Below are positions 1-43,942 of a DNA stretch of 43,942 bases, piece after piece. The DNA comes from Lachnospiraceae bacterium (GTDB lineage: Bacteria > Bacillota > Clostridia > Lachnospirales > Lachnospiraceae). The stretch lies in assembly GCA_017465845.1 (NCBI GenBank), contig JAFTVH010000190.1, positions 1 to 43,942 on the forward strand, given 5' to 3'. A program made the translations under genes and the position numbers. The notes under the pieces are model-generated. The model did not search any database and was not told where the DNA came from. It saw nothing but the letters and a program-made list of their open reading frames with translations. The first letter of the stretch is position 1. Each line of letters opens with the position of its first letter.

Positions 1-14
1 AGTGTCTGTGTCAT
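1..14 (-). CDS. 5' end of a leftward gene, product unknown (partial)
   Basis: On the minus strand an ATG (12-14) follows a strong Shine-Dalgarno GGGAGG (25-30) with 8-nt spacing, and a TATAAT -10 box lies at 38-43; the matching -35 (61-66) is weak. Only Met-Thr-Gln-Thr is visible before the window ends, so no function can be given. It would be divergent from gmd and share the 15-188 intergenic region. Confidence 0.5.
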
Positions 15-94
15 AATCAAAGCCTCCCTATAGAGTTATTATAACACAATATGTGCAATTTACACAGAACAATTGTTTGGAATTTTAAATTAAA

Positions 95-188
95 GAAAGG
101 AGAAAGAGCAGGGGACATGTGTATCCGGGTAATCCGTGACGCATTCCTCCCCTACCTGTAGAGGTAGGAGTATCCTGCTCGCTATTTG
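95..188 (+). promoter_or_regulatory. structured leader in front of gmd
   Basis: GAGCAGG (106-112) can pair with CCTGCTC (174-180), closing a loop that also holds a short hairpin, CTACCT/AGGTAG (152-168). The best SD-like sequence (TAGGAG, 165-170) is inside this fold and about 18 nt from the gmd ATG, too far for normal use. A 14-codon reading frame (ATG at 117, stop TAG at 159-161) lies within the leader. The fold may control translation of the fucose operon. I do not recognise a known riboswitch class. Confidence 0.35.
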
Positions 189-1241
189 ATGAAAAAAGCG
201 TTGATTACCGGTATTACAGGACAGGATGGATCTTATCTGGCAGAGTTTCTTCTGGAAAAGGGTTATGAGGTACATGGTATTACCAGAAGGGCTTCCATTT
301 CTAATACTGCAAGAATAGATCATCTGATTGAGAAGAAAGCAGTGACACTCCACGATGGAGACTTGACGGATTCGTCCTCCCTGATCAGAATCATCGGCCT
401 GGTTCAGCCGGATGAAATCTATAATCTGGCAGCCCAGTCCCATGTACAGGTATCCTTTGATGTGCCCGAATATTCCGGAGATGTAGACGCATTGGGCGTG
501 CTTCGTGTACTGGAAGCTGTCCGTATCCTGGGACTGACCAAGAAGACAAGAATCTATCAGGCATCTACATCAGAATTGTATGGTAAAGTAGAAGAGATTC
601 CTCAGCGAGAGACGACACCTTTCCATCCTTACAGCCCGTATGCGGTTGCAAAACAATACGGCTTCTGGATGACGAAAGAGTACAGGGAAGCGTATGGAAT
701 GTTTGCTGTAAATGGTATTTTGTTCAATCATGAATCCGAGAGAAGAGGAGAGAACTTCGTAACCAGGAAGATCACGCTGGCAGCCGGACGAATCGCAGAA
801 GGTCTGCAGGACCATCTGGAACTGGGAAATATGGACTCTTTGCGTGACTGGGGCTATGCCAAGGATTATGTGGAGTGTATGTGGCTCATGCTGCAGCACG
901 ATACGCCGGAAGACTTTGTCATTGCCACAGGTGTGCAGCATACAGTAAGAGATTTTACGGAAAAAGCATTCAAGGCCAATGGAATCGATATCCGTTGGGA
1001 GGGCACCGGTCTGGAAGAGAAAGGTTACGATGCAGCTACCGGTAAGATGCTGGTATGCGTGAATCCGGCATGGTTCAGACCTACTGATGTAGATAATCTT
1101 TGGGGAGATCCTACAAAGGCTAAAAAGGTGCTTGGATGGAATCCGCAGAAGACAAGCTATGAGGAACTGGTACGCATTATGGCGGAGCATGACAGGGAGC
1201 TGGCAAGACGTGAAAAGGCGACAAAGGAAGCGCTGGCATAA
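189..1241 (+). CDS. gmd: GDP-mannose 4,6-dehydratase
   Basis: Converts GDP-D-mannose to GDP-4-keto-6-deoxymannose, the first committed step to GDP-L-fucose. It is an extended short-chain dehydrogenase: the NADP-binding GITGQDG motif is near residue 8, TSELYG carries the catalytic Ser/Thr and Glu, and YAVAK is the Tyr-x3-Lys pair. The downstream [15 protein letters not shown] segment is typical of Gmd, and 350 aa is the normal length. A TTG at 186 is directly in front of the ATG at 189; I chose ATG. No well-placed ribosome binding site precedes either, which fits the structured leader. fcl starts 22 bp downstream and completes the pathway. Cytoplasmic. Confidence 0.95.
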
Positions 1242-1262
1242 GCAGGAAAGAAGGATAAAATC

Positions 1263-2207
1263 ATGATGGAAAAAGACGCGAAAATATATGTGGCAGGACA
1301 TCGCGGAATGGTAGGCTCTGCAATCGTCAGGGCACTTGAAAAGCAGGACTATCATAATATAATAGTCCGCACTCACAAGGAATTGAACCTGTGCAGACAG
1401 GAAGAGGTAGAGCAGTTCTTTGCCCAGGAAAAGCCGGATTATGTATTTCTGGCAGCTGCAAAGGTGGGTGGTATTGTAGCCAACGCCGAATCACTGGCTG
1501 ATTTTATGTATGAAAATATGACGCTGGAAATGAACGTGATTCACAGTGCATGGCAGAATCATTGTAAAAAGCTGTTGTTTTTGGGCTCCTCCTGTATTTA
1601 TCCCAGAATGGCGCCACAGCCCATGCCCGAAAGTTGTCTGCTGACTTCTGAACTGGAGAAGACCAACGAAGCTTATGCTTTAGCTAAAATATCAGGATTA
1701 AAATATTGTGAATTCCTGAACAGACAGTATGGTACCGACTATATTTCAGCTATGCCAACCAACCTGTATGGCCCCAATGATAATTATCATCCCACCCACA
1801 GCCATGTGCTCCCTGCTTTGATCAGAAGATTCCACGAGGCCAAGGTAGCCGGTGCAAAAGAAGTGACCTGCTGGGGCACCGGAACTCCTCTGCGAGAGTT
1901 CCTCTATGTGGATGACCTTGCAGATGCCTGTGTGTTCCTGATGAACAATTATTCCGGAGACGAAACGGTCAATGTAGGTACCGGAAAAGAACTGACAATC
2001 AAAGAGTTGACAGAATTGACTGCCAAAGTCATCGGATATGAGGGAGAAATCAAATGGGACAGCTCTAAACCTGACGGTACGCCCAGAAAGCTTCTTGATG
2101 TATCCAAGCTGGAAAATCTAGGTTGGAAGTATACAACGGAGTTGGAAGAAGGCATCAGACTTGCCTATGAAGACTTCTTAAACAATCCGATGAGAGCAGA
2201 GAGGTAG
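1263..2207 (+). CDS. fcl: GDP-L-fucose synthase (epimerase/reductase)
   Basis: Turns the Gmd product into GDP-L-fucose by 3,5-epimerisation and NADPH-dependent reduction. It is a Rossmann-fold SDR protein: GHRGMVGS near the N-terminus binds NADPH, GSSCIYP holds the catalytic Ser/Cys region, YALAK is the Tyr-x3-Lys dyad, and [13 protein letters not shown] plus the [11 protein letters not shown] segment are family signatures. Two in-frame ATGs (1263 and 1266) follow a GAAAGAAGG ribosome site. At 314 aa it is full length. It sits between gmd and manC with 21-bp and 5-bp gaps, so the genes are clearly one transcript. Also known as wcaG. Confidence 0.95.
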
Positions 2208-2212
2208 GAAAA

Positions 2213-3529
2213 ATGAATCTTGTATTATTATCCGGCGGCTCCGGAAAAAGATTATGGCCGCTGTCCAATGATGTACGATCCAAACAGTTTATTAAGATAT
2301 TTAAGACGGAAGCCGGAGAATATGAATCCATGGTTCAGCGCGTGTATGGGCAGATTCGCAAAGCTGACCCCGAAGCACTTATTACCGTGGCAACCTCAAG
2401 AAGCCAGGTGTCTGCCATCCATAACCAGTTAGGAGAGGGTGTAAGTGTCTGTGTAGAACCCTGCAGAAGGGATACCTTTCCTGCAATCGCTCTTGCTACG
2501 GCATATCTTCATGACGTAAAAGGAATTTCCGAAGAAGAATCCGTAGTAGTATGTCCTGTGGACCCTTATGTAGAGGATACTTATTTTGAAGCGTTAAAGG
2601 AGCTTGGACAGCTGGCACAGACGGGCACTGCCAATCTGGTACTTATGGGTATCGAACCCACTTATCCCAGCGAAAAATATGGTTATATCATACCCACAAG
2701 TAAGGAGCGGATCAGTGGCGTTTCTACCTTTAAGGAGAAACCGGATGTGGCTACCGCCAAGGAATATATCAGCCAGGGAGCCCTTTGGAATGGCGGTGTA
2801 TTTGCTTATAAACTCAAATACGTTCTGGATAAAGCCCACGAACTCATTGATTTTACAGATTATGATGACCTTTACTGCAAATATGATTCCCTTACTAAAA
2901 TCAGTTTTGACTATGCTGTGGTAGAAAAGGAGAGCAATATCCAGGTGCTGCGTTATGCAGGACAGTGGAAGGATCTTGGAACCTGGAACACGCTGACAGA
3001 AGCCATGGAAGGTCCCAGCGTGGGTGAGGCCATGTTCAATGAAAACTGTGAAAACGTACATGTGATAAATGAACTGGATGTACCGGTTCTGTGTATGGGC
3101 CTTAAGGATGTAGTCGTTTCAGCCAGTCCTGACGGCATCCTTGTTTCGGATAAGGAACAGTCAAGCTATATCAAACCTTTTGTGGACAAACTGGATCAAC
3201 AGATCATGTTTGCTGAGAAATCATGGGGAAGCTTTCGGGTAATGGACGTGGAAGAGGAAAGCCTGACCATCAAAGTAACCCTTAACCCGGGTCACAGTAT
3301 GCACTACCACAGCCACGAAAGAAGAGATGAGGTGTGGACTGTAATCTCCGGAGAAGGCAGAACCATTGTGGACGGAATGGAGCAGCATGTGAAAGCAGGA
3401 GATGTAGTAACCATGGAAGCCGGCTGCAGGCATACGATCATTGCAGATACGGAGCTTAAATTGATTGAAGTGCAGCTTGGTAAGGAGATCAGTGTCCATG
3501 ACAAACGAAAATTTACCTTGGAAAAATGA
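2213..3529 (+). CDS. manC: Mannose-1-phosphate guanylyltransferase with C-terminal cupin domain
   Basis: Makes GDP-mannose from mannose-1-phosphate and GTP, feeding Gmd. The N-terminal nucleotidyltransferase domain begins with the pyrophosphorylase signature LSGGSGKRLWPLS and contains GYI and FKEKP sugar-binding elements. The last ~110 residues form a cupin domain (MHYHSHERRDEVW), which in type II enzymes can carry phosphomannose isomerase activity; since a separate manA follows, that activity may be redundant. At 438 aa it is slightly shorter than the usual 460-480 aa. The ribosome site GAGGTAGGA lies in the end of fcl. The manA start overlaps its last 32 bp. Confidence 0.93.
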   Translation: MNLVLLSGGSGKRLWPLSNDVRSKQFIKIFKTEAGEYESMVQRVYGQIRKADPEALITVATSRSQVSAIHNQLGEGVSVCVEPCRRDTFPAIALATAYLHDVKGISEEESVVVCPVDPYVEDTYFEALKELGQLAQTGTANLVLMGIEPTYPSEKYGYIIPTSKERISGVSTFKEKPDVATAKEYISQGALWNGGVFAYKLKYVLDKAHELIDFTDYDDLYCKYDSLTKISFDYAVVEKESNIQVLRYAGQWKDLGTWNTLTEAMEGPSVGEAMFNENCENVHVINELDVPVLCMGLKDVVVSASPDGILVSDKEQSSYIKPFVDKLDQQIMFAEKSWGSFRVMDVEEESLTIKVTLNPGHSMHYHSHERRDEVWTVISGEGRTIVDGMEQHVKAGDVVTMEAGCRHTIIADTELKLIEVQLGKEISVHDKRKFTLEK

Positions 3530-4502
3530 GCCGTTTCTGCTAAAACCTGCCGGAAAGGATTACCTATGGGGCGGAACCCGTCTCAATGACGATTTTGGAA
3601 AAGACATCGATATGGAGCCCCTGGCAGAAACATGGGAATGTTCCACCCACCCGGATGGCCCCAGCATGGTAGCCGGCGGGGAGCACGAGGGGAAGATGCT
3701 TCCCCAGGTCTTAAAAGAACACCCGGAGTACCTGGGCATCCACGCAGACCCAAACGGAGCACTCCCCATCTTAATTAAATTGATCGATGCCCAAAAAGAT
3801 TTGTCCGTCCAGGTTCATCCCGATGACGAGTACGCCCGGATTCACGAGAACGGTTCCTTAGGAAAGACCGAAATGTGGTATGTATTAGATGCCGCCAAAG
3901 ATGCCGGGCTCATCTACGGATTCCATCACGACATGGACAAAGAAGTGCTGAGAAAGAGCCTCTATGCCGGCACCATTGAAAAATACCTTCAAAAAGTCCC
4001 CATCCATAAGGACGACGTATTCTACATCGAGGCAGGAACTGTCCATGCCATCGGCGCCGGAGCCCTGATTGCCGAAATACAGGAAAACTCCAACCTGACC
4101 TACCGCCTCTACGACTACAACCGCGAAGATAAATCCGGCAACAAGCGCCCCCTCCACATTGAAAAAGCCTTAGAGGCAGCCAGCTTAAAAGGAAGCACCC
4201 GCCCCAGACAACCCATGCGCGTCCTCAAATACAAAAGAGGCTGCGCCAGCGAATTCCTCTGCCGCTGCAAATATTTCCAGGTCGAGCGCCTCCTCCTAAA
4301 CACCGAACAATGCCGCCAAATGTCCACCATAAGTACATCCCCTGATTCTTTCCAGGTTCTCCTATGTACAACCGGCTGCGGCGTCCTCTACGGCGCCAAA
4401 GAAATCATTAACTTTTACAAAGGCGATTGCATCTTCCTTCCCGCCAACAGCGTCTCAATGAGACTCCACGGCCAGGCCCAAATGCTACGCATAAGTTGTT
4501 AG
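3498..4502 (+). CDS. manA: Mannose-6-phosphate isomerase, class I
   Basis: Zinc enzyme interconverting fructose-6-phosphate and mannose-6-phosphate, the entry step to GDP-mannose. Visible motifs are YLWGG near the N-terminus, VQVHPDDEY and KTEMWYVLDA (metal ligands), and YIEAGTVHAIGAG. The start at 3498 is chosen because AAGGAG (3482-3487) sits 10 nt upstream; a longer frame from 3465 would lie deep in manC and has no ribosome site. Length 334 aa is normal. Codon use is strikingly C-rich in third positions from about 3600 to 4490, unlike gmd, fcl and manC, hinting at a separate origin. It is the last gene of the operon; no clear terminator follows. Confidence 0.93.
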   Translation: MTNENLPWKNEPFLLKPAGKDYLWGGTRLNDDFGKDIDMEPLAETWECSTHPDGPSMVAGGEHEGKMLPQVLKEHPEYLGIHADPNGALPILIKLIDAQKDLSVQVHPDDEYARIHENGSLGKTEMWYVLDAAKDAGLIYGFHHDMDKEVLRKSLYAGTIEKYLQKVPIHKDDVFYIEAGTVHAIGAGALIAEIQENSNLTYRLYDYNREDKSGNKRPLHIEKALEAASLKGSTRPRQPMRVLKYKRGCASEFLCRCKYFQVERLLLNTEQCRQMSTISTSPDSFQVLLCTTGCGVLYGAKEIINFYKGDCIFLPANSVSMRLHGQAQMLRISC

Positions 4503-4505
4503 ATT

Positions 4506-4903
4506 ATAATTCTAAAATTTGACTATAGTAGGCATTTTTTCCATGTTTGCGCAGATAGTGTTTATCCAGTAATTCTTGTTGCATGGGCTGCCGGTTACAT
4601 AATTGTTTCGTTAAAAAATGCCATCATAGCGACTTCTTCCAGTACGACAGCGTTATGAACTGCGTCTCCTGGTGAATTTCCCCAAGCAAAAGGCCCGTGG
4701 CTATTGACTAAAACTAGTTTGTCCACACGTGCTGCGGATTCGAAATCCAGATGCAGGTGGTGGAACAGAGGTCCTTCAAAGTCAAAGAATGTGGAGTACA
4801 TTGGCCAGGTGCCGTGTTTGGCATATAAATCCTCGCCAATCAATTCTGCTACCAGCTCTTGCACAAAGTCTTTCAGTAAAATTTTGCCTTCATTGCTTGT
4901 CAT
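4506..4903 (-). pseudogene. decayed sugar-metabolism remnant with araD C-terminus
   Basis: Read on the minus strand, the open stretch 4903-4595 ends with SHGPFAWG and [16 protein letters not shown], hallmark segments of L-ribulose-5-phosphate 4-epimerase (AraD). After a stop and a frame change, 4585-4506 still reads QELLDKHYLRKHGKNAYY, the conserved AraD C-terminus. The upstream part ([18 protein letters not shown], then [11 protein letters not shown] with a cupin-like metal site) is not AraD and looks like a different, sugar isomerase-like protein that I cannot name. So this is a chimera of two broken genes, not a working one. The GKILLKDF segment recurs in the remnant near 8.65 kb. Confidence 0.75.
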
Positions 4904-5302
4904 TCTTCCTGAAGCACCTTAATAATTCACGGCAACCTATCAGGTTTCTACAGATTGGGATCAGTTTCTGTTTGCTATGGTTGCTGAGAAAGCGGTTCAT
5001 CCCGCGTTAATCTGAGTGTTTTGTCTAGGGAGTTTGCGCAAATATGTACACAATAGCGGGACCCGCTATTGTGTACGGCGTAAGTGCGAGTGTGGTGTAT
5101 GGGCTGATTTATTGGATAACAACATTATTTTAACGGGCGACCAATGGTCGCCCCATGCGACGAAAGTTTCTTCTCGCCGTATGATTGTATGACTTGATTT
5201 TTGTGGTGACTGTTGTTATAATATACATGCATAACTCCCATAGTGTTATGCATGTATAATAATATAACTCCGTGTAAATAATGAAAGTATGGAGGTGCTT
5301 TT
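4904..5302. other. gene-free stretch rich in palindromes
   Basis: No intact gene is visible. It holds a perfect 31-bp palindrome (5046-5076), an 8-bp hairpin GGGCGACC/GGTCGCCC (5135-5153) and a 13-bp inverted repeat (ATACATGCATAAC 5223-5235, GTTATGCATGTAT 5244-5256) directly in front of the ATPase gene, placed where an operator could sit. The part next to 4904 probably continues the decayed remnant. Confidence 0.6.
5046..5076. repeat. perfect 31-bp palindrome
   Basis: GTACACAATAGCGGG (5046-5060) and its exact reverse complement (5062-5076) flank a single A. No U-run follows, so it is not a normal intrinsic terminator. It could be a binding site or a scar of a DNA rearrangement. Confidence 0.85.
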
Positions 5303-6763
5303 ATGGCAATAGTAAGTGATGAACAAGTCATTAAGGTATTACGACAGTATAACCCGTGGTGGCGTAATCCCTCTGCAATTAAAGACGAGAGCAAACCACA
5401 AAAGCGACTGGCTTATTATGAAGCTCTTAAAATGATAAAGCATAAAACATTAAGACGATTTGCAGTATTATCGGGTGCAAGGCGTGTCGGTAAGACAACA
5501 ATAATGTATCAGATGATAGATAATCTGATAGACGAGGGAATCAGTCCGAAAAACATTTTATATGTATCCTTTGATAATCCGATTGTAAAGCTCGTCAATG
5601 TAGAAACAGTGCTTTCCATTTATGAGTCGCTTTATCCAATCGAGGGAACAAAATATATTTTCCTTGACGAAATCCAATACACAGAACATTGGGAATTATG
5701 GATGAAGGTTATCTATGACAGCAGAAAGGATATTCGTCTGACGGCAACAGGCTCGGCAAGTCCGATATTGGAAAAAGGAACAACAGACAGCGGTACAGGC
5801 AGATGGAGCGTTTTGAAAATACCAACAATGTCTTTCTATGAGTATTGTCGCCTGTTGCAAATTGAAGAACCGATATTGCCCGACAATCTGAAGCTCACAA
5901 AGCTCGTAAAAATGAGCAATGCGGAGCTTGGCGATTTGATGGACAGATTTGCTCCGTTAGAGGGACACTTTAACCGTTATCTTATGATTGGCGGTTTTCC
6001 CGAACTTGTATTGTCTGATGATGATATTTACGCTCAAAGAATGTTGCGTGAAGATGTGGTTGATAAGGTCATTAAGCGTGATGTGCTGACCCTCTTTAAT
6101 ATCCGAAGTCCGCTTTTAATGGAAAAGCTGTTCTTATATCTTTGTATGAACTCAACAGAGATTTTCAGTGTAACAACTGCGGCAAAGGAATTGGAAAACA
6201 CATCTGTCAGTACGATTGACGGTTATATTGAAGCTCTTGAAATGTCCAACCTTATTTATTTGGCAAAGCCAATGGATGTAGGCAGTAAGGGAGCTTTGAA
6301 AGGAAAACCGAAAATCTTTATTGCAGATGCCGCAATCCGCAATGCGGTATTGATGATTGACGATGTATTGTCTGATGAAAGAGAGCTTGGGGCTATGGTG
6401 GAAACTACGGTTTATAAGCATATCGTATCATTCTATCAAGGAAGTACCGCACAGCTTGGTTATTTTAGAAAGGCAAAGGACAACCAGAAAGAGGTTGATG
6501 TGGTAATTGAGCTTCCCCGTGAGAAAATTCTTTGCGAGGTTAAGTACCGCAATAATTCCCACATTCCTGCTACGGATGCCATTGTTGAATTATGCAAGGA
6601 CGAAAATTCAAGAGTTACAACTGCTTTCCTCGTAACAAAGCAGTTAGATGATTTTGGTATCGTAAAGCACGAAACCAAAGTACCAATTTTACGGATACCT
6701 GCAATAGCATTTTTGTATCTGTTAGGAAAAGCAGAAGCAGACGGACAAAACGGAAAAATGTAA
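5303..6763 (+). CDS. AAA-family ATPase with DUF4143 C-terminal domain
   Basis: The N-terminal AAA_14-type ATPase domain shows Walker A GARRVGKTT (about residues 54-62) and Walker B YIFLDEIQ (about residue 111). The C-terminal half is DUF4143-like, with a PD-(D/E)xK-type nuclease signature EVDVVIE...CEVKYRNN near residues 393-415. Proteins of this type are common in gut Firmicutes; their cellular role is mostly unknown, and the nuclease-like fold is often considered degenerate. The start is fixed by GGAGG 7 nt upstream of ATG. At 486 aa it is complete. It stands alone between palindromes and its own terminator (6778-6807), in a region of gene remnants, so it may have arrived by transfer. Confidence 0.88.
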   Translation: MAIVSDEQVIKVLRQYNPWWRNPSAIKDESKPQKRLAYYEALKMIKHKTLRRFAVLSGARRVGKTTIMYQMIDNLIDEGISPKNILYVSFDNPIVKLVNVETVLSIYESLYPIEGTKYIFLDEIQYTEHWELWMKVIYDSRKDIRLTATGSASPILEKGTTDSGTGRWSVLKIPTMSFYEYCRLLQIEEPILPDNLKLTKLVKMSNAELGDLMDRFAPLEGHFNRYLMIGGFPELVLSDDDIYAQRMLREDVVDKVIKRDVLTLFNIRSPLLMEKLFLYLCMNSTEIFSVTTAAKELENTSVSTIDGYIEALEMSNLIYLAKPMDVGSKGALKGKPKIFIADAAIRNAVLMIDDVLSDERELGAMVETTVYKHIVSFYQGSTAQLGYFRKAKDNQKEVDVVIELPREKILCEVKYRNNSHIPATDAIVELCKDENSRVTTAFLVTKQLDDFGIVKHETKVPILRIPAIAFLYLLGKAEADGQNGKM

Positions 6764-6777
6764 TGTAAAACTATTTT

Positions 6778-6807
6778 AACGCTCACTTAGACGGTGGGCG
6801 TTATTTT
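6778..6807 (+). terminator. intrinsic terminator of the ATPase gene
   Basis: AACGCTCAC (6778-6786) pairs with GTGGGCGTT (6794-6802), one wobble, 7-nt loop, followed by ATTTT. It starts 14 bp after the stop codon. Confidence 0.75.
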
Positions 6808-6876
6808 ATGTTCAAAATTGAAAGTAGGATTTTTGAAATGTCAGATATACGATTTCGCTCTGTGGCTCACCGTTTT

Positions 6877-6925
6877 CCCCATGAATGGGGGCAAGGGGGT
6901 TGAAGTGTGCGAAGCACACTTTTGT
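6877..6925. repeat. two adjacent mini-hairpins
   Basis: CCCCAT/ATGGGG (6877-6890, GA loop) is followed by a G-rich stretch and by AAGTGTGC-GAA-GCACACTT (6903-6921) plus TTGTT. The second could terminate rightward transcripts. A G-rich block beside a GCGAAGC hairpin resembles junk left by mobile elements of gut Firmicutes, but I see no relaxase or nick-site proof. Confidence 0.5.
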
Positions 6926-6935
6926 TCTGATAAAT

Positions 6936-7796
6936 TTATTCATCACCGGTAGATGCAAAGTATGTACCTGTTGCCATAATAGCTAGTGCGATTAAGAAAA
7001 CCGCTGAGGGCATTTCTCTGAAAACAACCAAAGACAGACCTGCACCGATAAAAGGTGAAATCGCATAATAAGTGCTTGTCTTCGCTGCACCGAGATATCT
7101 CTGTGCATAAATGTAGAAATAAATGCTCAGCCCATAAGCTACAAAGCCAAGAAGCAGCGCAAGACCGATGTATCCCATATGGAAATAGCGTTCTCCGATA
7201 ATGAGTGAAAGAATCAGAGAGCCAAGTCCGGATCCCAATCCTTTTATAATGACAATCTGAGCAGGATTCTTTGAAGAAAGCATGCGGGTGCAGTTGTTCT
7301 CAAAACCCCAGCATACGCAAGCAAGAAGAACGAAAAGAGAACCCCTTGAGAAAGCCAGGCTACTCATATCTTCAAAAGATAACAAGATGCTCGAAACAGT
7401 CACTAATACAATCGCAAGCCAAAGTCTTTTGCTGATAGATTCCTTGAAAATACACAATGCAATAAGTGATGTGGCTACTATCTCAAAATTATTCAACAAA
7501 GATGCATTTGCTGCACTGCCTTTTGTAAGACCAATCATTAGGAATATGGGAGCAACAATATCAAGCGCAACCATTGCTACAGTATAGGGGAGTTCCTTTT
7601 TTGTCAAAGGCAACTCCGCCTTGTTTTTGTTCAGTTTTTCCATGAAAAACATGCCTGTTCCGGCACCCAAATAAAGCAGTCCTGCCATCATAGTTGAAGG
7701 TATCTGTACAAGAAGTAATTTAGATATGGGTGCATTGAGTGCATATAGTGCAGCTGCTAAAACTGCATAAAAAATTGCTTTTTTGTTGTTCGTCAT
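6936..7796 (-). CDS. DMT-superfamily (EamA) transporter
   Basis: Integral membrane protein with about ten hydrophobic helices in two EamA repeats; the family exports or exchanges small metabolites and the substrate cannot be told from sequence. The first helix (AIFYAVLAAALYALNAPISK) starts right after MTNNKK. I chose ATG at 7796 because AAGGAA lies 8 nt upstream; the open frame extends to 7931 but those 45 residues are hydrophilic and lack a ribosome site. Length 286 aa fits the family. It is divergent from a TetR-type regulator gene, which probably controls it. Confidence 0.88.
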   Translation of the reverse strand: MTNNKKAIFYAVLAAALYALNAPISKLLLVQIPSTMMAGLLYLGAGTGMFFMEKLNKNKAELPLTKKELPYTVAMVALDIVAPIFLMIGLTKGSAANASLLNNFEIVATSLIALCIFKESISKRLWLAIVLVTVSSILLSFEDMSSLAFSRGSLFVLLACVCWGFENNCTRMLSSKNPAQIVIIKGLGSGLGSLILSLIIGERYFHMGYIGLALLLGFVAYGLSIYFYIYAQRYLGAAKTSTYYAISPFIGAGLSLVVFREMPSAVFLIALAIMATGTYFASTGDE

Positions 7797-7959
7797 CTTT
7801 AACATTCCTTGCTTATTTTTGAAAATTAGAGTACAATACATGCGATAAGATACACTTTGTTCTGTAAATAATACGCCTTTTATCTGAGCAGAACAAGAAT
7901 CAAATTTATTTAGATGACACTTATGGAACATTATATCAAAATTGTACGGGAGATTTGTT
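7797..7959. promoter_or_regulatory. divergent promoter region of transporter and TetR gene
   Basis: This 163-bp gap holds an inverted repeat TTGTTCTG (7857-7864) / CAGAACAA (7889-7896) with 24-bp spacing, plus GTACAAT (7831-7837) and ATTGTAC (7941-7947) farther out. Either pair could be operator sites for the TetR protein. The -10/-35 boxes are AT-rich and not decisive. Confidence 0.45.
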
Positions 7960-8511
7960 ATGGATAGACGTCAGCAAAAAACGAGAAAAGCTATATTTGA
8001 TGCTTTAGGCGAATTACTTGAGTCCAAAAGATTTGAAAATATTACGGTTCAGGAAATCATAGACATTGCAAATATTGGACGAAGCACCTTCTATGCTCAT
8101 TTTGAAACCAAGGATGATCTTTTGAAATCGATGTGTACGGATATTTTTCATCACATTTTTACATCTGGGCTACCGCAAGAATCTGACCTTGATTACTCGG
8201 AAGGTAGTCCGAATCTTGAGTTGAAATTGGGACATATACTATATCACCTTCGGGAGAGTAAAAGCAATCTGAAAGGTATTCTGGGTGGGGAAAGTGGCGA
8301 ACTGTTCCTGGGTTTTTTGAAGCAATATCTCCATGATCTTTTTGGAAGATACAAGGCAGAATTTGAACCGTCTGTTCCAGAAGATTTCCTTTTGCATCAT
8401 CTGTCAGGCTCTTTTGCAGAAGCGGTGAAATGGTGGATGGCAGAGGACACGAAACATAGTCCGGAAGAAGTAGCGTCATTTTACATGACTATGATCGGAA
8501 AATTGAAATAG
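7960..8511 (+). CDS. TetR/AcrR-family transcriptional regulator
   Basis: The N-terminal helix-turn-helix is clear: TRKAIFDALGELLESK, then ITVQEIIDIANIGRSTFYAH and FETKDDLL, the classic TetR DNA-binding signature. The C-terminal ~120 residues are a ligand-binding helical domain without recognisable specificity (TetR_C_33-like by general look). Start ATG 7960 has ACGGGAGA 6-7 nt upstream; a TTG at 7942 is possible but would place the ribosome site inside the gene. Length 183 aa. Divergent from the EamA transporter, so a local repressor of that gene is the simplest idea. A terminator follows at 8566. Confidence 0.88.
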   Translation: MDRRQQKTRKAIFDALGELLESKRFENITVQEIIDIANIGRSTFYAHFETKDDLLKSMCTDIFHHIFTSGLPQESDLDYSEGSPNLELKLGHILYHLRESKSNLKGILGGESGELFLGFLKQYLHDLFGRYKAEFEPSVPEDFLLHHLSGSFAEAVKWWMAEDTKHSPEEVASFYMTMIGKLK

Positions 8512-8565
8512 AAAATCTCCGGATTTGATTACATACACAAGGAAAAGTAAAAATCTGGCAAGAAT

Positions 8566-8596
8566 TCCGGTTAGGGTTTTCTTACCGGATTTTTTG
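8566..8596 (+). terminator. intrinsic terminator after the TetR gene
   Basis: TCCGGT (8566-8571) pairs with ACCGGA (8584-8589), followed by a T-run to 8595. Confidence 0.7.
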
Positions 8597-8637
8597 TGGT
8601 TTTTTTAAGTTTACGTTTTATCGCTTCCCACCGGTTC

Positions 8638-8729
8638 AGGAAGTCTTTCAGTAAAATTTTGCCTTTATTGCCGCCTGTGACATGGCTCGTTCCTTCATCA
8701 GGGGCTGCAAGAATAATTTCAAGTGAATG
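8638..8729 (-). pseudogene. short remnant of the same gene family as the 4.9-kb remnant
   Basis: On the minus strand it reads LEIILAAPDEGTSHVTGG followed by [10 protein letters not shown]. The last residues match GKILLKDF of the remnant at 4903-4595, and the DNA has a 25-bp exact repeat (8641-8665 and 4866-4890). No start codon or downstream domain remains; the open frame runs into the terminator at 8571. I cannot name the ancestor; neighbours suggest sugar metabolism. Confidence 0.6.
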
Positions 8730-8730
8730 T

Positions 8731-8947
8731 TACTGATACAAAAAGTATATAAAGGCAAAAATGAAAAAGACATGGCTTACCTGCATAAAAAGATGGACGA
8801 TATACAGGTGTTTCCGGTATAAAGATAATAGTGCAATACTTTTGCAAGCTGAAAAAATATTGCTTCTTGAGGAACAGACAAATCAAATACATAATAATTT
8901 AGTACTACTAACGGTGCAAAACACTGAATAATGAGAGGAAAATAAAA
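8731..8947. other. gene-free stretch ahead of the PHP fragment
   Basis: The first 90 bp show nothing I can identify. The rest is copy 1 of the promoter module (8825-8938) described separately. Confidence 0.5.
8825..8938 (+). promoter_or_regulatory. promoter/operator module, copy 1
   Basis: About 114 bp closely match 13756-13862. Elements in order: dyad GCAATACTTTT (8833-8843) / AAAAATATTGC (8853-8863), with TGCAA half-sites 11 bp apart; -35 TTGAGG (8867-8872); 17-bp spacer; -10 CATAAT (8890-8895); a GGTGCAAAACAC hairpin-like segment; and the ribosome site GAGAGG (8933-8938). The dyad abuts the -35 as expected for an AraC-type activator site. It drives the broken PHP gene and probably the GH78-like gene beyond. 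Confidence 0.65.
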
Positions 8948-9181
8948 ATGAGGCAACAACAGGCTTTTATTGGAAAAGAAAAAATGTTAAAAGGTGGATT
9001 GCATTGTCACACCACCCGCTCAGATGGAAGGGATACTCCCGAAGACGTGATACGCTATCATTATCAGAATGTGTATGATTTACTTGCAATTACAGACCAC
9101 CGATATTACAACTTGAAAAAAATTTGCACTTATGTTCCGATTACAATTATTCCCGTAATCCTATTTTTTTTGAATGATTGA
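8948..9181 (+). pseudogene. PHP-domain protein, truncated
   Basis: Starts well, with GAGAGGAAAA upstream of ATG, and encodes a PHP N-terminus: GGLHCHTTRSDG (metal-binding HxH) and LLAITDHRYY. From about residue 55 the sequence becomes an unrelated hydrophobic tail and stops at 77 aa, whereas PHP phosphoesterase proteins are normally 200-300 aa. The remaining metal ligands are gone. It was probably the first gene of a sugar-related operon under promoter module copy 1, damaged by a deletion between 9115 and 9299. Confidence 0.7.
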
Positions 9182-9299
9182 AATATAAATAATTCTCTGT
9201 CCCCTTTTGTTTTTCACGGGTCTTTCGAAAACATGTCGGTGTGGCACCGCAAGAATGGGGGAAAGGATTATATATTAAATATGAAAAGAGGAAACTTAC

Positions 9300-11430
9300 A
9301 TGAAGGCAATTTGGGCAAAAAAATTACGAAATGAAAAAAATATAATGATTACTTTTCAATATACAATGACACCATCAGAGGATACATCGTTGTCTCTGGC
9401 TGCCTCAAATCTGTATCGTCTTTTTGTTGATGGTGAGTTGATCGGATACGGCCCCGCAAGAGCGGCCCACGGGTATTCCCGTTTGGATAACTATTCTCTT
9501 GCGAAATGGGCAGCCAGGGAAGTGGTGCTTTCCGTGGAAGTACATTCTGCTAATGTTAACACTTTTTATGTGGTTGACGAGGCTCCTTTTTTTGCGGCAG
9601 AGATTAAAAATGGTGAAAACATTGTTGCGACGGCGGAAGATTTTACTGCTTACCACATGACTGAGCGGGTACAGAAAGTTCGTCGCTTCAGCTTTCAGAG
9701 ATCGTTTACAGAGATATATCATTTGCAGAAAAATCCGGGTTCATTTTATGCAGGGAAAGTTGACGGGCGTATTCCGGTGGAAACCGAAATCGTTGACATG
9801 AATCAACTCCTGCCACGTTATGTCAGCTATCCAATGCTGGACAGATGTTCCGCTGCTTTGGTGGAATGGGGTGCAATTGGGTTTGATCCCGATATCAAAC
9901 CGTGGCGTGACCGGGCATATTTTAACATAGATCCGGTGACTTTGAAAGGATTTTATCCGGATGAGTTGGAGGAGGATTCGGGAGAAGAAGCGGGGCAGTT
10001 TACCTACACTGCAGGATGGAATGTCAAAGGTGGTAACTTAACCGGGGAAGAAAACTCGAAGATCGGCAGGATGTCTTATCGAATTTATGATTTTGGACGT
10101 ACACTTACCGGATTCTTCTCTCTTAAGCTGAAAGCAAATGCAGATACTACATTATATATCATTTTCGATGAAGTTGTCACAGAACATAAAACGCACATGG
10201 AAGTATCACCTTTCCGCAATGATTGTTGTAATGTGGTGAAATATACTTTTGCGGCAGGAGATTATGAATTGATTACATTTGAAGCGAACTCTGCCCGTTA
10301 TGCCACTGTGGTCGTTACGGAAGGTAATGTCCGATTGGACAACTTTGAAATGGTGCTGTATGAAAATCCTGATGTATCAGATTTTGTATATGATTACGGT
10401 GATGAACGTTTAAATAAAATTGTTTCAGCGGCAATCAATTCGTTTGCCCAGAATGCAGTGGATGTGTTGATGGATTGTCCATCCAGAGAGAGAGCAGGAT
10501 GGCTGTGTGACAGTTATTTTTCATCACGGGCAGAGGCACTTTTTACAGGTAAAAATCTGGTTGAAAAAAGCTTTCTCGAAAATTATGCGCTATGTCCTCA
10601 GTCTCCGTTTCTGCCGGAAGGAATGATTCCAATGTGTTATCCGGCGGATCATAACGATCGGAAATATATACCGAACTGGTCAATGTGGTATATTTTGGAA
10701 CTGAACAATTATTGGAAACGAACCGGAGACGAGGCTATACGTGCACTATCAAAGGAAAAAGTGTATGGATTGATACAATTCTTTGAAAAGTATTATAACG
10801 AATATGGTTTGTTGGAAAATCTTGAAAGTTGGGTATTTATAGAGTGGAGTAAATGCAATCAACAGGATTATAAAAAGGGTGTGAATTACCCTTCCAATAT
10901 GTTGTGGGCTTCTGCTCTGGAAGCAGCAGCGGAGTTGTATGATGATCCGCTACTTGCCCGGAGAGGTGCCGACATGAAAAAGACCATTCGTGAATTGTCC
11001 TGGAATGGAGAATTCTTTGAGGATAATGCGATTCGTGATGAGGACGGAAGGCTTGTAAAAACGAACCATACTACTGAAACTTGTCAGTATTACGCTTTCT
11101 ATTTTGACACCATCTCGTGAGGAATATGGAGAACTGTTTGATAAATTGAGGATTCAATTTGGTCCAAAGCGGGATGTGGAGACTGTTTACCCGGAGGTTT
11201 ATATTTCCAATGCGTTCATGGGAAATTACTTGCGACTGGAACTTTTAATTCGTTTTGGATATTTTGACCAAGTGTTGTCAGAGTGCTGTGATTTCTTCCT
11301 TAGTATGGCTGAGATGACCGGTACATTATGGGAGCATTCGCGACTGACTGCAAGTCTGGATCATGGATTTGCCTCTATGGCTGCAGTGTATATTGATGAG
11401 TGCAGGAAAAATTTGAGAAATGATACATAG
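9300..11430 (+). pseudogene. GH78-like (alpha-L-rhamnosidase-type) glycosidase, frameshifted
   Basis: Start ATG 9300 has GAGGA 8 nt upstream. The protein opens with a beta-sandwich region typical of GH78 (LYRLFVDGELIGYGPARAAHG), and the six-hairpin catalytic core follows with DVLMDCPSRERAGW near residue 389; its acidic residues correspond to the catalytic/substrate-binding motif of rhamnosidases. TTETCQYYAF lies near residue 590. The frame then stops at 11120, while the frame from 11104 continues the same domain (EEYGELFDKL ... LWEHSRLTASLDHGFASM) to 11430. Joining them needs removal of one T from the TTTT run at 11102-11105. Joined length would be about 708 aa, a plausible full enzyme. No signal peptide, so it would act on imported oligosaccharides. 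Real mutation or sequencing error cannot be separated here. Confidence 0.8.
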
Positions 11431-11476
11431 AGAGTAACTGAATAAAAAATGGAAAAAAATGCAGGATGTCTGTTGC

Positions 11477-11505
11477 TTGTCAAATTTTTTTGACATTTGT
11501 ATAAT
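11477..11505 (+). promoter_or_regulatory. sigma-A promoter of the AraC-type sensor gene
   Basis: -35 TTGTCA (11477-11482), 17-bp spacer, -10 TATAAT (11500-11505). A dyad TGTCAAA/TTTGACA (11478-11495) overlaps the -35 and spacer and could be a repressor or autoregulation site. Confidence 0.75.
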
Positions 11506-11542
11506 AAAAGATATGAAATGATCCAACAGGAGGGATAAATAA

Positions 11543-13743
11543 ATGAACTTCTTACCAAAAAAGATAAAAGGAAAAACATACATAAGATATTTTTTTTCAT
11601 ACTTTATTATTTTTTCTTTATTGATTTTGGGTTTTTTCTTTATTATCAGAAATCAGCTTTCCAAACGATACCTAGAACAGCTCAGTATCCAGTCAGAGGT
11701 ACAGGTAGATAATGTGGCTGCGGAGTTAACAGATGATTTGGTGTTCTTATCACAGATAGATGAATCTCTATGCACAAATATCCAGTTGATCATGTCACGC
11801 CATAGTACAGACAGATGGCAAGAATATCAGGCATATCAGGAGATAAAGAAATATGATTTCTCCAATAAATTAATCAATGCCATATGTTATTTGCCAAGTA
11901 ATGCCAATAGGGTTCTTACATCAAATTATACAGTATCCTATAAAGATAACATATTTCACATTGTCGATGTAAATTATTATGAAGAGGATCAAGTATTTTA
12001 TTTTCATCCGGAATCCTATTTTAATGCTTCCAGTGGACAGTTGATTCCTGTATACAATGATACAGACTCCTGCTTGATTTATTTTCCCGCACAAAACGTC
12101 CGGAGAGAATATATCTTTTTTTCATTCTCGATACAAATGAGATAAGACAGCGTATGAAAAGTCTTGTTTCCGATGCTATGCCGGCAGTCGCTTTAATTGA
12201 TGCCGACGGGAGGATCATTACCGGAATAAATTGTGCGCAGTTTGAGCCATACATGGAATCTTTTGAACTGGAAGATGGCATCTATGAGATAGAATCCAAT
12301 ATTTCAATATACGTGAATAAAGGAATAGCCAATGGATTTTCCCTGATATCATTGATATCCAATGACTCTTTGCACCATCAGTTAGGAGAAGCATTTGCCA
12401 GTTCCTATTTAATTCTTTTTTTGATTGGTTGTGCAGGCTTTTTATTGGTTTTCTTTGCCATGAAAATTACTTATCTGCCGCTTCATGAGCTGACACACAA
12501 AATTGTATCTGACGCATCTTCCAAACATGAGTATCTGGCGCAATTAGATGCTGCCTTTGCAAATGTGTTGGAACAAAATCAAGTATTGGAGTCTAAATTT
12601 GAGAATTATAGGCTTTCTGTAAAGAAATCATTGTTGGATTCTGTGTTATCATCGAATTATGCAGATGGGCAAACTGCTTTACCTAATATTGACCAGTTAT
12701 TTGATACAAAATCAAGAAAAGAAATATATGCAGTACAAATGAAATCTTGCGATGATCCCTTTCCTTATCTCGGTGTTCAGAAAATTTTTCAGGAAGCACT
12801 TCCCGGCAATGATTCCTGCATTATTCTGAAAACGGATACAAACAGTGCCTTATTCCTCATAAATTATACAGGACCGGAGATAAATAAAGGCGAAAAACTA
12901 AAGGTGTTGCTAAATGATTTTTACAAAAAATGGGGCTTGCTTTCTAGTATCAGTAACGGTACCGGTTCTCCTATGGATATTCCAGCTTTGTGCGAAAATG
13001 CGATATATGCCAGTAGGCGATGGCCAAAGATTCCGGTTGTAGATTATAAATCATTGCCCTCTGTCAGCACCTCCTTCGAATACCCGTATGATCAGTTAGA
13101 GCAGTTGACGGAGAGTCTGAGTGATAATAATTTTTTTGCAGCCAGGAGCATATTAAAATACATCTTTCAGATTATTGATGACTCCGTTCTGAAGGAAAAC
13201 CCTCTGCCTGACTTTTATGTTCGTAGTATCCTGATCGACCTAACCATTATTATTGCCAACTATATGAATCAGGCAAAAATCAACTTTAAATCCTATGATG
13301 ATCTTTTTTATGAAACACTCTATTTTTGTCGAAGCTGTCCTTATACAGAAAAAGCAAAAGAGATAGCAGCTAATATTCAGCAACTTCTGGATATTTGTGA
13401 ACAGGAAGCAGGTACACATGTCACTTCTGCACAAATCAAACAGCTGATTGAGGAATCCTACTGTCAGCCGGATTTCTCGATTTACGAGCTGGCAGATAAA
13501 CTTAAGTTGAGTTTTTCACATACGAGTAACCTGGTTAAAAAAGAACTGAATCAGAATTTTTCAGATTATCTTTGGAAATTGCGTTTAGAAAAAGCCAAAG
13601 AACTCCTTGAACGGACAGATATGTCTGTTGATGAAATCAGTTCGGCGGTAGGCTATATAAGTGCATCCAGTTTTCGAAGAAAATTTAAGCAGGAGATCGG
13701 ACTTACACCATCCCAGTTTCGTGAGACGAGTGTGACTAAGTGA
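11543..13743 (+). pseudogene. membrane-anchored AraC-family sensor regulator, frameshifted
   Basis: Start ATG 11543 follows AGGAGGG. Frame one (to 12145) gives a first transmembrane helix (FFSYFIIFSLLILGFFFIIR) and an extracellular sensor region. The continuation (12154-13743 frame, open well upstream) holds the rest of the sensor, a second helix near LILFLIGCAGFLLVFFAMK, a coiled linker, and a C-terminal double helix-turn-helix AraC domain (FSIYELADKLKLSFSHTSNL ... VGYISASSFRRKFKQEIG ... TPSQFRE). The break lies in the T7 run ending at 12122; one more T would give a continuous ~733-aa protein of the YesN/LytS-associated type (two TM plus AraC). Such proteins sense sugars outside the cell and activate neighbouring transporter genes. 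The promoter modules at 8825 and 13756 are likely targets. Confidence 0.82.
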
Positions 13744-13755
13744 ATCCATGTAAAT

Positions 13756-13862
13756 ATAATAGTGCAATACTTTTGCAAGCTAAAAAAGTATTGCTTCTTG
13801 AATCGTGTTTAAATCAAATTTATAATACAGCTATCGGTGCAAAAGCACTGAATAATGAGAGG
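13756..13862 (+). promoter_or_regulatory. promoter/operator module, copy 2, driving the sugar ABC operon
   Basis: Dyad GCAATACTTTT (13764-13774) / AAAAGTATTGC (13784-13794), perfect 11-bp arms with a 9-nt centre; TGCAA half-sites at 13763 and 13774. Three bases later come -35 TTGAAT (13798-13803), a 17-bp spacer and -10 TATAAT (13821-13826). The early transcript has GTGC-AAAA-GCAC and GAGAGGCCTCTC, both self-complementary. It begins 12 bp after the AraC-type gene and lies ahead of the solute-binding protein. Confidence 0.75.
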
Positions 13863-13909
13863 CCTCTCAAATAAAAAACAACTGAAAATGGTTAAGGAGG
13901 AAAAAGCTT

Positions 13910-15556
13910 ATGAAATTCAAAAGTTTGACAGCACTTTTACTTGCGTCAACGATGGCGATCACAACACTCGTTGCTTGCGGAGATACTACAAGTACCGCAG
14001 ATAACAAAGAATCTTCTGCTTCTACAACATCTTCAGTAGCAACTGAAAAAACAGAAAGTACATCTGGTGATAATGCTGCAACAGAGGATAAAGGAATTAC
14101 ATTCCCTCTGGATGAAACCATGAATTTTACATGCTTTGCTTATGCAGATACAGATATTAATTGTAGGCTGGATGAAAATCATATATGGAAATATCTTACC
14201 GAAGAGAGAGCAAATATTACAGTTGATCTTACCCTCGCTGAATCTACAGATATTAAAGAGAAGAGAAATCTCACTTTATCTAGTGGAGACTATCCTGACT
14301 TCTTCTTCAAGGGAGGTTTTGGTTTTGATGATGTTAATGAATACGGTGCGCAGGGTATCTTCATTCCACTGGAAGATTTAATGCGGGAATATGCTCCTAA
14401 TTTCTGTGCAGCTATGGATGCATCAAATGGATGGGACTATATCACTTCTCCTGATGGGCATGTATATTCATTCCCCATGGAAAATGAACATTATCTGTAC
14501 ACAAGAACAAATTTCTGGCTCAATAAAGTATGGATGGATAATCTTGGCTTAGAAGAACCTCAGAGCTTTGATGATTATTACAATATCTTAAAGGCATTTA
14601 AAGAAAAAGATGCCAATGGAAACGGAGATCCTAATGATGAAATTCCGCTTGCTCTTGCTACTCCAGGCGACTACACTTTTAAATATCTTTTAGTATATGA
14701 AGATGATTATTCATATAGTTATGATTACAACGTTGGATTTACTGCTGATGGCGAAATCATTAATGTATATACTGATGAATCCTTCAAAGAGTTGCTTGCT
14801 TATTCAAGAAAACTGTATGAAGAAGGGCTTGTGAACGATGACTGTTTTGTAATTGATGATGCTGCAAGAACCGCAAAAGGAAGCTCTGCAGATATATATG
14901 GTTCATTCTCCTCTATTGCTTCATTTATTACTGCCGGCTCAGAGCGAGGAAATAATTATATTATGATGTCTCCATGGGCAGATACTATGTTTAGAAGAAA
15001 ACCATGGGCTGCAGGTGCATTAACAATTACCGATGCTTGTGAAAACCCTGAAGTGCTTGTTGCTTGGGCTGATTACTTATATACAGAAGAAGGTGCTATG
15101 ACTGCTTGGGCAGGCATTGAAGGTGAAACTTATGAAATCGTAGATGGAATTAGAAAGCAGATCGTTTACAAAGATGCTGCTGACGCAGAGAAACACAAAG
15201 GTATTAGTATTAACGGTGGTGTTTCAATGCCTACATTGATCAAACCTGAAAAGTTTGTTGCAATAATCGACTATGAAGCTGAACCTAATACAGCTCATCT
15301 GGAAGCTGAGAGAGAAGAGTCATGGAACAAAGCAATCAATCCTGTATTCCTGAAGTTTACAGAGGACGAAAATGAACAAATCAGCTTCCTGAAAGCGGAT
15401 ATTAATTCATATCAGGATGAATATTTGGCAAAGGTTGTTACCGGTGAACTTTCTCTGGAAGACAGCTGGGATAACTATGTTAAGACCATGGAATCTATGG
15501 GTGTCAATGATTTGGTAGAAATTTACAAGACAGTATATGACAGATGTTATAAATAA
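13910..15556 (+). CDS. Extracellular sugar-binding lipoprotein of an ABC transporter
   Basis: Signal peptide with lipobox LVAC; Cys23 would be lipidated, followed by a Ser/Thr-rich linker (residues ~25-60) as usual for surface lipoproteins. The mature part is a family 1-type extracellular solute-binding protein resembling LplA, including the DANGNGDPNDEIPLA calcium-like loop common in these large binding proteins. At 548 aa it is the normal size for this class. The start is fixed by AAGGAGGAAAAAGCTT before ATG. Two permease genes follow, but no ATPase, so a shared MsmX-type ATPase elsewhere is expected. The ligand is unknown; the GH36 and GH78-like neighbours suggest galactosides or plant-type oligosaccharides. 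Confidence 0.9.
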   Translation: MKFKSLTALLLASTMAITTLVACGDTTSTADNKESSASTTSSVATEKTESTSGDNAATEDKGITFPLDETMNFTCFAYADTDINCRLDENHIWKYLTEERANITVDLTLAESTDIKEKRNLTLSSGDYPDFFFKGGFGFDDVNEYGAQGIFIPLEDLMREYAPNFCAAMDASNGWDYITSPDGHVYSFPMENEHYLYTRTNFWLNKVWMDNLGLEEPQSFDDYYNILKAFKEKDANGNGDPNDEIPLALATPGDYTFKYLLVYEDDYSYSYDYNVGFTADGEIINVYTDESFKELLAYSRKLYEEGLVNDDCFVIDDAARTAKGSSADIYGSFSSIASFITAGSERGNNYIMMSPWADTMFRRKPWAAGALTITDACENPEVLVAWADYLYTEEGAMTAWAGIEGETYEIVDGIRKQIVYKDAADAEKHKGISINGGVSMPTLIKPEKFVAIIDYEAEPNTAHLEAEREESWNKAINPVFLKFTEDENEQISFLKADINSYQDEYLAKVVTGELSLEDSWDNYVKTMESMGVNDLVEIYKTVYDRCYK

Positions 15557-15577
15557 ACTGTTATAAGTATGTGAAGG

Positions 15578-15607
15578 CAGAGGAATGATAACATTCCTCT
15601 GTCTTTT
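15578..15607 (+). terminator. internal terminator between binding-protein and permease genes
   Basis: CAGAGGAATG (15578-15587) and CATTCCTCTG (15592-15601) form a perfect 10-bp stem with an ATAA loop, followed by TCTTTT. It would let the binding protein be made in excess over the permeases. Confidence 0.8.
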
Positions 15608-15638
15608 ACAGGAGACATTGAAGAAAGGACGAAACAGA

Positions 15639-16577
15639 ATGAAAAAATGCTTTGCAAAAAATAATTCTTTTTTTGCAGGACTTCGAAAGGAGTTGCAAAG
15701 AAACTGGATTCTTTATTTGATGATTGTGCCGGTATTGGCATATTTTATTATTTTTTCTTATGTTCCCATGTACGGTGTTACATTGGCATTTAAAAAATAC
15801 AATGCAAAGCTGGGAATCCTGGGAAGCCCATGGGTTGGACTGAAGTATTTTCAGAGATTTTTTACTGCGTACAACTTTAAACAATTGATCACAAATACGT
15901 TCACAATCAGTGCGTATTACCTGTTGGCAAGTTTTCCGCTTTCGATTATTTTCGCACTGTGTTTGAATTATGTAACGAATAAACCTTTGAAAAAAACAGT
16001 TCAAATGGTATCTTATGCACCACATTTTCTCAGTACAGTAGTGCTCTGCAGTATGGTTACACTTTTTATGCATAAAGATACAGGCATATTTAATACACTG
16101 CGTAATCTTGTGGGATTGGAATCTGTACAGTTTCTGGCTAAGCCGGAATGGTTTAAGTCGATTTATGTATGGTCAGGCGTCTGGCAGCACATGGGTTTTG
16201 ATTCTATTATTTATATTTCTGCATTAGCAGGAGTAGATTATCAAATGCATGAAGCTGCTATTATTGATGGAGCAACCAAAATACAGAGAATGAGATATGT
16301 TGATCTTCCTTCTATTAAGCCTACGATTATCATGCTGCTGATTCTGAAAATCGGTGGTTTGGCGAATGTTGGTTTTGAAAAAGTATTTCTTCTTCAGAAT
16401 GATCTAAATAAATCTGCATCTGCCATCATTTCCACTTATACATATGAAGTGGGGTTATTAGATAGTGACTATTCGTATTCTACAGCGATTGGATTGTTCA
16501 ACACAATTATAAATATAATATTATTGGTGTCAGCCAATGCATTTTGCAAAAAAGTGACTGATGAAAGTTTATTCTAG
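15639..16577 (+). CDS. ABC sugar transporter permease (LplB-like)
   Basis: Inner-membrane permease with about six helices (first: WILYLMIVPVLAYFIIFSYV) and the EAA-loop motif EAAIIDGATKIQRMRYVDLP, which docks the ATPase. The start at ATG 15639 is chosen for AAAGGA 9 nt upstream; an ATG at 15585 lies inside the terminator stem and is rejected. Length 312 aa is standard. It pairs with the next gene as the heterodimeric channel. The ATPase partner is absent from the window. Confidence 0.92.
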   Translation: MKKCFAKNNSFFAGLRKELQRNWILYLMIVPVLAYFIIFSYVPMYGVTLAFKKYNAKLGILGSPWVGLKYFQRFFTAYNFKQLITNTFTISAYYLLASFPLSIIFALCLNYVTNKPLKKTVQMVSYAPHFLSTVVLCSMVTLFMHKDTGIFNTLRNLVGLESVQFLAKPEWFKSIYVWSGVWQHMGFDSIIYISALAGVDYQMHEAAIIDGATKIQRMRYVDLPSIKPTIIMLLILKIGGLANVGFEKVFLLQNDLNKSASAIISTYTYEVGLLDSDYSYSTAIGLFNTIINIILLVSANAFCKKVTDESLF

Positions 16578-16590
16578 AGAGGAGAGCGGG

Positions 16591-17502
16591 ATGAAAAATA
16601 ATTTATCAGAAAAAAAGTTCAAGCGATCCTATGGAGATAAAATTTTTGATATTGTAAATGTGCTTCTTATGGTTGCTTTGTTGATTGTTTTTATCTGGCC
16701 CCTATGGTTTGTAGTAATTGCGTCCTTAAGTGATCCTAGCCAGGTATATTTAGGGAATGTATTAGTTCTGCCAAAGGGATTCAGATTAGATGCGTATAAA
16801 GAAATGTTTGCTTATGAAAGGATATGGATTGGGTATGGTAATACCGTTTTATATACAGTAGTGGGAACCTTACTGAACCTGATTATGACGATTTGTTGTG
16901 CTTATCCCCTTTCAAGAAAAAATTTCAAGCCGAGGAAAGTGTTACAGTGGGTGTTCATGTTCACCATGTATTTTAGTGGAGGTTTGATCCCGTCTTATCT
17001 GGTGATGAAAAACTTAGGACTGGTGAATACACGTGCAGCCATGGTGATAACCGGAGCCATGTCTGTCTACAACATGCTTATTGTGCGCTCATATTTCCTG
17101 AATAGTATTCCGGAAGAATTAAATGAAGCGTCTATTTTGGATGGTGCTAATGAAGCACAGTATTTGATAAAGGTGGCATTGCCATTGTCTAAACCGGTAA
17201 TCGCAGTAGTTGGACTTTATTATGCTTTAGGACATTGGAACGACTTCTATACAGCGTTGATATATATCAATGAAAGAAATTATCAACCCCTGCAATATGT
17301 TTTGAGGGAGATTTTGATATTGAGTGAAACTATTGAGTCGATTATGCAGCTGAGTCCTGAAGAAATAATGAGAAAACTCCAATTACAGCAAACATTAAAG
17401 TATAGTACGATCATTGCGGCATGTCTTCCGATGTTGTGCGTGTATCCGTTCATTCAGAAGTATTTTGTAAAAGGCGTTATGGTTGGAGCGGTTAAAGGAT
17501 GA
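16591..17502 (+). CDS. ABC sugar transporter permease (LplC/YtcP-like)
   Basis: Second permease of the pair, about six helices; the EAA loop reads EASILDGANEAQYLIKVALP and the C-terminus ends FVKGVMVGAVKG, the usual end of this family. Start ATG 16591 has GAGAGGAG 6 nt upstream; an earlier ATG at 16561 would overlap the previous gene by 17 bp and lacks a good ribosome site. Length 303 aa. The alpha-galactosidase gene follows 65 bp later. Confidence 0.92.
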   Translation: MKNNLSEKKFKRSYGDKIFDIVNVLLMVALLIVFIWPLWFVVIASLSDPSQVYLGNVLVLPKGFRLDAYKEMFAYERIWIGYGNTVLYTVVGTLLNLIMTICCAYPLSRKNFKPRKVLQWVFMFTMYFSGGLIPSYLVMKNLGLVNTRAAMVITGAMSVYNMLIVRSYFLNSIPEELNEASILDGANEAQYLIKVALPLSKPVIAVVGLYYALGHWNDFYTALIYINERNYQPLQYVLREILILSETIESIMQLSPEEIMRKLQLQQTLKYSTIIAACLPMLCVYPFIQKYFVKGVMVGAVKG

Positions 17503-17567
17503 TTGCGCCCTGAAAGACTGCATTGTCCGGCTTTTTTGAAGATTATAATAATAAGGAGCAGGAAAAT

Positions 17568-19763
17568 ATGTCTATTCAATATTATTCTGATAGTAAGATT
17601 TTTAAATTGGATTCACAAAATACAAGCTATGTTTTACAGGTAGAATCCCATGGTTATTTGCTGCACCTCTACTATGGAGCACTTATTCCGGACGCTGAAC
17701 TGGGATATCTTTCCTATACTTGCTATCATCAACACCATATGCCCCGTGTTGAAATGGAAGGTCCTGTTTATTTTAGTAAAGATGTGAATCGTATGGAATA
17801 TTCATGCAATGGTTGCGGGGATTTCCGGGGAAGTGCACTGTCAATAGTTGGTTCGATAGGAACAGCTGACACCGATATTCAATATGTCTCTCATAAGATT
17901 TATGAAGGGAAGCCTAAAATTGAAGGACAGCCTGCAACATATGCAGAGGAAAATGAAGCCCAAACCTTGGAGATTCTTTGCAAGGATCATGTAAGTGGTG
18001 CAGAGGTAACGCTTTTCTATACTGTTTTTTCGAATTACGGTGCAATGACACGTCATGTTGCAGTGCGAAACACCTCTGATTCGGCAATGAATATTCAACG
18101 GGTATTCAGTACTTGTCTTGATTTCCATGATGCGAGAGATATGGACGTTATACATTTGTACGGAAACTGGGGAAGAGAACAGAGATTTGAACGTACATCG
18201 CTGTTGCACGGAACCCAATCGGTTGGCAGTAAACGAGGCGGCTCTTCCCATATGCACAATCCCTTTATCGCTATTTGTTCACATGACGCGACAGAGGAAT
18301 TTGGTGACGTATATGGTATAAATCTGGTCTACACAGGTAATTTCATGGCTTCTGCTGAGATGGATTGTGATGGTGGAGCGAGAGTACTTATGGGCATCAA
18401 TCCCGATGGCTTTTCATGGTGTCTTGAAGCGGGAGAGGTTTTTTATACCCCTGAAGCAGTAATGGTGTATTCAAATGAAGGCCTTGGAGGCATGAGCCGA
18501 ATATTCCATCGTCTTTACAGGAACAATCTTTGCAGGGGACCTTGGAAGAATAAAAAACGTCCTATATTGATCAATAACTGGGAAGCGACCTATTTTGATT
18601 TTAACGAGGAAAAGTTATATGACATTGCAAAGACTGCCTCAGAGCTGGGCATTGAAATGCTTGTAATGGACGATGGCTGGTTTGGCAGTCGAAATTCCAG
18701 TGAATCCGCTCTTGGCGATTGGTTTGTCAATGAAGAAAAGTTAAAGGGCGGACTCGGAAAGTTGACCGAACACGTAAATGCTCTCGGTATGAAATTTGGT
18801 ATCTGGTTCGAGCCTGAGATGGTGTCCCGTGACAGTGAATTGTTCCGGACTCACCCCGAATGGGCTTTACAGACGCCCGGTCGCCATATGAGTATTGCAC
18901 GTCATCAGTATGTGCTGGATATGAGTCGTCAGGATGTTCGTGATTATCTTTTCGATTGTATAAAAAAGGTATTGGATAATGCCAATATCGCTTACGTAAA
19001 ATGGGACTTCAACCGTAGTTTAACCGAGGTGGGAAGTGCATTGCTTGAGAACAAGCGTCAACAGGAGGTCTTCCACCGTTATGTGCTGGGTCTTTATGAT
19101 TTGCTTGAAAAGTTACTGAATGCTTACCCGGATCTTTTATTAGAGGGTTGTGCCAGCGGCGGCGGACGTTTTGATCCTGCATGGCTCTATTATGCGCCTC
19201 AGATATGGACGAGTGACGACACCGATGCTATCGAAAGGCTGGATATTCAATATGGAACTTCCATGTGTTATCCTTCGTCAGCTATGGGTTCACACGTTTC
19301 GGCTTGTCCCAATCATCAGATAGGCAGAAATACATCGCTTCAAACACGCGGAGACGTGGCAATGGCGGGTACATTCGGATATGAGTTGGATATTACAAAA
19401 CTCAGTGATGAGGAGAAAGAGATCGTACGCAAGCAATGTGCTGATTATCACAAATATTATGATGTTATTCATTATGGTGATCTTTACAGACTGATATCTC
19501 CTTGGAAAGACCGCACGCGTTGTGCGTGGAGCTATGTTTCGGAAGATAAGAGTGAGGCTTTTGTTACATATGTGGTTATCCGCTGTGATATTCATGAGCG
19601 ATATTATTTGAGACTTGCAGGACTGGATCCCAATCGCCGTTATCTCAATGAGACAACAGGACAAATCCTGTCAGGAAGTACATGGATGAATGCGGGCATA
19701 TGTATTCAGGAGAGGTTACAGGATTTTACTTCTCGCACGTTCCATTTTGTTGCAGTGGATTAA
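17568..19763 (+). CDS. Alpha-galactosidase, GH36
   Basis: Hydrolyses terminal alpha-galactosides such as melibiose, raffinose and stachyose inside the cell. An N-terminal beta-sandwich is followed by the (beta/alpha)8 barrel with LVMDDGWFG, the nucleophile Asp480 in VKWDFNR and the acid/base Asp near 550 in TSDDTDAIERLD; this 70-residue spacing matches tetrameric bacterial GH36 enzymes such as Geobacillus AgaA. No signal peptide. Start ATG 17568 has AAGGAG 9 nt upstream; a TTG at 17523 is rejected. Length 731 aa is typical. It is the enzyme expected to process what the ABC transporter brings in. Confidence 0.95.
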   Translation: MSIQYYSDSKIFKLDSQNTSYVLQVESHGYLLHLYYGALIPDAELGYLSYTCYHQHHMPRVEMEGPVYFSKDVNRMEYSCNGCGDFRGSALSIVGSIGTADTDIQYVSHKIYEGKPKIEGQPATYAEENEAQTLEILCKDHVSGAEVTLFYTVFSNYGAMTRHVAVRNTSDSAMNIQRVFSTCLDFHDARDMDVIHLYGNWGREQRFERTSLLHGTQSVGSKRGGSSHMHNPFIAICSHDATEEFGDVYGINLVYTGNFMASAEMDCDGGARVLMGINPDGFSWCLEAGEVFYTPEAVMVYSNEGLGGMSRIFHRLYRNNLCRGPWKNKKRPILINNWEATYFDFNEEKLYDIAKTASELGIEMLVMDDGWFGSRNSSESALGDWFVNEEKLKGGLGKLTEHVNALGMKFGIWFEPEMVSRDSELFRTHPEWALQTPGRHMSIARHQYVLDMSRQDVRDYLFDCIKKVLDNANIAYVKWDFNRSLTEVGSALLENKRQQEVFHRYVLGLYDLLEKLLNAYPDLLLEGCASGGGRFDPAWLYYAPQIWTSDDTDAIERLDIQYGTSMCYPSSAMGSHVSACPNHQIGRNTSLQTRGDVAMAGTFGYELDITKLSDEEKEIVRKQCADYHKYYDVIHYGDLYRLISPWKDRTRCAWSYVSEDKSEAFVTYVVIRCDIHERYYLRLAGLDPNRRYLNETTGQILSGSTWMNAGICIQERLQDFTSRTFHFVAVD

Positions 19764-19793
19764 TGAATACAAAAGTAAAACCAAGGAGTTTTT

Positions 19794-20648
19794 ATGAAAA
19801 AAAGTTTGGATGTAATAAAGGAGTTTGGAATTATTACCATTGCATCGGCGATTGTGGCTGCGTCTGATTTTTTCTTCCTGGTACCAAGCAATGTGCCTGT
19901 GGGAAGTATAATCGGTCTGGCAATCGTGCTGACTAATTTCATTCCGCTGTCTGTAGCGTCAATCAATATGATTATAAACGTAGCATTGCTGATGGTTGGA
20001 TTTTTGCTGCTTGGAAGAGAATTCGGTGTCAAAACCATTTATACCTCGATCCTGATACCGGGTCTTATAGGCGTTTATGAAGCTATTTTTCCAAACTATA
20101 CTTCCATTATGGGCGATCCTTTTCTGGATGTGATCTGCTCTCTCTTTCTGCTGTGCTTCGGACAGGCAATCCTGTTCCAAAGAAATGCTTCCTCCGGTGG
20201 TTTGGATATTGTGGCAAAGCTGATGAATAAATTTTTACATATGGATCTGGGCCGCGCCATGTCCACCTCCGGAATGCTGATTGCTCTGTCCTCCATGTTC
20301 GTTAGCGATGCAAAGATCGTAGTATTGAGTGTACTTGGGACCTACTTATCTGGTGTCGTGCTGGATTACATTATTTTTGGATTTGACATGAAAAAGCGCG
20401 TCTGCATCATTTCCAAAAAACAGGAAGAGATCCGCGCCTATATATTAAACGAGATTCAAAGCGGTGCTACCGTTTATGAGGTCTATGGCGCATACAATAT
20501 GGATGTTCACAAAGAAATCGTTACCATCGTGGATAAAAATGAGTACGCAAAGCTGATGAGCTTTATTGAAAAAAACGACAAAGAAGCTTTTATAACCGTT
20601 TATTCAGTCAATAAAGCAATCTATCGCCCGAAGAATAAAAATTTATAA
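19794..20648 (+). CDS. YitT-family membrane protein (DUF161/DUF2179)
   Basis: Five to six hydrophobic helices in the first ~190 residues (YitT membrane domain, ASDFFFLVPSNVPVGSIIGL) and a soluble DUF2179 domain at the C-terminus (GATVYEVYGAYN). The family is widespread in Firmicutes and its transport function is not settled. AAGGAG lies 8 nt before ATG. Length 284 aa is normal. It lies 30 bp after the GH36 gene, so it may be read through from the sugar operon, though there is no functional link I can see. Confidence 0.9.
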   Translation: MKKSLDVIKEFGIITIASAIVAASDFFFLVPSNVPVGSIIGLAIVLTNFIPLSVASINMIINVALLMVGFLLLGREFGVKTIYTSILIPGLIGVYEAIFPNYTSIMGDPFLDVICSLFLLCFGQAILFQRNASSGGLDIVAKLMNKFLHMDLGRAMSTSGMLIALSSMFVSDAKIVVLSVLGTYLSGVVLDYIIFGFDMKKRVCIISKKQEEIRAYILNEIQSGATVYEVYGAYNMDVHKEIVTIVDKNEYAKLMSFIEKNDKEAFITVYSVNKAIYRPKNKNL

Positions 20649-20685
20649 AAGAACCATCAACTTGCAAATTGTTTAAAATTACCTG

Positions 20686-20714
20686 TTGTCAAATGCCCCA
20701 ACATTGGCTATAAT
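20686..20714 (+). promoter_or_regulatory. sigma-A promoter of 6S RNA
   Basis: TTGTCA (20686-20691), 17-bp spacer, TATAAT (20709-20714); predicted start near 20721. Confidence 0.8.
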
Positions 20715-20720
20715 ATACTT

Positions 20721-20911
20721 AACCTGAGATGCACGACAACTCCTGTTAGTTTTGAACCTACATTTACTTTAAACGGGATTCCTATATTGCCAAGTGGCTG
20801 TCAAGCCCTCACTCATTTGAGGATTGGAAGGGAAGGCAAAAGCTTTGGTTGCGGATTTACCCACCTGGCGAGAGCTAGGAGTCAAAAGGCAGGAACCGGC
20901 ATCTTGGGGGA
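20721..20911 (+). ncRNA. ssrS: 6S RNA
   Basis: Regulatory RNA that binds the housekeeping RNA polymerase by imitating an open promoter. The closing stem is recognisable: CCTGAGATGC at the 5' end pairs with GGCATCTTGGGG at the 3' end. The internal TTTTGAACCTACA, the GGGATTCCT segment and the CCACCTGGCGAGAGCTAGGA region fit the Firmicutes consensus as I remember it. About 190 nt, the right size. It has its own promoter directly upstream. The exact 3' end is uncertain. A covariance-model scan with the 6S family would confirm it. Confidence 0.8.
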
Positions 20912-20967
20912 ATAATACATGGGATAAGTGTAATACACAATACCAAAGCGTTGAGATACCAATGATA

Positions 20968-20998
20968 AGAGAGCAGTCCGGTGTGGCTGCTCTTTTCT
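20968..20998 (+). terminator. intrinsic terminator after 6S RNA
   Basis: AGAGCAG (20970-20976) pairs with CTGCTCT (20987-20993), followed by TTTTCT. It lies about 60 nt past the mature 6S end and ahead of the SpoIID-like gene. Confidence 0.7.
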
Positions 20999-21034
20999 AA
21001 TCATGTATAAAAAAGTCGGACAAGAGGGTAAGCG

Positions 21035-23014
21035 ATGGATTTTAAAGAACGGGAAAATAAACTGAGCAAATCTCAGCGAATGCAGCTGAAAGCATTGGCC
21101 TGTATCCTGGGCATTGTACTGCTGCTGATTCTGCTGGTCTGCAGACTGTTCAGTGCCATATTACAGTGGATAGAGCCGGAGCCTGTCATCAGGAATCTTT
21201 ATAACGTGTGGATTATGGAGACAGGAGAGAATCATCTGAAAGTTTTTGAAGAGGGACTTGAGAAAGTTTATGAGTGCGAAGAAGGTGTAATGATACCTGA
21301 GGAAGCCAGAGAACAGGTGGCTGATATCGTGCTTTCTGATGAGAAGGTTGCACGGGTTCAGGTAAAATCACATAAAATAAATGGTAAGGTTCTGGCAGTA
21401 GATTCGGAAGGTATCGAACTGGAGGGGGTAGGAAAGTATGCACTGACTGAAAGAGTCAAAGGCTACCGGCTCTATGATACCTTGACGATGTGTACGGGGC
21501 AGGATTTGCTGATCGGTTATGATTTTGCGGACTTTGTGCTGGAGGATGGTAAAATCTGTGCCATTCTGATGGTAAAAGAAGAGGTGATGGAATATATCAG
21601 AGTTCTGATAAAATCCGGGGATTATAAAGCAACGCTGCACGATAGACTTACCATAACCTCTGATGCCGATTATACAATATGCTATGAGTCCGGTGGGCAG
21701 ACAGTGGAGGAACTACATAAAGCCGGAGAGGTTTGTGAGGTAGATGAAAACAGTCATTGGCTGAAAGAAGGCAGGATTCGCATTGTGCCATCTGTATTGA
21801 CCGGAAAAGTCATTCTGCAAAATGTGAGTAGAAATCAGGGAATACCGGCTTATCGCGGAACAATAGAAGTGATGAATACCGGGAAGGGATTGGCTGTCAT
21901 CAATGAGGTGCTTTTGGAAGAATATCTTTATAGTGTGGTACCGAGTGAAATGCCGGCTTCTTATCCTGCAGAAGCCTTGAATGCCCAGGCTGTCTGTGCC
22001 AGAACTTATGCATACAAGCACATGCTCCATGCGGGTCTGCCTGAATATGGGGCTCATGTGGACGACAGTACCGGATATCAGGTCTATAACAATATTGCAG
22101 AGCAGGAAGCTGCCACTACTGCAGTAAAAGAGACATATGGGCAAATTTTGTTTTGGGAAGAGGGCGCTGCACCGGCTGATACCTATTATTATTCTACTTC
22201 CTGCGGTGTGGGAAGCGATGCCGACGTATGGAGTGTGGAAAGCGGCGGCAGTCCGGCGTATTTGACCTCACAGCTGATCAATCGGACTGAAATGGCTAAT
22301 TTCATAGCCGGATCGGCAGGAACAACAGCTGAAGTGGCAGGAACGACTAGCGGAGCGGAAGTAGTAACTTCAGAAGCAACAGCATCAGAAGCAGAAAGAA
22401 CGGAAGCCCCGGATTTAACCAGGGAAGAAGATTTTGCCCGGTTTATCTGTTCTAAAAACGTGGATGATTATGAAGTATCAGAAAGCTGGTATCGCTGGCA
22501 ATATGAGAAAGAATCCATCGATTCTGATACGATCTGCCAGCGACTGAAGGAGCGCTATCAGGCCAATCCTTCCAGGATACTGACCCTGCAGCAAGACGGA
22601 ACGTATAAAAGTGAGGATGTGAAAGGGTGGAATCATATCCTGAATTTGGAGATTACAGAGCGGGGAGCAGGAGGCGTGGCGAAGGAACTGCTTCTTACGA
22701 CAGATAAAGAGACATATCTGATTTTTACAGAATACAATATCAGATACATACTCTGTGACGGGGAAACCAAGGTTTTCAGGCAGGATGGCAGTCAGGCTTC
22801 GGCACCCACACTGCTTCCCAGTGGTTTTTTCCTGTTAGAGACTGTTAAAGAGAAGGAAAATGTGGTAGGATATTATTTGACAGGTGGCGGATACGGCCAT
22901 GGAGTGGGGATGTCTCAGAACGGTGCACGGAACATGGCAGCGGAGGGCAGGACAGCGCAGGAGATTCTGGCGTTTTTCTATCAGGGATGTCTGCTTCTAA
23001 ACGTATATGAATGA
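21035..23014 (+). CDS. SpoIID/LytB-domain protein, membrane-anchored
   Basis: A single N-terminal transmembrane helix (ALACILGIVLLLILLVCRLF, residues ~22-45) anchors an extracytoplasmic protein. The SpoIID/LytB domain starts near residue 290 (EVLLEEYLYSVVPSEMPASY, then ALNAQAVCARTYA) and ends with GGGYGHGVGMSQNGARNMA. SpoIID is the lytic transglycosylase that trims peptidoglycan during engulfment; this 659-aa protein is twice as long as SpoIID and has a Thr/Ala/Glu-rich insert (about residues 430-470) splitting the domain. So it is a relative rather than SpoIID itself. GAGGG lies 6-7 nt before ATG. Confidence 0.88.
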   Translation: MDFKERENKLSKSQRMQLKALACILGIVLLLILLVCRLFSAILQWIEPEPVIRNLYNVWIMETGENHLKVFEEGLEKVYECEEGVMIPEEAREQVADIVLSDEKVARVQVKSHKINGKVLAVDSEGIELEGVGKYALTERVKGYRLYDTLTMCTGQDLLIGYDFADFVLEDGKICAILMVKEEVMEYIRVLIKSGDYKATLHDRLTITSDADYTICYESGGQTVEELHKAGEVCEVDENSHWLKEGRIRIVPSVLTGKVILQNVSRNQGIPAYRGTIEVMNTGKGLAVINEVLLEEYLYSVVPSEMPASYPAEALNAQAVCARTYAYKHMLHAGLPEYGAHVDDSTGYQVYNNIAEQEAATTAVKETYGQILFWEEGAAPADTYYYSTSCGVGSDADVWSVESGGSPAYLTSQLINRTEMANFIAGSAGTTAEVAGTTSGAEVVTSEATASEAERTEAPDLTREEDFARFICSKNVDDYEVSESWYRWQYEKESIDSDTICQRLKERYQANPSRILTLQQDGTYKSEDVKGWNHILNLEITERGAGGVAKELLLTTDKETYLIFTEYNIRYILCDGETKVFRQDGSQASAPTLLPSGFFLLETVKEKENVVGYYLTGGGYGHGVGMSQNGARNMAAEGRTAQEILAFFYQGCLLLNVYE

Positions 23015-23035
23015 TGAAGTGAGGAGACCTAAAAG

Positions 23036-23872
23036 GTGTTGAAACTTATTTTTACCGTGCGAAAGCTTGCCGGACAAATGAAGAAAGAGAATATCAGTGC
23101 ATTTGCGTCAAGTGCTGCTTTTTTCCTGTTTTTATCCATTGTGCCGATGCTGATCATGATATGTACGATTATTCCTTTTACGCCGCTGACGGAGGAAAAC
23201 CTGCTGACTGCTGTGACGGATTTTACGCCTGATCTTATGGATCCGTTGGTTGCCAGCCTGATTTCCGATGTGTATGACAAATCAGCGGGAATCTTGTCTG
23301 TAGCTGCACTGGCAACCTTATGGTCTGCGGGGAAAGGCGTCCAGGCTCTTGTGTGGGGTCTGAATGCTGTCAATGATGCAGAAGAGGAGAGGAACTTTTT
23401 TCTGCTTAGAGTGATTTCTTCTCTATATACCTTTGTTATGCTGATCGTGTTGATTTTGTCCCTGTTTATCATGGTCTTTGGAAATCAGCTGGTAATATTG
23501 GTGCTGCACAGGGTTCCGCAGATCAGAATTTTGTTTGAATTCCTGATGCATTTCAGATTCCTGGCGGTGTGGCTGGTGCTGACGATTCTCTTTGCGGCCG
23601 TTTATGCATACGTACCGGCTAAAAAGCTGCATTTTAAGGACCAGATTCCGGGAGCAACTTTTACAGCAGTGGCTTGGAGTATTTTTTCCTGGTGCTTTTC
23701 CCTGTATGTGGGCAGGGGGGATTCGTATTCTATTTACGGCAGCTTGTCCATCATTGTCATTATCATGATCTGGCTTTATGTCTGTATGTATATCATGATG
23801 ATCGGGGCATATCTCAATCGATGGTGGGGAGAAGAGAACGGATTGGTTGGAAATTTAAAAAGTAGTACTTGA
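23036..23872 (+). CDS. YihY/BrkB-family inner-membrane protein
   Basis: About six transmembrane helices with the family pattern: SSAAFFLFLSIVPMLIMICT near the N-terminus, SAGKGVQALVWGLNAVN in the middle, and GSLSIIVIIMIWLYVCMYIMM close to the C-terminus. The function is not established (the old 'ribonuclease BN' label is wrong for the family). Start is GTG 23036, with GAGGAG 9 nt upstream; TTG follows as codon 2. Length 278 aa is usual. It sits 21 bp after the SpoIID-like gene. Its stop codon overlaps the -35 box of the pheS T-box promoter. Confidence 0.88.
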   Translation: MLKLIFTVRKLAGQMKKENISAFASSAAFFLFLSIVPMLIMICTIIPFTPLTEENLLTAVTDFTPDLMDPLVASLISDVYDKSAGILSVAALATLWSAGKGVQALVWGLNAVNDAEEERNFFLLRVISSLYTFVMLIVLILSLFIMVFGNQLVILVLHRVPQIRILFEFLMHFRFLAVWLVLTILFAAVYAYVPAKKLHFKDQIPGATFTAVAWSIFSWCFSLYVGRGDSYSIYGSLSIIVIIMIWLYVCMYIMMIGAYLNRWWGEENGLVGNLKSST

Positions 23873-23897
23873 CATTTACCCTGTAAATCACTAAAAT
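23869..23897 (+). promoter_or_regulatory. sigma-A promoter of the pheST T-box operon
   Basis: Consensus TTGACA (23869-23874), 17-bp spacer, TAAAAT (23892-23897). The TGA stop of the upstream gene (23870-23872) lies inside the -35. Confidence 0.85.
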
Positions 23898-23903
23898 AAA
23901 GAA

Positions 23904-24177
23904 AGATATTAGAAAAGCAATGAAGGTGTACAGTAGAGTATCATTTTCTTTCAGAGAGAGGAAGTCAGCGGCTGGAAGCTTCCTTAAGTTCAGATGATCC
24001 CTCGAAGTTCCCACCGGAGCTGCATGGGCGAGAGCAATGGTAACCTGTGACGTGGAGGCGCGTTAAGCTTAATGAAGAGCCCAAAGGACTTTGAGAATGA
24101 TATCTTAAGTCATTGGGAATATGGGTGGTACCGCGGAAATCTTTTCGTCCCTTGTAGCAAGCTACAAGGGTTTTTTT
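23904..24177 (+). promoter_or_regulatory. T-box riboswitch for tRNA-Phe
   Basis: Binds uncharged tRNA-Phe and then favours the antiterminator, switching on pheST. The T-box sequence GGGTGGTACCGCGG (24123-24136) holds TGGT (24126-24129), which pairs with the tRNA acceptor end (discriminator A, as in tRNA-Phe). In Stem I the specifier is TTC (24008-24010), after GAAG and five bases before GGAGC, the same layout as CTG in the leuS leader of this window. The downstream gene agrees with the specifier. Confidence 0.93.
24149..24177 (+). terminator. T-box controlled terminator of pheST
   Basis: CCCTTGTAGC (24149-24158) and GCTACAAGGG (24161-24170), perfect 10-bp stem, followed by seven T. Confidence 0.92.
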
Positions 24178-24179
24178 GC

Positions 24180-24303
24180 GCGATAAGCAGAGCCAAGTGC
24201 TCGGATGAATGGAAATGTGTGCGTGCACACATTTCCATGAAGAAGAGCATTTGGCGAGCAACGCGAGCCTTGTGTCGCGAAGCGATACAAGGCTGCTTAT
24301 CGC
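24180..24303. repeat. three-way-junction palindromic element in the pheS 5' UTR
   Basis: Outer stem GCGATAAGCAG (24180-24190) / CTGCTTATCGC (24293-24303). Arm one: GCCAAGTGCTC (24192-24202) / GAGCATTTGGC (24245-24255), extended by a 14-bp perfect stem (24209-24222 with 24225-24238). Arm two: GCCTTGTGTCGC (24267-24278) / GCGATACAAGGC (24282-24293) with a GAA loop. Two positions are G-U wobbles. It lies between the T-box terminator and the pheS ribosome site. TTGGCGAGCAA occurs in it (24251) and again at 24322. Looks like a small mobile or regulatory element; family unknown. Confidence 0.8.
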
Positions 24304-24362
24304 AGATGACAGGCGAACCCCTTGGCGAGCAAAGCAAATTTAAATTTTTTACAGGAGGCACT

Positions 24363-25388
24363 ATGAACGCTAATTTGGAACAGATCAAGCAAGAGATCAT
24401 TGCTGGTGCAGAAGAATTAAATTCTTCAAAAGAAGTGTATGAATTCAAAAAGAAATATCTGGATGGCAAGGCCGGTAAGATCGGTCTGCTGATGAAGGAA
24501 ATGAAAAACATTCCCCCTGAGCAGAGAGCAGATTATGGTAAGGGTGTCAATGCGCTGAAGGAATGGGCACTTACCTACCTGGGTGAGATGGATGTGAAAA
24601 TGAAAGCAAAGGAGCTGCAGAACCGCTACGAGTCTGAGAAAATTGACATTTCTCTCCCCGCAGTAGAATCTGAAGAAGGAAATCTTCATCCCATCACTCT
24701 GATTCGCAATCAGCTCATCGATGTATTTGCAGGAATGGGATTTGAGATTTTTGAGGGAACTGAGATTGAGACCGACTATTACAATTTTACAGCGTTAAAT
24801 ACCCCTCAGGATCATCCGGCAAGAGATATGCAGGACACATTCTATCTGTCACCGGAGTTTCTCTTGAGAACACAGACCTCTGCAGGACAGATTCATGTCA
24901 TGGAGAGCAAGAAACCGCCTATTAAGATTTTGTCTCCCGGTAAGGTATTCCGTTCTGATGATGACGCTACGCATTCTCCTATGTTTACCCAGATGGAAGG
25001 TCTGGTAGTAGACAAGGGTATCACACTTTGCGACCTTCAGGGTATGCTGGATGTATTTGTTAAGAAGATTTACGGAGAGGGTACCAAGACCAGACTTCGT
25101 CCTTCTTACTTCCCTTTCACTGAGCCTTCTGTAGAGGTAGACTGCAGCTGTTTTGAATGCGGAGGAAGTGGCTGTAAGCTATGTAAAGGAACAGGCTGGA
25201 TCGAAATCCTGGGTGCCGGAGTGGTAAACAACAAAGTACTGGAGAACTGCGGTGTGGATCCCAATGAATACAGCGGCTTTGCATTCGGTATCGGTATTGA
25301 GCGTACTGCAATGTTAAAATACGGCATCAACAATATTAAATTATTGTTTGAATCCGATTTACGTGTATTAAAACAGTTGAACGACTAA
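24363..25388 (+). CDS. pheS: Phenylalanyl-tRNA synthetase alpha subunit
   Basis: Catalytic subunit of the (alpha-beta)2 enzyme that charges tRNA-Phe. An N-terminal coiled coil (residues ~1-90) is followed by the class II core: motif 2 region RDMQDTFYL...[31 protein letters not shown], and motif 3 [17 protein letters not shown] cysteine-rich turn ([14 protein letters not shown]) replaces the shorter loop, common in Clostridia. The start at 24363 has AGGAGG 4-5 nt upstream; the frame is open upstream to 24072, but that is T-box leader. 341 aa. pheT follows after 23 bp. Confidence 0.96.
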
Positions 25389-25411
25389 TCAGAAAGGTAA
25401 GGTAAAGAAAT

Positions 25412-27832
25412 ATGATCACACCCCTTAGTTGGTTAAAGGAATATGTTGATATAGATATTACACCCCAGGAGTTGCAGGATAAGTTATTTTCCTGCGGCTT
25501 CGAAGTAGAAGAATTGTATGAAGTAGGAAAAGATATCAGTAAGGTAGTCGTAGGTAAGGTGCTTACCTGTGAGGCTATTCCGGATACACACCTGCATGTA
25601 TGCCAGGTAGACTGTGGCGAGCATGGTACATTCCAGATCTGCTGTGGTGCAGACAATGTGGCAGCAGGAGGAAAGTTCCCAGCAGCTTTAGTAGGCGCTA
25701 CCGTATATGCTACTGCAAAGGATCATAAGACTGTAGAAGGTGTAATGACCATTGGAAAAGGCAAGCTTCGCGGCTATGAATCCCACGGTATGCTTTGCTC
25801 CGGCGTAGAGCTCGGTGTCAGCGAAAATATGTATCCCGGTGCGGGCTACAACGGCCTTCTGGTGCTTCCTGAGGATGCCCCGGTTGGTGCAGATGTTAAG
25901 CCGATCTTAGGCCTGGATGACTGGATCTTTGATATTGCCATTACTGCTAACCGTCCGGATTGCCAGAGTATTTTCGGTATTGCCAGAGAGGTTGCTGCCG
26001 TTCTGGAAAAAGAATTAAAGATGCCGGATGTAAGCTATACAGAAACAGAAAACAAGCTTGCCGGATTTAAAGTAGCAGTAGACTGTCCTGATCTGTGTCC
26101 CAGATACAGCGCCCATTACGTGACAGATGTTACCATAGGAGAATCTCCCGCATGGATGAAGAGAAGACTGGCTCTGGTAGGCATTGATGCCATTTCCAAT
26201 GTGGTGGATATTACCAACTATATTTTGAAAGAACTGGGTCAGCCCATGCATGCTTTTGACCTGACCACACTGGAAGGCAATGCCATTCAGGTAAGAAGAG
26301 CAGCTGACGGAGAGAAGATCACTACCCTGGATGGTCAGGAACTGACACTGACAGATGCCAATATGGTAATCTGTGACGGCGTAAAGCCTGTTGCTCTGGC
26401 AGGTGTTATGGGAGGATTGAATTCTGAGATCCGTGACACTACAAGTGCTGTTTTGTTCGAATCTGCCAAATTTGCCCGTGACAATATCCGCAGAACCTCC
26501 AGAGCACTCGGCAAGCGTTCTGATTCCAGCGCCCGTTATGAAAAGGGTGTAGACGAATATGCAACGGTTATGGCAATGAAGCGTGCCCTTCATCTGATTG
26601 AGGAGCTTGGCTGCGGTAAAGTGGGCCGCACACATGTGGATGTCAATACCGGCAATAGCGTAGAGCCCAGAGAGCTTACCGTAAGCGTTAAAAAAGTAAA
26701 TGATTGTCTTGGTATTGTAGTGCCCAATGAGGAAATACTTAAGATTATGACCAATCTGGCTTTCGAGCCTAAGATGGATGGGGATTCCCTCATTCTTCAG
26801 GTACCTGCTTATCGTGAAGATATGGAAACATATCAGGATGTGGCAGAAGAAGTGATCCGTATGTATGGTTATGATCATGTGGTTCCTGCCTTCATGCCTT
26901 CAGCACAGGTTACCATCGGTGGACTGAACCTGCAGCAAAAGAGTGAGCTGAAGCTGAAGAAAGCATTGTGCAGCGTAGGTGCTTACGAGTGTATTCATTA
27001 TTCCTTCTTCTCACCTGCAGACCTTGACATGCTGAAATTGCCCCAGGATGCCGTGGAGCGCAAGACCATCAGACTTATGAATCCGATCAGTGATGAATTG
27101 TCCCTGATGAGAACCACCCTGGCAGCATCCATGATCAATGCAATTGCGCGTAACCAGAAGAGAGGTAATCTGGAGGGAAGATTATTTGAAATCGGCAATG
27201 TATTTATGCCCTATGAGCTTCCTTTGACTCAGTATCCGGATGAAAAGCCCAGACTGTGCGTAGGTATTTTCGGTAAAAAGGAATCCTTCTATACCATGAA
27301 GGGTATAGCTGAGAAGATTGCTGATACTCTGCAGTTAGAGTTTACGTATGAAAATATGAGTAATACTTTCCTGCATCCTTACCAGACGGCACGTATTTTG
27401 TGCAATGGAGCAGAAATCGGTTACTTTGGAAAGCTTGCCTATGATGTTGCAGATGAACAGGATCTTCGTACCCCTGCATTTATTCTGGAAATGGATCTTA
27501 AGGTAGTATCCCAGTGGTACGGCAAGAAGCCTGTATTCAAGCCTTTGCCTAAGTTCCCTGAGGAACAGCGTGACCTGGCTTTGGTAATGAGCAAGGAGAT
27601 CACCTGTGGGGAGATTGAAGCGGTTATGAAGGAAAGCTGCAAATACATCACAAACATTTCTCTCTTTGATATTTATGAGGGAGAACAGATTGCGGCTGAT
27701 AAGAAGAGCATGGCCTTTACAGTGGTATTCACACCCAAAGATGAGGCATTTGGTGCGGAATCTGTTGATGGATTCGTAAAGAAAATTTTAAAGCAGCTAA
27801 ATAAGAAGTACGGTGTGGAACTTAGAAGCTGA
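25412..27832 (+). CDS. pheT: Phenylalanyl-tRNA synthetase beta subunit
   Basis: 806-aa partner of PheS. In order: an OB-fold tRNA-binding domain (residues ~40-150, VVVGKVLTCEAIPDTHLHVC), the B3/B4 domain with editing site for mischarged Tyr, B5 (KVNDCLGIVVPNEEI...), the catalytic-like core (YECIHYSFFSP, LMNPISDELSLMRTTL) and the C-terminal ferredoxin-fold anticodon-binding domain (FPEEQRDLALVM ... FTPKDEAFG). Full length with a normal start after AAAGGTAAGG. Co-transcribed with pheS and therefore under the same T-box. Confidence 0.96.
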   Translation: MITPLSWLKEYVDIDITPQELQDKLFSCGFEVEELYEVGKDISKVVVGKVLTCEAIPDTHLHVCQVDCGEHGTFQICCGADNVAAGGKFPAALVGATVYATAKDHKTVEGVMTIGKGKLRGYESHGMLCSGVELGVSENMYPGAGYNGLLVLPEDAPVGADVKPILGLDDWIFDIAITANRPDCQSIFGIAREVAAVLEKELKMPDVSYTETENKLAGFKVAVDCPDLCPRYSAHYVTDVTIGESPAWMKRRLALVGIDAISNVVDITNYILKELGQPMHAFDLTTLEGNAIQVRRAADGEKITTLDGQELTLTDANMVICDGVKPVALAGVMGGLNSEIRDTTSAVLFESAKFARDNIRRTSRALGKRSDSSARYEKGVDEYATVMAMKRALHLIEELGCGKVGRTHVDVNTGNSVEPRELTVSVKKVNDCLGIVVPNEEILKIMTNLAFEPKMDGDSLILQVPAYREDMETYQDVAEEVIRMYGYDHVVPAFMPSAQVTIGGLNLQQKSELKLKKALCSVGAYECIHYSFFSPADLDMLKLPQDAVERKTIRLMNPISDELSLMRTTLAASMINAIARNQKRGNLEGRLFEIGNVFMPYELPLTQYPDEKPRLCVGIFGKKESFYTMKGIAEKIADTLQLEFTYENMSNTFLHPYQTARILCNGAEIGYFGKLAYDVADEQDLRTPAFILEMDLKVVSQWYGKKPVFKPLPKFPEEQRDLALVMSKEITCGEIEAVMKESCKYITNISLFDIYEGEQIAADKKSMAFTVVFTPKDEAFGAESVDGFVKKILKQLNKKYGVELRS

Positions 27833-27897
27833 CAAATAGATTGTAAAGTAATTTAGATTAAGAAGTTTGGGCAGAAATGCCCGGAATTGGAGGCAAA

Positions 27898-29325
27898 ATG
27901 GAACGAAAAAATACTTGGGAAACTTACAATGAAGCCCAGTTAAAAGAACTGGAAACATTAAATGAAGGATACAGAGAGTTCCTTGATAACAGTAAGACCG
28001 AGCGTGAGTGTATCGACACCATTGTAAATACCGTAGAAGCAGCAGGCTATAAAGAACTGGAAACACTGATTGCAGAAGGTAAGACCTTGAAAAAAGGCGA
28101 TAAAGTATACAGCGTATGGATGAATAAATCCATCGCTATGTTCCAGATCGGTACCAAACCTATGACAGAAGGCATGAACATTCTGGGCGCTCACATTGAC
28201 AGCCCCAGACTGGACATCAAGCAGAATCCTCTTTATGAAGACGGCGGTTTTGCTTATCTTGACACCCATTATTACGGTGGCGTAAAGAAGTATCAGTGGG
28301 TAACCATTCCTCTTGCACTTCACGGTGTCGTAGTAAAGAAAGACGGTACAACCATTGAACTGAATGTAGGTGAAAATGAAGATGATCCCGTATTCTTCAT
28401 TTCAGACCTGCTGATTCACCTGTCTCAGGAGCAGCTGGAAAAGAAAGCTGCCAAGGTCATCGAAGGAGAAGCACTTGACCTGATCGTAGGCAACAAGCCT
28501 ATCAAAGTAGGACCTAAGGCAGAAGATAAGAATGCCGATGGCAAGAAAGAGACCGTAAAGGAAGCTGTGAAAGCAGGCATCCTGGATATCCTGAAAAACC
28601 AGTACGATATGGAAGAAGAGGACTTTATCTCCGCAGAACTGGAAGTAGTTCCTGCCGGTAAAGCAAGAGAAGCAGGCTTCGACCGCAGCATAATCCTTTC
28701 CTATGGTCAGGACGACAGAGTCTGTGCATATACCTCTCTGATGGCTATGCTGGATACCAAAGAGACGGAGAGAACCATGTGCTGTATCCTGGTAGACAAG
28801 GAAGAAATCGGTTCCGTAGGCGCTACCGGTATGCAGTCCAGATTCTTTGAAAATGCAGTGGCAGAAGTGATGAATCTCTGTGGCGAATACAGTGAGCTGA
28901 ATGTGCGCAGATGTCTGGCACGTTGCTGCATGCTTTCTTCCGATGTAAGCAGTGCTTATGACCCTTCCTATGCAGGAAGCTTTGATAAGAAAAATGTAGC
29001 TTACCTGGGTGGCGGTATGGTACTGAATAAGTTCACCGGTTCCAGAGGAAAATCCGGTTCCAACGATGCCAACGCAGAATACCTGGCTCATATCAGAAAA
29101 ATTTATGAGGAAGCAGGCGTCAACTTCCAGACCGCAGAGCTTGGCAAAGTAGACCTGGGCGGTGGCGGAACCATCGCTTATATCCTGGCACTGTATGGCA
29201 TGAATGTCATCGACAGCGGCGTGGCAGTTCTTAATATGCATGCTCCCTGGGAAGCTACCAGCAAGGCTGATGTGTATGAGACCTACCGTGGATATCGCGC
29301 TTTCGTAGAAAAAGCAGGAATGTAA
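27898..29325 (+). CDS. M18-family aminopeptidase
   Basis: Cytosolic metallo-aminopeptidase with two metal ions. Visible ligands and motifs: [12 protein letters not shown] (His and first Asp region), [13 protein letters not shown] (catalytic Glu pair), [11 protein letters not shown] (bridging Asp region) and [20 protein letters not shown] (C-terminal His). An insert of about 60 residues (roughly 165-240) is the dimer/butterfly domain. Start 27898 follows GGAGG; an in-frame ATG at 27877 lies before that ribosome site and is rejected. 475 aa, typical. Could be called apeB by some annotations. Starts 65 bp after pheT. Confidence 0.92.
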
Positions 29326-29371
29326 TATAAATTTGCCGTGTATCAGATGCATGGCTGATAAAGGAATCAAT

Positions 29372-30502
29372 ATGACAGAACTGAAAAAATCAGATTTTTA
29401 TTTTGATCTGCCTCAGGAACTGATTGCCCAGGACCCGCTGGAGGACCGTTCGTCCTCCAGGCTCCTGGTGTTAAACAAGGACACCGGGGCAGTGTCTCAT
29501 CATATTTTTAAAGAAATTATAGATTATCTGCATCCGGGAGACTGTCTGGTACTGAACAATACCAAGGTCATTCCGGCAAGGCTTTTAGGAGAGAGAGAAG
29601 GCACCGGCGCCCATGTGGAGGTGCTTTTGTTAAAGCGCAGAGAAGCGGATGTGTGGGAAACTCTTGTAAAGCCCGGAAAGAAATGTAAGCCCGGAACGAA
29701 ACTGGTATTCGGAGATGGTTTGTTAAAAGCAGAAGTACTGGAAACAGTAGAAGAAGGCAACCGCCTGATTCGTTTTGAGTATCAAGGTATCTGGGAAGAG
29801 GTGCTTGACCGCCTGGGTGAAATGCCTTTACCTCCCTATATTACCCACAAGCTCAAAGACCGCAACCGCTATCAGACGGTATATGCGAAATACGAAGGTT
29901 CTGCAGCAGCCCCCACCGCAGGACTCCATTTTACCACACAGCTGTTGGAGCAGATTGCAGCAAAAGGTGTGAACATAGCTTATGTAACACTCCATGTGGG
30001 ACTGGGAACTTTCCGTCCCGTGAAAGAAGAAAATGTGCTGGAGCATCACATGCATTCTGAATATTATCAGGTATCAGAGGAAGCTGCAGAGCTGATCAAC
30101 CGTACCAAAGCAAACGGCGGAAGAATCATCTGCGTGGGCACCACCAGCTGTCGTACAGTAGAAAGTGCATCTGATGAGAACGGTATTATCCATGCAGGCT
30201 GTGATAACACCGAGATTTTCATTTATCCCGGCTATCGTTTCAAGGTGCTGGATGCGCTGATTACCAATTTCCACCTTCCCGAATCTACATTGGTAATGCT
30301 GGTATCTGCTTTGGCAGGCAGGGAGAATGTGCTGAATGCTTATGAAGAGGCTATAAAAGAGCGCTATCGCTTCTTCAGTTTTGGTGATGCTATGTTCATA
30401 ACCGGTCAGGATGATGTGATAATGGACCGGAATGATGCCGGAACGGACTGCGGTATTGAACAGGAAGCAGCAAGAGGACAGGATGATGAGCAGAACAGAT
30501 AG
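29372..30502 (+). CDS. queA: S-adenosylmethionine:tRNA ribosyltransferase-isomerase
   Basis: Transfers and rearranges the ribosyl part of SAM onto preQ1 in tRNA, the penultimate step of queuosine synthesis. Family blocks are clear: [53 protein letters not shown] and [16 protein letters not shown]. The usual C-terminus ([12 protein letters not shown]) is followed by a ~30-residue acidic, Gln-rich tail not found in the standard ~342-aa enzyme; total 376 aa. Start 29372 follows AAAGGA; an earlier ATG at 29333 is rejected. The last 17 bp overlap the next gene. Confidence 0.95.
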
Positions 30503-31331
30503 CAGTCCTCAGAACGAACTGCGTCTGTCCTTTATTCCGATCGGGAAAGGTGACTGTTTTCTGATAGAAGTACCTGAGGATGGGTTTTACCTGTGTGATA
30601 CCGGCACCAGGGAGGATGCGCCCAAAATTAAAGAAGTACTCCATGCAAAAGGAGTAGAGTCTCTTAAAGCAATCTTTCTGACACACGGACACAAGGATCA
30701 CAGCGGCAGCTTGAAAAAGATTTTGCGTGCCTTTCCAACGGAGACGGTCTATTATTCCGGCAGGGATAAAATCACATTTGCAGAACTGCATGTAAAAAAG
30801 GCTGCCGGGAAGAGAAACAGTACAGCAGTCAAACTATACGGCGGAGAAATCATTGATATGGGACAGGCACGAATGGAAGTATGGATGCCTGAAAAGCCTG
30901 ATAAGTCCAATGAAAATAATAATTCTGTGGTGTTCCGGTTATGCTACGGGGAGACAGCTTTCCTTCTGACAGGAGATATGGAGCTGGAGGAAGAAGCAAT
31001 TTATCTGGCAAGTGGTGTGGAATGCCGTGCAGATGTGCTGAAGCTTGGACACCATGGAGAGGACGATGCCACTTCAGAGGAACTGTTGGAGCGGGTGAAC
31101 CCTGAATACGCCATTATTACAGGGAATGCGGAAGAAAATCCTGATTCTTTGGACGAGACTGTTGCAGCAAGACTGAAAGCCCGTGGAATGAAGTGTTTCT
31201 ATTCCGAGGGGGAGCAGCTTGCTACAGATTTTATATCAGATGGCAGGAAGGTTCGGGTAGAGGTGATTGCGGTCGTCTTAATGGAAGATGATAAAAAGCA
31301 GGCTTTACAAAATGGAAATGAATGTGAATGA
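30486..31331 (+). CDS. MBL-fold (ComEC/Rec2-like) metallohydrolase
   Basis: Soluble metallo-beta-lactamase-fold protein with the HGHKDHSG metal motif near residue 61, TGDME for the bridging Asp, and [15 protein letters not shown], the arrangement seen in the ComEC C-terminal domain. The substrate is unknown; stand-alone members are sometimes predicted nucleases. Two adjacent ATGs (30483, 30486) exist; AGAGGA (30473-30478) fits 30486 best with 7-nt spacing. 281 aa. No membrane part and no signal peptide. It overlaps queA upstream and the VanZ-like gene downstream, which suggests translational coupling. Confidence 0.88.
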
Positions 31332-31833
31332 TAAATCAGATAAAAAGGACAGAAGGAAGCGTATTTTAATCAGTGCAGCTGCAGGCTGTCTGCTCCTTCT
31401 GTTATACAGCATGATATTTTCTTTTTCTGCACAGGACGGTGAGCAGTCCAGCGGCTTGAGTATGTATGTAGCGGAGAAAGGAGTGGCACTTGTGAATGCC
31501 TTAACTGACAGTAACTGGACAGAAGGTTATATGTTGGAAATGGCAGAGAATGTTGAAACTCCGATCAGAAAGCTGGCGCATTTTACAGAGTATGCAGTCA
31601 TGGGAGTGCTGGTATACAGCTTTTTAAGACCTTGGGCGCAGCGAGGAAGAAAATTGTACCTGATAACGATTTTCTGGGTATTACTCTCAGCAGCTGCAGA
31701 TGAATTGCACCAGTTATTTGTACCGGGGCGTTACAGCAATCCACTGGATGTACTGCTGGATACCTGTGGAGGTATCTTTGGTTTGCTGTGTATTGTTTTT
31801 GCTGAAAAATGGCTGCAGGAAAGACGGCAGTAA
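31312..31833 (+). CDS. VanZ-like family membrane protein
   Basis: Small membrane protein with four helices; ISAAAGCLLLLLYSMIFSFS is the first. The VanZ signature is present: RKLAHFTEYAVMGVLVYSF and DELHQLFVPGRYSNPLDVLLD. VanZ confers low-level teicoplanin resistance in one enterococcal cluster, but most family members have unknown roles and none should be assumed here. Start at 31312 (a second ATG at 31318); the ribosome site is weak (AGCAGG), so coupling to the overlapping MBL gene is likely. 173 aa. A strong hairpin terminator follows. Confidence 0.85.
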   Translation: MEMNVNDKSDKKDRRKRILISAAAGCLLLLLYSMIFSFSAQDGEQSSGLSMYVAEKGVALVNALTDSNWTEGYMLEMAENVETPIRKLAHFTEYAVMGVLVYSFLRPWAQRGRKLYLITIFWVLLSAAADELHQLFVPGRYSNPLDVLLDTCGGIFGLLCIVFAEKWLQERRQ

Positions 31834-31879
31834 AATTTCAATGGGGAAAATGCCGGATTGCAGATTACTTGCGTATAAG

Positions 31880-31935
31880 AATGCCACCAAACTATGGGCA
31901 TTGATGCTTAGTTTGATGGCATTTTTTATTTTTAT
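31880..31935 (+). terminator. intrinsic terminator ending the pheS-to-VanZ transcription unit
   Basis: AATGCCACCAAACTA (31880-31894) pairs with TAGTTTGATGGCATT (31909-31923) with one C-A mismatch, then a T-rich tail (TTTTTATTTTT). It stands between convergent VanZ-like and tyrA genes. Confidence 0.8.
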
Positions 31936-31940
31936 ATATG

Positions 31941-33041
31941 CTATTTTTTCTTGTAAATGTGGTAGCCCTTTCCGGAAAGGATAGCACCTGCCCGGTTCAT
32001 GCTCTCTTCATCATATAACTCGATTTTCAGGACACCGCCCTCTGCCTCACGATTGTGGACGATGCCGATATTTTTGATACTGATACTGTTAAGTGCCAGT
32101 ATGGTAGCAATAGAAGCCAGAGCTCCGGGCTCGTCCGCAATATCAATATTCATTGAATAGGATATCTTAATCGGACCGCTGGAAGCACTGATAAAGGAAT
32201 CGCGGTAAATTCTTGCACTGTCAAACAGCTCATACAGCTCGTCTTCCTGCTTCCTGGAAAGCTCATTCCTGATTTTATTAAGAGAAGCAATATAGTCATC
32301 GAGCAGGCTTAATATATTATCCGTATTGGTCAGACAGATCTGCTGCCACATCACAGCAGAAGAGGAGGCGATTCTGGTAATATCCTTAAAACCACCGGCG
32401 GCAATCATCTTCATAATGCCTTCCGGCGAATCACTGTCACGTACCAGATTTACCAGAGACGCTGCAATCACATGAGGCAGATGGCTGACAGCAGCTGTGA
32501 CATAATCGTGCTGGTTGTAGGAAAGAATGAGAGGGATGGCTCCCATTTTCGTCACCAGTTCCTGATAAGCCTCAACTTTGGCTGAGTCTACGGTGGGAGT
32601 AGGTGTCAGGATATAGTAAGCATTTTCTATAAGCACTGCCTTGGAATTGATATAACCTACCCGCTCACTTCCTGCCATAGGATGCCCGCCGATGAACTGG
32701 CTTTCCAACCCCATTTCTGCAATATGAAGGTGAATGTCTGTCTTCACACTTCCCACATCCGTAAGGATGCAGTCGGAAGATAAGATGTCCCGGATCTGTA
32801 ACAGATTTTCATCATTCTTCTGAACAGGAGCGCATAGGAATAGATAATCACAGTCGCTGAAGCGCCGGTCTATGCGGTCACAGACAATATCAGCAATACC
32901 GTCATCAGCAGCAGCTTTCAGAGAATCTATATTGATATCGTAAGCGATGATCTTCACGTTTTTTACTTTTTCTTTTAAGGCTTTGGCAATGGAGCCGCCT
33001 ATGAGACCCAGGCCAATAAACCCACAGGTAATATCTGACAT
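31941..33041 (-). CDS. tyrA: Prephenate dehydrogenase with ACT domain
   Basis: NAD-dependent step of tyrosine synthesis, prephenate to 4-hydroxyphenylpyruvate. N-terminal Rossmann motif GFIGLGLIGGSIAKAL, then TDVGSVKTDI and GGHPMAGSERVGY (catalytic His region), and SHLPHVIAASL in the helical dimerisation domain. The last ~75 residues form an ACT domain (DIADEPGALASIATIL), which suggests feedback control by tyrosine or phenylalanine. Start 33041 is preceded by GAGAGGA; an ATG at 33059 is rejected. 366 aa, normal for Firmicutes. It is the only leftward gene in this part, with its own promoter. Confidence 0.95.
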   Translation of the reverse strand: MSDITCGFIGLGLIGGSIAKALKEKVKNVKIIAYDINIDSLKAAADDGIADIVCDRIDRRFSDCDYLFLCAPVQKNDENLLQIRDILSSDCILTDVGSVKTDIHLHIAEMGLESQFIGGHPMAGSERVGYINSKAVLIENAYYILTPTPTVDSAKVEAYQELVTKMGAIPLILSYNQHDYVTAAVSHLPHVIAASLVNLVRDSDSPEGIMKMIAAGGFKDITRIASSSAVMWQQICLTNTDNILSLLDDYIASLNKIRNELSRKQEDELYELFDSARIYRDSFISASSGPIKISYSMNIDIADEPGALASIATILALNSISIKNIGIVHNREAEGGVLKIELYDEESMNRAGAILSGKGYHIYKKK

Positions 33042-33078
33042 AAACAATCCTCTCATCAATCATAAAACTTATGAACTC

Positions 33079-33107
33079 ACTATAACACTTCAACGTGCGA
33101 AAGTCAA
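33079..33107 (-). promoter_or_regulatory. sigma-A promoter of tyrA
   Basis: Minus strand: TTGACT (33107-33102), 17-bp spacer, TATAGT (33084-33079). Confidence 0.8.
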
Positions 33108-33225
33108 CAGGGTTGGAGATTTTTAAAGACTTATTTTGAAATCAGTGATATAATTGGAGTAATAGGTGTTTGGCAAGTCGGAATAAGTAAGTGATTGTAG
33201 AGAAAATGGGAGAGAGGACGCAGTT

Positions 33226-34164
33226 ATGGTTTATTTTTCAATTGTTATGGAACAGATCACTATTTTCATTATTTATGCGCTGATTGGTATTATAGCAGTA
33301 AAGGCGAATGTTTTAAACAAAGATGGATTGGGCGTGCTGTCTAAATTTATCACAAAGATATCTTTGCCACTTTTGATATTTACCAACACGATCAACGGTG
33401 CTACAAGGCAGCAGTTCCTGGAGGCGTTGCCTATCATGCTGGCAACGGCTGTGATGTATTTGCTCCTGTACCTGTTGTCTCTTGGACTGTCAAATGTCTT
33501 TCGACTAAAAGGGAATGAACGGAATGTTTACAGAGCCTGTTCGATTTTCGGAAATAATGGTTTTATGGGAATTCCGCTTGTGGCTGCGCTGTTTCCGGAG
33601 CAGGGGCTTTTGTACATAGCGCTCTTCACTGTGGTGGACCAGATGGTACTTTGGACGGTAGGCATGACTTTGACAGCTCCTGTGGACCAGGTGAGCAGTA
33701 TGAGCATTCCCGCGAAACTTAAGAAGATGATCAATCCGGCGGTGATCGGCATCCTGCTTGCAGTAATCGGTGTATTCCTTGTTGTACAGCTGCCCGCACC
33801 GCTTAATACAGCCCTGACTAAGACAGGAGCGATTTCTACACCACTTGCAATGATCTATCTGGGAGGCATTTTCTGCTACACCAATATCCGTGAATATTTG
33901 AAGAAAGCAGAAATCTACGGAACGATTATTCTGAAAATGTGTATCTTTCCCGTACTGTTTTTCTATCTTTTGAAATGGATGCCCGGAATCACTCAGGAGA
34001 TTGCGGTGACCATGAGTGTCCTGTCTGCGCTGCCTACCATGACCACTGTGGCGATGCTGTCACAAATTCAGAAATCTGCCGACGAATACAGCGCCGGAAT
34101 GGTATTTGTGACCACATTATTTTCCATTGTGACACTGCCTCTTGTATGTCTGTTGATTGGTTAA
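33226..34164 (+). CDS. AEC-family (auxin efflux carrier-like) transporter
   Basis: About ten hydrophobic helices across 312 aa. The N-terminal half shows the AEC pattern: KANVLNKDGLGVLSKFITKI and LPLLIFTNTI, then NNGFMGIPLVAALFPEQGLL; the C-terminal half ends ATLFSIVTLPLVCLLI-like. Bacterial members export or import small organic acids or amino acids; the substrate cannot be told. The ribosome site GAGAGGA lies 8-9 nt upstream. Divergent from tyrA; a TATAAT at 33149-33154 with a weak -35 is the likely promoter. No clear terminator before the EF-G-like gene. Confidence 0.9.
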   Translation: MVYFSIVMEQITIFIIYALIGIIAVKANVLNKDGLGVLSKFITKISLPLLIFTNTINGATRQQFLEALPIMLATAVMYLLLYLLSLGLSNVFRLKGNERNVYRACSIFGNNGFMGIPLVAALFPEQGLLYIALFTVVDQMVLWTVGMTLTAPVDQVSSMSIPAKLKKMINPAVIGILLAVIGVFLVVQLPAPLNTALTKTGAISTPLAMIYLGGIFCYTNIREYLKKAEIYGTIILKMCIFPVLFFYLLKWMPGITQEIAVTMSVLSALPTMTTVAMLSQIQKSADEYSAGMVFVTTLFSIVTLPLVCLLIG

Positions 34165-34240
34165 AATGTATTTATTTTGATTTGCGCAGTCAGCAGATGG
34201 TAAAAAATGAAAAATAAATGTGCAAAAATACTAATAGTAC

Positions 34241-34269
34241 TTGTAAAATGTCGGATTATTTAGTAAAAT
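34241..34269 (+). promoter_or_regulatory. sigma-A promoter of the EF-G-like gene
   Basis: TTGTAA (34241-34246), 17-bp spacer, TAAAAT (34264-34269), about 75 bp before the start codon. Confidence 0.7.
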
Positions 34270-34344
34270 AACAATATGGGAATTTGGAAATCCAATTTAG
34301 CTTTGGCAGAATACCCAAAATACACCATAATTGGAGGAAAAGAC

Positions 34345-36438
34345 ATGAATGTTTACACAACTGACAAAATTCGTAACGTAGTATTATTAGGACACGGTGG
34401 TGCAGGTAAGACCAGTCTGGCAGAAGCATTTGCATATCTGTCCGGTATTACATCCAGAATGGGCAAAGTGTCCGATGGAAATACAGTCAGCGATTACAGT
34501 AAGGAAGAACAGAAGAGACAGTTCTCAATCAGTACCTCCGTTATTCCGATTGAATGGGAAGGCTACAAGATCAATATTCTGGATACACCCGGTTATTTTG
34601 ACTTTGTTGGCGAAGTAGAAGAAGCAGTGAGTGCAGCAGGTGCTGCGATTATCGTTGTAAACGGTAAGTCCGGTATCGAAGTAGGTACTCAGAAAGCGTG
34701 GGAGCTGTGTGAAAAATATAAGCTGCCCAGAATCATTTATGTATCCAACATGGACGTAGATAATGCTTCCTTCCGTCAGGTAGTGGAAGATATGACCAAC
34801 CTGTATGGTAAGAAGATGGCACCGTTCCATCTGCCTATCCGTGAGAACGAGAAATTCGTAGGTTACGTTAATGTTATTGCTGAGACCGGTAACAGATGGC
34901 AGGGCAAGGAAGTAGTTCTCTGTGATATTCCTGATTATTCCAGACCGAACCTGCAGTTGTGCCGTGATACTCTGATGGAAGCAGTAGCTGAGACGAGTGA
35001 AGAGTTCATGGAGAGATATTTCAGCGGTGAGACTTTCTCTGAGGCTGAAATCCGTGCCGCTCTGCGTACCAACGTATGTGACGGCAGCATCGTTCCTATG
35101 ACCATGGGTTCCAATGTTCTGTGCCAGGGTATGTACACGCTGCTTGACGATATCATCAAGTACCTGCCAAGTCCTGAGAACCGTGAAGTAGCCGGTATCA
35201 ATATGAAGACCAATGAAATCTATCATGCTGATTATGACTTTGCCAAAGCGAAATCTGCATACATCTGGAAGACCATCGTGGATCCTTTCATTGGAAAGTA
35301 CTCCCTGATCAAGGTAAATTCCGGTGTTATCAAGACCGATGATCTGATTTATAATGTTGACCGCGATATCGAAGAGAAGGTTGGTAAGATTTATGTGCTT
35401 CAAGGCAACAAGCCCATTGAAGTACCTGAACTTCATGCAGGTGATATCGGTGCACTGGCTAAGCTGACCGCAGCCCGTACCGGCAACAGCCTTTCTACCA
35501 AGGCGACCACCATTAAGTTCGGTAAGTTTGAAATCTCTACACCTTATACATACATGCGTTACAAGCCTAAAAATAAAGCTGACGTGGATAAGATTTCCCA
35601 GGCTCTGCAGAAGATTACCCATGAAGATCAGACCATTAAGGTGGTTAATGATTCTGAGAACAGACAGATGTTATTGTACGGTATGGGTGACCAGCATCTG
35701 GAGATCATCGCCAGCAAGCTGCTTAACGAGTACAAGGTAGAAGTAGAACTGGCTAAGCCTAAGATTGCTTACAGAGAGACCATTAAGAAGACTTCTGATG
35801 TAGAATATAAGTATAAGAAGCAGACCGGCGGACATGGACAGTATGGTCACGTTAAGATGCGCTTCTCCGCTTCCGGCGATTTGGAGACGCCTTATGTATT
35901 CGAACAGGAAGTAGTAGGCGGTGCTGTTCCCAAGAACTTCTATCCCGCAGTAGAAAAGGGACTGCAGGATTCCGTAGTGAAGGGACCTTTGGCTGCATAT
36001 CCTGTAGTTGGTGTGAAAGCTGTTCTGTACGATGGTTCCTACCATCCTGTAGACTCCTCCGAAATGGCATTCAAGATGGCTGCTACTCAGGCCTTCAAGA
36101 AGGGCTTCATGGAGGCAGGACCAATCCTGTTAGAGCCGATTGCATCCATTAAGGTTACCGTTCCAGATGCCTACACCGGAGATGTTATGGGTGATCTGAA
36201 TAAGCGTCGCGGCCGTGTACTTGGTATGAATCCTGCACCCGGCGGAAAGCAGGTTGTTGAAGCTGACATTCCAATGAGCGGACTGTTCGGTTACTGCACA
36301 GACCTTCGTTCAATGACAGGCGGACGTGGAGATTACAGCTATGAATTTGCACGTTATGAGCAGGCTCCAAGTGATGTTCAGGAGAAGGAAGTTGCCGCAA
36401 GAGCTGCAAGTGTCGCTGCAGAGAGTGCGGAAGATTAG
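34345..36438 (+). CDS. Elongation factor G-like GTPase (divergent EF-G paralogue)
   Basis: Five-domain EF-G architecture over 697 aa: G domain, domain II, III (QALQKITHEDQTIKVV), IV (GGHGQYGHVKMRF ... DSSEMAFKMAA) and V (GDVMGDLNKRRGRVLGM). The G domain departs from housekeeping EF-G: G1 is GHGGAGKT (residues 16-23), G2 lacks RGITI (reads RQFSIS), G3 is DTPGY (80-84) with Tyr in place of the catalytic His, and G4 is SNMD (134-137) instead of NKMD. This matches the EF-G-like/EF-G2 group, in which GTPase-stimulated translocation is weak or absent. Start 34345 follows GGAGG; the frame is open back to 34276. A huge palindrome overlaps its stop codon. Confidence 0.9.
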   Translation: MNVYTTDKIRNVVLLGHGGAGKTSLAEAFAYLSGITSRMGKVSDGNTVSDYSKEEQKRQFSISTSVIPIEWEGYKINILDTPGYFDFVGEVEEAVSAAGAAIIVVNGKSGIEVGTQKAWELCEKYKLPRIIYVSNMDVDNASFRQVVEDMTNLYGKKMAPFHLPIRENEKFVGYVNVIAETGNRWQGKEVVLCDIPDYSRPNLQLCRDTLMEAVAETSEEFMERYFSGETFSEAEIRAALRTNVCDGSIVPMTMGSNVLCQGMYTLLDDIIKYLPSPENREVAGINMKTNEIYHADYDFAKAKSAYIWKTIVDPFIGKYSLIKVNSGVIKTDDLIYNVDRDIEEKVGKIYVLQGNKPIEVPELHAGDIGALAKLTAARTGNSLSTKATTIKFGKFEISTPYTYMRYKPKNKADVDKISQALQKITHEDQTIKVVNDSENRQMLLYGMGDQHLEIIASKLLNEYKVEVELAKPKIAYRETIKKTSDVEYKYKKQTGGHGQYGHVKMRFSASGDLETPYVFEQEVVGGAVPKNFYPAVEKGLQDSVVKGPLAAYPVVGVKAVLYDGSYHPVDSSEMAFKMAATQAFKKGFMEAGPILLEPIASIKVTVPDAYTGDVMGDLNKRRGRVLGMNPAPGGKQVVEADIPMSGLFGYCTDLRSMTGGRGDYSYEFARYEQAPSDVQEKEVAARAASVAAESAED

Positions 36439-36723
36439 TTTGAAGAATTGAAGCAAAGGGACGCATAGGGAGAGGCGCACAAACAGGCTTCCTGGTGGCA
36501 GTCACAATGATATAAGATGTACTAACGGCCGGTGATTTTGACAAAGGGCCAGCAACAAAACGCAAAACTCGACGCTTCGCGTCTCAGACAGGTTGCGTTT
36601 TGTTGCTGAAAGTCAAAATTATCGGCCGTAAGTGCATCTAATATCATTGCGTATGCTACCAGGAAGCCTGTTTGTGCGCCTCTCCCTGTGCTGTTTTGCT
36701 TCAATTTATCAAATTAATCTTCC
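36429..36723. repeat. ~295-bp imperfect palindrome
   Basis: Nested pairs: GGAAGATTA (36429-36437) with TAATCTTCC (36715-36723), AATTGAAGCAAA (36446-36457) with TTTGCTTCAATT (36695-36706), a perfect 30-bp arm (36467-36496 with 36658-36687), a 45-bp arm with mismatches (36497-36542 with 36612-36657), and AGCAACAAAACGCAA (36551-36565) with its exact complement (36593-36607). The apex is GACGC-TTC-GCGTC (36571-36583). The left end includes the last codons and stop of the EF-G-like gene. RNA of either strand would form one long hairpin. Confidence 0.9.
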
Positions 36724-37036
36724 TTGTATTTATTAGCTTTAGGGGAAGTATGCGACTATTTTAAATGAAATAGTGAAAAAAAGATGCTTTATGAATTCAC
36801 AGTGCGAAAGTGGTTGAGTAAAAAAAGTGGGGTGCTGTTTTTGCCCACACTTCATTGTGTAGTTTAACACATTCTGAAAATATAGTCTAGTATTTTTTTA
36901 CTTTTCTAGTAAAATAAGGCTATAGCAGAAATGCGATAGGGTTATAGTGAAAACTGTAACCGGAACCCGTTGACCGATATTGAACCAGGTGAGGAACATC
37001 TAAGGCAATATCATTAGACACTTAAGGAGAGAAGAA
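36724..37036 (+). other. upstream region of the HelD fusion gene
   Basis: No gene seen. It is AT-rich with a possible promoter (TTTACT 36897-36902, 18-bp spacer, TATAGC 36921-36926; a TAAAAT at 36910-36915 is an alternative). Downstream is a 9-bp hairpin with a GAAA loop (GGTTATAGT 36940-36948, ACTGTAACC 36953-36961), then a GGAACCCG...AACCAGG segment of unknown fold in the 5' UTR. The ribosome site is AAGGAGAGAAG before ATG 37037. Confidence 0.5.
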
Positions 37037-40000
37037 ATGAGTGTGGAAAAAGAAAGAAGTCTGTCGGATATTTCGCGGCAGGCGGAAGAACGGTATTTGG
37101 AAAAAACACTGGCTGTAGTCTGTAGTAATGTGGAAAAATACGGACGCGATGTGGGGCGGATGAGAGAGGAAATCGATACGATATTGGCGCATTTTCATGA
37201 TGATAATCCGGAACTCATCAATCAGCTGGAAAACACCATCACAATGCATGATCACATGAAACGGGCATTGGAACGAAATGAGAAAGCCCGGAACAAGCCA
37301 TACTTCGGACGAATCGTTTTTCGTGATGAAACGTATGAGAAAGATGAGTCGATTTATATCGGCAAAGGTGGGATTGCAGAGGATGCCACTACTCCTATCG
37401 TTGTGGATTGGAGAGCACCTGTCGCAAATGCGTATTATGAAAACGGGCTGGGGAAATGCAGCTATCCTTCGCCGGGCGGTAAGCAGATTGATATTGATTT
37501 AAAATTGAAGCGTACCTATGAAATAGAGAACGGGGAGCTGCAAAGTTATTTTGACAGTGAAGTGATTGCAAATGATGACCTTCTGACGAAATATCTGGCG
37601 AAGAACAAGCAGGCTGTATTAGGCGAGATTGTTGCAACAATCCAGAAGGAGCAGAATGATATCATTCGTAAATCACCTTATCATAATGTAATCGTACAGG
37701 GAGTGGCAGGTTCCGGTAAGACGACTGTGGCCATGCACAGGATATCTTATATTCTGTATAACTATGCAGAGCGCATCAAACCGGATGATTTTTATATCGT
37801 GGGCAGTAACAGGATTCTGTTGAATTATATTACAGGGGTACTGCCGGATCTGGATGTGTACGGTGTACGGCAGATGACGATGGAGCAGTTGTTTGTCAGG
37901 CTTTTGTACGAAGATTGGGATGATAAGAAATATCGTATCAAAAGTACAGACCAATCCGGTAAAAAAGGTATTGTCAAAGGCGGACTTGCATGGTTTCGTG
38001 ACTTGGAAGCCTATTGTAACAGATTGGAATGGCATACTATCCTGAGGGAATCCATTTATTTGAATCCCAGGCAGTTCGTGGAAGGAATACGGGATGGAAA
38101 GACCGGTGTGTTCGATGAAACGGAAGGGAAGGCTGTAAGTCCCAAAGATTTGGTTCTTCTCGTAGACGGGGAGGCTGTAGAACGATATATCAGGCAGAAT
38201 CCTACTGTTTCCGTGCAAAGTAAGATCGATATGCTGAATGAGCGTTTGATCAACAAGATAAAAGAGGAATTTCTGGGAAAAGGAGTGAAATACACAGAAC
38301 CGGAAAAGAAAGCCATTCTGAAGGCTTATCGCGGAAGATATGGTTCAAATGTCTGGAAAAGATCCATATTTGACATGTATCAGGATTTCCTGCAAAAACA
38401 GATTTCCAAAGGTTATGATGTGGACGTTCCAACGACAGAATTTGATGTATATGATCTGGCTGCACTTGCTTATCTGTATAAGCGGATAAAAGAAACAGAG
38501 GTGATAAGCGAAGCCCATCATGTGGTCATTGACGAGGCTCAGGACTTTGGTATGATGGCGTATAGCGTACTGAAATTCTGCATTAAGGACTGTACCTATA
38601 CGATTATGGGGGATGTCTCACAGAATATCCATTTCGGATACGGACTCAACGACTGGGAAGAATTGAGGAAACTATATCTTACAGACGCAAAATCCAGCTT
38701 TGGCATTCTAAAGAAGAGCTACCGAAACACGGTGGAAATATCTAATTTTGCCACGAATATTCTTCATCATGGGCAATTTTCCATTTATCCTGTGGAACCT
38801 ATCATCAGGCATGGGAACCCGGTAGAAGTAATGAGTTTATGCGACCGAAACGCACTGATTGAGAAAGCCGCAGAAACCTGTAAAGCATGGCAGGAAAAGG
38901 GACTGGATACCATCGCGGTAATCTGCAGAGATCAGGAATCTGCTGCCAAAGCTGCCGAGGAGCTTGGCAAGCTTGTGGAAGTCATGGAAAGTGATCTGGA
39001 AAAAGCGGAATTCGGAAACGGTATCATGGTACTGCCGGTGGAATATACGAAAGGACTGGAATTTGACGCAGTATTGCTTTTGGATCCTACAAGGGAAGAT
39101 TATCCGGTGGAGGATGGACATGCTAAACTGCTTTATGTGGCAGCGACCCGTGCACTGCATGAGTTGAGTGTACTGCATACAGGGAATCTGACAGGGCTTA
39201 TCGCAGATCCGGTGCCGGAGCGAAATATGGGAAACGCAGAGCAGATGCGCAAGCGTAACGGGCCGGACCAAACGCCTTCGAATCCGCACGATGAGACTTT
39301 ACGCAGCAAGGCTTCGACTCCGGATAATAAGGTTTTACGCAATAAGGCTTTGGTTTTGTCCGGCGAATCACAATCGGTATCCCTGAGTAAAAGTACAAAT
39401 CTGAATGAAAAGACGAGGAAAGTAAAAATAAAGCTTTCCGGAAATATTGTCATAAATACATCTGCGCTGACTCATAGGAACGCAATCGATACAGGGACAA
39501 ACAGGGATGTAATTAATTCTGGGACAAGCACCAAAATGGGCTATACCGAAAGCAATGCCAAGCAAAAGTATGGCGCGACAGAACCCAAAACTGATAATTC
39601 CCGTACGGCAAAATTGCAGCAGAGAACGGCTAAAATGCACGAAATGCCTCAAGCTATCTCCGGAAATTCTTTCGGAGATATGCCCACTACTGACAAACTG
39701 CGCCCCGCAGGACACCCTAAAATTGACCTGGCTATCCGTTGGGTAGCAAAGCAGCCCGATGGCCTTTATCTGCAAAGCCGCTATGGCGTGCTGCGGCTGA
39801 GCCCTATCGGCAGTGATATAATCCGTATTACTTTTGCTAAAGACAGTCAGATCGCAGCAGGGGTGCATCCTCAAATTGCAGTACAAAAGCCTTATCCTGC
39901 CTGGATGTACAAAGATACAGCAAAAACAGTAGACTTATTCACAGATGAACTTTACCTGCAGGTTGATAAAGCTACCGGTGCTATCCGATACATGACAAGA

Positions 40001-40402
40001 GATAAGAAGCTGTTGTTGGCGGAACGCAGCAAGGAATGCAGACAGATAGATGCATCGCCCAAAGGGAATAAGCGAAGCTGGTTATATTTAGACTGGCAAA
40101 AAGGAGAAAAACTTTACGGACTTGGGCCGGAGAAAGTGATGAGTGGAAATCTGCGTGGAACGGCGAGATATATTTCCCATGGTATGTCAAATAGCGAAGC
40201 TCCGGAATTACCTTTTATACTTTCGGACAATGGGTATGGAATGGTAATGGCTTCTGATGGTCCTACATTTTGCTGTGATATTTCTTCTTATGGTTCTTAT
40301 ATTTTTACGGAGGTAGCTTCACAAATGGATTTTTACTTTATTGCCGGGAAGAGAACTGCTAATATACTTTCGGCATATGCTTACCTTTGCGGAAAACTTT
40401 AA
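37037..40402 (+). CDS. HelD-type UvrD/Rep helicase fused to a GH31 N-terminal domain
   Basis: Residues 1 to ~735 are a complete HelD-like protein: a long N-terminal coiled coil (1-110), FGRIVFRDE and VVDWRAPVANAYYE, Walker A GVAGSGKTT (222-230), Walker B VVIDEAQDFG (~496), IMGDVSQNIHFGYG, and LLYVAATRALHELSVL near 698. HelD recycles stalled RNA polymerase in Firmicutes. Residues ~735-890 are a Ser/Thr/Asn/Lys-rich linker with short repeats (LRSKAS, LRNKAL). Residues ~892-1121 resemble the N-terminal beta-sandwich of GH31 glycosidases: YGVLRLSPIGSDIIRITF, KLYGLGPEKV, NLRGTARY, PFILSDNGYGM and, at the end, DFYFIAGKRTANILSAYAYL, which is exactly where the catalytic barrel should begin but is absent. 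One uninterrupted frame. Usual HelD proteins are 680-780 aa, so this one is ~350 aa too long. Confidence 0.85.
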   Translation: MSVEKERSLSDISRQAEERYLEKTLAVVCSNVEKYGRDVGRMREEIDTILAHFHDDNPELINQLENTITMHDHMKRALERNEKARNKPYFGRIVFRDETYEKDESIYIGKGGIAEDATTPIVVDWRAPVANAYYENGLGKCSYPSPGGKQIDIDLKLKRTYEIENGELQSYFDSEVIANDDLLTKYLAKNKQAVLGEIVATIQKEQNDIIRKSPYHNVIVQGVAGSGKTTVAMHRISYILYNYAERIKPDDFYIVGSNRILLNYITGVLPDLDVYGVRQMTMEQLFVRLLYEDWDDKKYRIKSTDQSGKKGIVKGGLAWFRDLEAYCNRLEWHTILRESIYLNPRQFVEGIRDGKTGVFDETEGKAVSPKDLVLLVDGEAVERYIRQNPTVSVQSKIDMLNERLINKIKEEFLGKGVKYTEPEKKAILKAYRGRYGSNVWKRSIFDMYQDFLQKQISKGYDVDVPTTEFDVYDLAALAYLYKRIKETEVISEAHHVVIDEAQDFGMMAYSVLKFCIKDCTYTIMGDVSQNIHFGYGLNDWEELRKLYLTDAKSSFGILKKSYRNTVEISNFATNILHHGQFSIYPVEPIIRHGNPVEVMSLCDRNALIEKAAETCKAWQEKGLDTIAVICRDQESAAKAAEELGKLVEVMESDLEKAEFGNGIMVLPVEYTKGLEFDAVLLLDPTREDYPVEDGHAKLLYVAATRALHELSVLHTGNLTGLIADPVPERNMGNAEQMRKRNGPDQTPSNPHDETLRSKASTPDNKVLRNKALVLSGESQSVSLSKSTNLNEKTRKVKIKLSGNIVINTSALTHRNAIDTGTNRDVINSGTSTKMGYTESNAKQKYGATEPKTDNSRTAKLQQRTAKMHEMPQAISGNSFGDMPTTDKLRPAGHPKIDLAIRWVAKQPDGLYLQSRYGVLRLSPIGSDIIRITFAKDSQIAAGVHPQIAVQKPYPAWMYKDTAKTVDLFTDELYLQVDKATGAIRYMTRDKKLLLAERSKECRQIDASPKGNKRSWLYLDWQKGEKLYGLGPEKVMSGNLRGTARYISHGMSNSEAPELPFILSDNGYGMVMASDGPTFCCDISSYGSYIFTEVASQMDFYFIAGKRTANILSAYAYLCGKL

Positions 40403-40468
40403 GATATACCTTAGAGCCTCGGTGTTAGCAAAAATCCGCGTTAATGTGAGCTAAATAAAGTTTTGAAA
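40403..40468. other. short spacer after the fusion gene
   Basis: No remains of the missing GH31 barrel and no terminator-like hairpin are visible before the tandem array. Confidence 0.5.
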
Positions 40469-40829
40469 CGGATAAAATCTGGAAAAATTAAAATTTTATC
40501 CGTTGGCATCGCTCTAAAATAGGGATTCGCGGCGGATAAAACTGGAAAAAATGAACTTTTTATCCGTTGGTATTGCTTAAAATGGGCGTTTGTAGCAGAT
40601 AAAATTAGAAAAAATAAAGTTTTTATCCGTTGGCATCGGCGGATAAAACTGGGATAAATAGAGCTTTTATCCGTTAGTATCGCCCTGAAATGGTGATTTC
40701 CTTCGGATGAAACTGGGGAAAATGGAGTTTTTATCCGTTGATATCACTTTAAAATGGTGATATTCGTCAGATGAAACTGGGAAAAATAGAGTTTTTATCC
40801 GTTGGTATCACTATAAAATGGTTAAAATG
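40469..40829. repeat. tandem array of six ~64-bp hairpin units
   Basis: Units start at 40469, 40533, 40596, 40640, 40704 and 40768: periods of 64, 63, 44, 64 and 64 bp. Each unit has GGATAAAA (or GGATGAAA/AGATAAAA) and, about 14-17 nt later, TTTTATCCG, making a hairpin, then GTTGGTATCGC-type sequence and AAAATGG. The right arm is nearly invariant while the left arm varies, mostly to G-U-compatible changes. Unit 3 lost ~20 bp of the linker. Non-coding in all frames as far as I can read. Confidence 0.9.
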
Positions 40830-40933
40830 GACATTTTCAGTATGAAAAATTTCCGTAATTTAACGTCCTATACACTCAAAGTTCAGAAAGCCCCGGATTT
40901 GCCTGCTGATATTGCATCCTTTAAAAATAATAG
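40830..40933. other. spacer before the leuS promoter
   Basis: No gene, hairpin or repeat recognised. Confidence 0.4.
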
Positions 40934-40962
40934 TTGACAGATTTGGCAAAAAAAGCTAGAAT
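40934..40962 (+). promoter_or_regulatory. sigma-A promoter of the leuS T-box transcript
   Basis: TTGACA (40934-40939), 17-bp spacer, TAGAAT (40957-40962). Confidence 0.88.
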
Positions 40963-40968
40963 AAATTA

Positions 40969-41288
40969 AGTTTCAGAAGAAATACAGCGAAAGCGAAGAA
41001 GAGGAAGAGTAGGAATCCCAAGTTCCCAGAGAGCTGCCGGTTGGTGAGAGGCAGCAGCGTAAGGTTTTGAACTGGCCCCGGAGCTTCTGCAGGGAAAGCA
41101 AAGAGAAGTGATGTAAATATCAGCTTTGTGTAAGTAGTTGCAGGCGGGTTCTCCCGTTACAGAGAGTCAAAGTGCACAGAATGCGTCTGCAATAGCAGTT
41201 AATGCTGCAGTCATCCTGTGAAGTAGAGTGGTACCACGGAAAAGTAAGGCCCTTTCGTCTCTATATGCGAAAGGGCTTATATTATTTT
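40969..41288 (+). promoter_or_regulatory. T-box riboswitch for tRNA-Leu
   Basis: T-box core GTGGTACCACGG with TGGT at 41229-41232. In Stem I, GAACTGGCCCCGGAGC places the specifier CTG (41072-41074) directly after GAA and five bases before GGAGC, matching leucine and the leuS gene downstream. The distal loop has GGTTGGTGAG (41039-41048). Uncharged tRNA-Leu reading CUG would turn the gene on. Confidence 0.93.
41249..41288 (+). terminator. T-box controlled terminator of leuS
   Basis: GCCCTTTCG (41249-41257) and CGAAAGGGC (41268-41276), followed by TTATATTATTTT. Confidence 0.88.
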
Positions 41289-41290
41289 AA

Positions 41291-41305
41291 GCGGACGAAG
41301 TCCGC
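41291..41305 (+). repeat. mini-hairpin with GAA loop before the leuS ribosome site
   Basis: GCGGAC-GAA-GTCCGC, six bases before GGAGG (41311-41315). Same loop type as at 6903, 24267 and 36571. Confidence 0.7.
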
Positions 41306-41325
41306 CGACAGGAGGTAAAAAAGTT

Positions 41326-43740
41326 ATGGCAGTACCATACAACCACAAAGAAGTGGAACAGAAATGGCAGGCTGTCTGGGATAATGAGAAAGCTTTTGCA
41401 GTTTCCAATGATTATTCCAAGCCTAAATATTATGCATTGGTAGAATTCCCTTATCCTTCAGGACAGGGTCTTCATGTAGGTCATCCGAGACCTTATACCG
41501 CACTGGACATCGTAGCACGTAAGAGAAGAATGCAGGGCTACAATGTACTTTATCCTATGGGATGGGATGCTTTCGGTCTTCCTACCGAGAACTATGCGAT
41601 CAAGAACCACATTCATCCCAAGATTGTAACCAAGAATAACGTAGCACGTTTTAAGAACCAGCTTCATTCTCTCGGATATTCCTTTGACTGGGACAGAGAG
41701 ATTAACACCACCGATCCTGAGTACTATAAGTGGACCCAGTGGATCTTCTTAAAGCTTTTCAAAGCAGGCCTTGCTTACAAGAGTGAGATGCCTATCAACT
41801 GGTGTACCTCCTGTAAAGTAGGTCTGGCTAACGAGGAAGTAGTGAATGGTGTCTGCGAGCGCTGCGGCGCTGAAGTTGTAAGAAAAGTTAAGAGCCAGTG
41901 GATGCTTAAGATTACAGAATATGCAGATAAGCTGATTCAGGATCTTGATACCGTTGATTATATCGAGAAAGTAAAAGTATCCCAGAAGAACTGGATCGGT
42001 AAATCCCAGGGTGCTGAGGTAGACTTTGCTCTTACCGGCAAGGAAGATAAGCTTCGCATTTATACTACCAGACCGGACACACTTTTCGGTGCAACCTACA
42101 TGGTAGTCAGCCCGGAGCATCCTCTGATTGACAAATATCAGGCTGAGATCAAGAACTGGGACGATGTAGTAGCCTATCGTGAAATGGCTGCCAGAAAGTC
42201 TGATTTCGAGCGTACCGAGCTCGCAAAAGATAAGACAGGTGTCATGATCGACGGTCTTACCGCTACCAATCCTGTAAACGGCAAAGAGATTCCTATTTGG
42301 ATTTCCGACTATGTGCTCATGACTTATGGTACTGGTGCTATCATGGCTGTACCTGCTCATGATGAGAGAGACTGGGATTTTGCTAAGAAATTCAATATGC
42401 CTATCATCGAGGTTGTAGCAGGCAGCCCTGTCAGCGTACAGGAAGCTGTATATACCGATGTTGCGACCGGTACTTTGGTGAATTCCGAGTTCCTGAACGG
42501 ATTGTCCGTTGCAGAAGCAAAGGAAAAGATCATTGCATGGCTTGAGGAAAAGGGAATCGGTACCAGCAAGACCAACTTCAAGCTTCGTGACTGGGTATTC
42601 TCCAGACAGCGTTACTGGGGTGAGCCTATTCCTATCGTAAAATGTGAGAAGTGCGGTTTCGTGCCTATCGATGAAAGTGAACTTCCTCTGGAGCTTCCTG
42701 AGGTAGAAAGCTATATGCCTACCGACAACGGGGAATCTCCTTTGGCTGCAATGACTGACTGGGTGAACACCACTTGCCCTTGCTGTGGCGGTCCTGCACA
42801 GAGAGAGACTGATACCATGCCTCAGTGGGCAGGTTCTTCCTGGTATTTCTTAAGATATACCGATCCTCACAACACAGAAGCTCTTGCAAGCAAGGAAGCA
42901 CTGAATTACTGGATGCCTGTTGACTGGTACAATGGCGGTATGGAGCACACCACACTGCACTTACTTTACTCCAGATTCTGGCATAAGTTCCTCTTCGACC
43001 AGGGAGAAGTACCTTGTCCCGAACCTTACCAGAAGAGAACCAGCCACGGTATGATCCTTGGTTCCAACGGAGAAAAGATGTCTAAGTCCCGCGGAAACGT
43101 TGTAAATCCTGATGATATCGTACAGGATTACGGTGCAGATACGCTTCGTACCTACGAAATGTTCATCGGTGCATTTGATCTGAGTGCTGCATGGAGCGAG
43201 GATGGTGTTAAGGGATGCCGCAGATTCCTTGAAAGAGTATGGAAGCTTCAGGATATCCTGGTAGACGGTGACGGCTACAGCGCTGACCTTGAGACCAAGA
43301 TGCATCAGACTATCAAGAAGGTAAGCAGCGACTTCGAGAACCTGAAGTATAATACCGCTATCGCAGCTATGATGTCCTTAATTAACGACATCTATAAGAA
43401 GAATGCAATTACAAGAGGCGAATATAAGACCTTATTGACACTCCTTAATCCGGTAGCACCTCATATCACTGAGGAATTGTGGCAGACAGCCGGTTACGAA
43501 GGCAGAGTATACCAGACCTCATGGCCCGAGTATGATGAAGCTAAGACCGTGGAAGCTACTGTAGAAATCGTGGTACAGATAAATGGTAAGAATCGTCTGA
43601 CCATGAATATCGGTAAGGATGATGCGAAGGATGCAGTTATCGCTGCAGCGAAGGAAGCATTAGGAGATAAATTGACAGGAACGATTGTGAAAGAGATTTA
43701 TGTTCCCGGAAGATTGGTAAATATTGTTGCGAAACCGTAA
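41326..43740 (+). CDS. leuS: Leucyl-tRNA synthetase
   Basis: Class I synthetase charging tRNA-Leu, 804 aa, full length. The HIGH-type motif is in [20 protein letters not shown] (residues ~45-64), the zinc ribbon follows ([20 protein letters not shown]), the CP1 editing domain contains [13 protein letters not shown] and [17 protein letters not shown], and the KMSKS loop is [13 protein letters not shown] near residue 585. The C-terminal anticodon-stem domain ends with [11 protein letters not shown]. The start is set by GGAGGTAAAAAAGTT. It is a single-gene unit between its T-box and its terminator. Confidence 0.97.
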
Positions 43741-43774
43741 GGTTTCAGGACTGCTGACTAAGCAGTGAAAGTAT

Positions 43775-43810
43775 AGAAGCAGAGGCGTAGGTTCTCTGCT
43801 TCTTTTCTTT
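43775..43810 (+). terminator. leuS intrinsic terminator
   Basis: AGAAGCAGAG (43775-43784) and CTCTGCTTCT (43794-43803), perfect 10-bp stem, followed by TTTCTTT. Probable insertion target of the intron that starts next. Confidence 0.9.
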
Positions 43811-43942
43811 GTATGACGGGCATGCCGTCAGTCTGTGGTGAAAGTCCACAAGGGGCGTAGTTGCCAACGAACCCCATAGCGACTCCCAAGGTTTACGTCG
43901 TGAGGTGTAGGCGAGAAGAAGGGATAGCAAAATCGTAGCCTG
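43811..43942 (+). mobile_element. 5' end of a group II intron, probably class C (partial)
   Basis: After the terminator T-run the sequence opens with GTATGACGGGCATGCCGTC, a GU-type intron start with its first stem, then CTGTGGTGAAAGTCCACAAG and GGGGCGTAGTTGCC...CCCCATAGCGACTCCC, which has the look of group II domain I. Class C introns insert just downstream of intrinsic terminators in the same orientation, exactly the position seen here. The first bases are GTATG rather than GTGYG. The reverse transcriptase gene and 3' end lie beyond the window. Confidence 0.7.

Follow-up and report, generated by a model that had tools for sequence, protein, structure and literature searches.

A HelD-type helicase in Lachnospiraceae carries a maintained GH31 N-terminal domain without a catalytic barrel

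Results

A HelD motor and a GH31 N-terminal domain share one reading frame

The window, by which we mean the whole 43,942-nucleotide stretch of DNA that was analysed, contains a forward-strand reading frame (37037..40402) that encodes 1121 amino acids and is uninterrupted by a stop codon. The frame joins a HelD-type helicase motor to a GH31 N-terminal beta-sandwich through a disordered basic linker (Table 1). Its stop codon is followed by a 64-bp repeat array and the T-box leader of leuS. The interval between the fusion stop and leuS (40403-41325) contains no ORF of 50 or more amino acids, which rules out a GH31 barrel concealed in another downstream frame. The first-pass annotation had described a clean domain boundary, and this description holds: the PF13802 domain ends the frame and the GH31 barrel is absent.

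Table 1 Positions of the fusion gene's features in the window
Feature	Residues	Position	Strand	Basis
Ribosome-binding site AAGGAG		37024..37029	+	Read directly; 7 bases 5′ of the ATG at 37037
HelD motor	1-728	37037..39220	+	B. subtilis HelD 6wvk, E 1.6e-72; HelD tree
N-terminal coiled coil	14-84	37076..37288	+	Helices 14-51 and 58-84 in full-length model
Acidic tip HDDNPEL	54-60	37196..37216	+	Sequence; tip variants in relatives
Walker A GVAGSGKTT	222-230	37700..37726	+	G222 and A224-T230 invariant in 30-row alignment
DEAQDF, Walker B-type motif	499-504	38531..38548	+	D499-D503 invariant in 30 rows
Disordered basic linker	729-876	39221..39664	+	pLDDT <50 over 729-875
GH31 N-terminal beta-sandwich domain, without catalytic barrel	877-1121	39665..40399	+	
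Cap FGDMPTTDKLRPAGH, characteristic of fused domains	879-893	39671..39715	+	pLDDT 91 and 82 in two blocks
Degenerate loop HGMSNSEAPEL	1048-1058	40178..40210	+	Site of the conserved GH31 Asn loop

The fusion recurs in a single frame in related genomes

We searched for the same fusion in relatives of the window's genome. Within its genus, 47 of 61 genomes contained some match to the protein and 14 did not. From these hits we picked 40 regions and added the window's own locus to give a set of 41 loci, leaving aside four genomes whose HelD looked unfused and three whose hits were weak or confined to GH31. The fusion was present in a single frame at 30 of the 41 loci, in proteins of 993-1265 amino acids. 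The rest were two contig pieces of one further genome (G036), eight unfused HelDs at ~40% identity and a locus (G042) encoding a HelD with a linker-like tail and no GH31 domain. From a public genome collection, whose genomes partly overlap the genus set, we kept the best 80 of 180 confirmed relatives of the C-terminal domain. Single-frame fusions made up 62 of these best 80 loci, three of them truncated at the 5′ end; the remainder comprised one split frame (L125), two pieces at contig ends and 15 free GH31 genes. Counting identical proteins once, there were 77 distinct fused ORFs (three open at the 5′ end), drawn from isolates as well as MAGs; named carriers include Acetatifactor muris DSM 23669, Eisenbergiella porci, Lachnospiraceae bacterium 10-1 and Bacterium D16-50. 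A separate helD and intact GH31 gene at the locus, or a break between the two parts, had been raised as signs of a deletion scar or assembly error; the loci examined bear out neither arrangement.

We also sampled more broadly. Among 299 genomes of the family, representing 298 genera, 86 matched the domain model. Counted from the listing of these matches, 24 of the 299 are fused-type carriers, and 21 of them (all except G090, G131 and G232) have the match in an open frame of >1000 amino acids; each of the 21 frames either has a recognisable HelD part or is the window itself. In G232 the fusion frame is split. A class sample (341 genomes, E 1e-6) yielded 40 genomes with a match and a phylum sample (398 genomes, E 1e-12) yielded 10; none besides the window's own genome looked fused. 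The window's own genome apart, the matches in these samples, which are not exhaustive, begin no earlier than profile position 22 and lie in frames of 274-845 amino acids; we took them for what are probably free GH31 genes.

The N-terminal part is a HelD homologue with conserved motor motifs

Homology to B. subtilis HelD (6wvk) covers two stretches, residues 59-288 and 473-723, and a Pfam search returned UvrD-type pieces in the motor part, consistent with the original reading of the N-terminal part as a HelD-type helicase. The NCBIfam model NF041464 (HelD_BACSU) scored 352.3 bits, below its curated cut-off of 419, and we therefore file the fusion protein as a HelD homologue, not as a HelD_BACSU equivalog. 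Two features of class I HelD are present in the window protein: the SF1 motor motifs Walker A and DEAQD, and an N-terminal coiled-coil arm with an acidic tip. Across the 77 fused ORFs, DEAQDF occurs in 70, TIQxEQN in 76 and the exact GVAGSGKTT in 62. A simple tip pattern failed to match some of the 74 complete ORFs; many show a different acidic tip. In B. subtilis, the tip residues of the secondary-channel arm (the Pike) are D56, D57 and E60 (PMC7749165); from the structural model, we infer that the coiled coil of the fusion protein is the putative counterpart of this arm.

In the window's own genome, which is 85% complete, the fused protein is the sole HelD found. Five further matches in the HelD search were weak (19-46 bits) and we took them for probable other helicases. 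In G006, whose genome is a single contig, no HelD other than the fused protein was found either, and a second HelD-like protein is present in at least 12 of the 31 fused genomes of the genus among the matches listed (~E 1e-6). Since both the motor motifs and the acidic tip of the arm are kept, and the fused protein is the sole HelD found in these two genomes, on sequence grounds we take its main task to be the recycling of RNA polymerase that is described for HelD.

The C-terminal domain has the GH31 N-domain fold and features of its own

PF13802 (GH31 N-terminal domain) matched residues 919-1071 with an E value of 5.6e-8, above the gathering score, and the N-terminal beta-sandwich of GH31 was recognised by Pfam, by the domain model and by structure comparison. 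The predicted structure of the C-terminal domain, compared by VIA-align with chains from the Foldseek top 1000, has the GH31 N-domain fold, in agreement with the first-pass annotation. A catalytic (beta/alpha)8 barrel with its catalytic Asp was sought as well, and no GH31 barrel family appeared in the Pfam list to an E value of 1; because the barrel is absent, the fused protein is not a GH31 enzyme. The window's own genome (85% complete) yielded no other PF13802 match.

All 31 of 31 free GH31 N-domains have the conserved-loop Asn. Of the 77 fused domains 4 have it, in a gappy part of the alignment where the Asn column holds a gap in 29. Similarly, the segment before the Pro-x-x-x-Ser strand has a constant 32 residues in all 31 free domains and 29-67 in the fused ones. 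In the domain model of the window protein, the corresponding loop is the block of lowest confidence (pLDDT 66). The loop Asn aligned in four of the five solved GH31 chains compared, all four of them alpha-xylosidases; the fifth chain is that of a dextranase, whose loop is longer. In LlGH31_u1, Tyr99 in the N-domain of a neighbouring protomer contacts sugar (PMC9061262), and Asp203 of NtMGAM, inside the stated N-domain range 52-269, is an inhibitor anchor (PMC8435576). By analogy with these two enzymes, we infer that the conserved Asn loop is probably the sugar-facing one in GH31.

At the other end of the domain lies the cap. The strict pattern FGDMPxxxLRPxGH occurs in 68 of the 77 fused domains, and its P-x-G-H part in none of the 31 free GH31 N-domains. 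The cap and several residues untypical of GH31 are conserved at 90% or more in the fused domains. In the VIA-align comparison, rows of ER glucosidase II begin at model residue 1 or 5 and run through to residue 245, so the cap may have a structural counterpart in those enzymes. The two groups also differ in mean net charge, +5.2 for fused domains (97 segments) and -6.8 for free ones (32), a comparison whose p-value is overstated because the rows are related and in which net charge is weak evidence. The basic charge holds in both fused subclades, and the HelD part has a net charge of -19 to -20.

The linker is basic and variable in length

Within its BLAST limits (residues 736-880), the linker of the window protein has a net charge of +12 and a pI of 10.2. 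The 77 linkers range from 78 to 254 amino acids and are net positive in 72 cases, with a mean charge of +6.8. A delta-like acidic tail is thus ruled out. An RKKISIVQN-like motif recurs in the linkers and scores above shuffled linkers, with a score that is inflated by kinship of the sequences; the window's own linker is a poor match to it, and we gave the motif no evidential weight. In the full-length model the C-terminal domain was left unplaced (pTM 0.40).

The fusion fits one origin and its C-terminal domain is under purifying selection

A HelD tree was built from 76 chosen rows by a quick method with SH-aLRT support only; in it, all 51 fused rows fell within one clade of 53 (support 99). 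The other two members are the split-frame G232 and the unfused G042, and four unfused HelDs adjoin the clade (support 98, midpoint root). In a GH31 N-domain tree of 66 rows, built by a careful method, the 36 fused rows formed one clade (100/100) on a long stem. These trees fit a single gain within Lachnospiraceae and at least one loss. The tail of the G042 protein retains linker-like sequence, indicating that this lineage lost the domain and kept HelD, and that the domain is dispensable there. Among free domains, the closest relatives, at 36-37% identity, belong to GH31 genes from genomes of uncultured Clostridiaceae and Defluviitaleaceae. No GH31 N-domain match or donor gene was found beside five unfused near-sister helD loci (L274-L278, 12-19 kb).

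We estimated dN/dS by the Nei-Gojobori method for 15 pairs of fused genes. Values were 0.077-0.169 for the C-terminal domain (13 of 15 pairs with finite dS), 0.032-0.132 for the HelD part (14 of 15) and 0.223-0.760 for the linker (12 of 15). The C-terminal domain is kept by purifying selection while the linker drifts. Between the window and its nearest relative (L091), dS of the domain is saturated, so omega is unobtainable for the window's own domain. Conservation in 77 ORFs and the dN/dS of the C-terminal domain support the earlier view that this is a maintained protein. By contrast, the suggestion of a recent deletion scar does not stand, given the age of the fusion, its fit to one origin and the selection acting on it.

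Neighbouring genes vary and no delta subunit was found in the genus

None of 28 window ORFs was matched (E 1e-10, 40% coverage) in the flanks of the 90 loci listed, which extend ~3-8 kb and less at contig ends; a search control was positive. A conserved operon with EF-G and leuS is therefore ruled out within these short flanks. Neighbours differ between loci. The groups that we named by reading include hisB-, hisF- and hisD-like genes (17-18 of 77 loci) and a MoxR-like gene (14 of 77), and some groups are probably spurious reading frames. No sugar gene was recognised among the 14 largest neighbour-ORF groups, not every one of which was identified. The delta-subunit model TIGR04567, which finds the B. 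subtilis and L. lactis controls, matched 0 of 61 genus genomes, including the window's own. Genomes of the genus with unfused HelD also had no delta match, and the absence of delta does not explain the fusion.

Discussion

If the motor acts as B. subtilis HelD does, the Pike would enter the secondary channel and a second arm the main channel, nucleic acids would be expelled, and ATP would then release HelD. The least certain step concerns the C-terminal domain, whose binding partner may be RNA polymerase, the acidic motor of HelD, or DNA or RNA that has been expelled. We hold with even confidence that this domain would be a tethered basic arm touching RNA polymerase, the HelD motor or nucleic acid, a proposal drawn from its sequence features. 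Such an arm might help to recruit, hold or time HelD where delta is not found, and would not be a sugar sensor. An arm that replaces delta could be expected to have an acidic tail (the B. subtilis delta tail is -47), and the one found is basic. That the GH31 sandwich became a polymerase- or nucleic-acid-binding arm as an independent solution to the job of delta or of the mycobacterial branched arm is possible, and we suggest it tentatively.

Several other roles were weighed against that of a tethered arm. As the main rival, the domain could be an assembly or docking module that dimerises HelD or HelD-polymerase for storage of idle polymerase, or that folds back and inhibits HelD. The beta-sheet of the GH31 N-domain takes part in the hexamer contacts of LlGH31_u1 (PMC9061262), RNAP-delta-HelD dimers have been proposed for hibernation (PMC7749165), the arm is basic in contrast to the acidic HelD part, and the cap shows both conservation and a fair degree of order. 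However, the published dimer interface (PMC7749165) does not directly include HelD, and linkers of 78-254 amino acids are easier to reconcile with a loose tether than with a fixed dock; we consider docking rather unlikely. A sensor of sugar or sugar phosphate, tying carbon state to polymerase recycling, would accord with the clear GH31 N-domain homology and fold and with the sugar contacts that N-domains provide in LlGH31_u1 and NtMGAM. Those contacts, however, are accessory to a barrel that is absent here; the loop is degenerate, variable in length and mostly without its Asn, the charge is reversed relative to free GH31 N-domains, and no sugar gene was recognised in the largest neighbour groups, some of which were not identified. 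This makes a sugar sensor improbable. The first-pass annotation had proposed a sugar- or polymer-binding sensor: its sugar part is weakened by the loop Asn, the charge and the largest neighbour groups, and its polymer part may hold if the polymer is nucleic acid.

Tolerated losses (the domain in G042, the split frames in G232 and L125) are what one would expect of a partnerless passenger, kept because it folds or stabilises the protein. Yet domain and motor have dN/dS values close to each other, the cap and several residues untypical of GH31 are at least 90% conserved, and the fusion was counted from the listing in 24 of 299 genomes across 298 sampled genera; we regard a passenger as quite improbable. 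The view that helD and a GH31 gene were joined by a recent deletion or an error of assembly has the missing barrel in its favour and nothing else. The 77 distinct ORFs come from isolates and MAGs, the window's own genome (85% complete) has no other PF13802 match, no GH31 N-domain lies near the five unfused near-sister helD genes, and the domain is under purifying selection. We rejected this explanation, which has hardly any probability left, on the fusion's presence in many genomes and the purifying selection.

To our knowledge, no GH31 domain has been described as part of a transcription factor. The literature searched, with partial coverage of subscription papers and preprints, held no published report of a HelD-GH31 fusion, in line with the initial statement that no described HelD with a carbohydrate-enzyme domain was known to its author. 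In the available main text of a HelD survey (PMC8655204), 'glyco' and 'C-terminal' each occur zero times. HelD has been linked to rifampicin resistance (PMC10719064, PMC12802891) and, tentatively, to dormancy (PMC7749165). In a lineage of gut bacteria related to Acetatifactor and Eisenbergiella, polymerase recycling would be carried out by a protein with a repurposed sugar-enzyme domain, beside which no other HelD was found in some species. The fusion would represent a route by which a transcription machine acquires a new arm and offers a concrete test of HelD action in bacteria without delta. Because the fused proteins match a glycosidase family without having a glycosidase active site, their annotation calls for caution.

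Comparison with known systems

The fusion protein shares with B. subtilis HelD (class I; 6wvk, 6zca, 6zfb) its motor homology, the acidic-tipped coiled-coil arm, Walker A and DEAQD. B. subtilis HelD is a 774-amino-acid chain, to which the fusion adds a linker of ~150 amino acids and a beta-sandwich of 245. Large HelDs are reported at ~740-850 amino acids, with size differences attributed to the arms and one protein listed at 872 (PMC8655204). Mycobacterium smegmatis HelD is described as having evolved extra structure that compensates for the lack of delta (PMC7749165); in that protein the extra structure branches from the main-channel arm, whereas in the fusion it is a separate tethered domain. 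Unlike the GH31 alpha-xylosidases BoGH31A (5jou/5jov), CjXyl31A (2xvg) and MeXyl31 (5zn6), the fusion has no barrel and, compared to the N-domains of such enzymes, the fused domains are basic, have nearly always lost the loop Asn and carry an extra N-terminal cap. By our own analogy, the fusion resembles the delta subunit, in which a folded domain is combined with a disordered tail that helps HelD (PMC7749165). Delta, however, is a separate subunit whose tail is strongly acidic (-47; PMC7749165), whereas the arm of the fusion is basic and covalently attached.

Possible exchange and natural loss of the GH31 domain

We compared pairs of fused genes by Nei-Gojobori dS, taking the HelD part and the C-terminal GH31 domain separately. 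At the relatives' loci L118 and L119, dS was 0.80 for the HelD parts and 0.07 for the C-terminal domains, and a similar contrast was seen for L149 and L150 (2.39 versus 0.47). These data suggest that recombination has swapped the C-terminal domain alone. The genus genome G042 encodes a HelD of 806 aa (L068/L279) that has a linker-like tail and lacks the GH31 domain; it represents a natural loss of this domain.

A short motif near RKKISIVQN recurs in the linkers of L091, L092, L100, L104, L105, L110, L157, and others, and these linkers drift elsewhere along their length.

Elements flanking helD

Features around helD in the window
Feature	Position	Location	Details
Near-perfect foldback element	36429-36723	between EF-G-like gene and helD	~290 bp
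Tandem array	40471-40822	after helD	64-bp unit, 5-6 copies
T-box leader	40987-41265	upstream of leuS (41326)	RF00230, 123 bits

The core of the 64-bp unit occurs 46 times in the window's own genome (≤2 mismatches allowed; control, 0), grouped in clusters with a spacing of mostly 64 bp. Two hairpins per unit were predicted in two of the four units folded, and an Rfam search over the array returned no matches at gathering score. Upstream of helD, the arms of the foldback element are 88-100% complementary, and its DNA fold has a z of -21. Eight further places in the same genome, one of them short, resemble it at 73-84% identity. The element looks like a MITE-type repeat.
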